Below, piece by piece: positions 1-64,000 of a stretch of DNA of 64,000 nt. The stretch covers positions 4,774,001-4,838,000 of the forward strand of contig CP036163.1 in NCBI GenBank assembly GCA_019056595.1, read 5' to 3'. The notes under the pieces are model-generated. The model saw only the letters and a program-made list of their open reading frames with translations, searched no databases and was not told the origin of the DNA. Within the stretch, counting starts at the first letter, position 1, and each line of letters opens with the position of its first letter. The position numbers were made by a program, and so were the translations under genes. The DNA comes from Pectobacterium atrosepticum (GTDB lineage: Bacteria; Pseudomonadota; Gammaproteobacteria; Enterobacterales; Enterobacteriaceae).

Positions 1-104
1 GCGGTTAGCATGGCGGCGAAATCCGGTTTATCGATCAATGGGCCGAGCGCGTCTTGCAGACTGGCAGATAATTGCTGGAAGGCGTTTTCAAATCGTGTAT
101 GCAT
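1..104 (-). CDS. cdd: Cytidine deaminase, N-terminal part (cut by window edge)
   Basis: Only the first 34 codons are inside the window; the gene continues to the left. The visible residues begin MHTRFENAFQQL and resemble the start of enterobacterial Cdd, which deaminates cytidine and deoxycytidine to uridines in pyrimidine salvage. The Zn-binding catalytic domain lies outside the window. The ATG at 102-104 (minus strand) is the only plausible start. Position after yohJ-yohK on the same strand matches the E. coli order yohJ-yohK-cdd. The 173-base gap to yohK carries CRP-like sites, so cdd probably has its own promoter. Confidence 0.85.
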   Translation of the reverse strand, partial: MHTRFENAFQQLSASLQDALGPLIDKPDFAAMLT

Positions 105-137
105 GTCGGCTTACTCTTTTTACCCGTCAATGACGTC

Positions 138-234
138 ATGTTAGGTAGCAGAGTAGCAATAAATTGTGATCGGAATCTCTTTATTGAATGAAATGAATGC
201 AAATTAACTACTAAATGCGAGATGTATCTCAATT
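138..234 (-). promoter_or_regulatory. cdd promoter region with two CRP-like sites
   Basis: Two sites of the TGTGA-N6-TCACA type are visible. Site 1 is TGTGA (165-169) with a weak TCTCT partner (176-180). Site 2 is TGCGA (216-220) with TCTCA (227-231), nearly symmetric and flanked by A and T runs. Their centres are 51 bases apart. A TAACAT -10-like hexamer on the minus strand (138-143) would place the start near 131, about 41 bases from site 1. E. coli cdd has CRP sites near -41 and -93 with CytR acting between them, and this layout matches. CytR control is inferred. Confidence 0.5.
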
Positions 235-277
235 TTATAGCGGGAACGATGTGGGTACGCATCGTTCCCCTCAGGCT

Positions 278-973
278 TCAGCCAGCAAAGTGCAAGAGTA
301 CGGGGAACACTAACGGAGCAATCAGCGACGTGATGATCCCACATATAACCAGTGCCAGTGAACTGAACGCGCCTTCCTGATAATCGACCTCTGCGCTGCG
401 CGCCGTGCCGAGTGCGTGTGAGGCGGTGCCCATCGATAGCCCACGTGCAGCTTTGGTTTTGATTCCTACACCGTTGAACAGGCTGTGGCCTAATACAGCA
501 CCGAGGATGCCGACAAAAATCACGCAGACGGCGCTGATCGCCGGAATACCGCCGATGGCGCCAGCGACGGCCATCGCAATGGGGGTAGTGACAGATTTTG
601 GCAGCACTGAGGCGGCGATTTCTGGCGATGCGCCCATCCACAGTGCCACCAGCGTGCCGGAGATAATCGCCGTCAGGCTACCGATGAAGCACACGCTGAT
701 GATCGACTTCCAGCGCGCGCGAATTTGGTGTAGCTGTTCATATAGTGGGAACGCCAGCGCGACCACAGCTGGTTGCAACAGGTCGTTAAGCACTTTGCTG
801 CCTTGAAAATAGTGCTCGTAGGGAATCTTCAACACCAGCAGCAGTGGAATAATAATCGCCATCGACACCAGTAGCGGGTTCAACAGGGAAAGCTTGGTCA
901 GTACGGCCAGTTTACGTGCGGCGAAAAAGACCAGCAGAGTAAGGGGCAGCGACCACCACAAATAGCTGAACAT
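278..973 (-). CDS. yohK: LrgB/CidB-family inner-membrane protein YohK
   Basis: 231 residues, almost entirely hydrophobic, with six to eight predicted membrane segments. It matches the LrgB/CidB family (the YohK subtype), partner of LrgA-like YohJ. In Gram-positives such pairs modulate murein hydrolase export and autolysis; related proteins transport small acids. The exact role in enterobacteria is unsettled. The conserved stretch LPKSVTTPIAMAVA is typical of the family. The start ATG overlaps the yohJ stop in a TAATG junction (971-975), so the two genes are translationally coupled. Length matches E. coli YohK. Confidence 0.85.
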   Translation of the reverse strand: MFSYLWWSLPLTLLVFFAARKLAVLTKLSLLNPLLVSMAIIIPLLLVLKIPYEHYFQGSKVLNDLLQPAVVALAFPLYEQLHQIRARWKSIISVCFIGSLTAIISGTLVALWMGASPEIAASVLPKSVTTPIAMAVAGAIGGIPAISAVCVIFVGILGAVLGHSLFNGVGIKTKAARGLSMGTASHALGTARSAEVDYQEGAFSSLALVICGIITSLIAPLVFPVLLHFAG

Positions 974-1380
974 TATTCATTATCCTTCGGCGGCGTGCGA
1001 TCGCCAGCCGTGGCTCGCTCACGCTGCATAATCTGGGTACTGAAACCCACAACCAACATGACAATAAAGGTGCTGATCAGACAGGAAACCACAATGGGGC
1101 CAAACTGCTGATTGACCAGATCGTAATAATTCATAACGCCGACGCCGATGGGAACGAACAGTAGCGCCATGTGACGAATAAGGAGATAGCAGCCCGGTTT
1201 TACCCACTGCGCGGGCAGAATCTGCGAGGCGAGGAGTGTGAACAAGACCAGCATGCCGATGATACTGCCGGGGATAGTGAACGGAAGTAACGCGGATACC
1301 GCATTGCCTGCCAGCAGGCAGAGATAAATCAATGCGAAAGCGCGTAAATACTGCCAGCAAACGATGAACGTATTACGCAT
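973..1380 (-). CDS. yohJ: LrgA/CidA-family holin-like membrane protein YohJ
   Basis: 135 residues from the ATG at 1378-1380, with four hydrophobic segments. The stretch [11 protein letters not shown] and the later [13 protein letters not shown] are hallmarks of the LrgA family. The open frame extends upstream to 1542, but E. coli YohJ starts at the equivalent of [15 protein letters not shown], so the shorter start is used. It forms a two-gene unit with yohK (overlapping stop and start). Proteins of this family are holin-like and are thought to act with the LrgB partner; function here is inferred. Confidence 0.85.
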
Positions 1381-1534
1381 GGGAAATTCCTGATTAGCAG
1401 AGGGGATTATCATAACGCTAATGGAATTTACGTGCCACAGATCACGAATTTTGTTAAGGAAGGTGAGTCGGCCTGAAGGATGAGCGATACCCAGTTCAGG
1501 CTGAAAATGAAACGAGAAACGGGTGAGATAAATT

Positions 1535-1574
1535 CGGTTCAACCCCGCGTCAGTCTGGATTGGGGGTTGAACCG
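1535..1574. repeat. Perfect 12-bp inverted repeat between yohJ and celS
   Basis: CGGTTCAACCCC (1535-1546) pairs exactly with GGGGTTGAACCG (1563-1574) around a 16-base spacer. It lies 17 bases beyond the celS stop, so it could form the 3' hairpin of the celS transcript. No run of T follows on the minus strand, so it is not a classical intrinsic terminator. An operator role for yohJK is also possible. Confidence 0.55.
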
Positions 1575-1590
1575 GAAGAATGTCGACGCG

Positions 1591-2385
1591 TTATTTTACG
1601 TCTACGTTCCACTTGGTGATGTCAATCTGTCCATCACCGCCAAAGATCTCGGTGCCAAACTGAACGCTACTGATATATTTTGTATTGCTCATCCACTTCT
1701 TGGTTCCTACCAGATAGTTGGTGAAATGGCGAATATTGAGTGATGCATTGTTGGTATTGGAAGTGCGTACGAAGGAAAAGACATTCCAGCCCTTGCCATT
1801 ACCCGCATTGATCCAACCTTTGAATACATTCCAGCTACTGCCGCCAAGGAAAACTGTTTCAATATAATCACCGGCAGGGCCTGCATTGGTATTATTTAGC
1901 CAGATCATTAATTCATCGGTAGGCGTGGAATCCCAATTGGCTTTATCGGTGGTGTGGAACCATATGTCATAAGCTGCATTATACGTGCCGGTAGATTTGA
2001 TGGAATAAGTGACATTACTGGTAATACTTTTATTACTGGATAACTTTATCGGCAATCCACTATTTTCAGTATAACCCGCAGTCCAGTGCCAGCCGCTCAC
2101 CAATGAGGGATAACCTTTAACGCTGGAGCTGCTGCTTGGCCAGTGCCAGTTCCACCCCATGCTGGTGGGACTATTATAGAAAACCGTTTGCTGCCATCCT
2201 TTTACTTCATCTTTCCCCCAGACGTTATTGAATACGTAATATTTATTATTCTCAAAATAGAGTTTGTCTGCGTCTTTGGATGAACTGACCGCAGAAACGG
2301 TTAGGGGCGAGAGTAACAAGGCAGAAAATAATACGGGGAATAACGTACGGAAAATACGCTGTGGATTCTTATTCACTGTAAGCAT
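1591..2385 (-). CDS. celS: Secreted endo-1,4-beta-glucanase CelS, GH12
   Basis: 264 residues, the same length as the described CelS of Pectobacterium carotovorum. Residues 1-32 form a signal peptide (basic start, a long hydrophobic stretch, cut after VSA). The mature part is rich in Trp, Ser and Asn and contains DELMIWLNN, which carries the GH12 nucleophile Glu, and FGTEIFGG near the end, which carries the likely acid/base Glu. It would hydrolyse internal cellulose bonds outside the cell after export to the periplasm and onward secretion. A GGAG ribosome site precedes the ATG at 2385. The gene uses more A/T-rich codons than its neighbours and lies between yohJ and bioA, which are not neighbours in E. 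coli, suggesting acquisition or rearrangement. Confidence 0.9.
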   Translation of the reverse strand: MLTVNKNPQRIFRTLFPVLFSALLLSPLTVSAVSSSKDADKLYFENNKYYVFNNVWGKDEVKGWQQTVFYNSPTSMGWNWHWPSSSSSVKGYPSLVSGWHWTAGYTENSGLPIKLSSNKSITSNVTYSIKSTGTYNAAYDIWFHTTDKANWDSTPTDELMIWLNNTNAGPAGDYIETVFLGGSSWNVFKGWINAGNGKGWNVFSFVRTSNTNNASLNIRHFTNYLVGTKKWMSNTKYISSVQFGTEIFGGDGQIDITKWNVDVK

Positions 2386-2661
2386 AATAAATCTCCTTTT
2401 AATATATGCTTGGGGTTTTTCACTCTGAAATCTAGCACGTATTCAGTCAGTGTGCATGTCTGATTAAATATAAAATGTGGTGTACTTAACAATTGTTATT
2501 GTTTTATTCTATATCAGCATAATTCAGTTCATACGTCATGAATGAAATGAAAATCTTATTCATGAAATAATTATAAGAACGGTAATGAATATCGATAATA
2601 CGAAATAAAATCAAGCGCCATGGTTTTGAGGCGCACAGGAGCGTGCGCCTTGGGTTAACGA
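2386..2661. other. AT-rich intergenic region upstream of celS
   Basis: No gene is seen. It should hold the celS promoter. Two inverted repeats are visible: CATGAAT (2537-2543) with ATTCATG (2558-2564), and AGGCGCAC (2629-2636) with GTGCGCCT (2643-2650). The second lies just past the bioA stop and may be the end of the bioA transcript, although no T run follows on the minus strand. The first lies about 155 bases upstream of celS and could be a regulator site; it does not fit the KdgR consensus well. Confidence 0.4.
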
Positions 2662-3966
2662 TTATTCAAATAACTGTGCGTTATGGATGGCCGCACAAAC
2701 CGCATCCGTCAGCTTACGCAGTTCATCAGGTTGAATGATAAACGGCGGCATCAGATAAATGAGTCGACCAAATGGTCGAATCCAGACGCCGCGCTCGACA
2801 AAGAAACGCTGTAGCCGCGCCATATTGACCGGACGATGTGTTTCCACTACGCCGATAGCGCCCAACACACGGACGTTCGCCACCAGTGGGGAATCCGCAC
2901 AGGGTTGCAGCGCTTCTCGCAACTGCCGCTCAATATTTTGCACTTGCTGCTGCCAGCGGTTATCTGCCAGCAAGGACAGGCTGGCATTGGCTGCTGCACA
3001 GGCTAGCGGGTTACCCATAAATGTAGGGCCGTGCATAAAACAGCCTGCTGCACCGTTACTAATGGTTTCAGCCACCGTTCGGGTGGTCAGCGTGGCTGAG
3101 AGTGTCATATAGCCGCCAGTAAGCGCTTTTCCCAAACACATAATATCCGGCGAAATTCCCGCATGCTCGCACGCAAACAGCTTGCCAGTGCGACCAAATC
3201 CGGTGGCGATCTCATCGGCAATCAGCAAGATCCCCCATTGATCGCACAGTTCCCGTACTCGGCGTAGGTAGGTTGGATGATAAAAACGCATCCCGCCAGC
3301 ACCCTGTACGATAGGTTCCAGTATCACAGCAGCGACCTCGTGAGCATGCGCCGACAGCATCGCCTGCAATGGCGCGATATTGGTTTCCTGCCACTCGTCG
3401 GTAAAACCGCTTTCGTTGATAGCAGCACAGGGTGGCGCATCGACAAATAGGTGAGTCGGCAGGTAACCCTGATACAGGCTATGCATCGAATTCTGTGGAT
3501 CGCATACGGACATCGCACCGAAGGTGTCACCGTGATAGCCGTGACGCAGGGTGAGAAAGCGTTGTCGGGTTTCACCGCGCGCCTGACAATATTGCAGCGC
3601 CATTTTCATCGCCACTTCGACTGCCACCGATCCTGAATCCGCCAGAAAAACGCATTCCAGCGCATCCGGCGTGATGTTTACCAGTTGACGACACAGCGCA
3701 ACCGCTGCCGGATGGGTGATTCCGCCAAACATTACGTGCGACATCTGGCTGAGTTGGCTCTGCACCGCCTGATTGATCGCCGGATGATTGTAACCGTGAA
3801 TCGCCGCCCACCATGATGACATTCCGTCAATCAAGCGACGTCCGTCATCCAGTTGTAGCTCGACGCCGCTGGCTGCTATGACCGGATAGCAGGGCAGTGG
3901 TTTGGTCATCGAGGTGTAGGGATGCCAAATATGGCGCTGGTCAAAAGTAATGTCTTCCGGGCTCAT
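2662..3966 (-). CDS. bioA: Adenosylmethionine-8-amino-7-oxononanoate aminotransferase
   Basis: 434 residues. A PLP-dependent class III aminotransferase that uses S-adenosylmethionine as amino donor to turn KAPA into DAPA in biotin synthesis. Visible features are the N-terminal [36 protein letters not shown] with the PLP-contacting Asp, and [10 protein letters not shown] with the Schiff-base Lys. Starts at [10 protein letters not shown]. It is divergent from bioBFCD across a shared BirA operator, the arrangement found in E. coli. Confidence 0.97.
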
Positions 3967-3977
3967 GATGATCTTTC

Positions 3978-4030
3978 GTAAACCAAAATGGATTCTATTT
4001 GGTTGACAGTATATCGGGTTAATTTACACT
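3978..4030. promoter_or_regulatory. BirA operator and divergent bio promoters
   Basis: GTAAACCAAA (3978-3987) and its near-perfect reverse complement at 3998-4007 form the 30-base palindrome bound by biotinyl-AMP-loaded BirA. A TTGACA -35 (4003-4008) overlaps its right arm and is followed 16 bases later by TACACT (4025-4030) for bioB. On the other strand TAGAAT (3992-3997) in the centre is a candidate bioA -10. Binding would shut both directions when biotin is plentiful. Confidence 0.85.
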
Positions 4031-4061
4031 GACGAAACGTTTTTAGTTTGGAGATGCCGAG

Positions 4062-5099
4062 ATGGCTGACCGCATTTACTGGACGCTTGAGCAAGCGCAA
4101 GACTTATTTAATAAACCTTTCCTGGAACTGATGTTTGAAGCACAGCAGATCCACCGTCAGCATTTTGATCCCCGTCAGGTGCAGGTGAGCACGTTACTGT
4201 CTATTAAAACCGGCTCCTGCCCTGAAGACTGCAAATATTGCCCACAGAGCTCCCGCTATCGGACGGGGATTGATACCGAGCGCTTGATGCAGGTCGAACA
4301 AGTGCTGGATTCCGCCCGTCAGGCGAAAGCCGCTGGGTCGACGCGCTTTTGTATGGGCGCAGCGTGGAAAAATCCGCACGAGCGTGACATGCCTTATCTG
4401 GAACAGATGGTGCAAGGCGTCAAAGCGATGGGGATGGAAACCTGTATGACGCTGGGGATGCTACACCACGATCAGGCTGAGCGTTTGGCCTCTGCCGGGC
4501 TGGATTTCTATAACCATAACCTCGACACCTCGCCAGAGTTTTACGGCAGCATTATCACTACCCGTACCTATCAGGAGCGTCTGGATACGCTGGATAAAGT
4601 GCGCGGTGCGGGCATTAAAGTCTGTTCCGGCGGCATTGTTGGGCTGGGTGAAACCGTGCGCGATCGCGCCGGGCTGCTGGTGCAGTTGGCTAATTTGCCG
4701 ACGCCGCCGGAAAGCGTGCCGATCAACATGTTGGTCAAGGTGAAAGGGACACCATTGGCGGATAATGAGGACGTCGATCCGTTTGATTTCATTCGTACCA
4801 TTGCCGTAGCGCGTATCATGATGCCGGCCTCTTATGTGCGCCTGTCCGCCGGACGCGAGCAGATGAGTGAACAAACGCAGGCAATGTGTTTTATGGCTGG
4901 CGCGAACTCCATTTTCTACGGTTGCAAACTCTTAACGACGCCAAACCCGAAAGAAGATAAAGATCTGGCGCTGTTCCTCAAGTTAGGTCTGAATCCTCAG
5001 CAAACAGGGACCGAATTTGGCGACAACCAACAGCAGCAGCGCTTGGCAGAACAACTGATTAATGCTGATAGCGAGCAATTTTATAATGCTGCAGTATAG
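4062..5099 (+). CDS. bioB: Biotin synthase
   Basis: 345 residues. A radical SAM enzyme that inserts sulfur into dethiobiotin, the last step of biotin synthesis. The [11 protein letters not shown] stretch (about residues 53-63) holds the CxxxCxxC ligands of the 4Fe-4S cluster. Other conserved pieces are [19 protein letters not shown] and RLSAGRE, the last near the 2Fe-2S Arg ligand. The start ATG follows GGAGATGCCGAG. First gene of the bioBFCD operon, 39 bases before bioF. Confidence 0.98.
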
Positions 5100-5138
5100 C
5101 GCCCTGTACGCAAACGGCTGCATGGGGCGTGCGCAATC

Positions 5139-6296
5139 ATGAGCTGGCAGCAACGTATTGAAGCTGCGTTGGTACAGCGTCAGCATGATGATGCCTACCG
5201 CGTACGGCAGAGTAATCAGGGGGGGAGCGGACGCTGGCTGATACAAGGCGATCGTTGCTACCTGAATTTTTCCAGCAACGATTATCTGGGGCTGAGCCAT
5301 CATCCCGAGATTGTGCGTGCCTGGCAGCAGGGCGCAGAGCAATACGGTATCGGCAGTGGGGGTTCCGGGCATGTGACGGGATATACCGATGCGCATGCCT
5401 CGTTGGAAAACCAGCTTGCCGATTGGCTGGGTTACCCGCGTGCGCTGCTGTTTATTTCCGGCTATGCCGCGAATCAGGCTGTGGTGGCTGCGCTGGCACA
5501 GGCGGAAGATCGGATTTTTGCCGATAAACTCAGCCATGCTTCACTGCTGGAAGCTGCCGCACAGTCACCGGCGACGCTGCGGCGCTTTAAACACAATCAG
5601 GCGGATAGTCTGCAAGCGCTGCTGGAGAAACCGACAGATGGCCAGACGCTAGTGGTGACCGAAGGCGTTTTCAGCATGGATGGCGATACTGCACCGTTGC
5701 CTGCGTTGCAGGCACAGTGCAGGGCGCACGATGCCTGGTTGATGGTGGACGATGCACACGGGATTGGCGTGTTGGGCGATGAAGGGCGCGGGAGTTGCTG
5801 GCAGCAGGATATCAAGCCAGAACTGCTGATTGTCACGTTCGGCAAGGCGTTTGGCGTCAGCGGCGCGGCAGTGCTATGCACCGAACCGCTGGCCGAATAC
5901 TTCCTGCAATTCGCCCGTCATTTGATTTACAGCACCTCAATGCCGGCGGCGCAGGCCTGTGCGCTGAGCGCGGCGGTTAACTGTGTCCGGCAGGGCGGTG
6001 CGCGGCGTGATGCGCTACGACGTAACATAGCGCTGTTTCGCGCGGGTTTTTCGAACTCGTCATATCAACTGATGAATTCGCAGAGCGCGATTCAGCCGCT
6101 GATTGTTGGCGAGAACGCGCGAGCGCTGGCGTTGATGAACCATCTGCGTGAGCAGGGCGTGTGGGTGAGTGCGATGCGGCCACCGACGGTGCCGCCCGGC
6201 AGTGCACGTCTGCGGATTACACTGACGGCGGAACATCAACCGGAAGATATCAATCGCTTGCTTACGGTATTGCATCATGCTGACAGAAAACTATAA
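5139..6296 (+). CDS. bioF: 8-amino-7-oxononanoate synthase
   Basis: 385 residues. A PLP enzyme of the alpha-oxoamine synthase family that condenses pimeloyl-ACP or -CoA with alanine to give KAPA. Seen motifs: [11 protein letters not shown] near the N-terminus, [21 protein letters not shown] with the cofactor Asp and His, and [12 protein letters not shown] with the PLP Lys. The end overlaps bioC by 20 bases, so translation is probably coupled. Confidence 0.97.
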
Positions 6297-7038
6297 CAAG
6301 CAGGCGATTGCGCAGGCGTTTGGGCGTGCGGCGGGGTGCTATGACCGCTTTGCTGAATTGCAACGCACCAGCGGAGAACGTTTGCTGGCGCTGATGCCTG
6401 CGCATAGTGGTTTACAGGTGTTGGATGCGGGCTGCGGGACAGGACACTTTAGCCGTTACTGGCGTCAGGCTGGTCGAAATGTAACTGCACTGGATTTGTC
6501 GGCGGAAATGCTGGCGTATGCCCGTGAGCAGCATGCTGCAGATCGTTATTTGGAAGGGGATATCGAAAATCTGCCGCTGGCGGATAGCTGCGTGGACATC
6601 TGCTACAGCAATCTGGCAGTGCAGTGGTGTGATTCACTGCCACGCGCGCTGGGAGAGCTGTATCGGATCACGCGGCCGGGGGGCGTTATTGCGTTTGCGA
6701 CGTTAGCGGACGGCTCCTTAAGCGAACTGTCGCAGGCGTGGCAACGGCTCGACGGTACGCAGCGGACGAATCGCTTTTTGCCGCACTCAGTTATCGATGC
6801 GGCCTGCCAGCCTTATCGTCATCATCTGCTACAGGAACGTGAAGTGTGTCTTTTTCCCGATGTGCTGGCGTTGATGAAATCGCTGAAGGGGATTGGCGCG
6901 ACGTGGCTACATGAAGGACGTACGCCAGGGCTATTGAGTCGGGCACGTCTGGCGGCACTATCTGCTTGCTATCCACAAGAACAGGGCGGCTACCCGCTCA
7001 GCTACCAACTGGTTTATGGAGTGATTTATCGTGATTGA
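6277..7038 (+). CDS. bioC: Malonyl-ACP O-methyltransferase
   Basis: 253 residues. Methylates malonyl-ACP so it can enter fatty acid synthesis as a disguised primer for pimelate. The SAM-binding motif [16 protein letters not shown], lies around residues 47-61, followed by [14 protein letters not shown]. Its start lies inside the end of bioF, and its own end overlaps bioD by 8 bases. The operon order bioBFCD is as in E. coli. Confidence 0.96.
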
Positions 7039-7711
7039 ACGCTGGTTTATAACGGGCACGGATACCGAAGTCGGGAAAACGGTCGCCAGCACGGCAATAC
7101 TCCAGGCCGCTTGTCAGGCGGGATACCGTACCGCAGGCTATAAGCCTGTGGCGTCCGGCTGTGAGATGACGGTTGACGGCATTCGCAACAGCGATGCGCT
7201 GGCGCTTCAGGCCAATAGCAGCGTCCACCTTGATTATCAGATGATTAACCCACTGGCGTTTATGGAACCGACTTCACCGCATATTATCAGTGCGGTGGAG
7301 CAGCGACCTATTCATCTCTCGACGCTGTCAGAAGGGCTACGGGCAGTAGAAACTCAGGCTGATTGGGTGCTGGTCGAAGGGGCTGGCGGGTGGTTTACGC
7401 CGCTGTCGGAGCAGGACACGTTTGCCGATTGGGTGGTACAGGAACAGCTTCCCGTGATTTTGGTGGTTGGTATCAAACTGGGATGTATCAATCATGCGAT
7501 GCTCACCGCCCATGCTATTCAGCACGCTGGCTTGCATCTTGGCGGCTGGATCGCTAATGACGTCATCCCGCCAGGGAAATGGCACCAGCCGTATCTGCAA
7601 ACGCTGCGACAGCGCTTGCCTGCGCCGATGCTGGGTGAAATTCCTTATTTATCGGATCTTCCTCAGCATAATCTGGGGCAGTATATTGATATTGGGTTAT
7701 TATACCCATAA
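7031..7711 (+). CDS. bioD: Dethiobiotin synthetase
   Basis: 226 residues, with a GTG start at 7031 overlapping bioC. ATP-dependent carboxylation of DAPA to dethiobiotin. The P-loop GTDTEVGKT is at residues 8-16, and the Mg/nucleotide loop VEGAGGW lies near residue 115. The last two codons and the stop come from the left end of the repeat that begins at 7701, so the repeat has replaced or created the natural C-terminus. Confidence 0.96.
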   Translation: MIERWFITGTDTEVGKTVASTAILQAACQAGYRTAGYKPVASGCEMTVDGIRNSDALALQANSSVHLDYQMINPLAFMEPTSPHIISAVEQRPIHLSTLSEGLRAVETQADWVLVEGAGGWFTPLSEQDTFADWVVQEQLPVILVVGIKLGCINHAMLTAHAIQHAGLHLGGWIANDVIPPGKWHQPYLQTLRQRLPAPMLGEIPYLSDLPQHNLGQYIDIGLLYP

Positions 7712-7827
7712 TACTTCAAGCTGCATGTGCGTTGGCTGCGTTTACTCACCCGAATCACTTACCTGAGTAAGCTCATCGGGATTCCCTCTCTTGCCGCCTT
7801 CCTGCAACTCGAATTATTTGGAGTATA
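7701..7827 (+). repeat. 127-bp MITE-like repeat, copy A
   Basis: Almost identical in length and sequence to the copy at 12242-12368. Both begin TATACCC and end GTATA; the outer 25 bases of the two ends are imperfect inverted repeats (19 of 25 match in this copy). The centre can fold: CCGAATCACTTAC against GTAAGCTCATCGG. No ORF is carried. It resembles short palindromic repeats known from enterobacteria such as Yersinia; the exact family name is not certain. Confidence 0.8.
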
Positions 7828-8552
7828 GCGGAGTAATTGAAGTCATTAAGACCTCTCAAATCAGATCAATGAAATGAGGGTCGGCCTACAGGGATACTGC
7901 GCCACCATTATGCTGATGAGGATTGTTGGTAAGCCATCACCTGCGTTTACTAATCGCAACGATTTTTGTTGTTTTTTACCAACATTTCTTTCATGAGTAT
8001 AAAGTCTGCATTTTTATCAAAATTAATAGATAAAACCTTCTTGAGTTTTCCTCTAACACCCCGCCATAACTGAATTGTGGCATTTTAGTCCTCAGCTGTT
8101 TTTAGTCTTTTTCCGTCTAATACTTATGCGATAAATCACAGAAAGAGTGTGAAGAAAATCCATATCAGGGGGAATCGCCAATGAAGCGGGTATTTCTCTA
8201 ACTCAGTGCTGATGCGGGGTTGTGGGAGTTATCCACCATTTCTGTGGATAACTATGTGCATTATAGATAGACAACGTGTCCTAGCCGAGAGCTGGCGCGG
8301 GTTTTCGCCAGGTTGGCGCTATTCTCCACGGTTTTGTTAATCTATTTATTATCATTCACTTAAATAAAATCAAGTGTCTTGAACATCAACGGTGCGTAGT
8401 TGCATAAATTAACCTCGCTGGTTATCCCTGCATGTTACATTTTTACCAAATCTGGGGATAAATCATGATGGTTTTATCTGGTAGATTGAATATGAATGTG
8501 CTAGCAAATTCATTTGTCGATTAATCATCCAATTCAGCGATAATTTTCTTGA
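7828..8552. other. Long intergenic region between bioD and uvrB
   Basis: About 725 bases without a supported gene. It contains a DnaA-box palindrome (8228-8252, listed separately) and several A/T-rich stretches. Short open frames are present but none has a recognisable product or a convincing ribosome site. It is longer than I expect for the bioD-uvrB gap of E. coli, and may hold extra uvrB promoters. Confidence 0.4.
8228..8252. promoter_or_regulatory. Inverted pair of DnaA boxes upstream of uvrB
   Basis: GTTATCCAC (8228-8236) and GTGGATAAC (8244-8252) form a perfect palindrome with a 7-base spacer. The right arm includes TGTGGATAA (8243-8251), an exact DnaA box on the minus strand; the left, TTATCCACC (8229-8237), matches 8 of 9. 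A DnaA-binding site in the uvrB upstream region is known in E. coli, which supports a regulatory role. Confidence 0.6.
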
Positions 8553-8572
8553 TGCTGTTTTTATATCCAGTA
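8553..8572 (+). promoter_or_regulatory. LexA box of uvrB
   Basis: Matches CTG-N10-CAG exactly: CTG at 8555-8557 and CAG at 8568-8570, with a T-rich spacer and an outer TA at 8571-8572. The E. coli uvrB box has the same half sites and a very similar spacer. It lies 214 bases before the uvrB start, and implies SOS induction. Confidence 0.85.
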
Positions 8573-8753
8573 TCATGATGGTGGCAAATTTCGCCATTGG
8601 CACTCAGAATAAAGCATCGCGTGTTTAACGTTGTAGGGCGATGCTTGTTTGTACGATGGGTTGTGTCTGTGACGACGCAACCTGTGACGAAAATCGTCAG
8701 TCTATGTCTTTTACCTGCCTCTGTGCGTCCACCCACGAACATCGTATTTAGCG

Positions 8754-8774
8754 ATGAGTAATAACGATAAGTAG
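8754..8774 (+). other. Possible 6-codon upstream reading frame before uvrB
   Basis: ATG AGT AAT AAC GAT AAG TAG ends 11 bases before the uvrB ATG. Its opening repeats the uvrB start context: GCGATGAGTAA here, ACGATGAGTAA at uvrB. No clear Shine-Dalgarno is seen for either. It could be a leader peptide or simply a local duplication. Confidence 0.25.
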
Positions 8775-8785
8775 CGTGTTTAACG

Positions 8786-10798
8786 ATGAGTAAAGCATTC
8801 ACACTGAATTCCGACTTTAAACCGGCAGGCGATCAGCCTGAGGCCATTCGTCGTTTAAAGGAAGGTCTGGAGGACGGGTTGGCGCACCAAACGCTGCTCG
8901 GGGTAACAGGCTCAGGTAAGACGTTCACGATAGCCAACGTGATTGCCGATCTCAATCGGCCGACGATGATGCTGGCACCGAATAAAACGCTGGCAGCTCA
9001 ACTGTACGGCGAAATGAAAGAATTCTTCCCCGAGAATGCCGTGGAGTACTTCGTCTCGTACTACGACTATTATCAGCCTGAGGCCTACGTTCCGAGCTCG
9101 GATACCTTTATCGAGAAAGACGCGTCTGTTAACGAACATATCGAGCAGATGCGTCTTTCCGCGACAAAAGCGCTGCTGGAGCGGCGTGATGTGATCGTCG
9201 TGGCTTCGGTGTCCGCTATCTATGGTCTGGGCGATCCCGATCTCTATCTGAAAATGATGCTGCACCTGACGCAGGGGATGCTGATCGACCAGCGTGCCAT
9301 TTTACGTCGTTTGGCTGAATTGCAATATGCCCGCAACGATCAGGCATTTCAGCGCGGTACGTTTCGCGTGCGGGGCGAGGTGATCGATATCTTCCCTGCG
9401 GAGTCTGACGAAATCGCACTGCGCGTTGAATTGTTCGATGAAGAAGTGGAACGCCTGTCGCTGTTTGACCCGCTGACGGGGCATGTCCTCCAAACGGTGC
9501 CGCGCTATACCATCTACCCGAAAACGCACTATGTGACGCCGCGTGAGCGTATTTTGCAGGCGATGGAAGACATCAAAGTTGAATTGGCCGATCGCAAGAA
9601 GGTACTACTGGCGAACGATAAGCTGGTGGAGGAGCAGCGACTGAGCCAGCGCACGCAGTTTGATCTGGAGATGATGAACGAACTGGGGTACTGCTCCGGC
9701 ATCGAAAACTACTCACGCTATCTCTCTGGACGTGGCCCCGGTGAACCGCCACCGACACTGTTTGACTATCTTCCTGCTGATGGGCTACTGGTCATTGATG
9801 AATCTCACGTCACTGTGCCCCAGATCGGCGGTATGTATCGCGGCGACCGTGCGCGTAAAGAGACGCTGGTCGAATACGGTTTCCGGCTGCCTTCCGCGCT
9901 GGATAACCGGCCGATGAAATTTGAAGAATTTGAAGCGCTGGCCCCGCAGACGATCTATGTGTCTGCGACGCCGAGTCACTATGAACTGGAAAAATCGGGC
10001 GGTGACGTTATCGATCAGGTGGTCCGTCCCACTGGATTGCTCGATCCGATCATTGAAGTACGGCCTGTCGGGACACAAGTGGATGACCTGCTTTCCGAGA
10101 TTCGCCTGCGTGCAGCGATTAACGAACGTGTGCTGGTGACGACGTTGACCAAGCGGATGGCGGAAGATCTGACGGAATATCTGCAAGAACACGGCGAGCG
10201 GGTACGTTATCTGCACTCGGATATTGATACCGTCGAGCGTGTGGAAATCATCCGTGATTTGCGCCTGGGTGAATTTGACGTGCTGGTGGGCATCAACTTG
10301 CTGCGTGAAGGGCTGGATATGCCTGAAGTGTCGCTGGTGGCGATTCTGGATGCCGACAAAGAGGGCTTTTTGCGATCCGAACGTTCCCTAATCCAGACGA
10401 TTGGCCGCGCGGCGCGTAACCTGCGCGGCAAGGCCATTCTTTACGGCGACAGGATTACGGCGTCGATGGCGAAAGCGATTAGCGAAACGGAACGCCGCCG
10501 CGAGAAGCAGGAAGCCTACAACACTGAACACGGGATTGTGCCGCAGGGGATCAATAAGAAGATTTCCGATATTTTGCAACTCGGACAGTCTGCGAACAAA
10601 GGCAAAGGGCGAGGTAATCGTAAAGCGGCAGAACCGGCAGCGCGTTATGAACTTATGACGCCGAAGGCGCTGGAACTGAAAATTCGCGAGTTGGAAAGTA
10701 AGATGCTGACACATGCGCAGAACCTTGAATTTGAAGAGGCGGCTTCCCTGCGCGATGAGGTACAGGTATTACGCGCGCAATTTATCGCGATATCGTAG
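8786..10798 (+). CDS. uvrB: Excinuclease ABC subunit B
   Basis: 670 residues, close to the E. coli length of 673. The helicase-like damage-verification subunit of nucleotide excision repair; it accepts DNA from UvrA and recruits UvrC. Walker A GVTGSGKT is near residue 39, the beta-hairpin region [10 protein letters not shown] near residue 92, the DESHV box near 338, and QTIGRAARN (motif VI) near 535. The C-terminal UVR domain with [13 protein letters not shown] contacts UvrC. A LexA box lies upstream. Confidence 0.98.
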
Positions 10799-10857
10799 TT
10801 ATCGCAGAATTGTAGTTATCGCGGCATCATAGCGATGCGGCACTCTGATAAGGAATC

Positions 10858-11292
10858 ATGATGACCCCTTCTATACCGGGCGTGGATGTGCTGTTTGTCG
10901 CGGGCTTTGGCCCTATCGTGACATCACTTCCTGCCAGCTATGCACTTTATGTGGATACGTTGAAGTTACCGCTAAAACCTGTTGCGGAAGGGAGCGACTA
11001 TCTGGTGAGCGATGTGATGGATGGCGTGAAGCATTTTGCCTTGTGGCCACTGTCACACGCCAGTGAATCCTGTTTTGGGCAGGGAAATTGGCCTGCGGAT
11101 CTTCCTGAACCGCAAAGCTGGCTGGAGTTTGAAGTGGCTGATATGGCGGAAGCGACAGAGGCGCTGAAAGTACAGGGTTATGCGCTGCTGGTCGAAAATC
11201 GTCTTGAACCTTGGGGCCAGCAAGTAACGCGTTTCCTGAGCCCCGAAGGGATTCTGATTGGCGTGACTTATACGCCGTGGCTGCGGGATTAA
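10858..11292 (+). CDS. VOC-family (glyoxalase/bleomycin-resistance-like) protein
   Basis: 144 residues; the ATG at 10858 is followed directly by a second ATG that could equally be used. The pattern of one betaalphabetabetabeta unit ([16 protein letters not shown]) and a second ([21 protein letters not shown], then [13 protein letters not shown]) fits the vicinal oxygen chelate fold. Such proteins range from glyoxalases to dioxygenases and drug-binding proteins; the substrate cannot be told. It converges on ybhK, with their stop codons overlapping by four bases. In E. coli uvrB and ybhK have no such gene between them. Confidence 0.7.
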
Positions 11293-12200
11293 GAACCTAG
11301 TAGCTGTAGTGCACGATCGATAGCCTGACGCAGTAACTGACGGTCGTGGTGATGTGGCTCATCCTCCGCGGCCAGCGGCTGCTGTACGACCAGACGGTTA
11401 CCGATCTGGCTGACATCAACTTTTGGGCCGACGATTGCTGCATCAATAACCGGTTTCCCCACTTTGCGTTCAATCCAGAACAATTTTTCTGCCAGCGTCA
11501 GGCGGGCTGCTGGGTTGCTTTGTTCATTGCCCAGATTGCCGATGTACACCATGGGAGCGGGCGTGCGGCGGAGCGCCTGTGTCAGGTCTTCCAGCAGCAG
11601 CAACGGCATCAGGCTGGTCAGGAAACTGCCGGGGCCAATCAAAATCAGATCGGCTTTAGCGATGGCATCGATGGCCTCACGTGTTGCCGGTACGGTTGGA
11701 TACAGCATCAAATCTTGCGGTAGAGCCGCCAACTGATCGATCTCGACTTCGCCATAAACGGGGTTACCCTGCTCATCAATCGCCATTAAATCGACAGGAT
11801 GCTCGGACATCGGAATTAAAAAGGCGTCCACTTTGAGCAAATTGCGAATCAGATTGATGGCTTCCAGCGGGCGCACGCTCAGGTGATCGAGCGCTTTTAG
11901 CATCAGGTTACCCAGATTATGCCCGGCAAGCTCGCCGTTACCGTTAAACCGGTATTCAAACATCGCAGAGGCTACGCTGGGTGTGGTGATCAGTTGGTTC
12001 AGACAGTTGCGCGTATCGCCCCAGGCAAGGCCACCTTCGGAGCGGCGGATGCGGCCGGTAGAACCGCCGTTATCCGTGGTCGTGACAATGCCGGTTAGCC
12101 GTGAACCCAAGGAAGATAGCGAAGACATGACACGACCTAAACCGTGTCCGCCTCCTAACGCGACAACCCTGTCGAGGTCGGCCAACGTGCGATTGCGCAT
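11289..12200 (-). CDS. ybhK: YvcK/CofD-family gluconeogenesis factor YbhK
   Basis: 303 residues from the ATG at 12198-12200, whose product begins [20 protein letters not shown] exactly like E. coli YbhK. The upstream in-frame extension to 12299 runs into a repeat and is rejected. The GGGHGLGR loop and TDNGGSTGR are nucleotide/sugar-binding elements of the CofD-like fold. B. subtilis YvcK binds UDP-sugars and is needed for growth on gluconeogenic carbon and for cell shape; the enterobacterial role is less clear. Conserved position between uvrB and moaA. Confidence 0.9.
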
Positions 12201-12241
12201 AGAGAACCTTATGAATAAGCCAGAGGAATATGAATAGCGTG

Positions 12242-12368
<127 letters not shown>

Positions 12369-12621
12369 ACAATCGCCGCTAAGGTAGCTGATTTCACCTT
12401 AAAACGCGAAAAATCCTCACACTGGCATGACCTGAGACAATTTCTGCCGCACATTTTCCCGTATGCTGTGCAGTATAAGATATTGAAAATTCGCTATATA
12501 TTATCTTATATATCGATTTTGAGAGTGGTTAGCGGTGCTTTTTCGCAGTAAACTGCTCAATGAAATCACGGTTCTTTACTGGTTATCCTGCCGTTGTCTG
12601 ACGGATACCCGATGAGAATCA

Positions 12622-12732
12622 AACTCCTAGCCTTGGTGCCTAAGTGATGCGCTTATTGCGCGTGATACGGCGCCTTGGCCGTGGCCTTCGCGGTCACCAG
12701 GGTGCGAGGTAGAAATGCCTGCATCTCCCGTA
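12622..12732 (+). ncRNA. Molybdenum-cofactor riboswitch (Moco RNA motif)
   Basis: Starts with ACTCCTAGCC and ends with AATGCCTGCATCTCCCG, the conserved 5' and 3' blocks of the Moco RNA motif found before moaA in enterobacteria. Internal G/C-rich arms, such as GGTCACCAGG and GGCCGTGGCC, provide the variable stems. It ends 15 bases before the moaA ATG, so binding of Moco should block the moaA ribosome site. This fits feedback repression of the moa operon. Confidence 0.85.
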
Positions 12733-12747
12733 TTTGGAAAGGTGTTT

Positions 12748-13737
12748 ATGGTGAGTCAACTGACTGATGCGTTTGCGCGCAAGTTTTACTATTTGCGTCT
12801 GTCTATCACAGACGTCTGCAATTTTCGCTGTACCTACTGCCTGCCGGATGGTTATCAAGCCAATGGCACCAATCCACATCGCTTTTTATCACTCGATGAG
12901 ATTCGTCGCGTCAGCCGCGCTTTTGCTGAATTGGGGACGGAAAAAGTCCGTCTTACCGGCGGCGAACCGTCTCTGCGTCGTGACTTCGTCGATATCATTG
13001 CTGCGATCCGTGAAAACCCAGCTATTCGTACGCTGGCGGTCACCACCAACGGTTACCGTCTGGCACGTGACGTGGCTCAATGGCGTGATGCCGGACTAAC
13101 AGCACTGAATGTTAGCGTCGACAGCCTTGATGCTCGCCAGTTTCATGCGATTACCGGACAGGATAAATTCCGCCAAGTGATGGACGGTATCGATGCGGCA
13201 TTTGACTGCGGTTTTGCCAAGGTTAAGGTCAACACCGTGCTGATGCGTGATGTGAACGCAGGCAGCCTGCAAACCTTTCTCGACTGGATTAAACACCGAC
13301 CGATTCAACTCCGCTTTATTGAACTGATGGAAACGGGAGAGGGGGGCGAGCTGTTCCGCCGTCACCACGTTTCCGGCGAGGTGATTCGCCAGCAGCTATT
13401 GCAGCAAGGGTGGCAACAGCAGCAACGTGCACGCAGCGACGGCCCTGCTCAGGTATTCTGCCATCCAGACTACGAGGGCGAAATCGGGCTGATCATGCCG
13501 TATGAGAAAGATTTTTGCCTGAGCTGTAACCGTCTTCGTGTGTCTGCTATCGGTAACCTGCATCTGTGTCTCTTTGGCGAGCAGGGCATTCCACTGCGCG
13601 ATTTGCTGGCTGACGATCGTCATCTCAATGATTTGAAAATGCGTATCTCGGGCGGGTTGTCGACGAAGAAGCAGACGCACTTCCTGCATGAAGGCAATAG
13701 CGGCATAACGCAAAATCTGTCATTTATCGGCGGTTAA
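12748..13737 (+). CDS. moaA: GTP 3',8-cyclase MoaA
   Basis: 329 residues from the ATG at 12748, the same length and opening ([17 protein letters not shown]) as E. coli MoaA; an in-frame ATG 33 bases upstream lies in the riboswitch and is rejected. A radical SAM enzyme converting GTP to the 3',8-cyclised intermediate of molybdopterin. CNFRCTYC binds the first 4Fe-4S cluster, the C-terminal CLSCNRLR and a following Cys bind the second, and the protein ends in the essential GG. GGAAAGG precedes the start. Confidence 0.97.
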
Positions 13738-13771
13738 TCCGCGATATCACTGATTCTTAAAGGAACCTGAC

Positions 13772-14290
13772 ATGAGCAAAGTCAGCAGCGAATTCGTTTC
13801 TCTCAATCTAGCAGTACTGACCGTTTCCGAACGCCGTACTGCGGAAGACGATACCTCCGGCGACTATCTGCGCGAAGCGGCACAGTCCGCAGGGCATCGT
13901 ATTGTCGCCAGCGCTATCGTGAAAGAGAACCTGTACCAGATTCGGGCACAGATCTCGGCGTGGATTGCCAGCGATGAAGTACAGGGTATTTTGATTAACG
14001 GTGGCACGGGCTTTACGGCAGGGGATGTGGTGCCGGAAGCCATTGGCGTCTTGTTCGATCGGGAAATTGAAGGCTTCGGCGAACTGTTTCGCATGGTGTC
14101 ATATGAAGATATTGGCACAGCGACGCTGCAATCCCGTGCGCTTGCCGGTCTGGCTAATCAGACGGTGATTTTCGCCATGCCGGGTTCGACGCGCGCTTGT
14201 CGAACGGCGTGGGAACGTATCATTCAGGAACAGCTGGATGCGCGTCAGAAACCGTGCAATTTTTACCCGCACTTAAAGAAATCCTCTTAA
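13772..14290 (+). CDS. moaB: Molybdopterin biosynthesis protein MoaB
   Basis: 172 residues. A member of the MoaB/Mog family that binds molybdopterin and is related to the adenylyltransferase Mog. Recognisable pieces are LTVSERRTAEDDTSGDYL, INGGTGFTAGDVVPEA (the GGTG loop) and AMPGSTRACRTAWE. In E. coli MoaB is dispensable, Mog doing the adenylylation. Second gene of the moa operon, preceded by AAAGGAACC. Confidence 0.96.
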   Translation: MSKVSSEFVSLNLAVLTVSERRTAEDDTSGDYLREAAQSAGHRIVASAIVKENLYQIRAQISAWIASDEVQGILINGGTGFTAGDVVPEAIGVLFDREIEGFGELFRMVSYEDIGTATLQSRALAGLANQTVIFAMPGSTRACRTAWERIIQEQLDARQKPCNFYPHLKKSS

Positions 14291-14308
14291 CGATAAGCCT
14301 TATTCACT

Positions 14309-14803
14309 ATGTCATCATCTAAGCCACAATTGACCCACATAAACGCCGCTGGCGAAGCCGCAATGGTGGATGTTTCTGCCAAAGCGGAGACCGTGCGTGA
14401 AGCCCGCGCGGAAGCCTTCGTTGAAATGGCCCCGCAGACGCTGGCCATGATTATTGCCGGTAGCCACCATAAAGGCGATGTGTTCGCCACCGCGCGTATC
14501 GCCGGAATTCAGGCTGCGAAACGTACTTGGGAACTGATTCCGCTCTGTCATCCGCTATTACTGAGCAAAGTCGCTGTCGAGCTGGAAGCGCAGCCGGAGC
14601 ACAATCGGGTTCGTATCGAATCCGTTTGTCGACTGACGGGGAAAACGGGCGTGGAGATGGAAGCGCTGACGGCGGCTTCCGTTGCCGCGCTGACCATCTA
14701 TGACATGTGCAAGGCCGTGCAGAAAGATATGGTGATTGGCCCGGTGCGCCTGTTGGCGAAGAGCGGCGGAAAATCTGGGGGTTTTACGGCGGAGGGATCA
14801 TGA
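14309..14803 (+). CDS. moaC: Cyclic pyranopterin monophosphate synthase MoaC
   Basis: 164 residues. Converts the MoaA product to cyclic pyranopterin monophosphate. Signature regions are [43 protein letters not shown] and the late [14 protein letters not shown] with the catalytic Lys and Glu surroundings. The stop overlaps the moaD start (ATGA at 14800-14803). Confidence 0.97.
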
Positions 14804-15045
14804 TTAAGATTCTGTTTTTTGCGCAGGTGCGTGAATTGATCGAAACAGACAGCCTGTCGCTGCCCGCTGATTATGCCACCGTAGAGGAGGTTCGACAGGC
14901 GTTGTGCCAACGTGGTGCTCGTTGGGAATTAGCATTGGAAGCCGGCAAATTGTTGGCAGCAGTAAATCAGTCGCTGGTTGAGTTGACGCACCCGCTACAG
15001 GACGGTGATGAAGTCGCCTTTTTCCCACCGGTAACGGGAGGTTGA
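14800..15045 (+). CDS. moaD: Molybdopterin synthase sulfur carrier subunit
   Basis: 81 residues, the standard size. A ubiquitin-fold sulfur carrier whose C-terminal VTGG is thiocarboxylated by MoeB and gives sulfur to cyclic pyranopterin monophosphate. The in-frame upstream extension to 14707 is inside moaC and is rejected; GGAGGGATC precedes the chosen ATG. Partner of MoaE, encoded immediately downstream. Confidence 0.96.
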
Positions 15046-15047
15046 TC

Positions 15048-15500
15048 GTGGCAGAAACGCGTATTCAGGTCGGCGAAGAGAACTTCAACGTAGGTGATGA
15101 GTATCAGTGGCTGGCACAGTGTGATGAAGACGGCGCAGTCGTGACGTTCACGGGTAAGGTGCGTAATCACAATTTGGCGAAAGACGTCAGCGCACTCACG
15201 TTGGAACATTATCCCGGCATGACGGAAAAAGCGCTGGCAGAGATTGTCGAGCTGGCACGCGAACGTTGGGAACTGCCGCGTGTGAGCGTGATTCATCGGG
15301 TAGGCGCACTCTATCCGGGCGATGAAATTGTGTTTGTTGGCGTCAGTGCCGCCCACCGCAGCGCGGCATTTGATGCCGCCCAATTCATCATGGATTACCT
15401 GAAAACCCGCGCGCCATTCTGGAAGCGAGAAGCCACGCCGGAAGGTGAGCATTGGATTGAATCGCGAGACAGTGATAAACAGGCCGCGCAGCGCTGGTAG
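15048..15500 (+). CDS. moaE: Molybdopterin synthase catalytic subunit
   Basis: 150 residues from a GTG at 15048, giving an AETRIQVG start like E. coli MoaE, also 150 residues. A TTG six bases upstream is less likely. Forms the heterotetramer with MoaD that makes the dithiolene of molybdopterin. Conserved pieces are GAVVTFTGKVRNHN, LEHYPGMTEK, HRVGALYPGDEIV, and MDYLKTRAPFWKRE with catalytic Lys and Arg residues. Last gene of the moa operon. Confidence 0.96.
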   Translation: MAETRIQVGEENFNVGDEYQWLAQCDEDGAVVTFTGKVRNHNLAKDVSALTLEHYPGMTEKALAEIVELARERWELPRVSVIHRVGALYPGDEIVFVGVSAAHRSAAFDAAQFIMDYLKTRAPFWKREATPEGEHWIESRDSDKQAAQRW

Positions 15501-15612
15501 TTGATTTCTGTGTTAGGATAAAAGGATGGCGGGGAGAGAATATTCAGTCTCGATCCCCCAATCAGGCGGTTCGCGCCGCGTTAATCAGATAACTTTATGC
15601 AAAGGTAACATC

Positions 15613-16320
15613 ATGGACAGATATCCACGCTCTGGTTCAATCGTTGAGCGCTCGCAGTCTGGTCTACAGGCCTATATGGCACAGGTTTATGGCTGGATGA
15701 CTTGTGGCCTGCTGCTGACGGCATTCGTCTCCTGGTATGCGGCGAATACGCCCGCCGTACTGAATTTTGTTTTCTCCAGCCAGATCACTTTCTTTGGACT
15801 GATCATTGCCCAACTGGGGCTGGTATTTGTCATTTCCGGCATGGTACAGCGCCTGAGCGGCACGGTTGCCACGTCGTTGTTTATGCTTTATTCCGCGTTG
15901 ACGGGGCTGACGCTCTCCAGCATTTTCATCATGTACTCTGGTGAGTCCATCGCTAGCACCTTTGTGATTACGGCAGGGATGTTCGGGGCGATGAGCCTGT
16001 ACGGCTACACCACGAAGCGTGATTTAAGCGGCTTCGGCAGCATGTTGTTTATGGCGCTGATCGGGATTGTTCTGGCTTCGCTGGTGAACCTGTGGCTGAA
16101 AAGCGAAGCGCTGATGTGGGCAGTAACCTATATCGGTGTGGTGGTGTTTGTCGGTCTCACCGCGTATGACACCCAGAAACTGAAAAATATCGGCGAGCAG
16201 TTGTCTGTTGATGACAAAGATAGCTTCCGCAAATACTCCATCGTCGGCGCGTTGACGCTGTACCTCGACTTCATCAACCTGTTCCTGATGCTGCTGCGTA
16301 TTTTCGGTAATCGTCGTTAA
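15613..16320 (+). CDS. ybhL: Bax1-inhibitor-1 family membrane protein YbhL
   Basis: 235 residues from the ATG at 15613 (MDRYPRSGSIVERSQSG), matching E. coli YbhL length; the upstream extension to 15526 is rejected. Seven hydrophobic segments and a charged C-terminal tail fit the BI-1/TMBIM family, pH-sensitive calcium-leak proteins in their best studied member. YDTQKLKN, with the conserved di-aspartyl-type region, is visible. It follows moaE as in E. coli but with a 112-base gap, so a separate promoter is likely. Confidence 0.9.
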   Translation: MDRYPRSGSIVERSQSGLQAYMAQVYGWMTCGLLLTAFVSWYAANTPAVLNFVFSSQITFFGLIIAQLGLVFVISGMVQRLSGTVATSLFMLYSALTGLTLSSIFIMYSGESIASTFVITAGMFGAMSLYGYTTKRDLSGFGSMLFMALIGIVLASLVNLWLKSEALMWAVTYIGVVVFVGLTAYDTQKLKNIGEQLSVDDKDSFRKYSIVGALTLYLDFINLFLMLLRIFGNRR

Positions 16321-16332
16321 TTTTACGCTCCT

Positions 16333-16358
16333 ATCTGGCGCGATTCCTCGCGCCAGAT
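16333..16358 (+). terminator. Hairpin after ybhL
   Basis: ATCTGGCGCGA (16333-16343) pairs perfectly with TCGCGCCAGAT (16348-16358) around TTCC. It starts 13 bases past the ybhL stop. No T run follows, so it may be a 3' stabilising hairpin or an inefficient terminator. Confidence 0.55.
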
Positions 16359-16524
16359 AACGCCTTCCCGTATTTCCCCTCCTTATTAATTACGCGATAT
16401 TCCGTCGAAAAATAGCGTAAGCCGCTGAACCCGTGGTCAGCATGATGATGAGCAGTGGCCATAAACTGCCCCAGATAATGCTGAAGTCCTTGTTTATCAG
16501 CGGTAGCTATTGTAATTAATTTCA

Positions 16525-16578
16525 TTGAATGATAATAATTGCCATTAGCAATTGCATTTTTACTGGTACTGACATAAT
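16525..16578 (+). promoter_or_regulatory. Fur box and extended -10 promoter upstream of the siderophore receptor
   Basis: 16525-16543 matches the 19-base Fur consensus at 13 positions, including AATGATAAT. Thirty bases later TGACATAAT (TG at 16570-16571, -10 CATAAT at 16573-16578) is an extended -10, with TTGCAT (16552-16557) as a weak -35 at 15 bases. Start of transcription would be near 16585. Iron repression of the downstream receptor and importer is the likely purpose. Confidence 0.5.
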
Positions 16579-16584
16579 GGCCTG

Positions 16585-16691
16585 CCAGCATTGACGTTGT
16601 GCCATAGGGTGTAAACCCTGCGTTCAATGCCAGAGCCGATAGTGATCCGCCAAAGTGCTTCGCGTAAGACGAAGCATTTTGGCATTTTTTT
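16585..16691 (+). ncRNA. Candidate iron-responsive small RNA or terminated leader
   Basis: The predicted start at about 16585 and a strong intrinsic terminator ending at 16691 would define a transcript of about 107 bases with no coding capacity seen. It lies between a Fur box and the TonB-dependent receptor gene. The RyhB core sequence is not present. It could be a free small RNA or an attenuated leader of the receptor operon. No expression evidence is available from sequence alone. Confidence 0.35.
16649..16691 (+). terminator. Strong intrinsic terminator before the receptor gene
   Basis: GCCAAA (16649-16654) and TGCTTCG (16656-16662) pair with CGAAGCA (16670-16676) and TTTGGC (16678-16683), with one mismatched base in each arm, followed by A and seven T (16685-16691). 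It faces right, yet lies 78 bases upstream of the receptor start. Confidence 0.8.
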
Positions 16692-16769
16692 GTCTGTGCT
16701 GCGGTGAGTGGTCTGCCACAGGCGATGATTTTTATTCACGGTTGGATATATAACCAAAGGGGAAGGACA

Positions 16770-18884
16770 GTGAACCAGATGCGCACTTTACTTGCATTGA
16801 TGCCATGCGTGCTGATTGCTCCGGCGTATGCACAGGATGATACGACCAAAAAGGGTGATTCGAGCGGTGATGAGATGGTGATTACCGCCTCACGCTCGAA
16901 TATCCAGCAGCAGAAAGCGCCGCAGGTGGTTACGGTGATTACTAAGGAGCAAATCGAGCAGCAGATGCAGGTTACCTCCGACTCATCGCAAATTCTGAGC
17001 AATCTGCTTCCTTCGTTCTCCCCCAGTCGTCAGAAAATGAGCGGCAGCGGCGAAACTTTCCGTGGTCGTGCAGCGTTGGTGATGATCGACGGCATTCCCC
17101 AATCTAACCCGCTGCGCCCCACCGGACGTGAGATGCATACGGTCGACTATTCGATGGTCGAGCGTATTGAAGTGATTCACGGTGCCAACGCCACCAATGG
17201 CATGGGCGCGACAGGTGGGGTGATTAACATCATTACCCGTCGCCCGGAAAACGGTTCGTTTAATCAACATGTCAGTGTGCAGACCACGATTCCGACTGAA
17301 AAGATTCGTGGCGAAACTGCCAGCTATAAAACCACTTATCGGGTGGATGGACGTCAAGACTATCTCGATTATCTGTTCGCGATTGGCTACGAGAATCAGG
17401 GGTTGTATCTGGATGGCAACAATCGTCCCGTTGGCGTGGATAATACGCAGGGCGACACCATGGACTCTCGCGCCTATGACATCATGGCGAAAGTCGGATA
17501 CTGGCTGGATGACTATCAGCGTATTCAACTGAGCGTAAATCGCTACCACATTAAAAACGAAAATAACTACCTTAGCGTGGATGGTATCCGCGATCAGGGC
17601 ATCCCTACGACGTCAGTGCGCGGCACACCGCCGGGCGAAGCGCCAAATAACAGTATTTGGACGACGGGATTAACCTACGAGCACCACGATTTGGCGGGGA
17701 TGAAGCTGTCCGCTCTGGTGTTTAATCAACGCTATGAAGCGCTGTTTGGCGCAACGATTTCAAATACTTTCCAGGATCCGGCGATTGCTCCCCGAGGTAC
17801 GCTTTATGAGCAGTCACGATCCGTCGCCAATAAGTACGGCACCAAGCTTGCGTTGACCAAAGACGACTTGCTGGATGACACGCTGAAGGTCACGGTGGGT
17901 TTCGATACCTTGTATGATAAAGGGAAACAGGATCTCTACCTGACCAAGCGTACCTACGTGCCGGAGATGGAATACACCAACTATTCACCGTTTATTCAGG
18001 GAGAATATCAACTGCTGGATAAGGTAACGCTACACGCGGGCGTACGCCATGAAATCGCTAAGCTACAGGTCGGTGACTATCAAACGCTGGCATCCAATGG
18101 CGGTTATACAGTGGAGGGCGGTAGCCCAAAATTTAATGAGACGCTGTATAACGCCGGTATTGTTTATGCGGCAACAGATTCCCTGAGCCTGTTCGCTAAC
18201 TACTCGGAAGGGTTTGGTATGCCGGATGTGGGCCGTGCGCTACGTTCCATTAACCGTCCGGGTGTTAGCCTGAAAAATTTCGACGGCTTTAAGCCGATTG
18301 TGACGGATAACGTAGAAACGGGATTCAGATTTAAACGTGATAAGTTTGACTTCGAAGCCAGTTATTTTGAGTCCAAATCGAAACTGGGTGAGCGTGTTAG
18401 AGAGAGCGGTGGCGTATTTTTGTCCGATCGTCAGCGTACGCAGATCCGAGGGGTAGAGGTGACTACAGGCTACCAAATTAACGAGCAGCATAAAATTAAT
18501 GCCTCTTACGCCCACAGTGAAGGGAAGTATGACAATAACGGCGATGGCAAGGTGGATAAAAAATTCAACGGTCTGAATATTGCTCCGGATCGTCTTATCA
18601 CTAGCTGGTCGGCGAACTGGAATGATAACTGGAGCTCATTCGTACAGGCGAATTATGCCTTTGGCCGCAGTTTTGACGATGCGGGTATGGCCTTTGATGG
18701 CTACCTGTTGATGGATGCTGCCGTGGGTTACAAGCTGCCATATGGTCGTCTCAATGTCGCGGTGGCTAACCTGCTGGATAAGCAGTACATCACCTACTAT
18801 TCGCAGGCTGCCCTTGTTAACGATACGCGCTATTTCTCTGGGCGTGGTCGCACGATGACATTGGGTTATTCGATTGATTTCTAA
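16770..18884 (+). CDS. TonB-dependent siderophore receptor
   Basis: 704 residues from a GTG at 16770 preceded by AAAGGGGA; an ATG at 16779 is an alternative. A signal peptide (cut after AYA) is followed by a TonB box, DEMVITASR, a plug domain with MIDGIPQ and GGVINIITRRP, and a 22-strand barrel ending in Phe (GYSIDF). No N-terminal signalling domain and no FecIR-like regulators are nearby, so control is likely by Fur only. It is followed by a complete FecBCDE-type importer. The siderophore is unknown; no synthesis genes are in the window, so a foreign siderophore is plausible. Confidence 0.9.
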   Translation: MNQMRTLLALMPCVLIAPAYAQDDTTKKGDSSGDEMVITASRSNIQQQKAPQVVTVITKEQIEQQMQVTSDSSQILSNLLPSFSPSRQKMSGSGETFRGRAALVMIDGIPQSNPLRPTGREMHTVDYSMVERIEVIHGANATNGMGATGGVINIITRRPENGSFNQHVSVQTTIPTEKIRGETASYKTTYRVDGRQDYLDYLFAIGYENQGLYLDGNNRPVGVDNTQGDTMDSRAYDIMAKVGYWLDDYQRIQLSVNRYHIKNENNYLSVDGIRDQGIPTTSVRGTPPGEAPNNSIWTTGLTYEHHDLAGMKLSALVFNQRYEALFGATISNTFQDPAIAPRGTLYEQSRSVANKYGTKLALTKDDLLDDTLKVTVGFDTLYDKGKQDLYLTKRTYVPEMEYTNYSPFIQGEYQLLDKVTLHAGVRHEIAKLQVGDYQTLASNGGYTVEGGSPKFNETLYNAGIVYAATDSLSLFANYSEGFGMPDVGRALRSINRPGVSLKNFDGFKPIVTDNVETGFRFKRDKFDFEASYFESKSKLGERVRESGGVFLSDRQRTQIRGVEVTTGYQINEQHKINASYAHSEGKYDNNGDGKVDKKFNGLNIAPDRLITSWSANWNDNWSSFVQANYAFGRSFDDAGMAFDGYLLMDAAVGYKLPYGRLNVAVANLLDKQYITYYSQAALVNDTRYFSGRGRTMTLGYSIDF

Positions 18885-18901
18885 AATTACCTTGTTTAAC
18901 C

Positions 18902-19909
18902 ATGTCTAAGTTTAGCCATGTCCAAAAATCAGCAACACGGCAGCGTTTTTCGCTGGCCGTGTTGTTGTCTTTTCTGCTGGTGACGTTGGCGCAGGCGGCA
19001 GAACCGTCGCGTCAGGTTCGGCATGCGCTGGGTGTGACCACCGTGACAGGGACGCCGCTGCGCATAGTGACGCTGTTTCAGGGCGCGACTGACGCTGCCG
19101 TTGCACTGGGAATTAAGCCGATTGGCGTGGTGGAATCATGGGCGGAGAAGCCGATTTACCGCTATCTTCGCCCCGCGTTGCAGGGCGTGACGCTGGTTGG
19201 GCTGGAAACGCAGCCTAGCCTGGAAACGATCGCGTTACTCAAGCCCGATCTCATCGTGGCGTCTACCTTTCGGCATGAAAAGATCTACGGTCTGCTGTCG
19301 CAGATTGCGCCGACGATTGCGCTGGACAGGGTGTCTGAATTTAAGGACACGGTACAGATGATGGGCGTAGCGCTTAACAGGGAAGATAAGACGCATGAGA
19401 TTTTATCCCACTGGGATCGACGCGTGAATTCGCTGCGTGACAGGCTAAAGGCGCGATTTGGCGATCGCTGGCCGCTCAGCGTTTCCATTCTCGAATTCCG
19501 TGAGGATCACATGCGCAGCTATCTACCCGCCAGCTTTGCCGGGTCGGTGCTGTCGGAAATCGGCTTTGTCTGGTCGCGGCCGGAAAGCTACACGTCAGGT
19601 CTAATGCAAAAGCTTACGAGCAAAGAGAGTATTCCCGTGGTGGATGCCGATCTATTCTTTGTGCTGCTGCGTTCAGACAAACCTGCGGTGGTGCAGAATT
19701 ATCGAGATTGGCAGGCCCACCCGCTTTGGCAGCGGCTGCATGCCCCTCGCCAGCAGCAGGTGTATCCGGTAGATAACGTGGCCTGGAGCCTGTCTGGCGG
19801 TATTTTGGGCGCAAATAACATGCTGGACGATATCGAACGGCAGTTCGCTGGCAAGGCAGAACCTGCGAGCAAAAAAAGCGATGTCGTAGAGGAGAGTCAG
19901 ACGCGATGA
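18902..19909 (+). CDS. Iron-siderophore ABC transporter, periplasmic binding protein
   Basis: 335 residues. A signal peptide (hydrophobic [16 protein letters not shown]) precedes a FecB/BtuF-like class III binding fold: [23 protein letters not shown] at the start of lobe one, LKPDLIVAS, and VAWSLSGG near the end. Its job is to hand the ferric siderophore to the permeases encoded next. The stop overlaps the following permease start (ATGA). It lies 17 bases after the receptor gene, in one operon. Confidence 0.88.
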
Positions 19910-20895
19910 GACAGTGCATCGTGATGGCAGCGGGTATTACACTGCTGCTGTTGAGTATCGTCGCTAGCCTGATGCTGGGGCAAACCACGATTTCATTTGG
20001 TGCCGTGTTCAGGGCGCTATTCTATTACGATCCGCAGCAGATCGATCACATTCTGGTGTTGACGACCCGCCTGTCGCGGACGGTGATTGCTCTCGTTGTC
20101 GGTGCCAGCCTTGCCGTTGCCGGGGCGCTAATGCAGGCGTTGACGCGTAACCCACTAGCCTCGCCGGGAATATTTGGCATTAATGCCGGAGCCATGTTTG
20201 CCGTCGTGCTGCTGTCTTCGCTGTTGACCTTTTCCTCGCAGGTTGCGTTGGCATGGACGGCCTATCTCGGCGCAGCTGTTGCTGGCGTCATGGTGTACGT
20301 GTTGGGAACGTTGGGCAATGCGCGTTCCAGCCACTTACGCATCGTGCTGGCCGGTGCCGCTATCAGCGCGCTGTTTATTTCGTTTACGCAGGCGCTGCTG
20401 GTGATCAATCAGGATGGGCTGGATAGCATGCTGTTCTGGCTAGCCGGTTCGGTATCCGGGCGCAACCTGTCGATGCTGTTGCCGCTGCTGCCGTACTTTG
20501 TTATCGCGCTATGTCTCACGCTGCTGCTGGCGCGTCACCTCAATATTCTGGTGGCGGGTGACGAGATCGCCAAAGGGCTGGGGCAGCGTACCGCGCTAGT
20601 CCGTGCGTTGTCTGGGCTGTGCGTGATTGGGCTGGCGGGGGGAGCGGTGGCGATAGCCGGAAATATCGGCTTTGTCGGGCTAATCGTGCCGCATATCGTG
20701 CGTCGCATGCTGTCTGCCGATCACCGTTGGCTGTTGCCCGGTTGTGCAATTTTCGGTGCGACGCTGCTGCTGCTGGCCGATGTCGCTGCGCGTTTGCTAA
20801 TTGTGCCGCAGGAAGTTCCGGTCGGGGCAATGACCGCGCTATTAGGAGCGCCATTCTTCATTTATCTGGCGAGAAGGGGGCTGCGACATGGGTAA
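19906..20895 (+). CDS. FecCD-family iron-siderophore permease, first subunit
   Basis: 329 residues with about ten membrane segments. Family signatures: [31 protein letters not shown] in the middle and [11 protein letters not shown] near the end, the latter contacting the ATPase. Overlaps the binding-protein gene by four bases and the next permease by eight. Forms a heterodimer with that second permease in the inner membrane. Confidence 0.93.
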
Positions 20896-21919
20896 GGTGT
20901 GTACCGTGCGCATAGGGAGCGTTTCGCGCCAGATTGATTTACGTACCTCAGCGGTAGCGGTTTCGCTCCTTCTGGTGCTGTTGGCTGTCGTATTCCTCTC
21001 GCTGTCGCTAGGGCAGATTGTGCTGTCGCCCACGCAGGTGATGTCGGCGCTGCTGGGAAAGGCAGACAGCGGCGTGCACTTTATTGTCAACGACTTGCGT
21101 TTGCCGCGTGCGCTGCTGGCGCTGTTGGTGGGTGGGGCGCTGGCGATATCCGGTTTGATTCTGCAAAGCATTGTGCGTAACCCGCTGGCCTCGCCGGATA
21201 TTCTGGGGATTACCAGCGGTGCATCGGCGGCAGCGGTGTTCTTTCTCTCGTTTCTGGCGACAACGATAAGCCAGCGTTGGCTCCCACTGGCGGCAATGGG
21301 CGGGGCGTGGATTACGGCGATCGCCATTTATCTGTTGGCCTGGAAACAAGGCGCATCACCGCTGCGGTTGGTGCTGGTCGGCGTGGGCCTGTCTGCCATT
21401 ATGGGCGCGGCGGTTACGATGATGCTGGTGTTTAGCCCGATAGGCACGACATTGACGGCCTATGTGTGGCTGACGGGCAGTATTTACGGCGCACAGTGGC
21501 AGCATGTGTCAGCGCTGGCGGGCTGGTTGCTACTTGGCGCCCCGTTTCTGGTGGGGCTGGCGCGGCATGTCAACGTACATGAACTGGATGACGCGCTGGC
21601 CTGCGGCGTCGGGCAATCTGTCGGGCGTATCCGGCTTGCACTGCTGACGCTGAGCGTCGCGCTGGCTGGCGCGGCGATTGCCTACGCCGGTGCGATGGCG
21701 TTTGTCGGCCTGCTAGCACCGCATATTGCGAAAAAGCTGGCGAGTCGTTCATTTCCCGGACTGGCGCTGGTGTCGGCGTTGACAGGCGGTTTACTGGTGA
21801 TGGTGGCCGATTTACTGGGTCGTACCGCGTTCCTGCCGCTGGATTTACCTGCCGGCATCTTTATCTCGGTGCTCGGGACGCCTTTCTTTATCTATTTATT
21901 GCTTCGGCAACGCTATTGA
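20888..21919 (+). CDS. FecCD-family iron-siderophore permease, second subunit
   Basis: 343 residues, related to the preceding permease. It contains [26 protein letters not shown] and, near the end, [11 protein letters not shown], the coupling-helix region for the ATPase. The pair of unequal permeases is as in fecCD and fepDG. Its start lies within the end of the previous gene. Confidence 0.93.
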
Positions 21920-21931
21920 GATCGCCAGGTT

Positions 21932-22786
21932 ATGTTTTCAGAAAACGTGTCTTCAAAGAATGTGCCTCCAACAAGTAGCGATTCCCGCGAGGCGATTGCC
22001 AGTCAGTCGCTGACGCTAAGTTACGATAAGCAGATCGTCATTGACGCGCTGGATATTTCGCTGCCAGCGCAGAAAATTTCGGTGCTGGTGGGCAGTAACG
22101 GCTGCGGTAAGAGCACGTTATTGAAGTCATTCGCCCGCCTGCTGAAACCAACGAGTGGAACGATTATTGTCAACGGGGCGGATATCCATCGGCAATCCAC
22201 CGTTGAGGTGGCGAAATCCCTGGCGATTTTGCCGCAAACACCGACCGCGCCGGAAGGCCTGACGGTCTATCAACTGGTGAAAATGGGGCGTTACCCGCAC
22301 CAGTCGTGGCTGAAGCAGTGGTCGACAACGGATGAGGAAAAAGTGCTTCAGGCGTTGCGTAGTACTGGCGTGCTGGCATTAAAGGATCGCGCAGTCGATT
22401 CTCTGTCCGGCGGCCAGCGCCAGCGCGTATGGATCGCGATGACGTTGGCGCAGGATACCGATATCGTCCTGCTGGATGAGCCGACGACCTACCTCGATCT
22501 GGCGCATCAGATGGAGGTGCTGGATTTGCTAAGGGAGTTGAATCTCCAGCAGCAGAAAACCATCGTCATGGTGCTGCATGATTTGAATCTTGCCTGCCGA
22601 TACGCACATCACATGGTGGCGGTACATGACCGGACGGTGTTTGCACAGGGCAATCCGCGCGATATCCTTACCGAAGCTACGGTAAAAACGGTGTTTAACC
22701 TGAATTGCCGCATCATTGACGATCCGTTTTTCGGCACGCCGCTGTGTATTCCGTTTGGACGTGAAGCAGCGGCTGATGTCGGCTAA
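21932..22786 (+). CDS. Iron-siderophore ABC transporter, ATP-binding protein
   Basis: 284 residues, FecE/FepC type. Walker A GSNGCGKST, signature [12 protein letters not shown], Walker B TDIVLLDEPTTYLD, and the switch His in VLHDLN are all intact. An N-terminal extension of about 25 polar residues precedes the domain. Last gene of the five-gene iron-uptake unit beginning at the receptor. Confidence 0.93.
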   Translation: MFSENVSSKNVPPTSSDSREAIASQSLTLSYDKQIVIDALDISLPAQKISVLVGSNGCGKSTLLKSFARLLKPTSGTIIVNGADIHRQSTVEVAKSLAILPQTPTAPEGLTVYQLVKMGRYPHQSWLKQWSTTDEEKVLQALRSTGVLALKDRAVDSLSGGQRQRVWIAMTLAQDTDIVLLDEPTTYLDLAHQMEVLDLLRELNLQQQKTIVMVLHDLNLACRYAHHMVAVHDRTVFAQGNPRDILTEATVKTVFNLNCRIIDDPFFGTPLCIPFGREAAADVG

Positions 22787-23063
22787 TCGTCTGACGGCAC
22801 CGCAGTGGGCGATTATTACGCTCCGCCAGAAAAACGGGCCGACACAGATAAAAATCCCTTAGTGGTCAGAATCTCTGCTACAATCGTCGGCAGTCATGCA
22901 CCGTAGTTGTGCTCGTTCATCGTGGTTGTTGCGTATGTCGTTGTTACGTGAAGTGTTACATTAGTTGTTACGTTAATAGTGGCCCGCCAAACCCGTCTTA
23001 TTGACCCTCTGAAAACTACACCGGCTACTGTCCGGTCAGAGCGGATCTGGAGTTGTTCTTTTT

Positions 23064-24515
23064 ATGTCATTTGATTCTCTCGGCCTGAGTGCCGATATTC
23101 TGCGCGCGATTGAAGAGCAGGGTTATCGCGATCCTACCCCTGTTCAGCGTCAGGCAATTCCTGTCGTGTTGGAAGGGCGCGATTTAATGGCCAGTGCCCA
23201 AACGGGTACGGGTAAAACGGCGGGCTTTACGCTGCCGTTATTGCAACTGCTGACGAGTCGCGAAGCGCAGAATAAAGGGAAAGGGCGCCGTCCAGTACGG
23301 GCGCTGATCCTGACGCCGACCCGTGAACTGGCGGCACAGATTGATGAGAACGTGAAGGCGTATAGCAAATATTTACCCCTGCGTTCACTGGTCGTATTCG
23401 GCGGCGTGAGCATCAACCCGCAGATGATGAAGCTGCGTGGCGGCGTGGATATTCTGGTGGCGACGCCGGGACGTCTGCTCGATCTGGAACATCAGCGTGC
23501 CGTTGACCTGTCTCAGATCGAAATTCTGGTGCTGGATGAAGCAGACCGGATGCTGGATATGGGCTTCATTCACGATATTCGCCGTGTACTGGCGAAGCTA
23601 CCTGCTAAACGCCAAAACCTGCTGTTCTCCGCCACTTTCTCTGATGAGATCAAAGCGCTGGCGAACAAACTGCTGACCAATCCGGCTTCGGTCGAAGTCG
23701 TGCGTCGTAATTCGCCGTCTGAACTGGTCACGCAGCATGTACATTTTGTTGATAAGCGCCGCAAACGTGAACTGCTGTCGCAGCTAATTGGTGAAAACAA
23801 CTGGCAGCAGGTACTGGTCTTTACCCGTACCAAGCACGGGGCTAACCACTTGGCCGAGCTGTTGGAAAAAGATGGTATCACCGCTGCGGCTATCCACGGT
23901 AATAAAAGTCAGGGTGCGCGTACTCGCGCGCTGGCCAACTTCAAGGACGGCGGCATCCGTGTGCTGGTCGCGACAGATATCGCCGCGCGCGGTCTGGATA
24001 TCGACCAGTTGCCGCACGTTGTGAACTATGAACTGCCAAACGTGCCAGAAGATTACGTTCACCGTATCGGCCGTACCGGTCGTGCAGAAGCGACGGGCGA
24101 AGCGCTGTCGCTGGTGTGTGTGGATGAACACAAGCTGCTGCGTGACATCGAACGTCTGCTGAAGCGTGAAATTCCGCGTATCGCTATTGAAGGCTACGAG
24201 CCGGATCCGTCCATCAAGGCAGAACCGATTGTGAATGGCCGTCAGGGCAGCCGTGGTGGTAGTAGTGGTGGTGCGCGTAGTGCGTCTCCTCGTGCACCGT
24301 CTGGCGCACCACGCGGTCAGTCCGAGCGCAGCGAACGTAGTCAAGGTCAGGGCGAGCGCCGTTCAGCCGATGCTAATCGTCAGCCGCGTAAACCGGGCGG
24401 TAATAGCGATAGCCCATGGGGTACTGGCGGAAAAGGGAATAGCGGTAAGGGCAGTGGCGAAGGACAACGCCGCGCACCGCGACCGCAAAACCGCAGCAAG
24501 CCAGCGGACAAGTAA
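23064..24515 (+). CDS. rhlE: DEAD-box ATP-dependent RNA helicase RhlE
   Basis: 483 residues. Motifs in order: the Q motif near residue 25, AQTGTGKT (I), PTRELA (Ia), DEAD (II), SAT (III), and HRIGRTGR (VI). The C-terminal 95 residues are low-complexity, rich in Gly, Ser, Arg and Pro, and probably bind RNA. RhlE affects ribosome maturation and RNA turnover. Preceded by a 277-base gap with a possible leader; followed by a strong terminator. Confidence 0.95.
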
Positions 24516-24520
24516 AATCG

Positions 24521-24545
24521 AAAGGGAGCCACTGGCTCCCTTTTT
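24521..24545 (+). terminator. Intrinsic terminator of rhlE
   Basis: AAAGGGAGCC (24521-24530) pairs with GGCTCCCTTT (24534-24543), with ACT as the loop, and runs into TTTTT. It starts five bases after the rhlE stop. Confidence 0.9.
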
Positions 24546-24555
24546 GTTGGTCACG

Positions 24556-24672
24556 TTATTTTGCCGTCGCAGGTTGTGCCGTTGGGTTGTGTGGACGGTA
24601 GAACATCACCGCGTTGCCCGCTAGCATCAGCAGCAGGCCGACAAGCGCGTTGGGTCGCCAGTAGGTGTCTAC
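24556..24672 (-). pseudogene. C-terminal fragment of a membrane transporter (DMT/EamA-like)
   Basis: On the minus strand the frame ending at TAA (24556-24558) reads DTYWRPNALVGLLLMLAG followed by NAVMFYRPHNP, a final membrane helix and polar tail like those of EamA/DMT transporters. The frame has no start and loses the GC-rich codon pattern near 24672, where the toxin-antitoxin promoter begins. About 38 codons of an older gene seem to remain after the insertion. The parent family is inferred from hydropathy and the tail only. Confidence 0.5.
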
Positions 24673-24675
24673 TAT

Positions 24676-24719
24676 TTGCGCACCAATTACCATTTGGGTA
24701 TAATAAAAACTCCAAATGG
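24676..24719 (+). promoter_or_regulatory. Promoter and inverted-repeat operator of the Xre-RES pair
   Basis: TTGCGC (24676-24681) and a perfect TATAAT (24699-24704) are 17 bases apart. CCATTTGG (24690-24697) and CCAAATGG (24712-24719) are exact inverted repeats that bracket the -10 box. The right arm runs into the GGAGG ribosome site. This is the layout expected for antitoxin autorepression. Confidence 0.75.
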
Positions 24720-24728
24720 AGGTTTGTT

Positions 24729-25172
24729 ATGAAAACATTTAGCTTATCCACGACTCAGACCAGGCCGCCCCGTTTATGGCAGGTGGCCGGATTAAACAAT
24801 TCTGATGGTGTGGCGCTTCTGGGACAGATTAACGAAGGCCTTGAGGGCAAGGTTGCTAACCTTATCGCTGACTGGGCGAAGATAACGCAAAACGACCTGC
24901 GTAAAATGTCCGGCATTCCGTCAACGACGTTTAGCCGCAGCGTCAAAGCGCGATTTAGCGCCGATCAAAGTGAACGGCTGGTGCGTATCATCCGTGTCAT
25001 TGATCGGGCGGTAGAACTGTTCGAAGGTGATAAGGACGAGGCTCAAAAATGGTTGAATGAGCCAAACCGAGCGCTTGGCGGGAAAGTGCCAGCAGAACTG
25101 ATGGTATCCGAAACCGGGGCTTACGAAGTCATGAAATTGCTCACGCGCCTGGAACATGGTGTGTACTCTTGA
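24729..25172 (+). CDS. Xre/MbcA/ParS-type antitoxin
   Basis: 147 residues from the ATG at 24729, nine bases after GGAGG; the upstream in-frame extension is rejected. The N-terminal half holds a helix-turn-helix-like region (LRKMSGIPSTTFSRSVKARF). The C-terminal part with WLNEPNRALGGKVPAELM is the DUF2384 toxin-binding domain, whose end inserts into the RES active site. It overlaps the toxin gene by four bases. Likely also represses its own promoter through the flanking inverted repeat. Confidence 0.88.
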   Translation: MKTFSLSTTQTRPPRLWQVAGLNNSDGVALLGQINEGLEGKVANLIADWAKITQNDLRKMSGIPSTTFSRSVKARFSADQSERLVRIIRVIDRAVELFEGDKDEAQKWLNEPNRALGGKVPAELMVSETGAYEVMKLLTRLEHGVYS

Positions 25173-25639
25173 TTCTCTATCGGCTTACAAAGACAAAGTA
25201 TCTTTCTACAGCCTGGACGGGATACGGAGCAAAAGAGGCTGGAGGCCGCTGGAATAGTATTGGCACCTCGATGGTTTATGTATCAGAAACCGCATCGCTT
25301 GCCATGCTGGAGACGCTGGTACATCTGCATGCAGCGCAGATCCTGGATTATTACACGCTAATGCGTATCGATGTGCCTGAGGATCAGATTCAGAGTGCCG
25401 ATATGGACGAATTGCCAGACAACTGGGCTGCTGAAGAAGCGCCGCCAGATCTGGCTGTATACGGTGATGCATGGATCTTTACCAAAGGTTCGATAGCGTT
25501 GCGAGTCCCCAGCGCCCTATCGCCTGTAGAGTATAACTACCTGTTAAACCCTGAACACCCAGATTTCTACGGGATCATTCAGATGGCAGAGATTATACCG
25601 TTCCAGTTTGATAGCCGGCTAAAGCCCGATCGTAAATAA
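25169..25639 (+). CDS. RES-domain toxin
   Basis: 156 residues from a TTG start that overlaps the antitoxin stop (TTGA at 25169-25172), so translation should be coupled and weak. ILYRLTK carries the first family Arg; YGAKEAGGRWNSIG and MVYVSETASLAMLETLVHL carry the conserved Gly, Arg and Glu; Ser residues follow late in the domain. Characterised RES toxins (MbcT, ParT, Res) degrade NAD+ or ADP-ribosylate targets. Whether this one is active cannot be judged. Confidence 0.88.
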   Translation: MILYRLTKTKYLSTAWTGYGAKEAGGRWNSIGTSMVYVSETASLAMLETLVHLHAAQILDYYTLMRIDVPEDQIQSADMDELPDNWAAEEAPPDLAVYGDAWIFTKGSIALRVPSALSPVEYNYLLNPEHPDFYGIIQMAEIIPFQFDSRLKPDRK

Positions 25640-25695
25640 TGCATCACGGGTATCAATCCATTTAATCGTTATCAAACTCTCTTTTCTCAACGCGA

Positions 25696-26925
25696 TTATT
25701 TCGCTGCCAGCAGGCATAAATTCAATGCCACTTCATACGATTTCACAAACGACGGCACAGGGAGAAACTCAAAGCGTGAGTGGAAATTGTGCGCACCAGT
25801 GAAGAAGTTCGGCGTTAGCAACCCTTTAGCGGATAGCGCTGCGCCGTCCGTGCCGCCACGCATTGGCGTCACCTTAGGTTCAATACCCAGCGTGTCCAAT
25901 GCGGCAAACAGCAGGTCTATTGCCCGACGATCGTCAGTAATCGCGTTGCTGATATTGCTGTAGATATCGGTGAGCGTATAGGTCACGGTGCCCATCGGGT
26001 ACTGCGCGGCAATCTTCGCTGCGATCGTGGCAATCTGCTGTTTACGCTGTTCAAACGTGGCTAAATCGAAATCCCTAATAGAGGCTTTGAGCTTTGCTTC
26101 ATTGGCATTCGCCGTCAGATCGTTAAACCAGACATAGCCCTCGCGTCCTTCCGTGTGTTCCGGTGTCTGTTGGCGATCGAACTGGCTGATAAAGTCATGT
26201 GCCATAAGCAGGGGATTAACCAGCACGCCTTTCGCCGACATCGGGTGCGCGGGCACGCCAGTAAAACGAATTTCCGCCGAGGCCGCATTGAAATTCTCAT
26301 ACACCACTTCACCCAGCTCGCAGCAGTCGATGGTGTAGGCGAAATCAACATCGAAGCGTTTGAGATCGAGCGCTTTCGCACCGCGCAGCCCAATTTCCTC
26401 ATCTGGCACGAAGGCCACTACGATATCGCCGTGTGGCGTCGCATCGGTTAGATTCTCCATGAGCGTCATCACCACGGTGACGGCGGCTTTGTTGTCCGCA
26501 CCAAGTACGCTGGTGCCATCGCTGAAGATAATGTCCTGCCCGACATACGGTATAACCTCTGGATGTTCCGCTGTGCGCAGCCAGATGTCCTGTTCGGCAT
26601 TCAGGCACAGGTCTTCACCGGTAAAGCGCAGCGTTTGCGGGTGAATATGCGGCGACAGACCGACGTCAACCGTATCGATATGAGTAATAAAGCCAATGCG
26701 CGGCGCGGATGGACAGTTGCCCGGCTTTACGGCGGTTACCGTGGCGTGCTCATCAATCACCACATCTTGTAGGCCTATCGTACGCAACTCGTCCGCCAGC
26801 AGACGCGCCATCTCATGTTGTTCCGGCGTGCTGGGCAATGTTGTGGAACTGGCATCGCTTTGGCTGGTGACGGCGAGATAACGGTAAAACCGATTGCTGA
26901 GTTGATGAGCCAGACTGTCTGTCAT
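25696..26925 (-). CDS. pepT: Peptidase T (aminotripeptidase)
   Basis: 409 residues. A cytoplasmic M20B dizinc exopeptidase that takes the N-terminal residue off tripeptides. Metal and catalytic motifs: GFITHIDTVD, VLGADNKAAV, PDEEIGLRG, and GGTDGAALS near the C-terminus. Full length against about 408 for E. coli. Divergent from the dipeptide-binding protein gene across 140 bases, an apt pairing for peptide use. Confidence 0.95.
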   Translation of the reverse strand: MTDSLAHQLSNRFYRYLAVTSQSDASSTTLPSTPEQHEMARLLADELRTIGLQDVVIDEHATVTAVKPGNCPSAPRIGFITHIDTVDVGLSPHIHPQTLRFTGEDLCLNAEQDIWLRTAEHPEVIPYVGQDIIFSDGTSVLGADNKAAVTVVMTLMENLTDATPHGDIVVAFVPDEEIGLRGAKALDLKRFDVDFAYTIDCCELGEVVYENFNAASAEIRFTGVPAHPMSAKGVLVNPLLMAHDFISQFDRQQTPEHTEGREGYVWFNDLTANANEAKLKASIRDFDLATFEQRKQQIATIAAKIAAQYPMGTVTYTLTDIYSNISNAITDDRRAIDLLFAALDTLGIEPKVTPMRGGTDGAALSAKGLLTPNFFTGAHNFHSRFEFLPVPSFVKSYEVALNLCLLAAK

Positions 26926-27065
26926 AACGAATCCTTTTTATTCAGTAAGAGCCATGATTGTTATCCTAACGTAGAAATTATTTCATTTGAGGGTTTTATT
27001 TGTCATTTTATCGTCATGATTTTTATAGCAGTGTGGTGAAACACAAATAACAAGCGAGGTCTGGG

Positions 27066-28661
27066 ATGAGAAAGGCAGGAATACGATTCACATTGGCTGC
27101 GTTGACGCTGGCGGTTGCCTCAGCGGCATCGGCGAATACACTGGTGTATTGTTCTGAAGGATCGCCGGAAAACTTTAACCCGCAGCTTTATACCTCCGGC
27201 ACCAGCGTGGATGCTAGCGCCGTGCCGATTTATAATCGTCTGGTGGATTTCAAAGTTGGTACCACAGAGCTAGTGCCGAGTCTGGCAGAACGCTGGGACA
27301 TCAGTGCCGATGGGCGCGTGTATACCTTTCATTTGCGCAAAGGGGTGAAGTTCCAGAGCAACAAATATTTCAAACCCTCGCGTGATTTTACCGCTGACGA
27401 CGTGATTTTCTCCTTCATGCGGCAAAAAGATCCGCAGCACCCCTACCACAGTGTCTCGAAAGGCACTTATGCCAATTTTGAGAGTTTGTCCTTTGGCTCA
27501 CTGATCAAGAATCTCGAGAAGGTGGATGATCACACGGTGCGCTTTACGCTCTCCCATGCGGAAGCGCCGTTTCTGGCCGATTTAGCCTGGTACTTTGCTT
27601 CCATCCTCTCTGCTGAATATGCCGATGCGATGCTCAAAGCTGGCACGCCGGAACGTGTTGATATGGATCCGATTGGTACCGGACCTTTTGAGTTAGCGCA
27701 GTATCAGAAAGATTCGCGCATTTTGTTTAAAGCGTTTCCAGATTATTGGGAAGGCAAGGCCAAGTTGGATCGGTTGATTTTCACTATCACGCCAGATGCT
27801 TCCGTGCGCTATGCCAAGCTGGAGAAAAATGAGTGTCAGGTGATGCCATTCCCTAATCCCGCAGACCTGCCGCGCATGAAAGAGAATAAAGATATCGTAT
27901 TGATGCAAAAGGCTGGGTTGAACACCGGTTTCCTGTCGTTCAATACCCAAAAGGCACCGCTGGATAATGTGAAAGTGCGTCAGGCGCTGACGATGGCGAT
28001 TAACAAAGCGGCGATTATTGAAGCCGTCTTTCAGGGCACTGGCACCGCAGCGAAAAACCTCCTGCCGCCGGGCGTCTGGAGCGCCGACAGTGATCTGAAG
28101 GATTATGACTACGATCCCGAGAAGGCGAAGGCGTTACTAAAAGAAGCCGGTTTGGTGGAGGGTACTGCTATCGAACTCTGGGCGATGCCGGTACAGCGTC
28201 CGTATAACCCGAACGCCCGTCGTATGTCGGAGATGATTCAGGCCGACTGGGCGAAAGTTGGCGTGCAGGCCAAAATTGTCACCTTCGAGTGGGGCGAATA
28301 CCTGAAAAGGGTGAAAGGTGGTGAACATCAGACGGCGCTAATGGGCTGGACAACGGCGACGGGCGATCCTGATAACTTCTTCGGGCCGTTGTTTACCTGT
28401 ACGGCGGCCAATGGCGGCTCTAACTCTGCAAAATGGTGTTACGCCCCGTTTGATAAACTTATTATCGACGCGCGAGCTTCACAGGATCATGAACAGCGAA
28501 TCGCCCTATACAAACAGGCGCAGCAGATGATGCACGATCAGGCTCCGGCCGTCATGATTGCGCATTCCACCATTTTTGAGCCGGTGCGCAAAGAAGTGAC
28601 CGGGTATGAAGTTGACCCGTTCGGTAAGCATATTTTTTATCAGGTCGATGTGAAGAAGTAA
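27066..28661 (+). CDS. DppA-like periplasmic dipeptide-binding protein
   Basis: 531 residues. A signal peptide ending SAASA is followed by TLVYCSEGSPENFNPQLYTSG, the start of DppA-type SBP family 5 proteins. YEV... and the peptide-coordinating Asp in TGDPDNFF are present. It would bind di- or oligopeptides (or haem) for import. No dpp permease genes follow; it stands alone with its own terminator, so it must use a transporter encoded elsewhere. It may be a paralogue of the main DppA. Confidence 0.9.
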   Translation: MRKAGIRFTLAALTLAVASAASANTLVYCSEGSPENFNPQLYTSGTSVDASAVPIYNRLVDFKVGTTELVPSLAERWDISADGRVYTFHLRKGVKFQSNKYFKPSRDFTADDVIFSFMRQKDPQHPYHSVSKGTYANFESLSFGSLIKNLEKVDDHTVRFTLSHAEAPFLADLAWYFASILSAEYADAMLKAGTPERVDMDPIGTGPFELAQYQKDSRILFKAFPDYWEGKAKLDRLIFTITPDASVRYAKLEKNECQVMPFPNPADLPRMKENKDIVLMQKAGLNTGFLSFNTQKAPLDNVKVRQALTMAINKAAIIEAVFQGTGTAAKNLLPPGVWSADSDLKDYDYDPEKAKALLKEAGLVEGTAIELWAMPVQRPYNPNARRMSEMIQADWAKVGVQAKIVTFEWGEYLKRVKGGEHQTALMGWTTATGDPDNFFGPLFTCTAANGGSNSAKWCYAPFDKLIIDARASQDHEQRIALYKQAQQMMHDQAPAVMIAHSTIFEPVRKEVTGYEVDPFGKHIFYQVDVKK

Positions 28662-28668
28662 GAAGCTG

Positions 28669-28695
28669 AAAGTCCGGCACACTGTGCCGGACTTT
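28669..28695. terminator. Bidirectional terminator between dppA-like gene and queH
   Basis: A 27-base palindrome: AAAGTCCGGCAC and GTGCCGGACTTT with ACT in the middle. It lies between converging genes and has A and T ends on both sides, so it can serve both. Confidence 0.75.
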
Positions 28696-28707
28696 GGTTC
28701 CATGCGG

Positions 28708-29379
28708 TTATTCGGCTTCATCGCCGTAATACAGCTTACCGATGCGGATAATATCGCGCCCCTGTGATTTGCGATGCTTATTGGAATCGCGCAGGGAATA
28801 GATGCAGCCGCAATATTCTTGCTGATAGAAATGTTCACGCTTGCTGATTTCGATCATCCGTGCCGAACCGCCACCTTTGCGCCAGTTATAATCCCAGTAG
28901 GTGACACCAGGATATTTCTGCGCCGCGTTCTGGCCGCATTCGTTAATCTGCTGCATGTTTTTCCAGCGGGAAATTCCCAGTGAGCTGGAAATTACGCTAA
29001 AGCCGTTTTCCGCTGCATACAGCGCCGTGCGCTCGAAACGCATGTCAAAACACATGGTGCAGCGAATGCCACGTTCGGGTTCCCACTCCATACCTTTGGC
29101 TCGTTCGAACCAGTGATCTGAATCGTAATCTGCATCGATGAAAGGCACGTTATGCTGTTCGGCGAAACGGATGTTTTCCTCTTTGCGGATCAGATATTCA
29201 CGCTGCGGGTGGATGTTGGGGTTATAGAAGAAAATGGTGTAGTCGATGCCTGAAGCGGTGATGGCTTCCATGACTTCACCAGAGCAAGGCGCACAGCAGG
29301 AATGCAGCAGCAGTTTGTCTGCGCTATGTGGCAATGAAAGCTGCGGGCGTTTAAATTCTGCGGTTTTGACATTCGACAT
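28708..29379 (-). CDS. queH: Epoxyqueuosine reductase QueH
   Basis: 223 residues from the ATG at 29377-29379; the extension to 29466 is rejected. Formerly DUF208. [14 protein letters not shown] (Cys 28, 29, 32) and the later CGCIYSLRD supply the cysteines for the 4Fe-4S cluster and nearby metal. [21 protein letters not shown] lies between. QueH carries out the last step of tRNA queuosine synthesis without cobalamin, unlike QueG. Convergent with the dppA-like gene. Confidence 0.85.
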
Positions 29380-29622
29380 AAATAAACAGTCACTTCGTTG
29401 TGGTCCGTAAGGACGTAGCATCACAAATTCGCAACGAATTATTGATGATATGCCCACGAGAGGCAACCTCTGGGCGTATCTGGCGTTATCTTTCCCGTTG
29501 CGTTATCCGTACAATGTCCCTAACAACGGGCTTACGTGACCTGTATTATCCTAATATTGCCTGCTTTTTGGCTGTGTTATTTACGGCTATCATTCACGAT
29601 CGAAGAGTTATTGAGTAGCGTT

Positions 29623-30555
29623 ATGCGTGTTCTGCTTGCCCCGATGGAAGGGGTTCTCGACTCACTAGTGCGAGAGCTGCTGACCGAAGTAAATGATTAT
29701 GATCTGTGTATCACCGAGTTTTTACGCGTGGTGGATCAATGCCTGCCGATTAAATCTTTTTATCGCCTTTGCCCAGAGCTACAGCATGCTAGCCGCACGC
29801 CGTCCGGCACGCTGGTGCGCGTGCAACTGCTGGGGCAATATCCGCAGTGGCTGGCGGAGAACGCAGCGCGGGCGGTTGAGCTGGGTTCGTATGGCGTCGA
29901 TCTCAACTGTGGCTGCCCGTCAAAGCTGGTGAACGGCAGCGGAGGCGGTGCGACACTGTTAAAAGATCCGGAACTGATTTATCAGGGGGCAAAAGCCATG
30001 CGTGAGGCGGTGCCAGCGCATTTACCGGTCACGGTGAAAATACGTTTGGGGTGGGATTCCGGTGCTCGCCAGTTTGAAATTGCCGATGCGGTGCAGCAGG
30101 CGGGTGCCAGCGAGTTGGCCGTGCATGGTCGCACGAAAGAAGATGGCTACAAGGCTGAGTGCATTAACTGGCAGGCGATCGGGGAAATCCGCCAGCGGTT
30201 GCAGATTCCGGTGATTGCCAACGGCGAAATCTGGGACTGGCAGAGTGCGCAGGATTGTATGGCGACAACGGGCTGTGACGCGATCATGCTCGGGCGGGGC
30301 GCGCTGAATGTGCCGAACCTGAGCCGCGTGATTAAATATAACGAACCGCGTATGCCGTGGCCTGAGGTTATGTTACTGCTACAAAAATATGTGCGACTGG
30401 AAAAGCAGGGCGATACGGGGATGTATCATGTCGCGCGTATCAAGCAGTGGCTTGGCTATTTGCGTAAAGAGTACGACGATGCCACCGAGTTATTCAGCGA
30501 GATTCGCACGTTGAAGACCTCAACGGATATCGCACGTGTGATTGGTGAGCCATAG
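29623..30555 (+). CDS. dusC: tRNA-dihydrouridine(16) synthase DusC
   Basis: 310 residues from the ATG at 29623 ([19 protein letters not shown]); the upstream extension to 29536 is rejected. A flavin enzyme that reduces uridine 16 in tRNAs. LAPMEGV starts the TIM barrel, [18 protein letters not shown] holds the catalytic Cys, HGRTKEDGY and IANGEI bind FMN, and [10 protein letters not shown] lies near the end of the barrel. It stands as a single gene before the mmu operon. Confidence 0.93.
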
Positions 30556-30665
30556 GCGCTCACCGCATTCTTTTACTTCTGCTCAATTTTAACTCACCTC
30601 ATCGCTCTTCAGCGGCCTGCGCTTTACTTTACGAATCGGTTGACGGTATAACACTCCATCTATCT

Positions 30666-30681
30666 GGAAGTCTAAACGTCT
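30666..30681 (+). promoter_or_regulatory. Tandem MetJ boxes upstream of mmuPM
   Basis: GGAAGTCT (30666-30673) and AAACGTCT (30674-30681) match the AGACGTCT metbox at 6 and 7 of 8 positions and are directly adjacent, as MetJ needs. A weaker third unit precedes them. They lie about 72 bases before mmuP. Methionine repression of mmuPM is known in E. coli. Confidence 0.65.
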
Positions 30682-30752
30682 ACTCCCGCTTAGGAACTAT
30701 TACCGTCCTGCGATATCAAGCAGTACGGGTTTATTGATAACGAAAGGTCATC

Positions 30753-32165
30753 ATGGAACAACACGCATCTGGCTCGGAAGGGCAGTTTAAGCGCACCATG
30801 AAAGCTCGCCATTTGGTGATGCTTTCGCTTGGCGGCGTCATCGGTACCGGCCTGTTTTTCAATACGGGCTACATTATTTCCACGACGGGTGCGGCCGGGA
30901 CGCTGTTGGCGTATCTGATCGGTGCGTTGGTGGTGTACTTGGTGATGCTTAGCCTGGGTGAGCTGTCTGTCGCGATGCCGGAAACTGGGGCGTTCCATGT
31001 GTACGCATCCCGTTATCTTAGCCCGGCAACGGGCTATACCGTGGCGTGGTTGTATTGGCTGACGTGGACGGTCGCGCTCGGTTCCAGCCTCACTGCCGCT
31101 GGTTTTTGCATGCAGTACTGGTTCCCGCAGGTGCCAGTCTGGACGTGGTGCCTGCTGTTTTGTGCGCTGATCTATCTGCTGAATGTCGTCTCGTCCCGCT
31201 TCTTTGCCGAAGGAGAATTCTGGTTCTCGATTGTTAAAGTGGTTACGATTCTTGCCTTTATTGTGCTCGGTGCGGGCGCGATGTTTGGTTTTATTCCGAT
31301 GCAGGACGGTTCTCCCGCGCCGTTCTTCCAGAATATTACCGCTTCTGGCTGGCTCCCACACGGCGGCCTGCCGATATTGATGACGATGGTGGCGGTGAAT
31401 TTTGCCTTCTCTGGTACAGAGCTGATCGGCATCGCGGCAGGAGAAACCGAGAATCCGCAGAAGGTTGTACCGATGGCGATTCGCACGACCGTCGCGCGGT
31501 TGGTGATCTTCTTCCTTGGTACGGTGCTGGTGCTAGCCGCCATCATCCCGATGGAAGAAGCCGGTATCGCCAAAAGTCCGTTTGTGCTGGTGTTTGAAAA
31601 AATTGGTATTCCTTACGCCGCAGACATTTTTAACTTCGTGATCTTGACGGCGATTCTGTCGGCCGCGAACTCAGGGCTGTATGCTTCGGGACGTATGCTG
31701 TGGTCGCTGTCTAACGAAGGGACGTTGCCGCGTCGTTTTTCTCGCCTGACGCGCCGTGGTATTCCGCTCTTTGCTATTTCCGTCAGTATGCTGGGCGGGC
31801 TGCTGGCGCTGTTTTCTAGCGTGGTCGCGCCCGATACCGTCTACGTAGCGCTATCCGCCATTTCCGGCTTTGCCGTGGTGGCGGTGTGGTTGAGTATTTG
31901 CGCTTCGCACTATATGTTCCGCCGTCATCATATTCGCTCCGGAAAATCACTTTCCGAGCTGCAATATCGCGCGCCCTGGTTCCCGATAACGCCGATTCTT
32001 GGCTTCCTGTTATGCCTGTTAGCCTGCGTCGGGCTGGTGTTTGATCCAAGCCAGCGGATTGCACTGTGGTGTGGCATTCCGTTTGTCGCACTGTGTTACG
32101 GTGCTTATTATTTCACGCAATCGGTGAAGAAACGTGGATTAACGGGAGTAGAAGACATTGCGTAA
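30753..32165 (+). CDS. mmuP: S-methylmethionine permease MmuP
   Basis: 470 residues with twelve membrane segments. An APC-superfamily amino acid permease; the N-terminal [20 protein letters not shown] is the family's unwound helix 1, and [18 protein letters not shown] lies in helix 6. Assigned to S-methylmethionine because the next, overlapping gene is MmuM and MetJ boxes precede it. S-methylmethionine is a plant compound, a fitting substrate for a plant pathogen. Confidence 0.88.
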
Positions 32166-33093
32166 AAACAGGATTACCGAAATGCTGGCAACAGCATCAA
32201 CGATTGTATTGGACGGTGCGTTGGCGACCGAACTGGAAGCGCGCGGCTGTGATTTAACGGATCCCCTGTGGTCGGCGAAGGTGCTGGTTGAGAATCCGGC
32301 GCTGATTTATCAGGTGCACTTCGACTATTTCAAGGCTGGGGCGCAGTGTGCGATTACCGCTAGCTATCAGGCAACGCCGCAAGGGTTTGAGGCTCGTGGG
32401 TATAGCGAAGCGGAGTCGCTGGCGCTGATTGCCAAAAGCGTACAGTTGGCGGCGCAGGCTCGGGATGATTATCGCCGCGATAATCCGCAGGCTGGGACGC
32501 TTCTCGTGGCGGGGTCAGTGGGGCCGTACGGTGCCTATCTGGCGGATGGTTCAGAATACCGTGGCGACTATCAGCTGCCACAGGCTGAGATGATGGCATT
32601 TCATCGGCCGCGTATTGCGGCGCTGCATGAGGCGGGTGCGGATCTTCTAGCCTGCGAGACGCTGCCGTCTTTTGCGGAAATAGAGGCGCTGATTGCGTTG
32701 CTGGCCGAATTCCCTCAGGCGCAGGCCTGGTTCTCCTTCACGCTGCGTGACAGCGAACACCTCAGTGACGGTACGCCATTGCGCACTGTGCTGGAACGGG
32801 TCAATGCCTGTTCGCAGGTGGTTGCCGTTGGTATCAACTGCATTGCGTTGGAAAAGGTAACACCGGCGCTAATGCACCTATCTTCGTTAACGGATTTGCC
32901 TTTGGTGGTTTATCCCAATTCCGGCGAGCAGTATGATGCCGTAACCAAAACCTGGAGCAGCGCTCACGATACCGCATGCTCGCTGACAGCGTATCTGCCC
33001 GAGTGGCAGACAGCAGGGGCGCGTTTGATTGGCGGCTGTTGCCGAACGACGCCTGCCGACATCGCCGGTATCGCACGCTGTTGTCAGCAGTAG
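32158..33093 (+). CDS. mmuM: Homocysteine S-methyltransferase MmuM
   Basis: 311 residues from a TTG at 32158 that overlaps the end of mmuP by eight bases; an ATG at 32182 is an alternative. It transfers the methyl group of S-methylmethionine to homocysteine, giving two methionines. [27 protein letters not shown] and GGCCRTTP are visible; the Cys of GINC and the paired Cys near the C-terminus bind zinc. Confidence 0.93.
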
Positions 33094-33120
33094 AGTCAGT
33101 ACTCGTATAGGGATGCCGTG

Positions 33121-33669
33121 ATGGAAAATGATGTAAATCTGCAACATATGTACTCGCTTGCCAGACAGCGTGTTGCACCCGATGTGCCAGTGACGGTGCT
33201 GTGTATTGGCGAACAGCAGACAACCGTTATCTGCGGGACGGCATTACAGCCGTCTGCAACACTGCAATTGACCATTGGCTTTGACAAAACAGCAGCGACG
33301 TTTTTCAAACATCTTCCTCCGACGCCGGACGAGATGGAACTGGCGATCATGGCGGTAGAAGATGAAGTGACGCGTATTCGCCACGACATCCCAGCAGGTT
33401 CTGCTCTATTTTCTTTCGATCCTACCTTGATGGCTATCGCACAGATTTCGGGAGTAGAAGAAGAGGACGCGGGGTGGCGGTTGCCGCAGGATGACATGGA
33501 GCGAACCTTTAAACGTCTGGAACGCGTCATGATGGGGAGTCCAGCCGCTTGGGAGGGCATTCCGCTAGAGAATGCTTTCTCCGCCCGGTTGCTCATTTTA
33601 CGTGAGTTTATGCACCATCACGGCTTCGATTCTGCACTGATCTTGCTATTACCTGTGGTTACTGCGTGA
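33121..33669 (+). CDS. Unknown protein encoded after mmuM
   Basis: 182 residues from the ATG at 33121, seven bases after AGGGA; a GTG three bases upstream is also open. I do not recognise the family. It is soluble, acidic in the middle (DEMELAIMAVEDEV, then GVEEEDAGW), with no signal peptide and two Cys near residues 28-38. It starts 27 bases after mmuM on the same strand, so it is probably co-transcribed with mmuPM, and a strong terminator follows it. A role linked to methionine metabolism is only a suggestion from position. Confidence 0.75.
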   Translation: MENDVNLQHMYSLARQRVAPDVPVTVLCIGEQQTTVICGTALQPSATLQLTIGFDKTAATFFKHLPPTPDEMELAIMAVEDEVTRIRHDIPAGSALFSFDPTLMAIAQISGVEEEDAGWRLPQDDMERTFKRLERVMMGSPAAWEGIPLENAFSARLLILREFMHHHGFDSALILLLPVVTA

Positions 33670-33707
33670 AGAACTAGCGGTTTCTTCCTTCTCAGCTACT
33701 ATTAACG

Positions 33708-33745
33708 GCGGTCAGCGTCCAGTGCGACGCTGACCGCATTTTTTT
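33708..33745 (+). terminator. Intrinsic terminator closing the mmu unit
   Basis: GCGGTCAGCGTC (33708-33719) pairs perfectly with GACGCTGACCGC (33726-33737) around CAGTGC and is followed by A and a run of seven T. Confidence 0.92.
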
Positions 33746-34066
33746 GGTGATAAATCGGTGATGGCATTTGTTTGCAGGTAATCGTTGTCAGAAAATTGCG
33801 CCCGGGATATTTGACGTTGTAAGGTAATAACGCGGCATGATTATCGAGTTAATGCTATCGTGGTGCCAGGATGTGACAGGACGTAGGATGTTAATCAAGG
33901 AGGATTATAGGACGGCCATTCGGCCATATTATGTTACCTGTATGATCTATTTTGCGGATGACTGAACCATTATTATTTTGAATTTCCGTATGGCAGCGAA
34001 ATAAAACGCTGATCGATGTGGCGGAGAGTCAATTTTATTTCAGGGAATCCAGTGAGGGGAAAGAAC
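33746..34066. other. Intergenic region before the class IV adenylate cyclase
   Basis: About 320 bases, with nothing coding seen. AT-rich from about 33900 on, it should carry the promoter of the cyclase gene. No clear operator was recognised. Confidence 0.35.
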
Positions 34067-34609
34067 ATGGTTGAACATTTCACAGGGAAATATGAAGTTG
34101 AACTTAAATTCCGCATCGAAGATATAGCCGTTTTCAGAAATACGCTTTTTAGTCTTCACCCAGAGGCTTTTGTCTTTGAAAATAAAGAACATGATATTTA
34201 TTACGATGACACAGAGAGACGATTGCAACAGCAAAATATCAAAATGCTGGTGCGTCGCATGGAACCATCGGGGATAAAACTCTGGATTGTTAAAGGGCCT
34301 GGGACCGATCGCTGCGAAGCGGTTAACGTCGAAGCCTTTGAAAAAACCGACAGCATGCTACAAACGTTAGGGTATAAGCCCCTTTTTGACATTCATAAAA
34401 TCCGCAGCATCTATTTTTTAAACGCCTTCCATATTACGCTCGATTATATTGAATCGCTTGGTTATTTCGTGGAAATATCGGTGATGACCGATGATGAAAC
34501 CCAGTTGAAAACACTCAGAGATCGGTGTATAGAGTGTGCGCTACGGCTTCAATTATCATTGGATAATATTGAAACTAAGTCTTATTACCAATTATTAGGT
34601 TTTAACTGA
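34067..34609 (+). CDS. cyaB: Class IV adenylate cyclase (CYTH fold), CyaB
   Basis: 180 residues from the ATG at 34067 (MVEHFTGKYEVELKFRI); the upstream extension is rejected. Closely resembles the Yersinia pestis class IV adenylate cyclase of about 179 residues. The ExExK metal-binding motif (Glu10, Glu12, Lys14) is intact, as are VRRMEPSGIKLWIVKGPG and a late ITLDYIESLGYFVEI. It would make cyclic AMP from ATP independently of the main class I CyaA. Enzymes of this fold can also hydrolyse tripolyphosphate or thiamine triphosphate, so the natural product is uncertain. Moderately AT-rich; possibly acquired. Confidence 0.82.
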   Translation: MVEHFTGKYEVELKFRIEDIAVFRNTLFSLHPEAFVFENKEHDIYYDDTERRLQQQNIKMLVRRMEPSGIKLWIVKGPGTDRCEAVNVEAFEKTDSMLQTLGYKPLFDIHKIRSIYFLNAFHITLDYIESLGYFVEISVMTDDETQLKTLRDRCIECALRLQLSLDNIETKSYYQLLGFN

Positions 34610-34666
34610 TTGTTCTTCTCTGGTTATTGAATTGTTGCTTTTATTGTTTTATTTACACATGGGGAA

Positions 34667-35026
34667 ATGATGAAGAAATCTATTCCGGCGCTGCTGGCCA
34701 CGTTAGTGATGGCTTTTTCTCTGTCCGTTCATGGCAGTAATGTGGCGCAATATAAAGATGGCACCTACATCGGTAAAGCGCAGGGTAAGGCAGCAGAGGT
34801 TGAGGTAACCGTCAGCATTAAAGAAGGAAAGATCGCTAACGCTGAGGTGCTGAAGCATGGGGATACTGAAGCGATGATGCTGAGTGCGACGGATCAAATC
34901 GTGCCTGAGCTTATTGAGAAGCAGGATATTAACAAGGTAGATGCGGTAACGGGGGCAACGTTATCGAGTCAGGGCGTGATTAACGCGGTGAAACAGGCGC
35001 TGGAACAGGCAAAAGTTACCCCGTGA
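34667..35026 (+). CDS. Secreted FMN-binding-domain protein
   Basis: 119 residues; a second ATG directly follows the first. A signal peptide, cut after VHG, precedes an FMN_bind domain: YKDGTYIGKAQGKAAEVEVTV and the C-terminal VDAVTGATLSSQGVINAV. The Thr/Ser in the TGATLSS segment is the site where the NqrC/RnfG family links FMN covalently through a phosphoester. It would be an exported or periplasmic flavoprotein. It lies 57 bases after the adenylate cyclase; a flavinylating ApbE is not seen nearby. Confidence 0.82.
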   Translation: MMKKSIPALLATLVMAFSLSVHGSNVAQYKDGTYIGKAQGKAAEVEVTVSIKEGKIANAEVLKHGDTEAMMLSATDQIVPELIEKQDINKVDAVTGATLSSQGVINAVKQALEQAKVTP

Positions 35027-35118
35027 TCGAACTGGAATGTGATTGAACAGGAAAGTGACTATCACCGTTGATGAGGCACTGTTGATGAATGCACCATTGA
35101 TGAAGGAATCTCTCTACC

Positions 35119-35628
35119 GTGGAAAACCTGCTGATTATTCTGCGCCACACGCCTTATTGGGTGTGGGCCGTTTTGGGTTACCTGATTTATGCTGGCGTAA
35201 AAGCCAGTCAGCCGAGACGACAACCGCTGGCGCGAATGTTAATTGTGCCAGCAGTTTTCATGGTGTGGGGCATTAGCTCGATTTTTCACACGCTGATGCT
35301 CCCGCTTGCAGCGGCTGGAGGGTTTCTACTGATGTTGATGATTGGGCTGGGTATTGGGTGGATGTGGGGAGCGATCTCAGGAACCTACCTGCCAGAACCG
35401 CGCTGTTTTCAACGTACCGGATCGTGGTGGCCGCTGGTCTTGATGCTATTGACGTTTTGTTCTCGTTTCTATTTTTCCGTCCAACTGGCCCAGTTTCCCT
35501 CGTTGGCGCATGACCCTGTTTTCTGCTTGTTGTCCGGTGCGGCGAGCGGGATTACCGCCGGAATATTCAGCGGCGTTAGCCTGCGTTTGCTTAACCAGAT
35601 GCGCAAAATAAGACCGTCTTTGACATAA
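35119..35628 (+). CDS. Membrane protein of the DUF6622 type
   Basis: 169 residues from a GTG at 35119. Five hydrophobic segments are evident: YWVWAVLGYLIYAGV, then a second near residue 45, a third with LLMLMIGLGIGWMWG, a fourth near 110, and a last one near 145. The opening resembles small enterobacterial membrane proteins of unknown function; the family name is from memory. It lies 92 bases after the FMN-binding protein gene and may share its transcript. Confidence 0.65.
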   Translation: MENLLIILRHTPYWVWAVLGYLIYAGVKASQPRRQPLARMLIVPAVFMVWGISSIFHTLMLPLAAAGGFLLMLMIGLGIGWMWGAISGTYLPEPRCFQRTGSWWPLVLMLLTFCSRFYFSVQLAQFPSLAHDPVFCLLSGAASGITAGIFSGVSLRLLNQMRKIRPSLT

Positions 35629-35778
35629 TGCTAGAAAAAACAGTATGTTGCTAAAATCGCTTGTCAAAATTTGTCACAAAGCTTTTTATGCTGCATGAGT
35701 GCGCGGGGAAGGGCGGTAAATTATAATGCCAGCGCCTATTCCTTTCATTTAACAGAATACTGTTTAAGTTATTGAAGA

Positions 35779-36726
35779 ATGACTAAAAATTTTAAGCTTT
35801 CTCTTTTTGGCCTATTGATACTGTCAACCCATGCTGTGATGTTGCCTCAGGCTGTGGCGAAAGCGCCGACGTATTCCGCTGGGAATGCGCATCAGGAAAT
35901 CGCTTCCGGTAGCGCCATGGTGGTAGATTTACGCGATAACCATGTCCTTTATTCCAGTAATCCTGACGTCGTCGTGCCGATTGCTTCGGTGACGAAGCTG
36001 ATGACGGCACTGGTCGTGCTGGATGCCAACCTGCCACTGGATGAAATCATCTCGGTAGATATCAGCCAGACGAAAGAAATGAAAGGGGTGTACTCACGCG
36101 TTCGCCTGAACAGTGAGATCAGCCGTCGTGACATGCTGCTATTGGCGCTGATGTCATCCGAAAATCGTGCAGCTGCCAGTCTGGCGCATCACTACCCGGG
36201 CGGCTATCAGGCGTTTATCCACGCGATGAATGCCAAAGCCCGTGCGCTAGGTATGGTACACACGCGTTATGTGGAGCCGACCGGCTTGTCCATCAATAAT
36301 GTCTCGACCGCCCGCGACCTGACTAAACTATTGATTGCCAGTAAGCAATATCCGCTGCTGAGCCAGCTCAGTACCACGCAGGAGAAAACGGCGACATTCA
36401 CCCATCCGGCGTATAGCCTGCCGTTCAGAAACACCAATCATCTGGTCTATAAAGCGGACTGGAGTATTCAGCTCACCAAAACGGGCTTTACGAATCAGGC
36501 GGGACACTGTCTGGTGATGCGTACGGTTATTAATCAGCGACCTGTTGCGCTGGTGGTATTGGACGCCTTCGGTAAGTACACGCATTTTGCGGACGCTAAC
36601 CGCCTGCGTAAGTGGATTGAAACCGGTAAGGTCAGTGAAGTGCCAGCCGCTGCGTTGAGCTATAAGAAACAAAAATCGCTGGCTTCTCATCAACCGCAGA
36701 GCATGGCGAATATCGAAACCGAATAA
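35779..36726 (+). CDS. pbpG: D-alanyl-D-alanine endopeptidase PbpG (PBP7)
   Basis: 315 residues. A periplasmic low-molecular-weight penicillin-binding protein that cuts murein cross-bridges. The signal peptide ends VAKA. The active-site triad motifs are ASVTK (SxxK), SSEN (SxN) and TKTG (KTG). [16 protein letters not shown] is typical of class C PBPs. Near-full length against about 310 in E. coli. The neighbourhood of pbpG and bglX recalls E. coli, where only dld lies between them. Confidence 0.93.
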
Positions 36727-36801
36727 CAGGTTCCCCTTTCCCACTGATTTGGGAGGGGGACGTTTTCACGGTGGCCGAACGGGCCACCGCCTGCGATGGT
36801 A

Positions 36802-37488
36802 TTACGCGCGAGCGCGAAAATCTTCTATCACTTCACCTGCATTTGTCACATCTTCCTCGTGCGCCGCTTCACGCCATGTTTCTGCTAATGCCTCTCCTAG
36901 CCATTGCTGCATCGCGGGCAATGCCAGCAAGCGTTCGCAGTAAGCGGCGGCTTCCGGCGAGACGGAAAGCTGATAGGTTTTGATACGGAAGACGACCGGG
37001 GCAAAAAACGCGTCTACCGCCGAAAACGCTTTTCCCGCCAAAAATGGCCCGCCAAATCGTGTTAATCCTTCCAGCCACAGCTCACTAATTCGGGCAATGT
37101 CGCTGCTGAGAGCCGGAGACATCTCGTTCAGCTTGACGCGCACGCCGCAGCTCATGGCGCAGATATTGCGTAATGCGGTAAAGCCTGAATGCATTTCGGC
37201 GGCGGCACAGCGTGCCCAGGCACGAGTGTTGGCATCGGCAGGCCAGATGCCGGGATGCTGTTCAGCCAGGTATTCGGTAATCGCCAATGAGTCCCATACG
37301 GTGGTTTCGCCGTCGATCAGGCAGGGGACCTTTGCCGTCGGCGAAAAGGCCTTAAAGGCCGGCTGTGCCATACCCGGCGCAAAAACAACCTGCTTTTCTT
37401 CGAAAGGAATCGACAGTGTTTTCAACAGCACCCACGGGCGCAGTGACCAGGACGAATAATTTTTATTGGCGATGTACAACTGATACAT
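36802..37488 (-). CDS. Glutathione S-transferase family protein
   Basis: 228 residues. The N-terminal thioredoxin-like domain contains NKNYSSWSLRPWVLLK, with Ser at the glutathione-activating position, KVPCLIDGETTVWDSLAI (the cis-Pro and the Ser that holds the gamma-glutamyl group), and an all-helical C-terminal domain. It looks like the YfcF-type or maleylacetoacetate-isomerase-like enterobacterial GSTs. Substrate unknown. Convergent with pbpG across 75 bases that contain a GGTGGCC hairpin. Confidence 0.85.
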   Translation of the reverse strand: MYQLYIANKNYSSWSLRPWVLLKTLSIPFEEKQVVFAPGMAQPAFKAFSPTAKVPCLIDGETTVWDSLAITEYLAEQHPGIWPADANTRAWARCAAAEMHSGFTALRNICAMSCGVRVKLNEMSPALSSDIARISELWLEGLTRFGGPFLAGKAFSAVDAFFAPVVFRIKTYQLSVSPEAAAYCERLLALPAMQQWLGEALAETWREAAHEEDVTNAGEVIEDFRARA

Positions 37489-37879
37489 GTCTGAGGCTCC
37501 TTTAGTAACGAAGCCTTAGCATTAGCACGAAAGACAGTAGAAATCATCTTCCTCACCGTAGCTGCTCCGCGGTTTGGCACAATGTTGCTGGGATTATTAT
37601 GCAAACGGAAGGCGGGGAATGTGAATTATGCGTATCGCCTAGCATTATTCTTGCAGTTTTTATTAAATGAAATCTCAATAAATGCACTATATTACGCGCT
37701 GTGCATTTGAGTGCGTCGGTGCGGCAACCACTATCGGGAAGCCTTATTCGCTTAAGGCAGGGGGAAGGTGTTTTTCGCCTTGTCAGAGAAGGGATGTGAC
37801 CGCCGGAATCTTCAACCTGTCTTGTGCTTCAGCGCCTTGTTCTGCTCTGACGCCTGGATTGACTGGGTCTTTATAACGA
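37489..37879. other. Intergenic region between divergent GST and bglX genes
   Basis: About 390 bases holding the promoters of both genes. No ORF with a convincing ribosome site, no RNA gene and no clear operator was found. Confidence 0.35.
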
Positions 37880-40186
37880 ATGAAATGGCTTACTTCACTG
37901 ACTATAGCAATTGGACTTGCTTGTAATCCGACGTTTGCGCAGGAATTGACGTCTGTGCCAGCATCAATATCGCCTTCACATCAGCAGCGTGATGCGTTTG
38001 TCACGGATCTGCTGAAGAAAATGACGCTGGAAGAGAAGATCGGCCAGCTCAGATTAATCAGCGTCGGGACGGATAACCCGAAAGAAGTCATCCGGGAAAT
38101 GATTAGAAATGGCCAGGTTGGTGCGATTTTTAATACGGTAACCCGCCAGGATATTCGTGCAATGCAGGATCAGGTTATGCAGCTCAGCCGCCTGAAAATT
38201 CCCCTGTTTTTCGCCTATGATGTGGTGCACGGTCAACGCACTATTTTCCCTATTGCACTGGGGCTAGCCTCCAGTTGGGATATGGACGCGATTGCGAAAA
38301 GCGCGCGTGTGGCGGCTTATGAAGCGACGGAAGATGGCCTGAACATGACCTGGGCGCCGATGGTGGATATCACCCGCGATCCGCGCTGGGGCCGCGTTTC
38401 TGAAGGCTTCGGTGAAGATACCTGGCTGACCAGTAAAATTGCCGGTGTGGTCGTAAAATCCTTTCAGGGCGACGACGTAACCGGACGCCACTCGCTGATG
38501 ACCAGCGTAAAACACTACGCACTCTACGGCGCTGTTGAAGGCGGGCGTGACTATAACACGGTAGACATGAGCCCTCAGCGCATGTTCCAGGACTATATGC
38601 CGCCTTACAAAGCGGCGATTGACGCCGGCAGTAGCGGCGTGATGGTCGCGCTCAACTCAATCAACGGTACGCCAGCCACCGCTAACAGCTGGTTGCTGAA
38701 AGAGGTTCTGCGCGATCAGTGGAATTTCAAAGGCATCACCATTACCGACCACGGCGCGATTAAAGAGCTGATTAAGCATGGCGTTGCCAGCGATCCACGC
38801 GATGCATCACGTCTGGCGCTTAAATCCGGTATCGGGATGAGCATGAGCGACGAGTATTTCGTACGCTATCTGCCAGAGCTGGTGAAAAGTGGTGCGGTGA
38901 GCGTGCAGGAGATCGACGATGCCTGCCGTCAGGTCTTGAACGTGAAATATGATATGGGGCTGTTTGAAGATCCGTATCGTCATCTGGGCATCGCGAGTTC
39001 CGATCCGGTGGATACCAATGCGGAAAGCCGCTTACACCGTTTAGATGCGCGCGATGTGGCGCGTAAAAGTCTGGTGCTATTGAAAAACCGTCTGCAAACG
39101 CTGCCGCTGAAAAAGCAGGGCACGATTGCCGTCGTGGGGCCATTGGCTGATAGCCAGCGCGATACCATGGGCAGTTGGTCTGCAGCGGGCGTCACGAAAC
39201 AGACGATTACCGTTTATCAGGGCCTGAAGAATGCGGTCGGCGATAAAGCCACGATTCTCTATGCCAAAGGTGCCAACGTCAGTAATCACAAAGGCATTAT
39301 CGATTTCCTGAATCAGTATGAAGATGCCGTGCAGGTGGACAAACGCCCACCGCAGGTGATGATCGATGAAGCTGTGGAAGCCGCGAAGAAAGCGGATGTG
39401 GTGGTCGCGGTCGTCGGTGAAGCGGCGGGGATGGCGCATGAGGCATCCAGCCGTTCGAACATCGACTTGCCGCAAGGCCAGCGTGACCTGATTGCGGCGC
39501 TGAAAGCCACGGGTAAACCGCTGGTTCTGGTGCTGATGAATGGCCGCCCTCTGGCACTGGTGCGTGAAGATCAGCAGGCTGATGCGTTACTGGAAACCTG
39601 GTTCAGTGGTACGGAAGGCGGCAATGCAATCGCTGATGTACTGTTTGGTGACTATAACCCGTCTGGCAAGCTGCCGATGTCCTTCCCACGTTCTGTCGGG
39701 CAGATCCCTATTTATTACAATAACCTGCCGTCAGGCCGTCCTTACACGCCGGAAAACCCAGGCAAATATACGTCTCACTATTATGATGAAGCCAACGGGC
39801 CGCTCTATCCGTTCGGTTACGGCCTGAGCTATACCACTTTCAGCGTGTCAGACGTGCGTTTGTCCAGCCAGACAATGAAGCGTAACGGGACGATCAACGC
39901 CAGCGTAACGGTGAAAAACACCGGTAGCCGTGCTGGGGAAACGGTCGTTCAGCTGTATCTGCATGATGTGGTGGCTTCCATCAGCCGTCCGCTGAAAGAG
40001 TTACGTGGTTTTGAGAAAGTGATGCTACAGCCGGGAGAATCCCGCACGGTCACCTTCACGCTCGATCAGGATGCACTCAAGTTCTACAATGCCCGCATGC
40101 AGCAGGTAGTAGAACCCGGTAAGTTCGATGTCATGATCGGTCTGGATTCTCAACGCGTGAAAAGCGACAGCTTCACCCTGCTATAA
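37880..40186 (+). CDS. bglX: Periplasmic beta-glucosidase BglX, GH3
   Basis: 768 residues, close to E. coli BglX at 765. A signal peptide cut after TFA, then a TIM-barrel GH3 domain with FAYDVVHGQRTIFPIALG and ITDHGAIKEL, which carries the nucleophile Asp, an alpha/beta sandwich domain with VVAVVGEAAGMAHEASSR, and a C-terminal FnIII-like domain starting near FGYGLSYTTF. It removes glucose from the non-reducing end of beta-glucosides, complementing secreted cellulases such as CelS. Confidence 0.95.
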   Translation: MKWLTSLTIAIGLACNPTFAQELTSVPASISPSHQQRDAFVTDLLKKMTLEEKIGQLRLISVGTDNPKEVIREMIRNGQVGAIFNTVTRQDIRAMQDQVMQLSRLKIPLFFAYDVVHGQRTIFPIALGLASSWDMDAIAKSARVAAYEATEDGLNMTWAPMVDITRDPRWGRVSEGFGEDTWLTSKIAGVVVKSFQGDDVTGRHSLMTSVKHYALYGAVEGGRDYNTVDMSPQRMFQDYMPPYKAAIDAGSSGVMVALNSINGTPATANSWLLKEVLRDQWNFKGITITDHGAIKELIKHGVASDPRDASRLALKSGIGMSMSDEYFVRYLPELVKSGAVSVQEIDDACRQVLNVKYDMGLFEDPYRHLGIASSDPVDTNAESRLHRLDARDVARKSLVLLKNRLQTLPLKKQGTIAVVGPLADSQRDTMGSWSAAGVTKQTITVYQGLKNAVGDKATILYAKGANVSNHKGIIDFLNQYEDAVQVDKRPPQVMIDEAVEAAKKADVVVAVVGEAAGMAHEASSRSNIDLPQGQRDLIAALKATGKPLVLVLMNGRPLALVREDQQADALLETWFSGTEGGNAIADVLFGDYNPSGKLPMSFPRSVGQIPIYYNNLPSGRPYTPENPGKYTSHYYDEANGPLYPFGYGLSYTTFSVSDVRLSSQTMKRNGTINASVTVKNTGSRAGETVVQLYLHDVVASISRPLKELRGFEKVMLQPGESRTVTFTLDQDALKFYNARMQQVVEPGKFDVMIGLDSQRVKSDSFTLL

Positions 40187-40197
40187 TGATGTTCGTC

Positions 40198-40222
40198 TCG
40201 CCGCCGATATTCCCGGCGGCGA
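40198..40222 (+). terminator. Hairpin after bglX
   Basis: TCGCCGCCG (40198-40206) pairs with CGGCGGCGA (40214-40222). It starts 12 bases after the bglX stop. No T run follows, so termination is uncertain. Confidence 0.4.
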
Positions 40223-40308
40223 ATCCACGAAGGGTGATTACCTAGATGCAGTGTGAGTTTCTAAATAAAGTGTGATTATCGGAGAGTAGGGTATTGCAGG
40301 AGGAAAGT

Positions 40309-40848
40309 ATGCCGTTGACTGAAGTCGTGTTGGTTGATGAAAATGACAAGCCAACAGGCGTAATGGAAAAGCAGGAAGCGCACGTAAAAGGAGAGTTACA
40401 CCGTGCGATTACCGTCTATATTTTCAACTCTCGCCAGCAGTTGTTATTACAGCAGCGGGCAGAAGAGAAATATCACAGCGGCGGTTTATGGAGCAACACC
40501 TGTTGCAGCCACCCTGCACCCGGTGAAGAGACGTTACAAGCGGCACATCGTCGTTTGTATGAAGAAATGGGATTACGCTGTGCGCTGACGCCGATGTTTA
40601 CGCTGACCTATCGTCTGCAACTGGATAATGGGTTGATTGAGCATGAACTGGGGCATGTGTATTTTGGCGTGACGGATGACGTTCCGCAGATCAATCCTGA
40701 TGAAGTATCGAGCTATGAATACCAGTCGATAGACGAGATTACGCAGCGGATGATGATGACGCCTGAGCAGTTTACGGCTTGGTTCCAACTGACTTTTGCC
40801 CGTATTCCAGACTACTGGCAGGCGTTCAAGTCTGAGCAATCGCGTTAG
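40309..40848 (+). CDS. idi: Isopentenyl-diphosphate delta-isomerase
   Basis: 179 residues from the ATG at 40309, six bases after GGAGG; an upstream in-frame TTG is rejected. A Nudix-fold type I isomerase interconverting IPP and DMAPP. WSNTCCSHPAPGEE carries the active-site Cys, LYEEMGL the Nudix-like helix, and IEHELGHVYFG the catalytic Glu. It stands as a single gene. Confidence 0.94.
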   Translation: MPLTEVVLVDENDKPTGVMEKQEAHVKGELHRAITVYIFNSRQQLLLQQRAEEKYHSGGLWSNTCCSHPAPGEETLQAAHRRLYEEMGLRCALTPMFTLTYRLQLDNGLIEHELGHVYFGVTDDVPQINPDEVSSYEYQSIDEITQRMMMTPEQFTAWFQLTFARIPDYWQAFKSEQSR

Positions 40849-40932
40849 TCTGAACCGCTGCGATAATTGCCGCGTTTCAGTGCGGCACTGTTCATGCAGC
40901 GTGCAGTAGGAGGGAAAGGTAGGTCGAAAGCC

Positions 40933-41040
40933 TCAGCCTGCGTGCTCGATAATAATGTAACCCACCAGCATCATGCCAGACATGCCACCTAAGGCGAGCA
41001 GGGCAAAGAGACTGATAATGCCGATTTTTTGAAGAGTCAT
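40933..41040 (-). CDS. Putative small membrane protein, 35 residues
   Basis: ATG at 41038-41040, preceded on the minus strand by AAAGGAT at good spacing; TGA at 40933-40935. The product starts MTLQKIGIISLFALLALGG and has a single long hydrophobic helix with a short EHAG tail. The size, helix and clean ribosome site resemble the many small inner-membrane proteins of enterobacteria. I do not recognise the family. It lies upstream-in-transcription of nothing else; the next gene on its strand is further up. Confidence 0.5.
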   Translation of the reverse strand: MTLQKIGIISLFALLALGGMSGMMLVGYIIIEHAG

Positions 41041-41131
41041 CAGGTTATCCTTTTGTTAATTGCCCCGAATTATAAAGCCTTCCGCCCATGAAACAAGGCC
41101 GAAACGCGCCTCACTTTTTAAATAAACCTCA

Positions 41132-41779
41132 TTACCGAAATAAAAGCAGCAGACCGAAAAAGAGCAAAATGACGCCAGCACCGCGCTCAATCGGGTTAAG
41201 CCAGCGTGTTAAACGCTGCTGAATCAATGGGCGAGCGATAAGTGCCGCGATGAGCAGATCCCACACCAGCACGATAGAAAACATCCAGCTACCGCTGACG
41301 AATTGCTGTGTTGGTGTTACCTGTGGCCCAAGGATACTGGTCATCAGGCTGATATAGAACAGCATGTTTTTAGGATTCAACAGCGACGAACCGAGCCCCA
41401 ATAGGATTTGTTTACGCAGCGTTGGGCAACTGTCGGACTGCTGTTCGGCCTGAAACGACGGGATAGAACGGCTTTTCAGTAACTGATAGCCAATCCAGAT
41501 CAGGTAAGCGGCACCGGCCAATTCGATGGCGGTAAAAAGCGTCGGCGAGTGCTGAATACCAGCCCAGCCGATCGCCGCCAGCAGAATATAAATACCGTTG
41601 CCCAACGCGATGCCTAGACAGATTCCCGCGCTGCCGCGCAGTCGGTAGCGAATGGCGTAGGCCGTCAGCAGAAAGAAATCCGGACCCGGGCTCAATAGCG
41701 CCACAAAATGCGCCAGTGCCAGAGCAGGAAAATGGGCAGGAAAGAGAGAATCGGCGGAAAAAAGGGGATTGATAAACAT
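41132..41779 (-). CDS. LysE/RhtB-family amino acid exporter
   Basis: 215 residues from the ATG at 41777-41779; the extension to 41947 runs into the neighbouring regulator and is rejected. Six hydrophobic segments. FVALLSPGPDFFLLTAYAIRY and GICLGIALGNGIYILLA are signatures of the LysE/RhtB exporters, which export amino acids or related small molecules. The substrate cannot be told. It lies 52 bases after an AraC-type regulator gene on the same strand, which may control it. Confidence 0.88.
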   Translation of the reverse strand: MFINPLFSADSLFPAHFPALALAHFVALLSPGPDFFLLTAYAIRYRLRGSAGICLGIALGNGIYILLAAIGWAGIQHSPTLFTAIELAGAAYLIWIGYQLLKSRSIPSFQAEQQSDSCPTLRKQILLGLGSSLLNPKNMLFYISLMTSILGPQVTPTQQFVSGSWMFSIVLVWDLLIAALIARPLIQQRLTRWLNPIERGAGVILLFFGLLLLFR

Positions 41780-41831
41780 GATATTTCTGACCTCGATAAG
41801 TAATCGACGCCAGTCTAGACAAGGTGTTCGG

Positions 41832-42665
41832 CTATTTATTGTCAAATATTGATCGCGCGTACTGACCCGGTGTCGCGGAGGTATATTGCACAAACGTTTT
41901 ATGGAAATGGCTTTGGTCGCAGAAGCCGCTTTGGTAACTGGTATCAACCAGCGGCGTGCCCTGCTTCAGGAGTGATTTAGCATACTCAATACGGGCATTA
42001 TTAAGAAATGCCATGGGTGTAATACCGGTATCGTGACGAAACTGCCGCACGATAGTCTCGCGTCGTAGGTTCAACTCGTCCGCCAGCGTTTCCAGCGAGG
42101 GCGATTCTTGAAGATTATTCAGCAAACGCTCGCGTACGTGCCGCGTCGTGGTTTGTAACGCCTGATGGGGTAATGCTGGCTCAGGCAGGCAATATTGCTG
42201 CCAAACGGGTGTCAGCATCGCGTTGAGTAGGCTGTCTGCCGACGTGATTTCTCCCCGATGCAGCAGCGTAATAAGATGCTGGTAACGAATAAATAGCGTG
42301 GGATCGCGTAAGACGACACGGTTGCAACGCAAGCTATCCGCCTGATAATTACAGTGGACAGCGATCTGGTCGAGGCACCATGCAGTATCCAGATAAAGCA
42401 TGTGATAACTGCGCATTTTCCCTGGAGGTGGATTACAGCTGTGCGGCTGTTGGGGATCGATAAAGATCAGATCGCCAGCCTGTAAGTGATGCGTTTCGTT
42501 GCGGTAATGGCACAGTGTTTCGCCGTGTTCGATCGCCCCAATTGAGAATTGCGCATGGCTGTGTGTTTTATAGGCGTGGCTGCTGTTGCGCGTGGTGCGG
42601 CTTTCAACATGCGGTAATTGTGTCGAAAACCAGTACGATTGGTTAATGGCGTGGACCGAAGACAT
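41832..42665 (-). CDS. AraC-family transcriptional regulator
   Basis: 277 residues. An N-terminal cupin sensor domain (HSHAQFSIGAIEHGETLCHYR, then AGDLIFIDPQQPHSCNP) is followed by the double helix-turn-helix of AraC (ADELNLRRETIVRQFRHDTG and SYQSGFCDQSHFHKTFVQYTSATPG, shown in part). It probably regulates the exporter gene downstream. TAGGGT-TTT-ACCCTA at 42704-42718, in the gap before dinG, is a possible operator. Confidence 0.9.
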   Translation of the reverse strand: MSSVHAINQSYWFSTQLPHVESRTTRNSSHAYKTHSHAQFSIGAIEHGETLCHYRNETHHLQAGDLIFIDPQQPHSCNPPPGKMRSYHMLYLDTAWCLDQIAVHCNYQADSLRCNRVVLRDPTLFIRYQHLITLLHRGEITSADSLLNAMLTPVWQQYCLPEPALPHQALQTTTRHVRERLLNNLQESPSLETLADELNLRRETIVRQFRHDTGITPMAFLNNARIEYAKSLLKQGTPLVDTSYQSGFCDQSHFHKTFVQYTSATPGQYARSIFDNK

Positions 42666-42830
42666 AATTTACCTAAGATAGCGTTTACCGCTCGCGACAA
42701 AAATAGGGTTTTACCCTAATCGCTGGGCGGAAGATTGTCGAGAGCAGAATCATCGCGGACGTGATATCGGCTGACGTCGCCGGACGTCTGTGGGACAATG
42801 GCGACCAGATTACGCAGATACAGAGTATGC

Positions 42831-44930
42831 ATGACGCTGTCCCCCGCAATAAAATTGCAGATTGGTCAATGGTATAAGGCCCTGCAAGAGCAAATCCCAG
42901 ATTTTATTTCCCGCGTTTCCCAGCGACAGATGATTGCCGAAGTGGCGAAAACGCTGGCGGGCGATTACCCGCGCCATCTGGCCATCGAAGCACCAACCGG
43001 CGTCGGGAAAACGCTTTCTTACCTTATTCCGGGTATTGCAGTGGGGCGTGCAGAGGATAAAACGTTGGTGGTGAGCACCGCGAATGTGGCATTGCAGGAT
43101 CAGATTTACAGTAAAGACTTGCCTCTGTTGCAGAAATTTATTCCCGAATTGAAATTTACCGCGGCATTTGGTCGCCGTCGTTATATTTGCCCACGTAATT
43201 TGGCGATGCTGGCAACCGATCCCGACGCGCAGGGGGATTTACCGCTCTTTCTGGATGATGAACGGGTGTCTGCCAGCAAGGAAGAAGAACGCGTCTGTGT
43301 AAAGCTTGAAAAAGCACTGCAAGGCCACGCTTGGGACGGGCTGCGCGATCATTATCAGGATTCGATAGCCGATAGCCTGTGGCAAAAACTGAGTACGGAC
43401 AAAGCAAACTGCCTTGCGCACAACTGCCATTATTACCGCGAGTGTCCGTTCTTCCTCGCGCGGCGTGAGATCGAGCAGGCCGATGTTGTCGTCACTAACC
43501 ATGCATTGGTGATGGCGGCGATGGAAAGTGAGTCGGTACTTCCTCCCCCTAAGAATTTACTGCTGGTGCTCGATGAAGGGCACCACATTCCCGACGTTGC
43601 CCGCGATACGCTGGAGATGTCTGGCGATATTCATCCCGCCTATATGATGACGCAACTGGAACAGCTGGTGCAGCTCATCGGGCAGTGTATGGCGCAATTC
43701 GCGCCTAAATCGCCGCCGCGACTTGCGAACAGTGAACGGTTAACCAGCCATTGTGAGGAGATCCGCGAGTGCGTGCTGTCTTTCTCGCAAATGTGTGCGC
43801 TGTTCCTTCCGCATGACGGGCAGGAAACCGAGTACCGTTTTGCGATGGGCAAAATGCCAGATGAAATGCGCGAACTCTGTGTGCGGTTGTTCAAACTGAC
43901 CGACACGCTGCGGGCGTTGGTGGAATATATGCTTAACGATCTCAGCGAGAAAACGGGTAAGCATGACGTGGTACGGGTTTATCACGCATTGCTGAAAATG
44001 AGCCGCCAGCAGAGCTACCTGGAGTCTATGAGCAAGCTGTGGCGACTGGCGGCGATGGAAAAATCCTCGAACGCGCCAGTTTCCAAATGGATCACGCGGG
44101 AAATGCGCGATAACCAGCCGCATCTTCACCTGCACTGTGCGGGAATTCGCGTTTGCGATCAGCTTGAAAGGTTACTGTGGGGTAAGGTGTCGCATGTTGT
44201 GGTGACCTCGGCAACGCTGCGCTCGCTGAACAGTTTTGCGCGCATACAGGAGCTTTCCGGTCTGAGCGAGCAGGAAGGCGATACGTTTATCGCACTGGAT
44301 TCACCGTTCAACCACCGTGAGCAGGGGCGTCTGGTGATTCCTAAAATGCGTCATGAACCGCTGATGGAGTCTGAGGCGCAGCATATTGCCGAGATGGCGC
44401 AATTTTTTCGAGCAGAATTACAGAAGGATAAGCATAAAGGTATGTTGATGCTGTTTGCCAGCCAGCGTGCCATGCAGCTCTTTCTGACACAGGTGACCGA
44501 TTTACGCCTGATGTTGCTGGTTCAGGGAGATAAACCACGCTATAGGCTGGTTGAATTACATCGTCAGCGGGTACAAGAAGGCCAGACCAGCGTACTGATT
44601 GGCTTACAGTCCTTTGCGGAAGGGCTGGATCTGAAAGGTGAACTGCTCTCTCAGGTGCATATTCACAAAATAGCGTTTCCGCCCATCGACAGTCCGGTGA
44701 TTTTGACGGAAGGCGAGTGGCTAAAAAGTCTCAAACGGCACCCGTTTATCGTACAAAGCTTGCCCAGCGCCTCGTTTAACCTCATCCAACAGGTTGGACG
44801 CCTTATTCGCAGCCATAGTTGTTTTGGTGAAATTGTCATTTACGACAGGCGACTGTTAACCAAAGGCTATGGCGCACAGTTGCTGGCGGCGCTGCCGGTT
44901 TTCCCGATTGAACAGCGAGATATGCCATAA
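42831..44930 (+). CDS. dinG: ATP-dependent DNA helicase DinG
   Basis: 699 residues from the ATG at 42831; the 11-residue upstream extension is rejected. A 5'-3' XPD-like iron-sulfur helicase that removes R-loops and D-loops. EAPTGVGKT is Walker A, CPRNL with further Cys in NCHYYREC are the 4Fe-4S ligands, LDEGHH is the DEAH box, and QQVGRLIRSH is motif VI. No CTG-N10-CAG LexA box was found between 42666 and 42830. Its usual neighbour ybiB is 10.4 kb away. Confidence 0.95.
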   Translation: MTLSPAIKLQIGQWYKALQEQIPDFISRVSQRQMIAEVAKTLAGDYPRHLAIEAPTGVGKTLSYLIPGIAVGRAEDKTLVVSTANVALQDQIYSKDLPLLQKFIPELKFTAAFGRRRYICPRNLAMLATDPDAQGDLPLFLDDERVSASKEEERVCVKLEKALQGHAWDGLRDHYQDSIADSLWQKLSTDKANCLAHNCHYYRECPFFLARREIEQADVVVTNHALVMAAMESESVLPPPKNLLLVLDEGHHIPDVARDTLEMSGDIHPAYMMTQLEQLVQLIGQCMAQFAPKSPPRLANSERLTSHCEEIRECVLSFSQMCALFLPHDGQETEYRFAMGKMPDEMRELCVRLFKLTDTLRALVEYMLNDLSEKTGKHDVVRVYHALLKMSRQQSYLESMSKLWRLAAMEKSSNAPVSKWITREMRDNQPHLHLHCAGIRVCDQLERLLWGKVSHVVVTSATLRSLNSFARIQELSGLSEQEGDTFIALDSPFNHREQGRLVIPKMRHEPLMESEAQHIAEMAQFFRAELQKDKHKGMLMLFASQRAMQLFLTQVTDLRLMLLVQGDKPRYRLVELHRQRVQEGQTSVLIGLQSFAEGLDLKGELLSQVHIHKIAFPPIDSPVILTEGEWLKSLKRHPFIVQSLPSASFNLIQQVGRLIRSHSCFGEIVIYDRRLLTKGYGAQLLAALPVFPIEQRDMP

Positions 44931-45335
44931 CAAATTTCTCTATATCTGTTCGTCTAATAAGGGGGTAATTAGTTCTTATTTAGCGCTATATTTTTTTATT
45001 CTTATTTGTTAGATTTGTCTCGGAACAGCAAGGATGCCGTTAATACGTGTGGCAAAGTGTGTCATTACGCAGTGCGGTTTTATCAACCAGGGATTGGTGA
45101 CATGATGAGAATTAATACAATTAATAAAACCCCCTTCTTTTTCAAAAACAAATGCCGTTTGGCATCAGATCCCTTTACTGTCCATACCAATAATAAAAAG
45201 TAGTCATCTAACTTTATTATTTATTAATTGATAATAACGAAAATAATTGGAATTTTTTCTTAATTATTTCCTTATAGAGATAATTTTTATTTATATGAGT
45301 TTTTTGGATATAAATATTTTTGGGTAAGCACCCTT
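44931..45335. other. AT-rich intergenic region upstream of the protease cluster
   Basis: About 400 bases with very low GC. A 65-codon frame (45006-45203) has no recognisable product. The GC drop suggests the left edge of an inserted block. The prtW promoter is probably in this stretch or in the repeat that follows. Confidence 0.4.
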
Positions 45336-45453
45336 TATACTCTAAATAATTCGAGTTTCAGGACAAAACATTGGCCCTTTAGAGCAAGGCCCACGGCGGG
45401 CCGAGTACTTAAGAGAAGCCAACGCACATGCGGCTTGAAGTATGACGGGAATA
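45336..45453 (-). repeat. Variant copy of the MITE-like repeat, core replaced (copy C)
   Basis: On the minus strand both ends match copies A and B: the first 30 or so bases (CATACTTCAAG..GCATGTGCGTTGGCT) and the last 27 (CCTGAAACTCGAATTATTT onward to TATA). The inner 55 or so bases are unrelated and contain another hairpin, GGCCCGCCGTGGGCC. Total length is 118. Confidence 0.7.
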
Positions 45454-45532
45454 CTCAGGAGACGATTAAACCGCAGCCATGCACGGCATCGTGCAATGTA
45501 GTTCAGTAGGGTTATTGCATGAAGGGATTTAG

Positions 45533-46981
<1,449 letters not shown>

Positions 46982-46987
46982 TGTAGC

Positions 46988-47012
46988 AAGGACGGGGTAA
47001 CCCGTCCTTTTC
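46988..47012 (+). terminator. Hairpin between prtW and inh
   Basis: AAGGACGGG (46988-46996) pairs with CCCGTCCTT (47001-47009) around GTAA, followed by TTTCTG. It starts six bases after prtW and would let most transcripts stop there, giving more protease than inhibitor and exporter. Confidence 0.8.
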
Positions 47013-47033
47013 TGTTATCGATTTGGGGCCACT

Positions 47034-47396
47034 ATGAAAAAATTAATCATCGCGGCGCTGTTAAGTGCAATAAGCGGAGGATGTATGGCGAGTAGTCTGA
47101 AGTTGCCTTCAGCAAGTGAACTAAGCGGTGCATGGCAATTGCGTGGTGGAGAACAACACTGTGAGGTTGTACTGCACAACACGCAGTTAGTGGACAACAT
47201 CTGGCGCCTTGACGGTGATGCGCAGTGTTTAAAAGCGCTGCTATCCGATGTTCCTGCCGGCTGGCGGCCGACGCCGGACGGTATCACTCTGACGAAAGAA
47301 CAGGGCCAATCTGTAGCGTTCTTTAGCAAGGAAAAAGAGGGCTATACGCTGATATTGCCTGATGGCAGTACACGTACGTTGCATAAGCAGCCCTGA
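47034..47396 (+). CDS. inh: Periplasmic serralysin inhibitor Inh
   Basis: 120 residues. A signal peptide (cut near CMA) precedes the mature chain, which begins [15 protein letters not shown]. The Inh/AprI fold uses its first residues, here Ser-Ser-Leu, to plug the protease active site. Two Cys at EQHCEV and AQCLKA form the expected disulfide. It protects the periplasm from stray PrtW. It lies between the protease and the exporter genes, as in other serralysin clusters. Confidence 0.9.
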
Positions 47397-47413
47397 CAGG
47401 AGAGGCAAACGCA

Positions 47414-49141
47414 GTGAGTCAACTATCAAATAAGGAACGTTCGTTGTTGAGTATACTGCGTCCTTTCCGGCGCAGCTTCTGGAGCATTGGGATTTTCAGC
47501 GCCATCGTTAATCTACTGATGCTGTCGCCTTCTATTTACATGCTTCAGGTTTACGATCGCGTACTGGCTTCGGGCAATGGCACGACATTGCTAATGCTCA
47601 CCTTGCTGATTGCCGGGTTGGGGATATTCATGGCGGCGCTTGAATGGGTGCGGAGTCTGGTTGTCGTCCGACTCGGTACGCGGATCGATCTGCAACTGAA
47701 TCAACAGGTCTTCAACGCTGCGTTTGAACGCAATCTGGAAGCCGGTGAGGCAAAAGCGGGTCAGGCACTGAACGATCTCACGCAACTGCGGCAGTTTATT
47801 ACGGGCAACTCACTGTTTGCCTTCTTCGATATCCCCTGGTTCCCCTTCTTTTTATTAGTGCTGTTCCTAATCCATCCGGTTCTTGGCCTGCTGGCGCTGG
47901 GGGGAACGGTGGTGCTGGTGCTGTTGGCCTGGCTGAATCAGTATCTCACCACATCGACTTTAGAAAAGGCGAGCCACGAGGCGTTACAGGCGACCCATCT
48001 TGCAGATACGCAACTGCGTAATGCCGAGGTGATTGAATCGATGGGAATGTTATCTAATTTACGTCGCCGTTGGCTGGGGCAACACTATCGCTTTATTACC
48101 CTGCAAAATCTGGCCAGCGAACGGGCTGCGGTTGTCGGGGCGGCGTCAAAACATTCCCGCATCTTTTTACAATCGCTGATGCTCGGTGTGGGGGCAATGC
48201 TAGCGATTAAGGGCGAGATCACGCCGGGGATGATGATTGCGGGGTCAATTCTTGTTGGACGCGTGCTGAGCCCAATCGATCAGCTTATTGGTATTTGGAA
48301 ACCGTTGAGTAGTGCGCGGCAAGCGTGGCATCGGCTGAATCGAATTATGACGGCTTATCCGCCCAGAAGCGAGACGATGACGTTGCCCGCGCCAGTGGGT
48401 CAGCTCAGCGTCGAGAATGTGTTATTACAGACCCCGCAAGGGGCGTCACGATTGCAGGATATCCATTTCTCGCTTCAGGCGGGGGAAACGCTGGCAATTT
48501 TGGGCGCATCGGGTTCAGGTAAATCGACGTTGGCACGTTTACTTGTCGCGACGCAAACACCGACGCGTGGCAAGGTTCGATTGGATGGTGCCGATCTCAG
48601 TCAGGTAGATAAAACAGTGTTTGGCCCGGCAATGGGCTACCTGCCGCAGGATGTGCAGCTCTTTAAAGGCACGCTGGCGGAAAATATTTCCCGTTTTGGC
48701 GATCATGACGCGGAAAAAATCGTCGCGGCGGCGAAGCTGGCTGGCGTCCATGAGATGATTCTTAGCCAACCACAGGGGTATGACACGCCTCTCGGCGCTG
48801 ACGGCAACGGGCTATCGGGTGGGCAGCGGCAGCGTATCGCACTGGCGCGCGCGGTGTATGGCGCTCCCTGCCTGCTGGTACTCGATGAGCCAAACTCCAG
48901 CCTCGACAACGAAGGCGAAGTCGCGTTGGCGCAGGCAATCTCACACCTTCAGAAGCGGGGAGCGACGGTGGTACTGATTACCCATCGTCCTGCATTAACC
49001 ACGCTGGCGCATAAAATTCTGGTTCTCAATCAGGGTAAGCAACAGCGATTTGGGCCTGCGCGCGACATTCTGAACGAATTGCAGCCGCGTCGTGCTGCGA
49101 ACCAAGCACAAATGACACCTTCTGCCGCTGTCCAGCAGTAA
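47414..49141 (+). CDS. prtD: Type I secretion ABC transporter PrtD
   Basis: 575 residues from a GTG start. Six membrane segments in the N-terminal half, then an ATPase domain: [15 protein letters not shown] (Walker A), [14 protein letters not shown] (signature), [11 protein letters not shown] (Walker B) and the switch His in ITHRP. Drives export of PrtW in one step across both membranes with PrtE and PrtF. Family length about 575. Confidence 0.95.
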
Positions 49142-49169
49142 CAGGGAATGAAAGAAAACAGGGAAAGAC

Positions 49170-50498
49170 ATGTCCGCATCTGAATTAAGTGAAGAGAATA
49201 TGAACCAGACTGCGCGGCGCGATGAGAAACGTGCCGTGCGTCTGGGGTGGTTGCTGGTGCTTGCCGGATTCGGCGGTTTTCTCCTGTGGGCACTGTTTGC
49301 GCCGTTGGATAAAGGCGTCATGGTTAATGGCAGCGTCGTGATTTCCGGTAATCGCAAGGTTGTGCAGCACAATCAGGGCGGTATCGTTGATAAAATTCAG
49401 GTGAAAGACGGCGACAAGGTTGAGGCTGGGCAGATTCTATTAACGTTGAATGAGGTTGATGCACGTTCGGCAAGCGAAGGGCTGGATGGTCAGTATTTAC
49501 AGTTGGTGGCGCGAGAAGGTCGTTTGCTTGCTGAGCAGCAGCGCCTGAGTGATATGGTTATGACACCTCGCCTGCAACCGCTAGCCGAAAGGCCGGAGAT
49601 GAGCGTGATTACGGCATTACAGCGCGATTTACTGCGCAGCCGTCAGCAGTCTCTCAAGCTTGAGGCGGAAGGAATGCGTTCGAGTATTGCAGGAATGGAA
49701 GCGTCACTCAGCGCCCAACGTCAGGTGATGTCCAGCAAGCAGAAGCAGCGAGAGACGTTGGAACAACAGCTGCAGGGGTTGCGTTCACTGGCGGCGGAAA
49801 ACTATGTACCACGCAACAAAATGCTGGAGAACGAACGCCTGCTGGCGCAGCTAAACGGCGATATCGCACAACTGACAGGGGATATTAATCGTACTCGTCG
49901 TGATATTGAGCAACAAACGCTGCTGATGGCCCAGCGCCAGCAAGAATACGACAAAGAGGTTAACAGCGAGCTGGCGGAAGTGCAGGCGCTATTGAGCGAT
50001 GTGGGCAGCAAGAAGGAAAAGGCCGATTTCAATCTGGCGAATATCCAGATGCGTGCGCCCGTTTCCGGTACGGTGGTGGGGTTGAAAGTGTTCACGGAAG
50101 GCGGTGTGATTGCGCCGGGACAGACGCTTCTGGAGATCGTGCCGGACGATCAGCCTTTGCGGGTGGATGGACACCTTCCTGTTGAATTGGTCGATAAAGT
50201 CTGGCCGGGTTTACCCGTAGAGCTTCAGTTTGTCGCGTTTAACCAAAGCACCACGCCACGCGTGGCGGGAACGGTCGAGCTGTTGTCGGCTGACCGTCTA
50301 TTGGACGACAGAGATGGTCAGCCTTATTACAGTCTGCGTGTTCAGGTGGATGATGAAGGAAAACGCGCGCTGGAAGGATTGGAGATTAAACCCGGTATGC
50401 CGGTACAAGGATTCATTCGTACCGGAGAGCGGTCATTCGTCAATTATCTATTTAAGCCTTTAATGGATCGCCTGCATCTGGCATTAACGGAAGAGTAA
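49170..50498 (+). CDS. prtE: Type I secretion membrane-fusion protein PrtE
   Basis: 442 residues. One N-terminal membrane helix (LGWLLVLAGFGGFLLWALF), a lipoyl-like half (VVQHNQGGIVDKIQVKDGDKV), a long coiled-coil hairpin about residues 95-290, and the C-terminal HlyD beta-barrel with MRAPVSGTVVGLKVFTEGG. It joins PrtD in the inner membrane to PrtF in the outer membrane. Starts 28 bases after prtD. Confidence 0.94.
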   Translation: MSASELSEENMNQTARRDEKRAVRLGWLLVLAGFGGFLLWALFAPLDKGVMVNGSVVISGNRKVVQHNQGGIVDKIQVKDGDKVEAGQILLTLNEVDARSASEGLDGQYLQLVAREGRLLAEQQRLSDMVMTPRLQPLAERPEMSVITALQRDLLRSRQQSLKLEAEGMRSSIAGMEASLSAQRQVMSSKQKQRETLEQQLQGLRSLAAENYVPRNKMLENERLLAQLNGDIAQLTGDINRTRRDIEQQTLLMAQRQQEYDKEVNSELAEVQALLSDVGSKKEKADFNLANIQMRAPVSGTVVGLKVFTEGGVIAPGQTLLEIVPDDQPLRVDGHLPVELVDKVWPGLPVELQFVAFNQSTTPRVAGTVELLSADRLLDDRDGQPYYSLRVQVDDEGKRALEGLEIKPGMPVQGFIRTGERSFVNYLFKPLMDRLHLALTEE

Positions 50499-50500
50499 TC

Positions 50501-51847
50501 ATGCAAAGGATCGCGATAATCGTGCTGTTTGGGCTGCTTTCTTCGGGCGCTAACGCATTAGGGCTGCTTGATGCCTGGGAACTGGCGCTGCGTAACGATG
50601 CGCAATTTCGTGCGGCGGGTTTTGAGCGCGCGGCGGGTCAGGAAGAGGAGACGATCGGGCGTGCCAATCTGCTCCCTAATCTCCAGTACGGCTATAGCGC
50701 CAATAGCAGCCATTCCAAAGTCACCCAAACAGATAGCGTCAGCAATAACACGCTAAAACGCGATTACAACAGCTACACGTCAACGCTATCGCTGCGCCAG
50801 CCGCTGCTGGACTATGCGGCCTGGGCTCGTTATCAGCAGGGGGCTGCCCGCACGCTGATGGCCGATCAGCGTTTTCGCGATCGTAGTCAGGATCTGATGG
50901 TGCGGCTGTATAAAGCCTGGAGCAGTGCGCTGCTGGCGCAGGAAAAACTACAATTGTTGGATGCGCAGCAGCGGGCCTATCAGGAGCAGTTGGCGATGAA
51001 TAAACGTCTCTTGCTAGCAGGCGAAGGGACGCTAACGGACGTGCGGGAAACGGAAGCGCGGTTTACGCTGATTGAAGCACAGCGCATTGAGCAGCAGGAT
51101 AATCTGGATTCTGCGATCACCGATTTAGAGAATATGACGGGCACGGTGCTCGATATCGCTGCGCTGCATCCTCTGATGCTCACGCAACTTCCGTCTACGG
51201 AATCCGTCAAGCAGACGCTGGCGCAGTGGCGCGATCTTGCGGTGCAACACAATGCCAAACTGGCGACGCAGCGAGAAGGATTGGCGGTCAGCCGCTATGA
51301 AATCGAACGCAGTCGCGCCGGGCATTTACCCACGCTGTCGCTGGTGGCATCGTCGCGTAATAGCCGTTCCGAAAGTGAATATAACTACAATCAGAAATAC
51401 GACACACAAAGCGTCGGTTTGCAACTGAATGTCCCGCTCTATTCCGGTGGTTCCGTCTCGGCATCGATGCGGCAGGCGGCGGCGGAATACCAGCAAAGTC
51501 AGGCGGAGTTGGACGATCAAACTAAGCAAACGCTGGCTGAATTGAAAAAGTACTACAACCTGTACAACAACGGATCGGCGAAAATTAAAGCCTGGCAAAT
51601 GACGGCCTCGTCGGCGCAGGAAGCTGTCAAGGCAACACGGTTGAGCGTCGCGGGCGGCGAACGCATTAATCTGGATATTCTGCTAGCTGAGCAAGACTGG
51701 TATAACGCCCGACGAGAGCTGGCGGAAGCGAAATACAGCTGGCTTCAGGCATGGCTATTACTACGCTATACGGCTGGCACGCTGAACGAGAAAGATATTT
51801 TGGAATTGGCGGCCTGGTTTCAGCCTGCTGGCAAGCCCTCATTTTAA
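50501..51847 (+). CDS. prtF: Type I secretion outer-membrane protein PrtF
   Basis: 448 residues. A signal peptide ending ANA is followed by two TolC-type repeats: LLDAWELALRNDAQFRAA opens the first, and helices rich in Ala and Gln fill the tunnel domain. QLNVPLYSGGSVSASM is the typical mid-sequence TolC motif. Last gene of the protease export cluster; it starts two bases after prtE. Confidence 0.94.
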   Translation: MQRIAIIVLFGLLSSGANALGLLDAWELALRNDAQFRAAGFERAAGQEEETIGRANLLPNLQYGYSANSSHSKVTQTDSVSNNTLKRDYNSYTSTLSLRQPLLDYAAWARYQQGAARTLMADQRFRDRSQDLMVRLYKAWSSALLAQEKLQLLDAQQRAYQEQLAMNKRLLLAGEGTLTDVRETEARFTLIEAQRIEQQDNLDSAITDLENMTGTVLDIAALHPLMLTQLPSTESVKQTLAQWRDLAVQHNAKLATQREGLAVSRYEIERSRAGHLPTLSLVASSRNSRSESEYNYNQKYDTQSVGLQLNVPLYSGGSVSASMRQAAAEYQQSQAELDDQTKQTLAELKKYYNLYNNGSAKIKAWQMTASSAQEAVKATRLSVAGGERINLDILLAEQDWYNARRELAEAKYSWLQAWLLLRYTAGTLNEKDILELAAWFQPAGKPSF

Positions 51848-51957
51848 ATGGTTCAATTCTGTAGGATATTGCGCCTCCGTCATACTTAAACTCCTTTAAA
51901 ATCATCGAATCTTCCCGTTTTGCATAATGGCCTCCATTCTTATCAGGAGGCTTTATC

Positions 51958-52287
51958 GTGAAAAAAATCAAAAAACCACGTCTTACCGGCTGGATTATGA
52001 CATCGGCTTTTCTCTTTACTGTTATCGGGCTGATTTCACCACAACAGCTTCCCGTCACCGTCTATAAACTCTCGCTTATCTCACTCGCTGCCGTATTAGG
52101 CTATTGGCTGGATCGTTCGCTGTTTCCTAAAGCTCGCCCCGGCTTATTCCTTGAACAAGGTGATGAACCTGTACCACGTGGACGTTTTCCCGTTCGGGAC
52201 GGTCACCACACGGTATTTGCCGCAGCGATGTTACGACGAGCGCTGATTGTGTCAGCCGTTTGCATCGGCGTAGCGATGGGGCTGTGA
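51958..52287 (+). CDS. Putative phage holin (2-3 membrane segments)
   Basis: 109 residues from a GTG preceded by CAGGAGG. Two or three hydrophobic segments (TSAFLFTVIGLI, LSLISLAAVLGYWL and ALIVSAVCIGVAMGL at the end) separated by a polar loop fit the putative 2/3-transmembrane holin family of Mu-like phages. It would form holes that let the muralytic enzyme out or trigger its action. It is immediately followed by a transglycosylase gene. Confidence 0.75.
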   Translation: MKKIKKPRLTGWIMTSAFLFTVIGLISPQQLPVTVYKLSLISLAAVLGYWLDRSLFPKARPGLFLEQGDEPVPRGRFPVRDGHHTVFAAAMLRRALIVSAVCIGVAMGL

Positions 52288-52288
52288 T

Positions 52289-52900
52289 ATGCGACACCTT
52301 TTTATCCCATTGTTTTTAAATTTAATATTCTTTAGTGCTGTGGCCTGTGCTGACACGATCCCTCGTGCCGCGCAGGCGTACCGTAGTGATGTGATCCGCA
52401 GCGCACGGCTGGATTGGGGCATGAATGCCCCGATTGCTGATTTTGCAGCACAGCTGCATCAGGAAAGCGGTTGGAATCCACGGGCAGTCTCGCCCGTCGG
52501 TGCTCAGGGGTTGGCACAGTTTATGCCGACAACAGCCGACTGGTTCAGCGGTATTGTTCCTGAGCTTCGGACAAATCAACCGTTTAACCCCGCGTGGGCT
52601 ATCCGTGCGCTGACGGGCTACGATCGCTGGCTGTGGGCGCGAATTAGCGCCAGTAACGACTGTGAACGCATGGCAATGACCTTATCGTCCTACAACGGCG
52701 GACTTGGCTGGTTACAACGGGATAAGCAACGCGCGAAGGCCGCCGAGAAGGACATACTTCGCTGGTTCGATCATGTGGAAACCGTCAATGCCGGACGCAG
52801 CGCCGCCAACTGGCGTGAAAATCGCCATTATCCCGACCGCATCTTGCATCAGTTGGCACCACGTTATTTGGTCTGGGGGAGGGCGAGCTGTGTGGAATAG
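52289..52900 (+). CDS. Lytic transglycosylase (phage-type endolysin, SLT fold)
   Basis: 203 residues. Begins with a signal-like segment (HLFIPLFLNLIFFSAVACA), suggesting export by Sec. The SLT domain contains QLHQESGWNPRAVSPVGAQG with catalytic Glu59 and GLAQFMPTTADW, and the later SSYNGGLGWL. It would cut the glycan strands of murein. Its end overlaps the spanin-like gene. Confidence 0.87.
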   Translation: MRHLFIPLFLNLIFFSAVACADTIPRAAQAYRSDVIRSARLDWGMNAPIADFAAQLHQESGWNPRAVSPVGAQGLAQFMPTTADWFSGIVPELRTNQPFNPAWAIRALTGYDRWLWARISASNDCERMAMTLSSYNGGLGWLQRDKQRAKAAEKDILRWFDHVETVNAGRSAANWRENRHYPDRILHQLAPRYLVWGRASCVE

Positions 52901-53564
52901 TCTGTTTATTACTAGCCTGAAATCCTTTCTTTCGCCGCGCGTGGTCGCTGTCCTACTAGCCGTTGTGCTACTACTCGCCGTCTATCTAACCGGCCGTAAT
53001 CAGGGTTACCAACTGGCGCAAGCGCTGGGGGACGCCGCGTTGGCGAAGCAGTTGGCGGCATTTAATTTACTCCAGCAGCAGCAGGCCGAAACCCAAAATC
53101 AGCTATTACGTGCGGCGGCGGAACAATACCAGCAGCAGGTAGAGCGTGGGAATCAACTCGAACAGCGTTATGTGGCAGTGCGTCAAAAACTGGCGGCGGA
53201 TAACGTCGCTCTGCAAAGGAAAATCGACCATGTTACTCAGCAATACATTGACGAAAAAGGCAAGGCTCAGCCTGTGCAGTGCGTGTTTACTCGTGGCTTC
53301 GTGCAGTACTACAACGCCGCTTTCGGTCTGTACGGCGACGGTGCCTCAGACATTACCGCCGTTGCCCGCCGCACTGGCGCAGCGTCCAGTTTCGGTACAA
53401 CCGTTGACGCCGAATTACAGCCTTCAGGCGTCTCCCAGCGCGATATCCTCGCCAACATCAGCGACAACGGAGAGCGCTATCAGGCGCTAAGTGCGCAGGT
53501 TAATGCGCTGTTGGATTACATCGAAGCATTACAACAGGCAGGGGAGGTAACACGTGAAGATTGA
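52890..53564 (+). CDS. Rz-like inner-membrane spanin candidate
   Basis: 224 residues from a GTG at 52890 that overlaps the endolysin end by 11 bases; the upstream extension to 52704 is rejected. One N-terminal membrane helix (VVAVLLAVVLLLAVYL) is followed by about 85 residues of Gln- and Ala-rich coiled coil, the shape of Rz-type i-spanins. The later half, with PVQCVFTRGFVQYYNAA, is not part of a classical Rz and may be a separate domain. An out-of-frame lipoprotein ORF lies inside it. Confidence 0.65.
   Translation: MWNSLFITSLKSFLSPRVVAVLLAVVLLLAVYLTGRNQGYQLAQALGDAALAKQLAAFNLLQQQQAETQNQLLRAAAEQYQQQVERGNQLEQRYVAVRQKLAADNVALQRKIDHVTQQYIDEKGKAQPVQCVFTRGFVQYYNAAFGLYGDGASDITAVARRTGAASSFGTTVDAELQPSGVSQRDILANISDNGERYQALSAQVNALLDYIEALQQAGEVTRED
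53230..53490 (+). CDS. Embedded Rz1-like lipoprotein (o-spanin candidate)
   Basis: 86 residues, entirely inside the Rz-like gene in the +1 frame, as Rz1 is in Rz of lambda. An AAGGA ribosome site precedes the ATG. KKARLSLCSACLLVASC is a lipoprotein signal with lipobox VASC; Cys25 would be lipidated and the +2 Ser favours the outer membrane. The mature 62 residues are rich in Pro, Ser and Thr (LPPLPAALAQRP). No charge-based clue conflicts. A chance frame remains possible. Confidence 0.5.
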   Translation: MLLSNTLTKKARLSLCSACLLVASCSTTTPLSVCTATVPQTLPPLPAALAQRPVSVQPLTPNYSLQASPSAISSPTSATTESAIRR

Positions 53565-53883
53565 AGTGGAATTTTGGTCGCTGGTCGGCCTGCTGCTGTC
53601 GTTTATGAGCTTCCTGTTTGCCGCCGGGCGGATTCTACTTACCCAGATTGAAAAGCGGCTGAACGAGCGTTTTGCCGCGCTGGAAAATGCGCGACAAAAG
53701 AGCGAACAGGGATGGACGCGACTAGAACGTGAGTTTCTGGAGTTTCGTGCCGATTTACCGCTGATTTACGTGCGACGTGAGGATTATATCCGTGGTCAGA
53801 CGGTAATAGAGGCCAAGTTGGATGCACTTTATAACAAACTGGAGTTAGTACAACAGCGGTATTCGGGAGGACATCATGGCTAA
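53554..53883 (+). CDS. Mu-type phage protein (DUF2730-like)
   Basis: 109 residues from a GTG, overlapping the preceding gene by 11 bases. One N-terminal membrane helix (FWSLVGLLLSFMSFLFAAG) is followed by a coiled-coil-forming tail. Size, topology and position fit the DUF2730 (gp25-like) proteins of Mu-like phages. Function unknown. Confidence 0.65.
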   Translation: MKIEVEFWSLVGLLLSFMSFLFAAGRILLTQIEKRLNERFAALENARQKSEQGWTRLEREFLEFRADLPLIYVRREDYIRGQTVIEAKLDALYNKLELVQQRYSGGHHG

Positions 53884-54187
53884 TACGCAGTGTATCCGAC
53901 AGGAGTCGATGCGTTGGCATTTGCTCATCGCATTAAATAAAACACGTCCTTATACCGCGAATGAAATGTTTTTATTGGCCGTGATGCAGCGGCTATATGC
54001 AGGTGCTTCTGAACCGGAGTTACGTCAGGCGCTGGATTATCTGGCCGATCGCAAGATGGCAGTATTGACCAAAGAGATGGGAGGTGTCTGGCTAGCGAAT
54101 CTGACCCGCCTGGGTGTGGACGTTGTGGAATATGCGGTTGACGGTATGGTTGGCATTGCCCGGCCAGAAAAGTACTGGGATCGGTAA
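53876..54187 (+). CDS. Small Mu-type phage protein (VpaChn25_0724-like)
   Basis: 103 residues. Begins RQESMRWHLLIALNKTRPY and contains YLADRKMAVLTKEMGGVWLANLT, a winged-helix-like pattern seen in short phage proteins next to DUF2730. Overlaps the previous gene by eight bases. Function not known; possibly a small DNA-binding protein. A terminator follows. Confidence 0.65.
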   Translation: MANTQCIRQESMRWHLLIALNKTRPYTANEMFLLAVMQRLYAGASEPELRQALDYLADRKMAVLTKEMGGVWLANLTRLGVDVVEYAVDGMVGIARPEKYWDR

Positions 54188-54247
54188 CTCCGTAATATTT
54201 AATTTCTCTTTGCATTTTCTCTTTATCGGTATCGTCATATTCCTTTG

Positions 54248-54276
54248 CGCCAGCACGGTTGTGCTGGCGTTTTTTT
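54248..54276 (+). terminator. Intrinsic terminator inside the prophage remnant
   Basis: CGCCAGCAC (54248-54256) pairs with GTGCTGGCG (54261-54269) around GGTT, followed by seven T (54270-54276). It separates the lysis genes from the tail genes, where the phage packaging and head genes should be. Confidence 0.92.
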
Positions 54277-54448
54277 ATCGAAGTAATTTTTATATTTCAT
54301 GTGATTAGACGTTTTTTATCAATAAAGCATATCGCTGTTTTTTTCTAAAACAGATTAAAAGCCGCAGCCAGTCGTTATCCGGATACTAGCGCCATCAACA
54401 CGATGTGCCACTAAAACAGTAAGCCATCAACACAGCGGGTGAACGGAT

Positions 54449-54916
54449 ATGAATACCAAACCAATTATCGATGCGGTGATAGCCCGCCTCCAACAGCATT
54501 TACCTGCACGGCGGATCGCGTCCTGTCCAGAAAATATTCTGATCAGTCCAGATCTTCTGACACCTGGCGATGTGCTGGTGGGGTATCGCGGTTCTGAGTT
54601 TTCCGCACCGGAAGATGTGGATTCTCCGGTTCAGACGCAGCGACCGCAGTTGATGGTTGCCGTGCTGCTGGCGGATCTGGATGGCGAAGACGGCGTGCTG
54701 GCCACGCTCGATACCATTCGTCAGGCGCTGGGAGGATACCGACTGCCTGACTGTCATCGCGGTATCCGGTTAGTGCGCGATCGCTATGTTGGTTACACCG
54801 AAGGTCGTTGGCATTACGCCATCGATTGCACCACAGAAACCCTTTTTATCGAAGACCGCGAGCAGACGGATGGTCCGCTGCTTACCACGGTTAATTATGA
54901 GGAGAAAGACGCATGA
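54449..54916 (+). CDS. Mu gp37-like protein
   Basis: 155 residues. IDAVIARLQQHLPARRI at the start and FIEDREQT-type end fit the gp37 family of Mu-like phages, which lies just before the tail sheath gene and is of unknown function (possibly tail-completion). It overlaps the next gene by four bases (ATGA). Preceded by a spacer of about 170 bases after a terminator. Confidence 0.75.
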   Translation: MNTKPIIDAVIARLQQHLPARRIASCPENILISPDLLTPGDVLVGYRGSEFSAPEDVDSPVQTQRPQLMVAVLLADLDGEDGVLATLDTIRQALGGYRLPDCHRGIRLVRDRYVGYTEGRWHYAIDCTTETLFIEDREQTDGPLLTTVNYEEKDA

Positions 54917-55110
54917 AGTATCGCTATACCGGCCCCGCCAGCGGCGTCACGCTGGCAGATGGTCAGGAAATTCTGCTTTGGCCCGCTCAGGTGACTGAAC
55001 TGCCAGCAGATCATGAGTACGTGAAAACACTGATCGCGCTGGGCTATTTGCTGCCTGTCGCGGGTCAGAATCTGGTTGATAGCGCAACGGAGGTGACACT
55101 TGGCCGCTAA
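54913..55110 (+). CDS. DUF2635 phage protein (Mu gp38-like)
   Basis: 65 residues. Small beta-rich protein, RYTGPASGVTLADGQEILLW, matching DUF2635 in size and pattern. It lies between gp37 and the tail sheath gene in Mu-like phages, exactly as here. Overlaps the sheath gene start. Confidence 0.8.
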   Translation: MKYRYTGPASGVTLADGQEILLWPAQVTELPADHEYVKTLIALGYLLPVAGQNLVDSATEVTLGR

Positions 55111-55312
55111 TTATTTACATGGTGTAGAAACGATTGAAGTTGAAACCGGTGCTCGTCCGGTGAAGACCGTCAAATCTGCGGTAATTGGGTTGATTGGTAC
55201 GGCACCACAGGGAAAGCGGCCTAATAGCAATTTCCTCTGCGCCAGAGTGACCAGAACCTCAGCAAACATGTTATTTTCATTGATAAGTTCTTTACTAGGT
55301 CGCCGAAAATGA
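55100..55312 (+). pseudogene. Truncated phage tail sheath gene (N-terminal remnant)
   Basis: TTG start at 55100. The first 38 or so residues (NYLHGVETIEVETGARPVK, then VIGLIGTAPQG) match the N-terminus of Mu-like tail sheath proteins, normally about 390-500 residues. After about 55215 the sequence no longer reads like sheath, and the frame closes at 55312. The rest was lost in a deletion that joined this end to the ybiB upstream region. Confidence 0.75.
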
Positions 55313-55321
55313 GAGGCCAGC

Positions 55322-56290
55322 ATGGATTACACCAAAATTATCAAAGAAGTGGGGCGCGGGAAAAATCATGCGCGCGATATCGATCAGGCAACGGCTTATG
55401 AACTGTATAGCGCGATGCTGCGCGGTGACGTGCCAGATCTGGAGCTCGGCGGGTTATTGATTGCGTTTCGCATCAAAGGCGAATCCGAGGCTGAGATGTT
55501 GGGCTTTTATCAGGCAATGGACGAGCATGTGTTGCGCTTGAGTCCGCCTGCGGGCTTTCCTATGCCAGTCGTGCTTCCTAGCTACAATGGGGCGCGCAAG
55601 CAGGCTAACCTGACGCCGCTATTGGCGCTGCTGCTGGCAAAATTGGGTTTTCCGGTGGTAGTGCATGGCGTAAGTGAAGACCCGACTCGTGTTACCAGCG
55701 CCGAGATTTTACGTAACCTTGGCGTGACAATTGCGGAGAATGCCGAGCAGGCTCAACAGGAGCTTGATAACGGTAGCCCGGTATTTATTCCCGTCTCTGT
55801 GCTGTGCCCTGCCATCGATCGTCAGCTACAGTTACGCTGGCGTATGGGGGTTCGTAACAGTAGTCATACGCTTGCCAAGGTGGCGACACCGTTTGGTGAA
55901 AGCGAGGCGTTGCGCGTCGCCAGCGTGTCCCACCCTGAATACGTTTCTCGCGTGGGGACGTTTTTTAACGATATCAATGGGCGCGCGCTTCTGATGCACG
56001 GCACGGAAGGGGAGGTTTATGCCAACCCGCAGCGCTGCCCGGAAATCCATTTTATTCACCAGCAACATACTAACGTGCTGCAACTTCGGCAGGATATCAG
56101 TGTCGCGCCCGATGCTCTGCCTATTGCGAGGGATGCTGCAACCACGGCGCGCTGGACGGTACAGTGCCTGACGGGTGAAATTGCTATACCGCAGGCGATT
56201 CGTCTGCAACTGGCGTGCTGTTTGGTTGCTGCCGGTGAAGCCGCGACAATGGAACAGGCTGTCGCAACGATTAAGAAGCGCCTTGGCTGA
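55322..56290 (+). CDS. ybiB: TrpD2-like nucleic-acid-binding protein YbiB
   Basis: 322 residues. Fold of anthranilate phosphoribosyltransferase (TrpD), with IKEVGRGKNHARDID at the start, LPSYNGARKQANLTPLLALLLAKLG and MGVRNSSHTLAKVATP, but YbiB-type proteins bind DNA or RNA rather than PRPP. In E. coli it follows dinG and is SOS-controlled with it; here that link is broken by the 10.4-kb insertion, so its promoter must be new or within the phage remnant. GAGAGGCC precedes the ATG. Confidence 0.9.
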   Translation: MDYTKIIKEVGRGKNHARDIDQATAYELYSAMLRGDVPDLELGGLLIAFRIKGESEAEMLGFYQAMDEHVLRLSPPAGFPMPVVLPSYNGARKQANLTPLLALLLAKLGFPVVVHGVSEDPTRVTSAEILRNLGVTIAENAEQAQQELDNGSPVFIPVSVLCPAIDRQLQLRWRMGVRNSSHTLAKVATPFGESEALRVASVSHPEYVSRVGTFFNDINGRALLMHGTEGEVYANPQRCPEIHFIHQQHTNVLQLRQDISVAPDALPIARDAATTARWTVQCLTGEIAIPQAIRLQLACCLVAAGEAATMEQAVATIKKRLG

Positions 56291-56376
56291 TTGGCCTGCT
56301 GGGGCGGGTTCAGACGCGGGTTACTGCGTCACTTCACACAGCCAGACGGCTGTCATTTGAAGAGAGAAGGAATAGC

Positions 56377-58245
56377 ATGCAACAGGTAGCGGACTATTTT
56401 AATGCATTGAATCGTGACTATCTTGCGGTCCATCAGGCGAAAGAAGAACTGTTTTGGCAACTGTATATGGGAACGGGAAACGATGGGGTGTCTGAGCGTT
56501 TCTCCGCCGCAGAGAGCGCATATAAGCGCTTTATTTCGCAACCGCAGCGTTTGGCCGAGTTGAGAACGCATATCGCGACACTGGAGAATGGCCCGCGTGA
56601 TGAACAACAGCAGGCGCTGCTACATGGCTTGCAAGGTTGGTATCGGTTTTTTGACTGCAATGTGATTGAAGATCCGCAGGCTCAGGTGTTGATGGATGAG
56701 ATTATTGCAGCTGAAAGCGCGCTATACGCCAAGCGTAAATCCTATGAAATGACGCATCTGGATGCCAAGGGAGAACGTGTTTCCGCCTCGCTCGGAGAAC
56801 TGCTGACCAATCAGGCGACCAATGATACCGAAGCTTATCGTCAGAGTTCTCAGCAGGCGCTGCGCTCCCTGGAGCAATGGCTGTTGCAGAACGGTTTCCC
56901 TGAGCTGATTTCACTGCGTAACCGCTTTGCTCGTCAGATGGGCTATCGGAATTATTTTGACTATAAGGTCAATAAAACGGAGCAGATGACGCCGGAACAG
57001 CTCTTTGCCATCCTCGATCCTTTCGAAGAGCAGACCCGTGAAGCGACTGCCCGCAGCCTGAAAAATCTGGCGGATGAAAAGGGCGAAGATGCGCTGCAAC
57101 CGTGGAATATTCGCTATGCCAGCGCGGGTGATGTGACGCGCCAGCTCGATCCTTATTTCCCATTTTCTGCGTCGCTTGAACGTTGGATTAATAGCTTTAA
57201 GCGTTTGCGTATCGGGTTTAATGGCGCAGAAATGCAGCTCGATTTATTGGTGCGGAAAGGCAAATACGAGAACGGCTTTATGCACGGTCCGGTACCGCCG
57301 TTTGTGCAGGAAGGGAAATGGGTCCCTGCGCGGATTAATTTCACCAGTCTGGCAAAACCGGATCAAATTGGTAGCGGTGCCAGCGGTATTAATACGCTGT
57401 TCCATGAAGGTGGACACGCCGCGCATTTTGCCAATATTCGGCAGAATGCCCCCTGTTTTTCACAGGAGTTTCCGCCAACTTCGATGGCCTACGCTGAAAC
57501 ACAGTCGATGTTCTGCGACAGCCTGTTGGGCGATGCTGACTGGTTAAAACGTTATGCAAAGAATGCGCAGGGAGAGACGATTCCTGATGAGTTGATCCGT
57601 GCGGATATCAGTACTCAGCAGCCGATGCGAGCCTTCAACGATCGACATATCCTGCTGGTGCCGTATTTTGAGTGGCAGCTCTATTCGTGGGATGACGAAG
57701 CACGCACGCCGGAAGCGATGACCAAATTGGCACGCGACACCGAGCAGCGTATTCTGGGCACTAGCGGTAGCCCGCGTCCAACGTTAGCGATTCCGCATCT
57801 ACTGTCTATGGAATCGGCATGTTCTTATCAGGGATATCTGCTGGCGCTGATGGCGGTGGAACAGACGCGGAGCTACTTTCTGCAACGCGACGGCTATTTG
57901 ACGGACAACCCAGCTATTGGCCCCGATCTGGCGCAGCACTATTGGTTGCCAGGTAATAGCGTGAGCCATGACGATACACTGCGTAGTTTGACGGGTGAAG
58001 GATTCAATCCCGCCTATCTGGCACAGGCCTGTAACCTGACGGTGGAAGAAGCCTGGAAACAGGCGGAAGGCACGATGGCGCAGGCCGCTCGTCGTCCTCA
58101 GCCTGAAGCGGATTTCGATCTGTCCGCTCGTATTCGGGTGGTCGATGGTAGCCGTGTACTGGCGGATAATGAACAGGGTGATGAGAAGATGTGCCAGGAT
58201 TTTGCGGCGTTTATTGAGCGGGAATATCCGCGTTCACAGATATAA
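56377..58245 (+). CDS. M3-family oligopeptidase
   Basis: 622 residues. A cytoplasmic zinc metallopeptidase related to oligoendopeptidase F and thimet oligopeptidase. NTLFHEGGHAAHFAN carries the HExxH zinc ligands and catalytic Glu; MAYAETQSMFCDSLL supplies the third ligand Glu. No signal peptide. Function is likely peptide turnover. It follows ybiB by 86 bases on the same strand. Confidence 0.88.
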   Translation: MQQVADYFNALNRDYLAVHQAKEELFWQLYMGTGNDGVSERFSAAESAYKRFISQPQRLAELRTHIATLENGPRDEQQQALLHGLQGWYRFFDCNVIEDPQAQVLMDEIIAAESALYAKRKSYEMTHLDAKGERVSASLGELLTNQATNDTEAYRQSSQQALRSLEQWLLQNGFPELISLRNRFARQMGYRNYFDYKVNKTEQMTPEQLFAILDPFEEQTREATARSLKNLADEKGEDALQPWNIRYASAGDVTRQLDPYFPFSASLERWINSFKRLRIGFNGAEMQLDLLVRKGKYENGFMHGPVPPFVQEGKWVPARINFTSLAKPDQIGSGASGINTLFHEGGHAAHFANIRQNAPCFSQEFPPTSMAYAETQSMFCDSLLGDADWLKRYAKNAQGETIPDELIRADISTQQPMRAFNDRHILLVPYFEWQLYSWDDEARTPEAMTKLARDTEQRILGTSGSPRPTLAIPHLLSMESACSYQGYLLALMAVEQTRSYFLQRDGYLTDNPAIGPDLAQHYWLPGNSVSHDDTLRSLTGEGFNPAYLAQACNLTVEEAWKQAEGTMAQAARRPQPEADFDLSARIRVVDGSRVLADNEQGDEKMCQDFAAFIEREYPRSQI

Positions 58246-58259
58246 GGCTGAAAAGAAGT

Positions 58260-58279
58260 AAGGGGGCGAAAGCCCCCTT
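58260..58279. terminator. Hairpin between the M3 peptidase gene and glnQ
   Basis: AAGGGGGC (58260-58267) and GCCCCCTT (58272-58279) with a GAAA tetraloop. It lies between converging genes. Flanking T runs are weak in either direction, but the stem and tetraloop are very stable. Confidence 0.65.
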
Positions 58280-58284
58280 GTTGA

Positions 58285-59007
58285 TCAGGATACGTGTTGC
58301 AGGAATTCACGCAGGCGATCGCTGGGTGGATTCGTAGTCAGCGTTTCCGGGTCGCCATCTTCTGCGATGCGGCCTTTATCAATAAAGATCAGGCGTGAAG
58401 CCACCTTACGCGCAAAGCCCACTTCGTGGGTGACGATAACCATCGTCATGCCTTCTTCGGCCAGATCTTTCATTACGGTCAGCACTTCATGACGCAGCTC
58501 TGGATCCAGTGCAGACGTCGGCTCATCAAACAGCATCAGCTTCGGTTTGACGGCCAGCGCGCGGGCGATTGCTACACGCTGCTGTTGGCCACCGGAAAGC
58601 TCGGAAGGATAGTGATGCGCGCGTTCTGACAGACCTACTTTCGCCAGCAATTCTAGCGCCAGTTTCTCAGCCTCCGCTTTACTCGCACCGCGCACTCGGA
58701 TCGGACCGAACGCGACGTTTTCCAGCGCGGTAAGATGCGGAAACAGATAAAACTGCTGGAAAACCATCCCTGCTTCCTGACGGATCAAGCGCTCATCAAC
58801 GCGAGGATCGTTCACTTTGAGGCCGTCAACAATCAATTCACCGCTGGTAATCTCTTCCAGCTTATTGATGCAGCGCAGCAGCGTGGATTTACCCGAGCCT
58901 GAAGGCCCGATAATGACGACAACTTCACCCTGACCGATGGTGAGATCGATATCGTGTAAGACCTGTGTCTTGCCAAAGTGTTTGGATACGTTTTTAAATT
59001 CAATCAT
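58285..59007 (-). CDS. glnQ: Glutamine ABC transporter, ATP-binding protein
   Basis: 240 residues, the family length. [15 protein letters not shown] (Walker A), [16 protein letters not shown] (signature), [14 protein letters not shown] (Walker B) and VTHEV (switch His) are all intact. Last gene of glnHPQ; its start overlaps glnP by four bases. Powers glutamine import. Confidence 0.97.
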
Positions 59008-59663
59008 ATAATCTTAAGTCTTCTTTCCAGACGACGCAGAATAAAGCTGAGGACCAGCGTGATGCACAGGTAAATAATGGCAACCGCAGTCCAGATTTCC
59101 AGCGCACGGAAGTTGCCCGCGATGATTTCCTGACCCGAACGCGTGAGTTCAGCCACGCCGATGACAATAAACAGTGAGGTATCTTTGATACTGATAATCC
59201 ACTGATTACCCAGCGGCGGCAGCATACGACGCAGGGCGAGTGGAGCAATCACATGACGTAACGTCGCGCTACGAGATAGCCCAAGCGCCAGACCCGCTTC
59301 ACGAAAGCCGTTATGAATTGATAATACCGAACCACGGGTAATTTCCGCGATATAAGCACCAGAGTTAATCATGATGGTCACTACGGCGGCGGCAAAAGGG
59401 TCAATCCGCACGGACGTGAAAATCATCGGCAAGGCGAAGTAAATAAACATCACCTGCACAACAATGGGGGTACCGCGAATAATTTCAATAAAAACGAGCG
59501 AAATACGGCTGGAAAACCAGCCGCCGTAGGCGCGGGCAAAACCCGCAACCACGCCAATCACCAGGCCGCCAAGCAGACCCAGAACAGAAATCAACAACGT
59601 CATTTTTGCCCCTTCCAACAGGAGGGGCAGAGAAGGCCAAATGGCACTCCAATCAAACTGCAT
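59004..59663 (-). CDS. glnP: Glutamine ABC transporter, permease
   Basis: 219 residues. Five membrane segments. The coupling loop [20 protein letters not shown], contacting GlnQ, and [14 protein letters not shown] are signatures of polar amino acid permeases. 26 bases after glnH. Confidence 0.96.
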
Positions 59664-59689
59664 GGAATATCTCCAGATTAAATCGGCAA

Positions 59690-60439
59690 TTACTTAGGTT
59701 CTACGCCAAACCACTTCTTGTAGATCTCAGCATAAGTGCCGTTTTCACGCAGTGTTTTCAGGGCGCCATTCACTTTTTCACGCAGCTCGTTGCTGCCTTT
59801 CGGGAACGCGATGCCGTATTGCTGAGCTTTAATGGAATCACCTACCGCTTTAAACTGGCCGTTGCCTGCGGTTTTGATGAAGTAGAGAATATTTGGCGTG
59901 TCGTGCAGCACGGCGTCAGCACGGTTGGTGCCCAGTTCCATATAGGCGTTGTCGATGTTCGGGAACTGGCGCAGATCTTTGGTTTTGATATTGGCTTTCG
60001 CGTAATCCACGGAACCTGTGCCGCTCTTCACCGCAACCACTTTACCAGCCAAGTCCTGCTCGCCTTTGATATCGTTGTTGTCTGCTTTAACCATCACCAG
60101 CAGGCCGCTGTCGTAGTAACCGTCAGAGAAATCGATTGCTTTTTTACGCTCTTCGGTAATGGTAATGCCTGCGAGCGCCAGATCGATGTTACGCGTTTGC
60201 AGGGCAGGAATAATACCGCCGAAGTCCATTGGCTTCAGGGTGTACTTCAAGTTGAGTTGTTTAGCGATAGCATCCCAGAGGTCGATGTCAAAACCGACGT
60301 ACTTGTCGCCTTGTTTGAATTCAAAAGGGACGAAAGCAGTGTCTGTTGCGACAATCAGTTCTTTCTCAGCGGCATAGCTGGATACGCTCATCATCAGCGT
60401 CAATGCAGCCAAAGAGGCCTTAAGTAGTGATTTCATCAA
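59690..60439 (-). CDS. glnH: Glutamine-binding periplasmic protein
   Basis: 249 residues. A signal peptide (cut after SYA) precedes [19 protein letters not shown] and [15 protein letters not shown], the start of the polar amino acid binding fold. [25 protein letters not shown] holds ligand-contact residues. First gene of glnHPQ. In E. coli it is NtrC/sigma-54 controlled; I could not find a clear sigma-54 site here. Confidence 0.96.
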
Positions 60440-60783
60440 ATCCTTCCTATTTAGCGGTTGTGGGAGCTTTTTGTTTTACAGGCGTTTTAAGCATAGTACG
60501 AAAGTGGAACCCATTAGAACATTAGGTCAGTTATCATGCGTTGTGCTTAACCTGTTGTTTTTATTTTATTACCTTGCTAGTGGTGAAATTTTCATCTCCA
60601 ATTCGCTTAGGCAAGGCGCTGTTATGATTAACTGATTTATACGAGGGAAACAACCGTTGATTAGCGTTATGGCCAATTAATGGAGACAAAAGCTAATTTT
60701 TTGAGCGTCTTAACGGATAAAATGCGTGGTTTGTGCGGGTAACACGAAGAAAGAGGGTGGATTGAGTGGATTTATTAATGAGT
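60440..60783. other. Intergenic region between dps and glnH
   Basis: About 345 bases without a gene. It should contain the glnH promoter on the minus strand. No clear sigma-54 element, NtrC site or RNA gene was recognised. Confidence 0.35.
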
Positions 60784-60806
60784 AAAAAGGCTGCTTAAGC
60801 AGCCTT
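60784..60806 (-). terminator. Intrinsic terminator of dps
   Basis: A perfect 20-base palindrome, AAGGCTGCTT and AAGCAGCCTT (60787-60806), is followed on the minus strand by a run of five T (60784-60788, partly in the stem). It begins 28 bases past the dps stop. Confidence 0.85.
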
Positions 60807-60833
60807 CAAAGCGTTCCGGGACTACAACACCGA

Positions 60834-61337
60834 TTACTCGATGTTTGATTCAATGAACCACAGGAACTGATCCAGATCGCGTGATGCGGCGGTCAGAATG
60901 TCCGCAGAGGCCTCATCTTCCGTTTTACCAATGGCCTGACGTACGTTGTTAGCGACAATCGCATAACGCTCGGCGAGCGCTTTCAAATGATCCTGAACGC
61001 TATGGATAGTGGTCGGATAGCTTTTCAGCGACGTTTGTTTACCCACAATTTGCACGGTACCCAGCGCGACACCGCCTATCTGCACGACGCGTTCGGCGAT
61101 GGTGTCCTGATGGTCAATAATCGAGGTGCGGAAGCCATCAAGCATTTCATGAACGGCGATAAAATTTGCGCCACGCATGTTCCAGTGCGCCTGCTTGGTA
61201 ATCAACGACAGATCGATGAAATCAACAACCAGTTGGTTTAACAGCGCGATAGTCGAGGTTTTAACGCTATCGTCCAAATCATTGCGAGTGTAAAGCAGTT
61301 CGGACGGTGCTGATTTCACGAGTTTGGCGGTAGACAT
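60834..61337 (-). CDS. dps: DNA-binding ferritin-like protein Dps
   Basis: 167 residues, as in E. coli. A dodecameric ferritin-like protein that coats DNA in starvation and oxidises iron with peroxide. [20 protein letters not shown] and [27 protein letters not shown] supply the ferroxidase His, Asp and Glu residues at the dimer interface. The Lys-bearing N-terminal tail ([12 protein letters not shown]) binds DNA. A GAGAGGAT ribosome site precedes the ATG. Confidence 0.97.
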
Positions 61338-61646
61338 AGTAGTTATCCTCTCTTTAATTTCATAGTCTGACTGTTCAACGTGACTAATTATAGCAGTGGT
61401 GAAAATTAATATTGAAAAGAATTACCTATCAAATGAATAGCTATAGCATAACGACATTGTGGTTATTTGTGGTCGGGATTTATCTGATATCAATAATGTG
61501 GGAATAGTGATGCAAGGGAAATATTTTAATTGTCTCCGTAACATAATCTCACATATTGATAAATATCATTACTGCTTAGGTGGAAATGGTTATTATTCTC
61601 TGCTTTTCTCTTAAAGTATATTAGGTGTTATTAAAGGGCGTCATGA
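61338..61646. promoter_or_regulatory. Divergent promoter region of dps and the P-loop kinase gene
   Basis: About 310 AT-rich bases. On the minus strand TATAAT (61387-61392) is a good -10 for dps, 49 bases upstream of its start, with no good -35 at 17 bases; such promoters often use sigma-S. The half toward 61646 should hold the promoter of the next gene. No operator was recognised. Confidence 0.45.
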
Positions 61647-62201
61647 ATGATGAGAATCAATATTATTGGCACCAGCGGAAGTGGTAAGTCTACGCTCGCT
61701 CGTCGTTTGTCTGTAAAGTTGGATACGGCCTATGTTGAAATGGATGCGTTGTTTTGGCTGAGCGACTGGCAAGGAAGAACGGATGCCGAATTTTTTCAAC
61801 GGCTTGAAGACGCGCTAGAACCAGACAGTTGGGTGCTGGATGGTAACTATAATCGAACGCGAGATATAAAATGGCGCAATGTTGAGGTCGTGATTTGGGT
61901 CGATTATTGCTTTACCCGCACGCTTTTTCAGGCGGTAAGACGCGCCTATCTTCGGGCGTGGCACAAAGAAGAACTTTGGAGTGGTACCGGTAATAAAGAA
62001 TTTTTTCTCCGCAGTTTCTTCAGTCGTGATTCGATTATCCTCTGGACAATAAAAACCTATTCAAAAAATCGGAAACGGTATTTGGCGGATTTAGCTAACC
62101 CTCTTTATCGCCATATCCGCTTTATTACGCTGCGTTCTCCTCGGGAATGTGAAACCTTTCTGCAACACCTTCCCAAGGAAATACGCACTCATTCTGCTTG
62201 A
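61647..62201 (+). CDS. P-loop small-molecule kinase-like protein (FlaR/adenylate-kinase-like)
   Basis: 184 residues. [16 protein letters not shown] (P-loop) is followed by EMDALFWLSDWQGR and DGNYNRTRDIKWR, the pattern of proteins annotated as topology-modulation FlaR or AAA-family ATPases, related to adenylate and shikimate kinases. The substrate is unknown. It converges on rhtA with a 13-base overlap of the two coding ends. Not present at this spot in E. coli; probably acquired. Confidence 0.8.
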   Translation: MMRINIIGTSGSGKSTLARRLSVKLDTAYVEMDALFWLSDWQGRTDAEFFQRLEDALEPDSWVLDGNYNRTRDIKWRNVEVVIWVDYCFTRTLFQAVRRAYLRAWHKEELWSGTGNKEFFLRSFFSRDSIILWTIKTYSKNRKRYLADLANPLYRHIRFITLRSPRECETFLQHLPKEIRTHSA

Positions 62202-63076
62202 GTTGTCGCTTTGGTCGCGCCCGCTGATTTTATTGTCAACGTTGCACCTATTGACGCAATGATAATAAACATCAGCGCCATCCACTGTATGAATGCCAGA
62301 TGCTCACCGAGGAAGAGGATGCCAGATAAGGCGGCAATAGCGGGCTCCATGCTCATCAGCGTGCTGAACGTTCTGGCGGGCAGACGGGTTAAGGCCACCA
62401 TCTCCAGAGAATAAGGCAGTGCGGTGGATAGGATGGCGACGGCAATGCCGAGTGGGAGTATCGAGAACGAAAACAGCGTGCTCTCCGCGTAATACACACC
62501 GATAGGGCAGAAGATCAGCGCCGCAATACAGGATCCGACGGCGACGGTGCCTGGCCCATGATTTGCCCCCGCTTTTTGTCCAAATAGAATATAGAGCGCC
62601 CAGCAGGCGCCTGCACCCACGGCGCAAGCGGCACCGGTCAAGTCAACATTGCCGATATTGTGACCCAGTGGCAATAAGAACCACAGCCCCGCAACAGCCA
62701 GAAAAACCCATAGAAAATCAATAGGTCTACGTGAGGCTAACATAGCAACGGCAAGCGGACCGGTGAATTCCAGTGCGACAGCAATGCCGAGCGGCACCGT
62801 TTGCAATGAGAGGTAGAACAAAAAGTTCATGCCACCCAGCGTAATGCCATAAACCAGCAGCGGTAGGCGGTTACTGCTAAAGCGCATACGCCACGGCTTG
62901 AAGATGATACACAGAATGATCGTCCCAATTCCCAGACGCAATGCTGTGACGCCCGTTGCCCCGATGAGCGGAAACAGACTTTTTGCCAGAGCGGCTCCGC
63001 TTTGGATAGAAAGCATCGAGATAATGATGAGCAACACAGGGACGAATGAAGACGAGCGGTGGGAAAATAAGGTCAT
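62189..63076 (-). CDS. rhtA: Threonine/homoserine exporter RhtA
   Basis: 295 residues from the ATG at 63074-63076, the E. coli length; the extension to 63124 is rejected. Ten membrane segments forming two EamA repeats. SIQSGAALAKSLFPLIGATGVTALRLG and LPYSLEMVALTRLPARTFSTLMSMEPA are close to E. coli RhtA. Position between dps and ompX is conserved. Exports threonine and homoserine. Confidence 0.95.
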   Translation of the reverse strand: MTLFSHRSSSFVPVLLIIISMLSIQSGAALAKSLFPLIGATGVTALRLGIGTIILCIIFKPWRMRFSSNRLPLLVYGITLGGMNFLFYLSLQTVPLGIAVALEFTGPLAVAMLASRRPIDFLWVFLAVAGLWFLLPLGHNIGNVDLTGAACAVGAGACWALYILFGQKAGANHGPGTVAVGSCIAALIFCPIGVYYAESTLFSFSILPLGIAVAILSTALPYSLEMVALTRLPARTFSTLMSMEPAIAALSGILFLGEHLAFIQWMALMFIIIASIGATLTIKSAGATKATTQAE

Positions 63077-63452
63077 TCTTGTGGCCTTAAAACAGGTATA
63101 ACATTCCGTTGCTATTATATCCAATTGTAAACAATTTGTCTGGTATGAATTGACTTTTGTTGACCTTTATTTACGCATCATTTAATTGATTTATTCTTTT
63201 ATAGCACTATTAGCATAGAAACTGAGCGAGAAATTCAGATTTGTCTGTTTTACCACCCTGTGGTGAATTTATTTTTAATCTAACTGTCACAATAAAAAAT
63301 TCAATATAATTAGTGTGATAGATAGGTTTTGACAATATTTGTTACATCTAAAGGCTAATTGATAAATATTTATAGGGCGGCAAGTTCCGAACTTCTTTGT
63401 TATATTTACTGCGTTAGTTAGTCTTTCATAAAATGAATTTGAGGCTGTAAAT
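63077..63452. other. Divergent intergenic region of rhtA and ompX
   Basis: About 375 AT-rich bases with no gene seen. It holds the rhtA promoter and the ompX promoter and leader. The ompX ribosome site is GAGG, nine bases before its ATG. Confidence 0.4.
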
Positions 63453-63968
63453 ATGAAAAAAATCGCGTGTCTTTCCGCTCTGGCTTGTGTATTAGCCGTT
63501 GGCGCAGGTTCTGCATTTGCTGGTCAAAGTACTGTAACTGCAGGCTATGCTCAAGGTGATGCTCAGGGCGTACAAAATAAAGTTAAAGGTTTTAACCTGA
63601 AATATCGTTATGAGCAAGATAATAACCCACTGGGCGTTATTAGCTCGTTCACCTACCTGGAAAAAAATGGTAGTGATGACGGCTTCTACAGCAAAGGCCA
63701 ATACATGGGCTTCACTGCTGGTCCTGCTTACCGTCTGAATGACTGGGCAAGCCTGTACGGCGTTGTCGGTTTCAGCCATGGTAAAGTAACAAGCAACAAC
63801 ACCAACGGCCAGGATAACGCCAGCAATGACGATTACGGCTTCACTTACGGTGCTGGTGTTCAGTTCAACCCAATCCAAGACGTTGCTCTGGATGTTGGTT
63901 ACGAACAAAGCCGTATCCGCAGTGTTGATGTTGGTGCCTGGGCTGTTGGCGTGGGTTACCGCTTCTAA
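63453..63968 (+). CDS. ompX: Outer-membrane protein OmpX
   Basis: 171 residues, as in E. coli. A signal peptide ends AFA; then an eight-strand barrel of the Ail/Lom/OmpX family: STVTAGYAQGDAQG, GFNLKYRYEQDNNPLGV, FTAGPAYRLNDWASLYGVVG, and the C-terminal YEQSRIRSVDVGAWAVGV ending in Phe. It has roles in adhesion and resistance to complement-type defence in relatives; in E. coli the mRNA is a target of small RNAs. Confidence 0.97.
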   Translation: MKKIACLSALACVLAVGAGSAFAGQSTVTAGYAQGDAQGVQNKVKGFNLKYRYEQDNNPLGVISSFTYLEKNGSDDGFYSKGQYMGFTAGPAYRLNDWASLYGVVGFSHGKVTSNNTNGQDNASNDDYGFTYGAGVQFNPIQDVALDVGYEQSRIRSVDVGAWAVGVGYRF

Positions 63969-63971
63969 TCT

Positions 63972-63988
63972 AACCCTGTAGGGTTTTT
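63972..63988 (+). terminator. Short intrinsic terminator after ompX
   Basis: AACCCT (63972-63977) pairs with AGGGTT (63980-63985), running into TTTT. It begins three bases past the stop. The tiny loop means the real stem is a base or two shorter. Confidence 0.6.
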
Positions 63989-64000
63989 ACCCTCAGCGTT

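Follow-up and report, generated by a model that had tools for sequence, protein, structure and literature searches.

In bacteriophage lambda, the gene for the outer-membrane spanin (o-spanin) Rz1 lies wholly inside that of the inner-membrane spanin (i-spanin) Rz, in the +1 frame, and encodes a lipoprotein signal and a Pro-rich mature chain; the endolysin gene adjoins the pair. About 70% of embedded spanins start at 0.4–0.5 and end at 0.9–1 of the i-spanin (PMC6139136). In phage Mu, gp23.1 is an overlapping Pro-rich lipoprotein that the original annotation missed and whose role as an o-spanin is supported by amber mutants and complementation with lambda RzRz1 (PMC9239132). A tailocin with spanin genes has likewise been described before: i-spanin and o-spanin genes belong to the lysis set of the BceTMilo tailocin of Burkholderia cenocepacia (PMC5411513), and type 10 secretion systems contain holin, endolysin, i-spanin and o-spanin genes outside phage, with no virion genes (PMC10847048).

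Here we describe a frame nested in the Rz-like gene of a carotovoricin remnant in Pectobacterium atrosepticum, within a stretch of 64,000 nucleotides that was analyzed as a whole (the window). The nested lipoprotein gene is almost certainly real, and although the embedded spanin design is already known, the o-spanin family paired with phrog_1403 i-spanins is overlooked. The window locus is like lambda Rz/Rz1 in all the features given above. It is unlike lambda in that no family common to the two was found in Pfam, NCBIfam or PHROGs, in that the window i-spanin has 224 residues, and in that the predicted mature window o-spanin is 62 residues long with an LPPLPxxLAxRPxxxxPLTPxY core, whereas lambda Rz1 has a penta-proline stretch in 40 residues (in part from PMC6139136).

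With Mu gp23/gp23.1 the window locus shares a Mu-type lysis region, an i-spanin gene that overlaps the end of the endolysin gene, a Pro-rich lipoprotein passed over in annotation and a gp26 homologue nearby, but in Mu the frame taken as gp23.1 extends beyond the end of gp23, and there is a SAR endolysin and no holin (PMC9239132). Pairwise comparison of Mu gp23 with the window Rz detected no similarity, and a common ancestry of the two, which we considered, is not detectable. The phrog_1403-like i-spanins of phages B3, KP12 and PhiKM have a similar host frame with a nested lipoprotein, but there the nested frame has no annotated CDS. BceTMilo, likened to the window locus by description, differs in being P2/KL3-like with two numbered spanin genes. 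The likeness to type 10 secretion systems is one of gene content only.

Results

The window locus and the carotovoricin tailocin

The carotovoricin locus of Pectobacterium lies between tolC_2 and ybiB and includes a holin and a transglycosylase gene; P. atrosepticum keeps only the first seven carotovoricin genes and a second Pectobacterium species the first five (PMC13195805). The word "spanin" is absent from the main text of that paper. On its position and its holin and transglycosylase genes, the window locus is assigned to the 5' lysis end of the carotovoricin tailocin, and it has the seven-gene form of P. atrosepticum (Table 1). It differs from a carotovoricin tailocin in the deletion of the tail genes: a full sheath, 97–100% alike, is present in 21 of 25 genus genomes, whereas the window genome has the stub only, with no second sheath match at E 0.001, and a complete tail gene set was not found there. 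In genome G006, taken as P. betavasculorum because its Rz sequence L006 is identical to that of L030 from this species, the sole sheath is 82% alike and lies elsewhere in the genome, and two further genomes (G003 and G008) have neither this Rz nor such a sheath. The one-TM protein encoded downstream of Rz, at the place of Mu gp25, showed no detectable similarity to Mu gp25 in a pairwise comparison.

Table 1. Features of the carotovoricin remnant and of the embedded frame, in window coordinates
Feature	Position	Strand	Basis
TolC-type gene	50501-51847		PF02321
TTAAA..TTTAA dyad upstream of holin (candidate activator site)	51883..51901	+	Identical or one base different in 12/12 aligned loci
Hairpin pairing with the holin Shine-Dalgarno	51929..51952	+	Fold -11.2 kcal/mol
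Holin, GTG start	51958..52287	+	PF13272 E 1.4e-41; phrog_1528 E 2.5e-44
Endolysin, SLT lytic transglycosylase with N-terminal hydrophobic segment	52289..52900	+	PF01464 E 3.7e-16; phrog_669 E 8.7e-63; hydropathy
Rz-like i-spanin, 224 aa, GTG start	52890..53564	+	phrog_1403 E 4e-64; one N-terminal TM-like segment (13-31); Cys131
Shine-Dalgarno AAAGGA of nested gene	53215..53220	+	Sequence; 9 nt 5' of ATG
Embedded Rz1-type gene (putative o-spanin), 86 codons	53230..53490	+	+1 frame of Rz; ORF, conservation and selection
Lipobox V-A-S-C (Cys25), then Ser	53293..53304	+	Translation; VASC or AASC in 42/42
Pro-rich core, nested residues 40-63	53347..53418	+	Nested frame better conserved than host frame
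One-TM protein in place of Mu gp25	53554..53883	+	phrog_462 E 3.4e-33
Mu gp26 homologue	53876..54187	+	phrog_436 E 3.4e-33; BLASTP to Mu gp26 E 4e-6, single comparison
Gp37-family tail gene, carotovoricin leftover	54449..54916	+	PF09646 E 1.3e-50
phrog_895 gene, carotovoricin leftover	54913..55110	+	E 2.5e-29
Tail sheath gene, cut after about 46 residues	55100..55312	+	Sequence and profile matches
ybiB	from 55322		Glycos_trans_3 protein

Fate of the cassette after tail loss

Among the readings of the cassette in this genome, we lean toward a decaying, functionless remnant in which the Rz1 frame is intact because the tail loss is recent. The tail genes are deleted from the sheath on. Counted over the four genes other than Rz, the window terminal branch carries 8 nonsynonymous (N) to 39 synonymous (S) changes, which resembles the remaining terminal branches (151:758). 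Gp37 can serve no purpose once the tail is gone, but it is equally unrelaxed, with 1 N to 5 S on the window branch against 70:137 on the other terminal branches (21 sequences, with the gapped L026 left out). Tail loss may be no more than a recent event. P. betavasculorum, which is also without tail genes, has a raised N/S (27:52 against the same 151:758, Fisher p 3e-4; p 0.03 without its most changed gene). Against decay, the lysis genes and the upstream region are intact, the region upstream of the holin being conserved in all 12 aligned loci, a Mor-family gene with an open frame lies elsewhere in the genome, and the P. atrosepticum remnant is reported to be differentially expressed on polyphenol treatment (PMC13195805).

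We regard it as unlikely that the cassette was kept after tail loss as a lysis release device of the type 10 secretion kind, perhaps under damage-responsive control by the Mor-family protein and with Rz1 completing it. Such an exaptation is not supported by the branch counts, in which the window branch is normal but so is gp37, and P. betavasculorum looks relaxed. RdgB controls carotovoricin, and we take the Mor-family gene of the window genome (G000:C2:227480-227797) to be rdgB. In the reference list of PMC3349551, one title connects rdgA and rdgB with DNA damage and the production of pectin lyase, and another connects temperature with carotovoricin and pectin lyase. With the nested gene counted as Rz1, every step of lysis is represented by a gene in the published "incomplete" carotovoricin remnant (holin, endolysin, i-spanin and o-spanin), and with the lysis gene set complete, why two species kept it becomes directly testable. 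In the tail-less cassette of P. betavasculorum, the rise in N/S lies mainly in the gp26 homologue and the holin.

An embedded lipoprotein frame in the Rz gene

Residues 13–215 of the host protein match the 212-position profile of phrog_1403, annotated "Rz-like spanin", and on this family match together with the N-terminal TM segment the host frame is classed as an Rz-type i-spanin. An earlier note on this DNA had called the host frame atypical and long; since 224 residues compare with a profile of 212 positions, its length is in fact normal for the family, and the label "atypical" is not supported. Cys131 of Rz, a candidate for intermolecular disulfide formation in the periplasm, is present in all 42 distinct Pectobacterium sequences and is invariant in 25 diverse ones.

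The same note had proposed that an ATG-started lipoprotein frame lies in the +1 frame of this gene, and the translation bears it out. The nested product has 86 residues from ATG to TGA with zero internal stops and begins with MLLSNTLTKKAR, followed by a hydrophobic stretch, the lipobox V-A-S-C with its cysteine at residue 25, and Ser at +2; the lipoprotein signal was called by motif and hydropathy. The mature chain is as rich in Pro, Ser and Thr as had been claimed, with 10 of each among its 62 residues (48% together). The ribosome site fared less evenly: the AAAGGA before the ATG is there in the window, but it occurs in only 6 of the 42 Pectobacterium sequences, the other 36 having AACGGA.

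Loci from 23 of the 25 genus genomes and from public genome and viral contigs gave 46 distinct host sequences. When the nested frame was compared across the 42 distinct Pectobacterium sequences, the ATG was kept in all of them, VASC in 41 and AASC in one, and internal stops occurred in none. The second cysteine of mature Rz1, Cys34, is likewise present in 42/42, but among 23 diverse sequences just 13 have it at that column. When viral contigs were scanned with the host protein alignment, at least 53 loci were found, 31 of which (L092–L122) have 38–50% host identity, and all 31 of these distant loci (27 distinct) carry a nested, ATG-started +1 lipoprotein with a lipobox, among the matches listed. 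The earlier note had set out in advance that homologues with stops or lipobox loss in the nested frame beside an intact host frame would count against the gene; there were none among the 42 Pectobacterium sequences and none among the 27 distinct distant viral ones in the matches listed. In L121 and L122, which are the same prophage sequence twice, a frameshift in Rz fuses the nested frame into the C-terminal part of Rz, so that the host frame is broken as well and the case does not count as loss of the nested frame by itself.

The nested proteins of the distant relatives have in common, with variation, an ACLLxxSCSxTTP motif and the Pro-rich core motif given above. We compared the two frames region by region over the 22 members common to the chosen alignments (25 host and 23 nested sequences), which gave 231 pairs. 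In the Pro-rich core the mean pairwise identity is 0.61 for the nested frame and 0.35 for the host, whereas the host is the better conserved in the signal and lipobox (0.69 vs 0.54 nested), the linker (0.63 vs 0.58) and the C-terminal tail (0.61 vs 0.43). By these regional identities the two frames lead in turn, with a variable linker of the host lying over the nested core. The locus thereby offers a dual-coding example in which the hidden frame leads in one stretch and the linker of the host protein follows.

Distribution and annotation of the nested gene

Beyond Pectobacterium, a search of the order using the host profile found matches in 3 of 394 genomes. Two of these belong to the genus; the third (L069), from another genus, also has a nested lipoprotein. 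The nested gene is present in Klebsiella phage KP12, Escherichia phage PhiKM and Pseudomonas phage B3, as well as in all four E. coli RefSeq records that were inspected. At the DNA level, the Rz region of the relative L100 found a match in 630 of 5426 E. coli genomes; among the 25 E. coli matches listed, 11 cover only query positions 347–445, the piece with the nested start and lipobox.

A CDS for the nested frame is absent from the annotation of KP12, PhiKM, B3 and the four E. coli records. Nor is one annotated for a putative nested frame in phage Tom33, a record chosen because two features lay under its match; together with KP12, PhiKM and B3 it makes up 4 of the 53 phage records with an Rz match. 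The B3 record carries the note "similar to phage BcepMu Rz and Rz1 proteins". In KP12 (L123 2294-2947), PhiKM (L124 2297-2947) and an E. coli locus (L164 1184-1834), the host-frame i-spanin is labelled "(putative) lipoprotein", apparently a correct term that has been attached to the wrong frame.

Family models have the same gap. No model matched the nested protein in Pfam (six nested proteins, counting repeats) or NCBIfam (two), and six nested members gave only weak matches in PHROGs, the best at E 0.0032, nearly all of them to different "Rz-like spanin" families and one to a family of unknown function. With the window nested protein alone, tblastn against 50,697 phage records returned nothing at E 0.1. 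Useful homology came by way of the host frame, since the nested protein by itself found nothing in phages and only these weak PHROGs matches. The spanin searches that the earlier note called for found a recognizable family for the host frame; for the nested frame the weak PHROGs matches were all that they yielded. The o-spanins that partner phrog_1403 appear to be absent from Pfam, NCBIfam and PHROGs, and an overlooked o-spanin family is hereby added to Mu-like phages, E. coli prophages and Pectobacterium carotovoricin tailocins.

Predicted function of the nested lipoprotein

The weak family matches leave some room for a lipoprotein that is not a spanin, one of the other envelope lipoproteins lying in a lysis operon by happenstance, in that no known o-spanin family was matched better than E 0.003. 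We hold this to be very unlikely, because the partner gene is an Rz-like spanin, because the position of the nested gene within its host (0.51–0.89 of the gene length) is close to that of embedded spanins, and because the Pro-rich core is the part in which the nested frame leads. The nested i-spanin/o-spanin arrangement that the earlier note likened to lambda Rz/Rz1 gains support from the phrog_1403 host, from this position and from the holin and transglycosylase neighbors. We therefore prefer the o-spanin reading, and with high confidence: the nested ORF is very probably a genuine outer-membrane lipoprotein gene whose product would be the Rz1 partner of the host i-spanin.

The Rz/Rz1 pair is most likely a two-part device for outer-membrane disruption. 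By homology, the nested product would be translated and lipidated, would form a complex with Rz and would act in lysis. The holin and the transglycosylase endolysin would first open the inner membrane and the wall, after which inner-membrane Rz and outer-membrane Rz1 would link up through the periplasm and break the outer membrane, the same act as that of lambda Rz/Rz1 and Mu gp23/gp23.1. In Pectobacterium, lysis involving Rz/Rz1 would release carotovoricin, of which the window genome keeps just the 5' lysis end.

Selection on the nested frame

The nested ORF lies inside a spanin gene of a lysis cassette, and its length by itself says little. When codons were drawn anew from local usage under an unchanged Rz protein sequence, the interval 53230–53490 stayed open in 3096 of 20000 synonymous shuffles (15%), which makes an open frame of this length weak evidence, and we rejected ORF length as an argument for a gene. 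Only 77 of the 20000 shuffles (0.4%) produced, in frame +1 or +2, a lipoprotein-like ORF that began with ATG and ran for 60 codons or more.

The overlap tests used 42 ungapped sequences of 224 codons from the 46 distinct ones (L027, L028, L029 and L037 were left out). Within the overlap, host third positions are nested second positions and host first positions are the nested wobble. Diversity at host third positions falls from 0.183 upstream of the overlap to 0.083 within it and stands at 0.102 over the 24 codons that follow, and host first-position diversity, the nested wobble, climbs to about 0.23 in host codons 145–176. Substitutions were counted by parsimony on a tree of the 42 sequences. 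The host-synonymous rate falls from 0.30 upstream to 0.12 in the overlap, or 0.38 of the upstream rate (92 vs 315 changes, p 2e-18), but this drop is not confined to the overlap, because the rate is also low, at 0.14, in the 22 codons after it (32 changes over 223 weighted sites). A cleaner signal of selection is the nested N/S rate ratio among host-nonsynonymous changes, which is as low as 0.30 within the overlap (nested N and S changes 42 and 120; p 1e-12), compared with 0.92 before it (69 and 38) and 0.72 beyond it (14 and 12). These p-values assume independent changes and are to be read as strong rather than exact. When host-only evolution was simulated on the tree, with the observed numbers of host changes and nested constraint absent, all 42 leaves remained intact in 0 of 400 runs, the mean being 21.6 intact.

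A frame open by chance, conserved only through the strong conservation of the Rz protein, would sit well with the 15% of open shuffles, with the near invariance of the host block CVFTRGFVQ.YNAA that shares DNA with the lipobox region, with the better conservation of the host in signal, linker and tail and with the low host-synonymous rate after the overlap, but it is scarcely credible against the depressed nested N/S ratio, a Pro-rich core conserved where the host is not and the failure of every host-only simulation to keep all 42 frames. The nested frame is under purifying selection of its own.

Related loci and the holin leader

Two related loci differ at the spanin position. The second, Mu-like prophage of the window genome (L126 4047-5633; G000:C2:2589046-2590632) has a related holin and transglycosylase, and a different, coiled-looking protein stands in the place of Rz, again with a nested +1 lipoprotein-like frame (LTACG); the spanin pair looks to have been swapped as a module. 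A related tail-bearing locus in Salmonella Infantis (L162, AFYI01000007.1), with a Mor-family gene, transglycosylase, Gp37, sheath and tube, has a gap of just 12 bases from the transglycosylase to the gene annotated after it, and the Rz/Rz1 pair seems to be absent from it.

The leader of the holin gene can form a hairpin that pairs with the holin Shine-Dalgarno sequence, a fold equalled by 3 of 200 shuffles. A stem of 6 bp or more over the holin Shine-Dalgarno is found in 38 of 42 distinct leaders (absent from L110, L119, L122 and B3, L125), and its letters differ between families. When the upstream part was shuffled, no more than 5% of shuffles matched the stem in 25 of the 42 leaders; the window's own stem was reached by 42 of 500 shuffles, and in a group of 10 close relatives that includes the window, 3 pass the 5% level. 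In a covariation alignment of 32 of the 42 leaders, with relatedness left in, 87.6% of cells pair (82.2 when shuffled), two-sided changes occur in 23 cells against a shuffled mean of 5.0 (0 of 500 shuffles as high), and the covariation score lies above all shuffles. The number of pairs with a two-sided change, 3, was equalled in 119 of 500 shuffles and that of further pair types, 10, in 381 of 500, so neither is in excess. Pairing falls to 40–54% when the partner is slid by 1–3 columns, a drop that is partly expected because the stem was drawn from these sequences. Rfam had no match at the holin leader, and no report of a holin Shine-Dalgarno hairpin appeared among the paper titles listed in literature searches. 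Because the covariation measures are mixed, we offer the hairpin as a candidate for translational, lysis-timing control of the holin, a lead and not a result.

Upstream of this hairpin, the TTAAA..TTTAA dyad listed in Table 1 is the only exact copy in the window genome. Elsewhere in that genome the search for dyad sites gave one further match, at 3 mismatches, which does not exceed the yield of the backward control. Among 8 further leaders, 7 have TTTAAAA preceded by an AT-rich half; the Mu-like prophage L126 is without it. The dyad may be a site for an activator of the Mor/C type.
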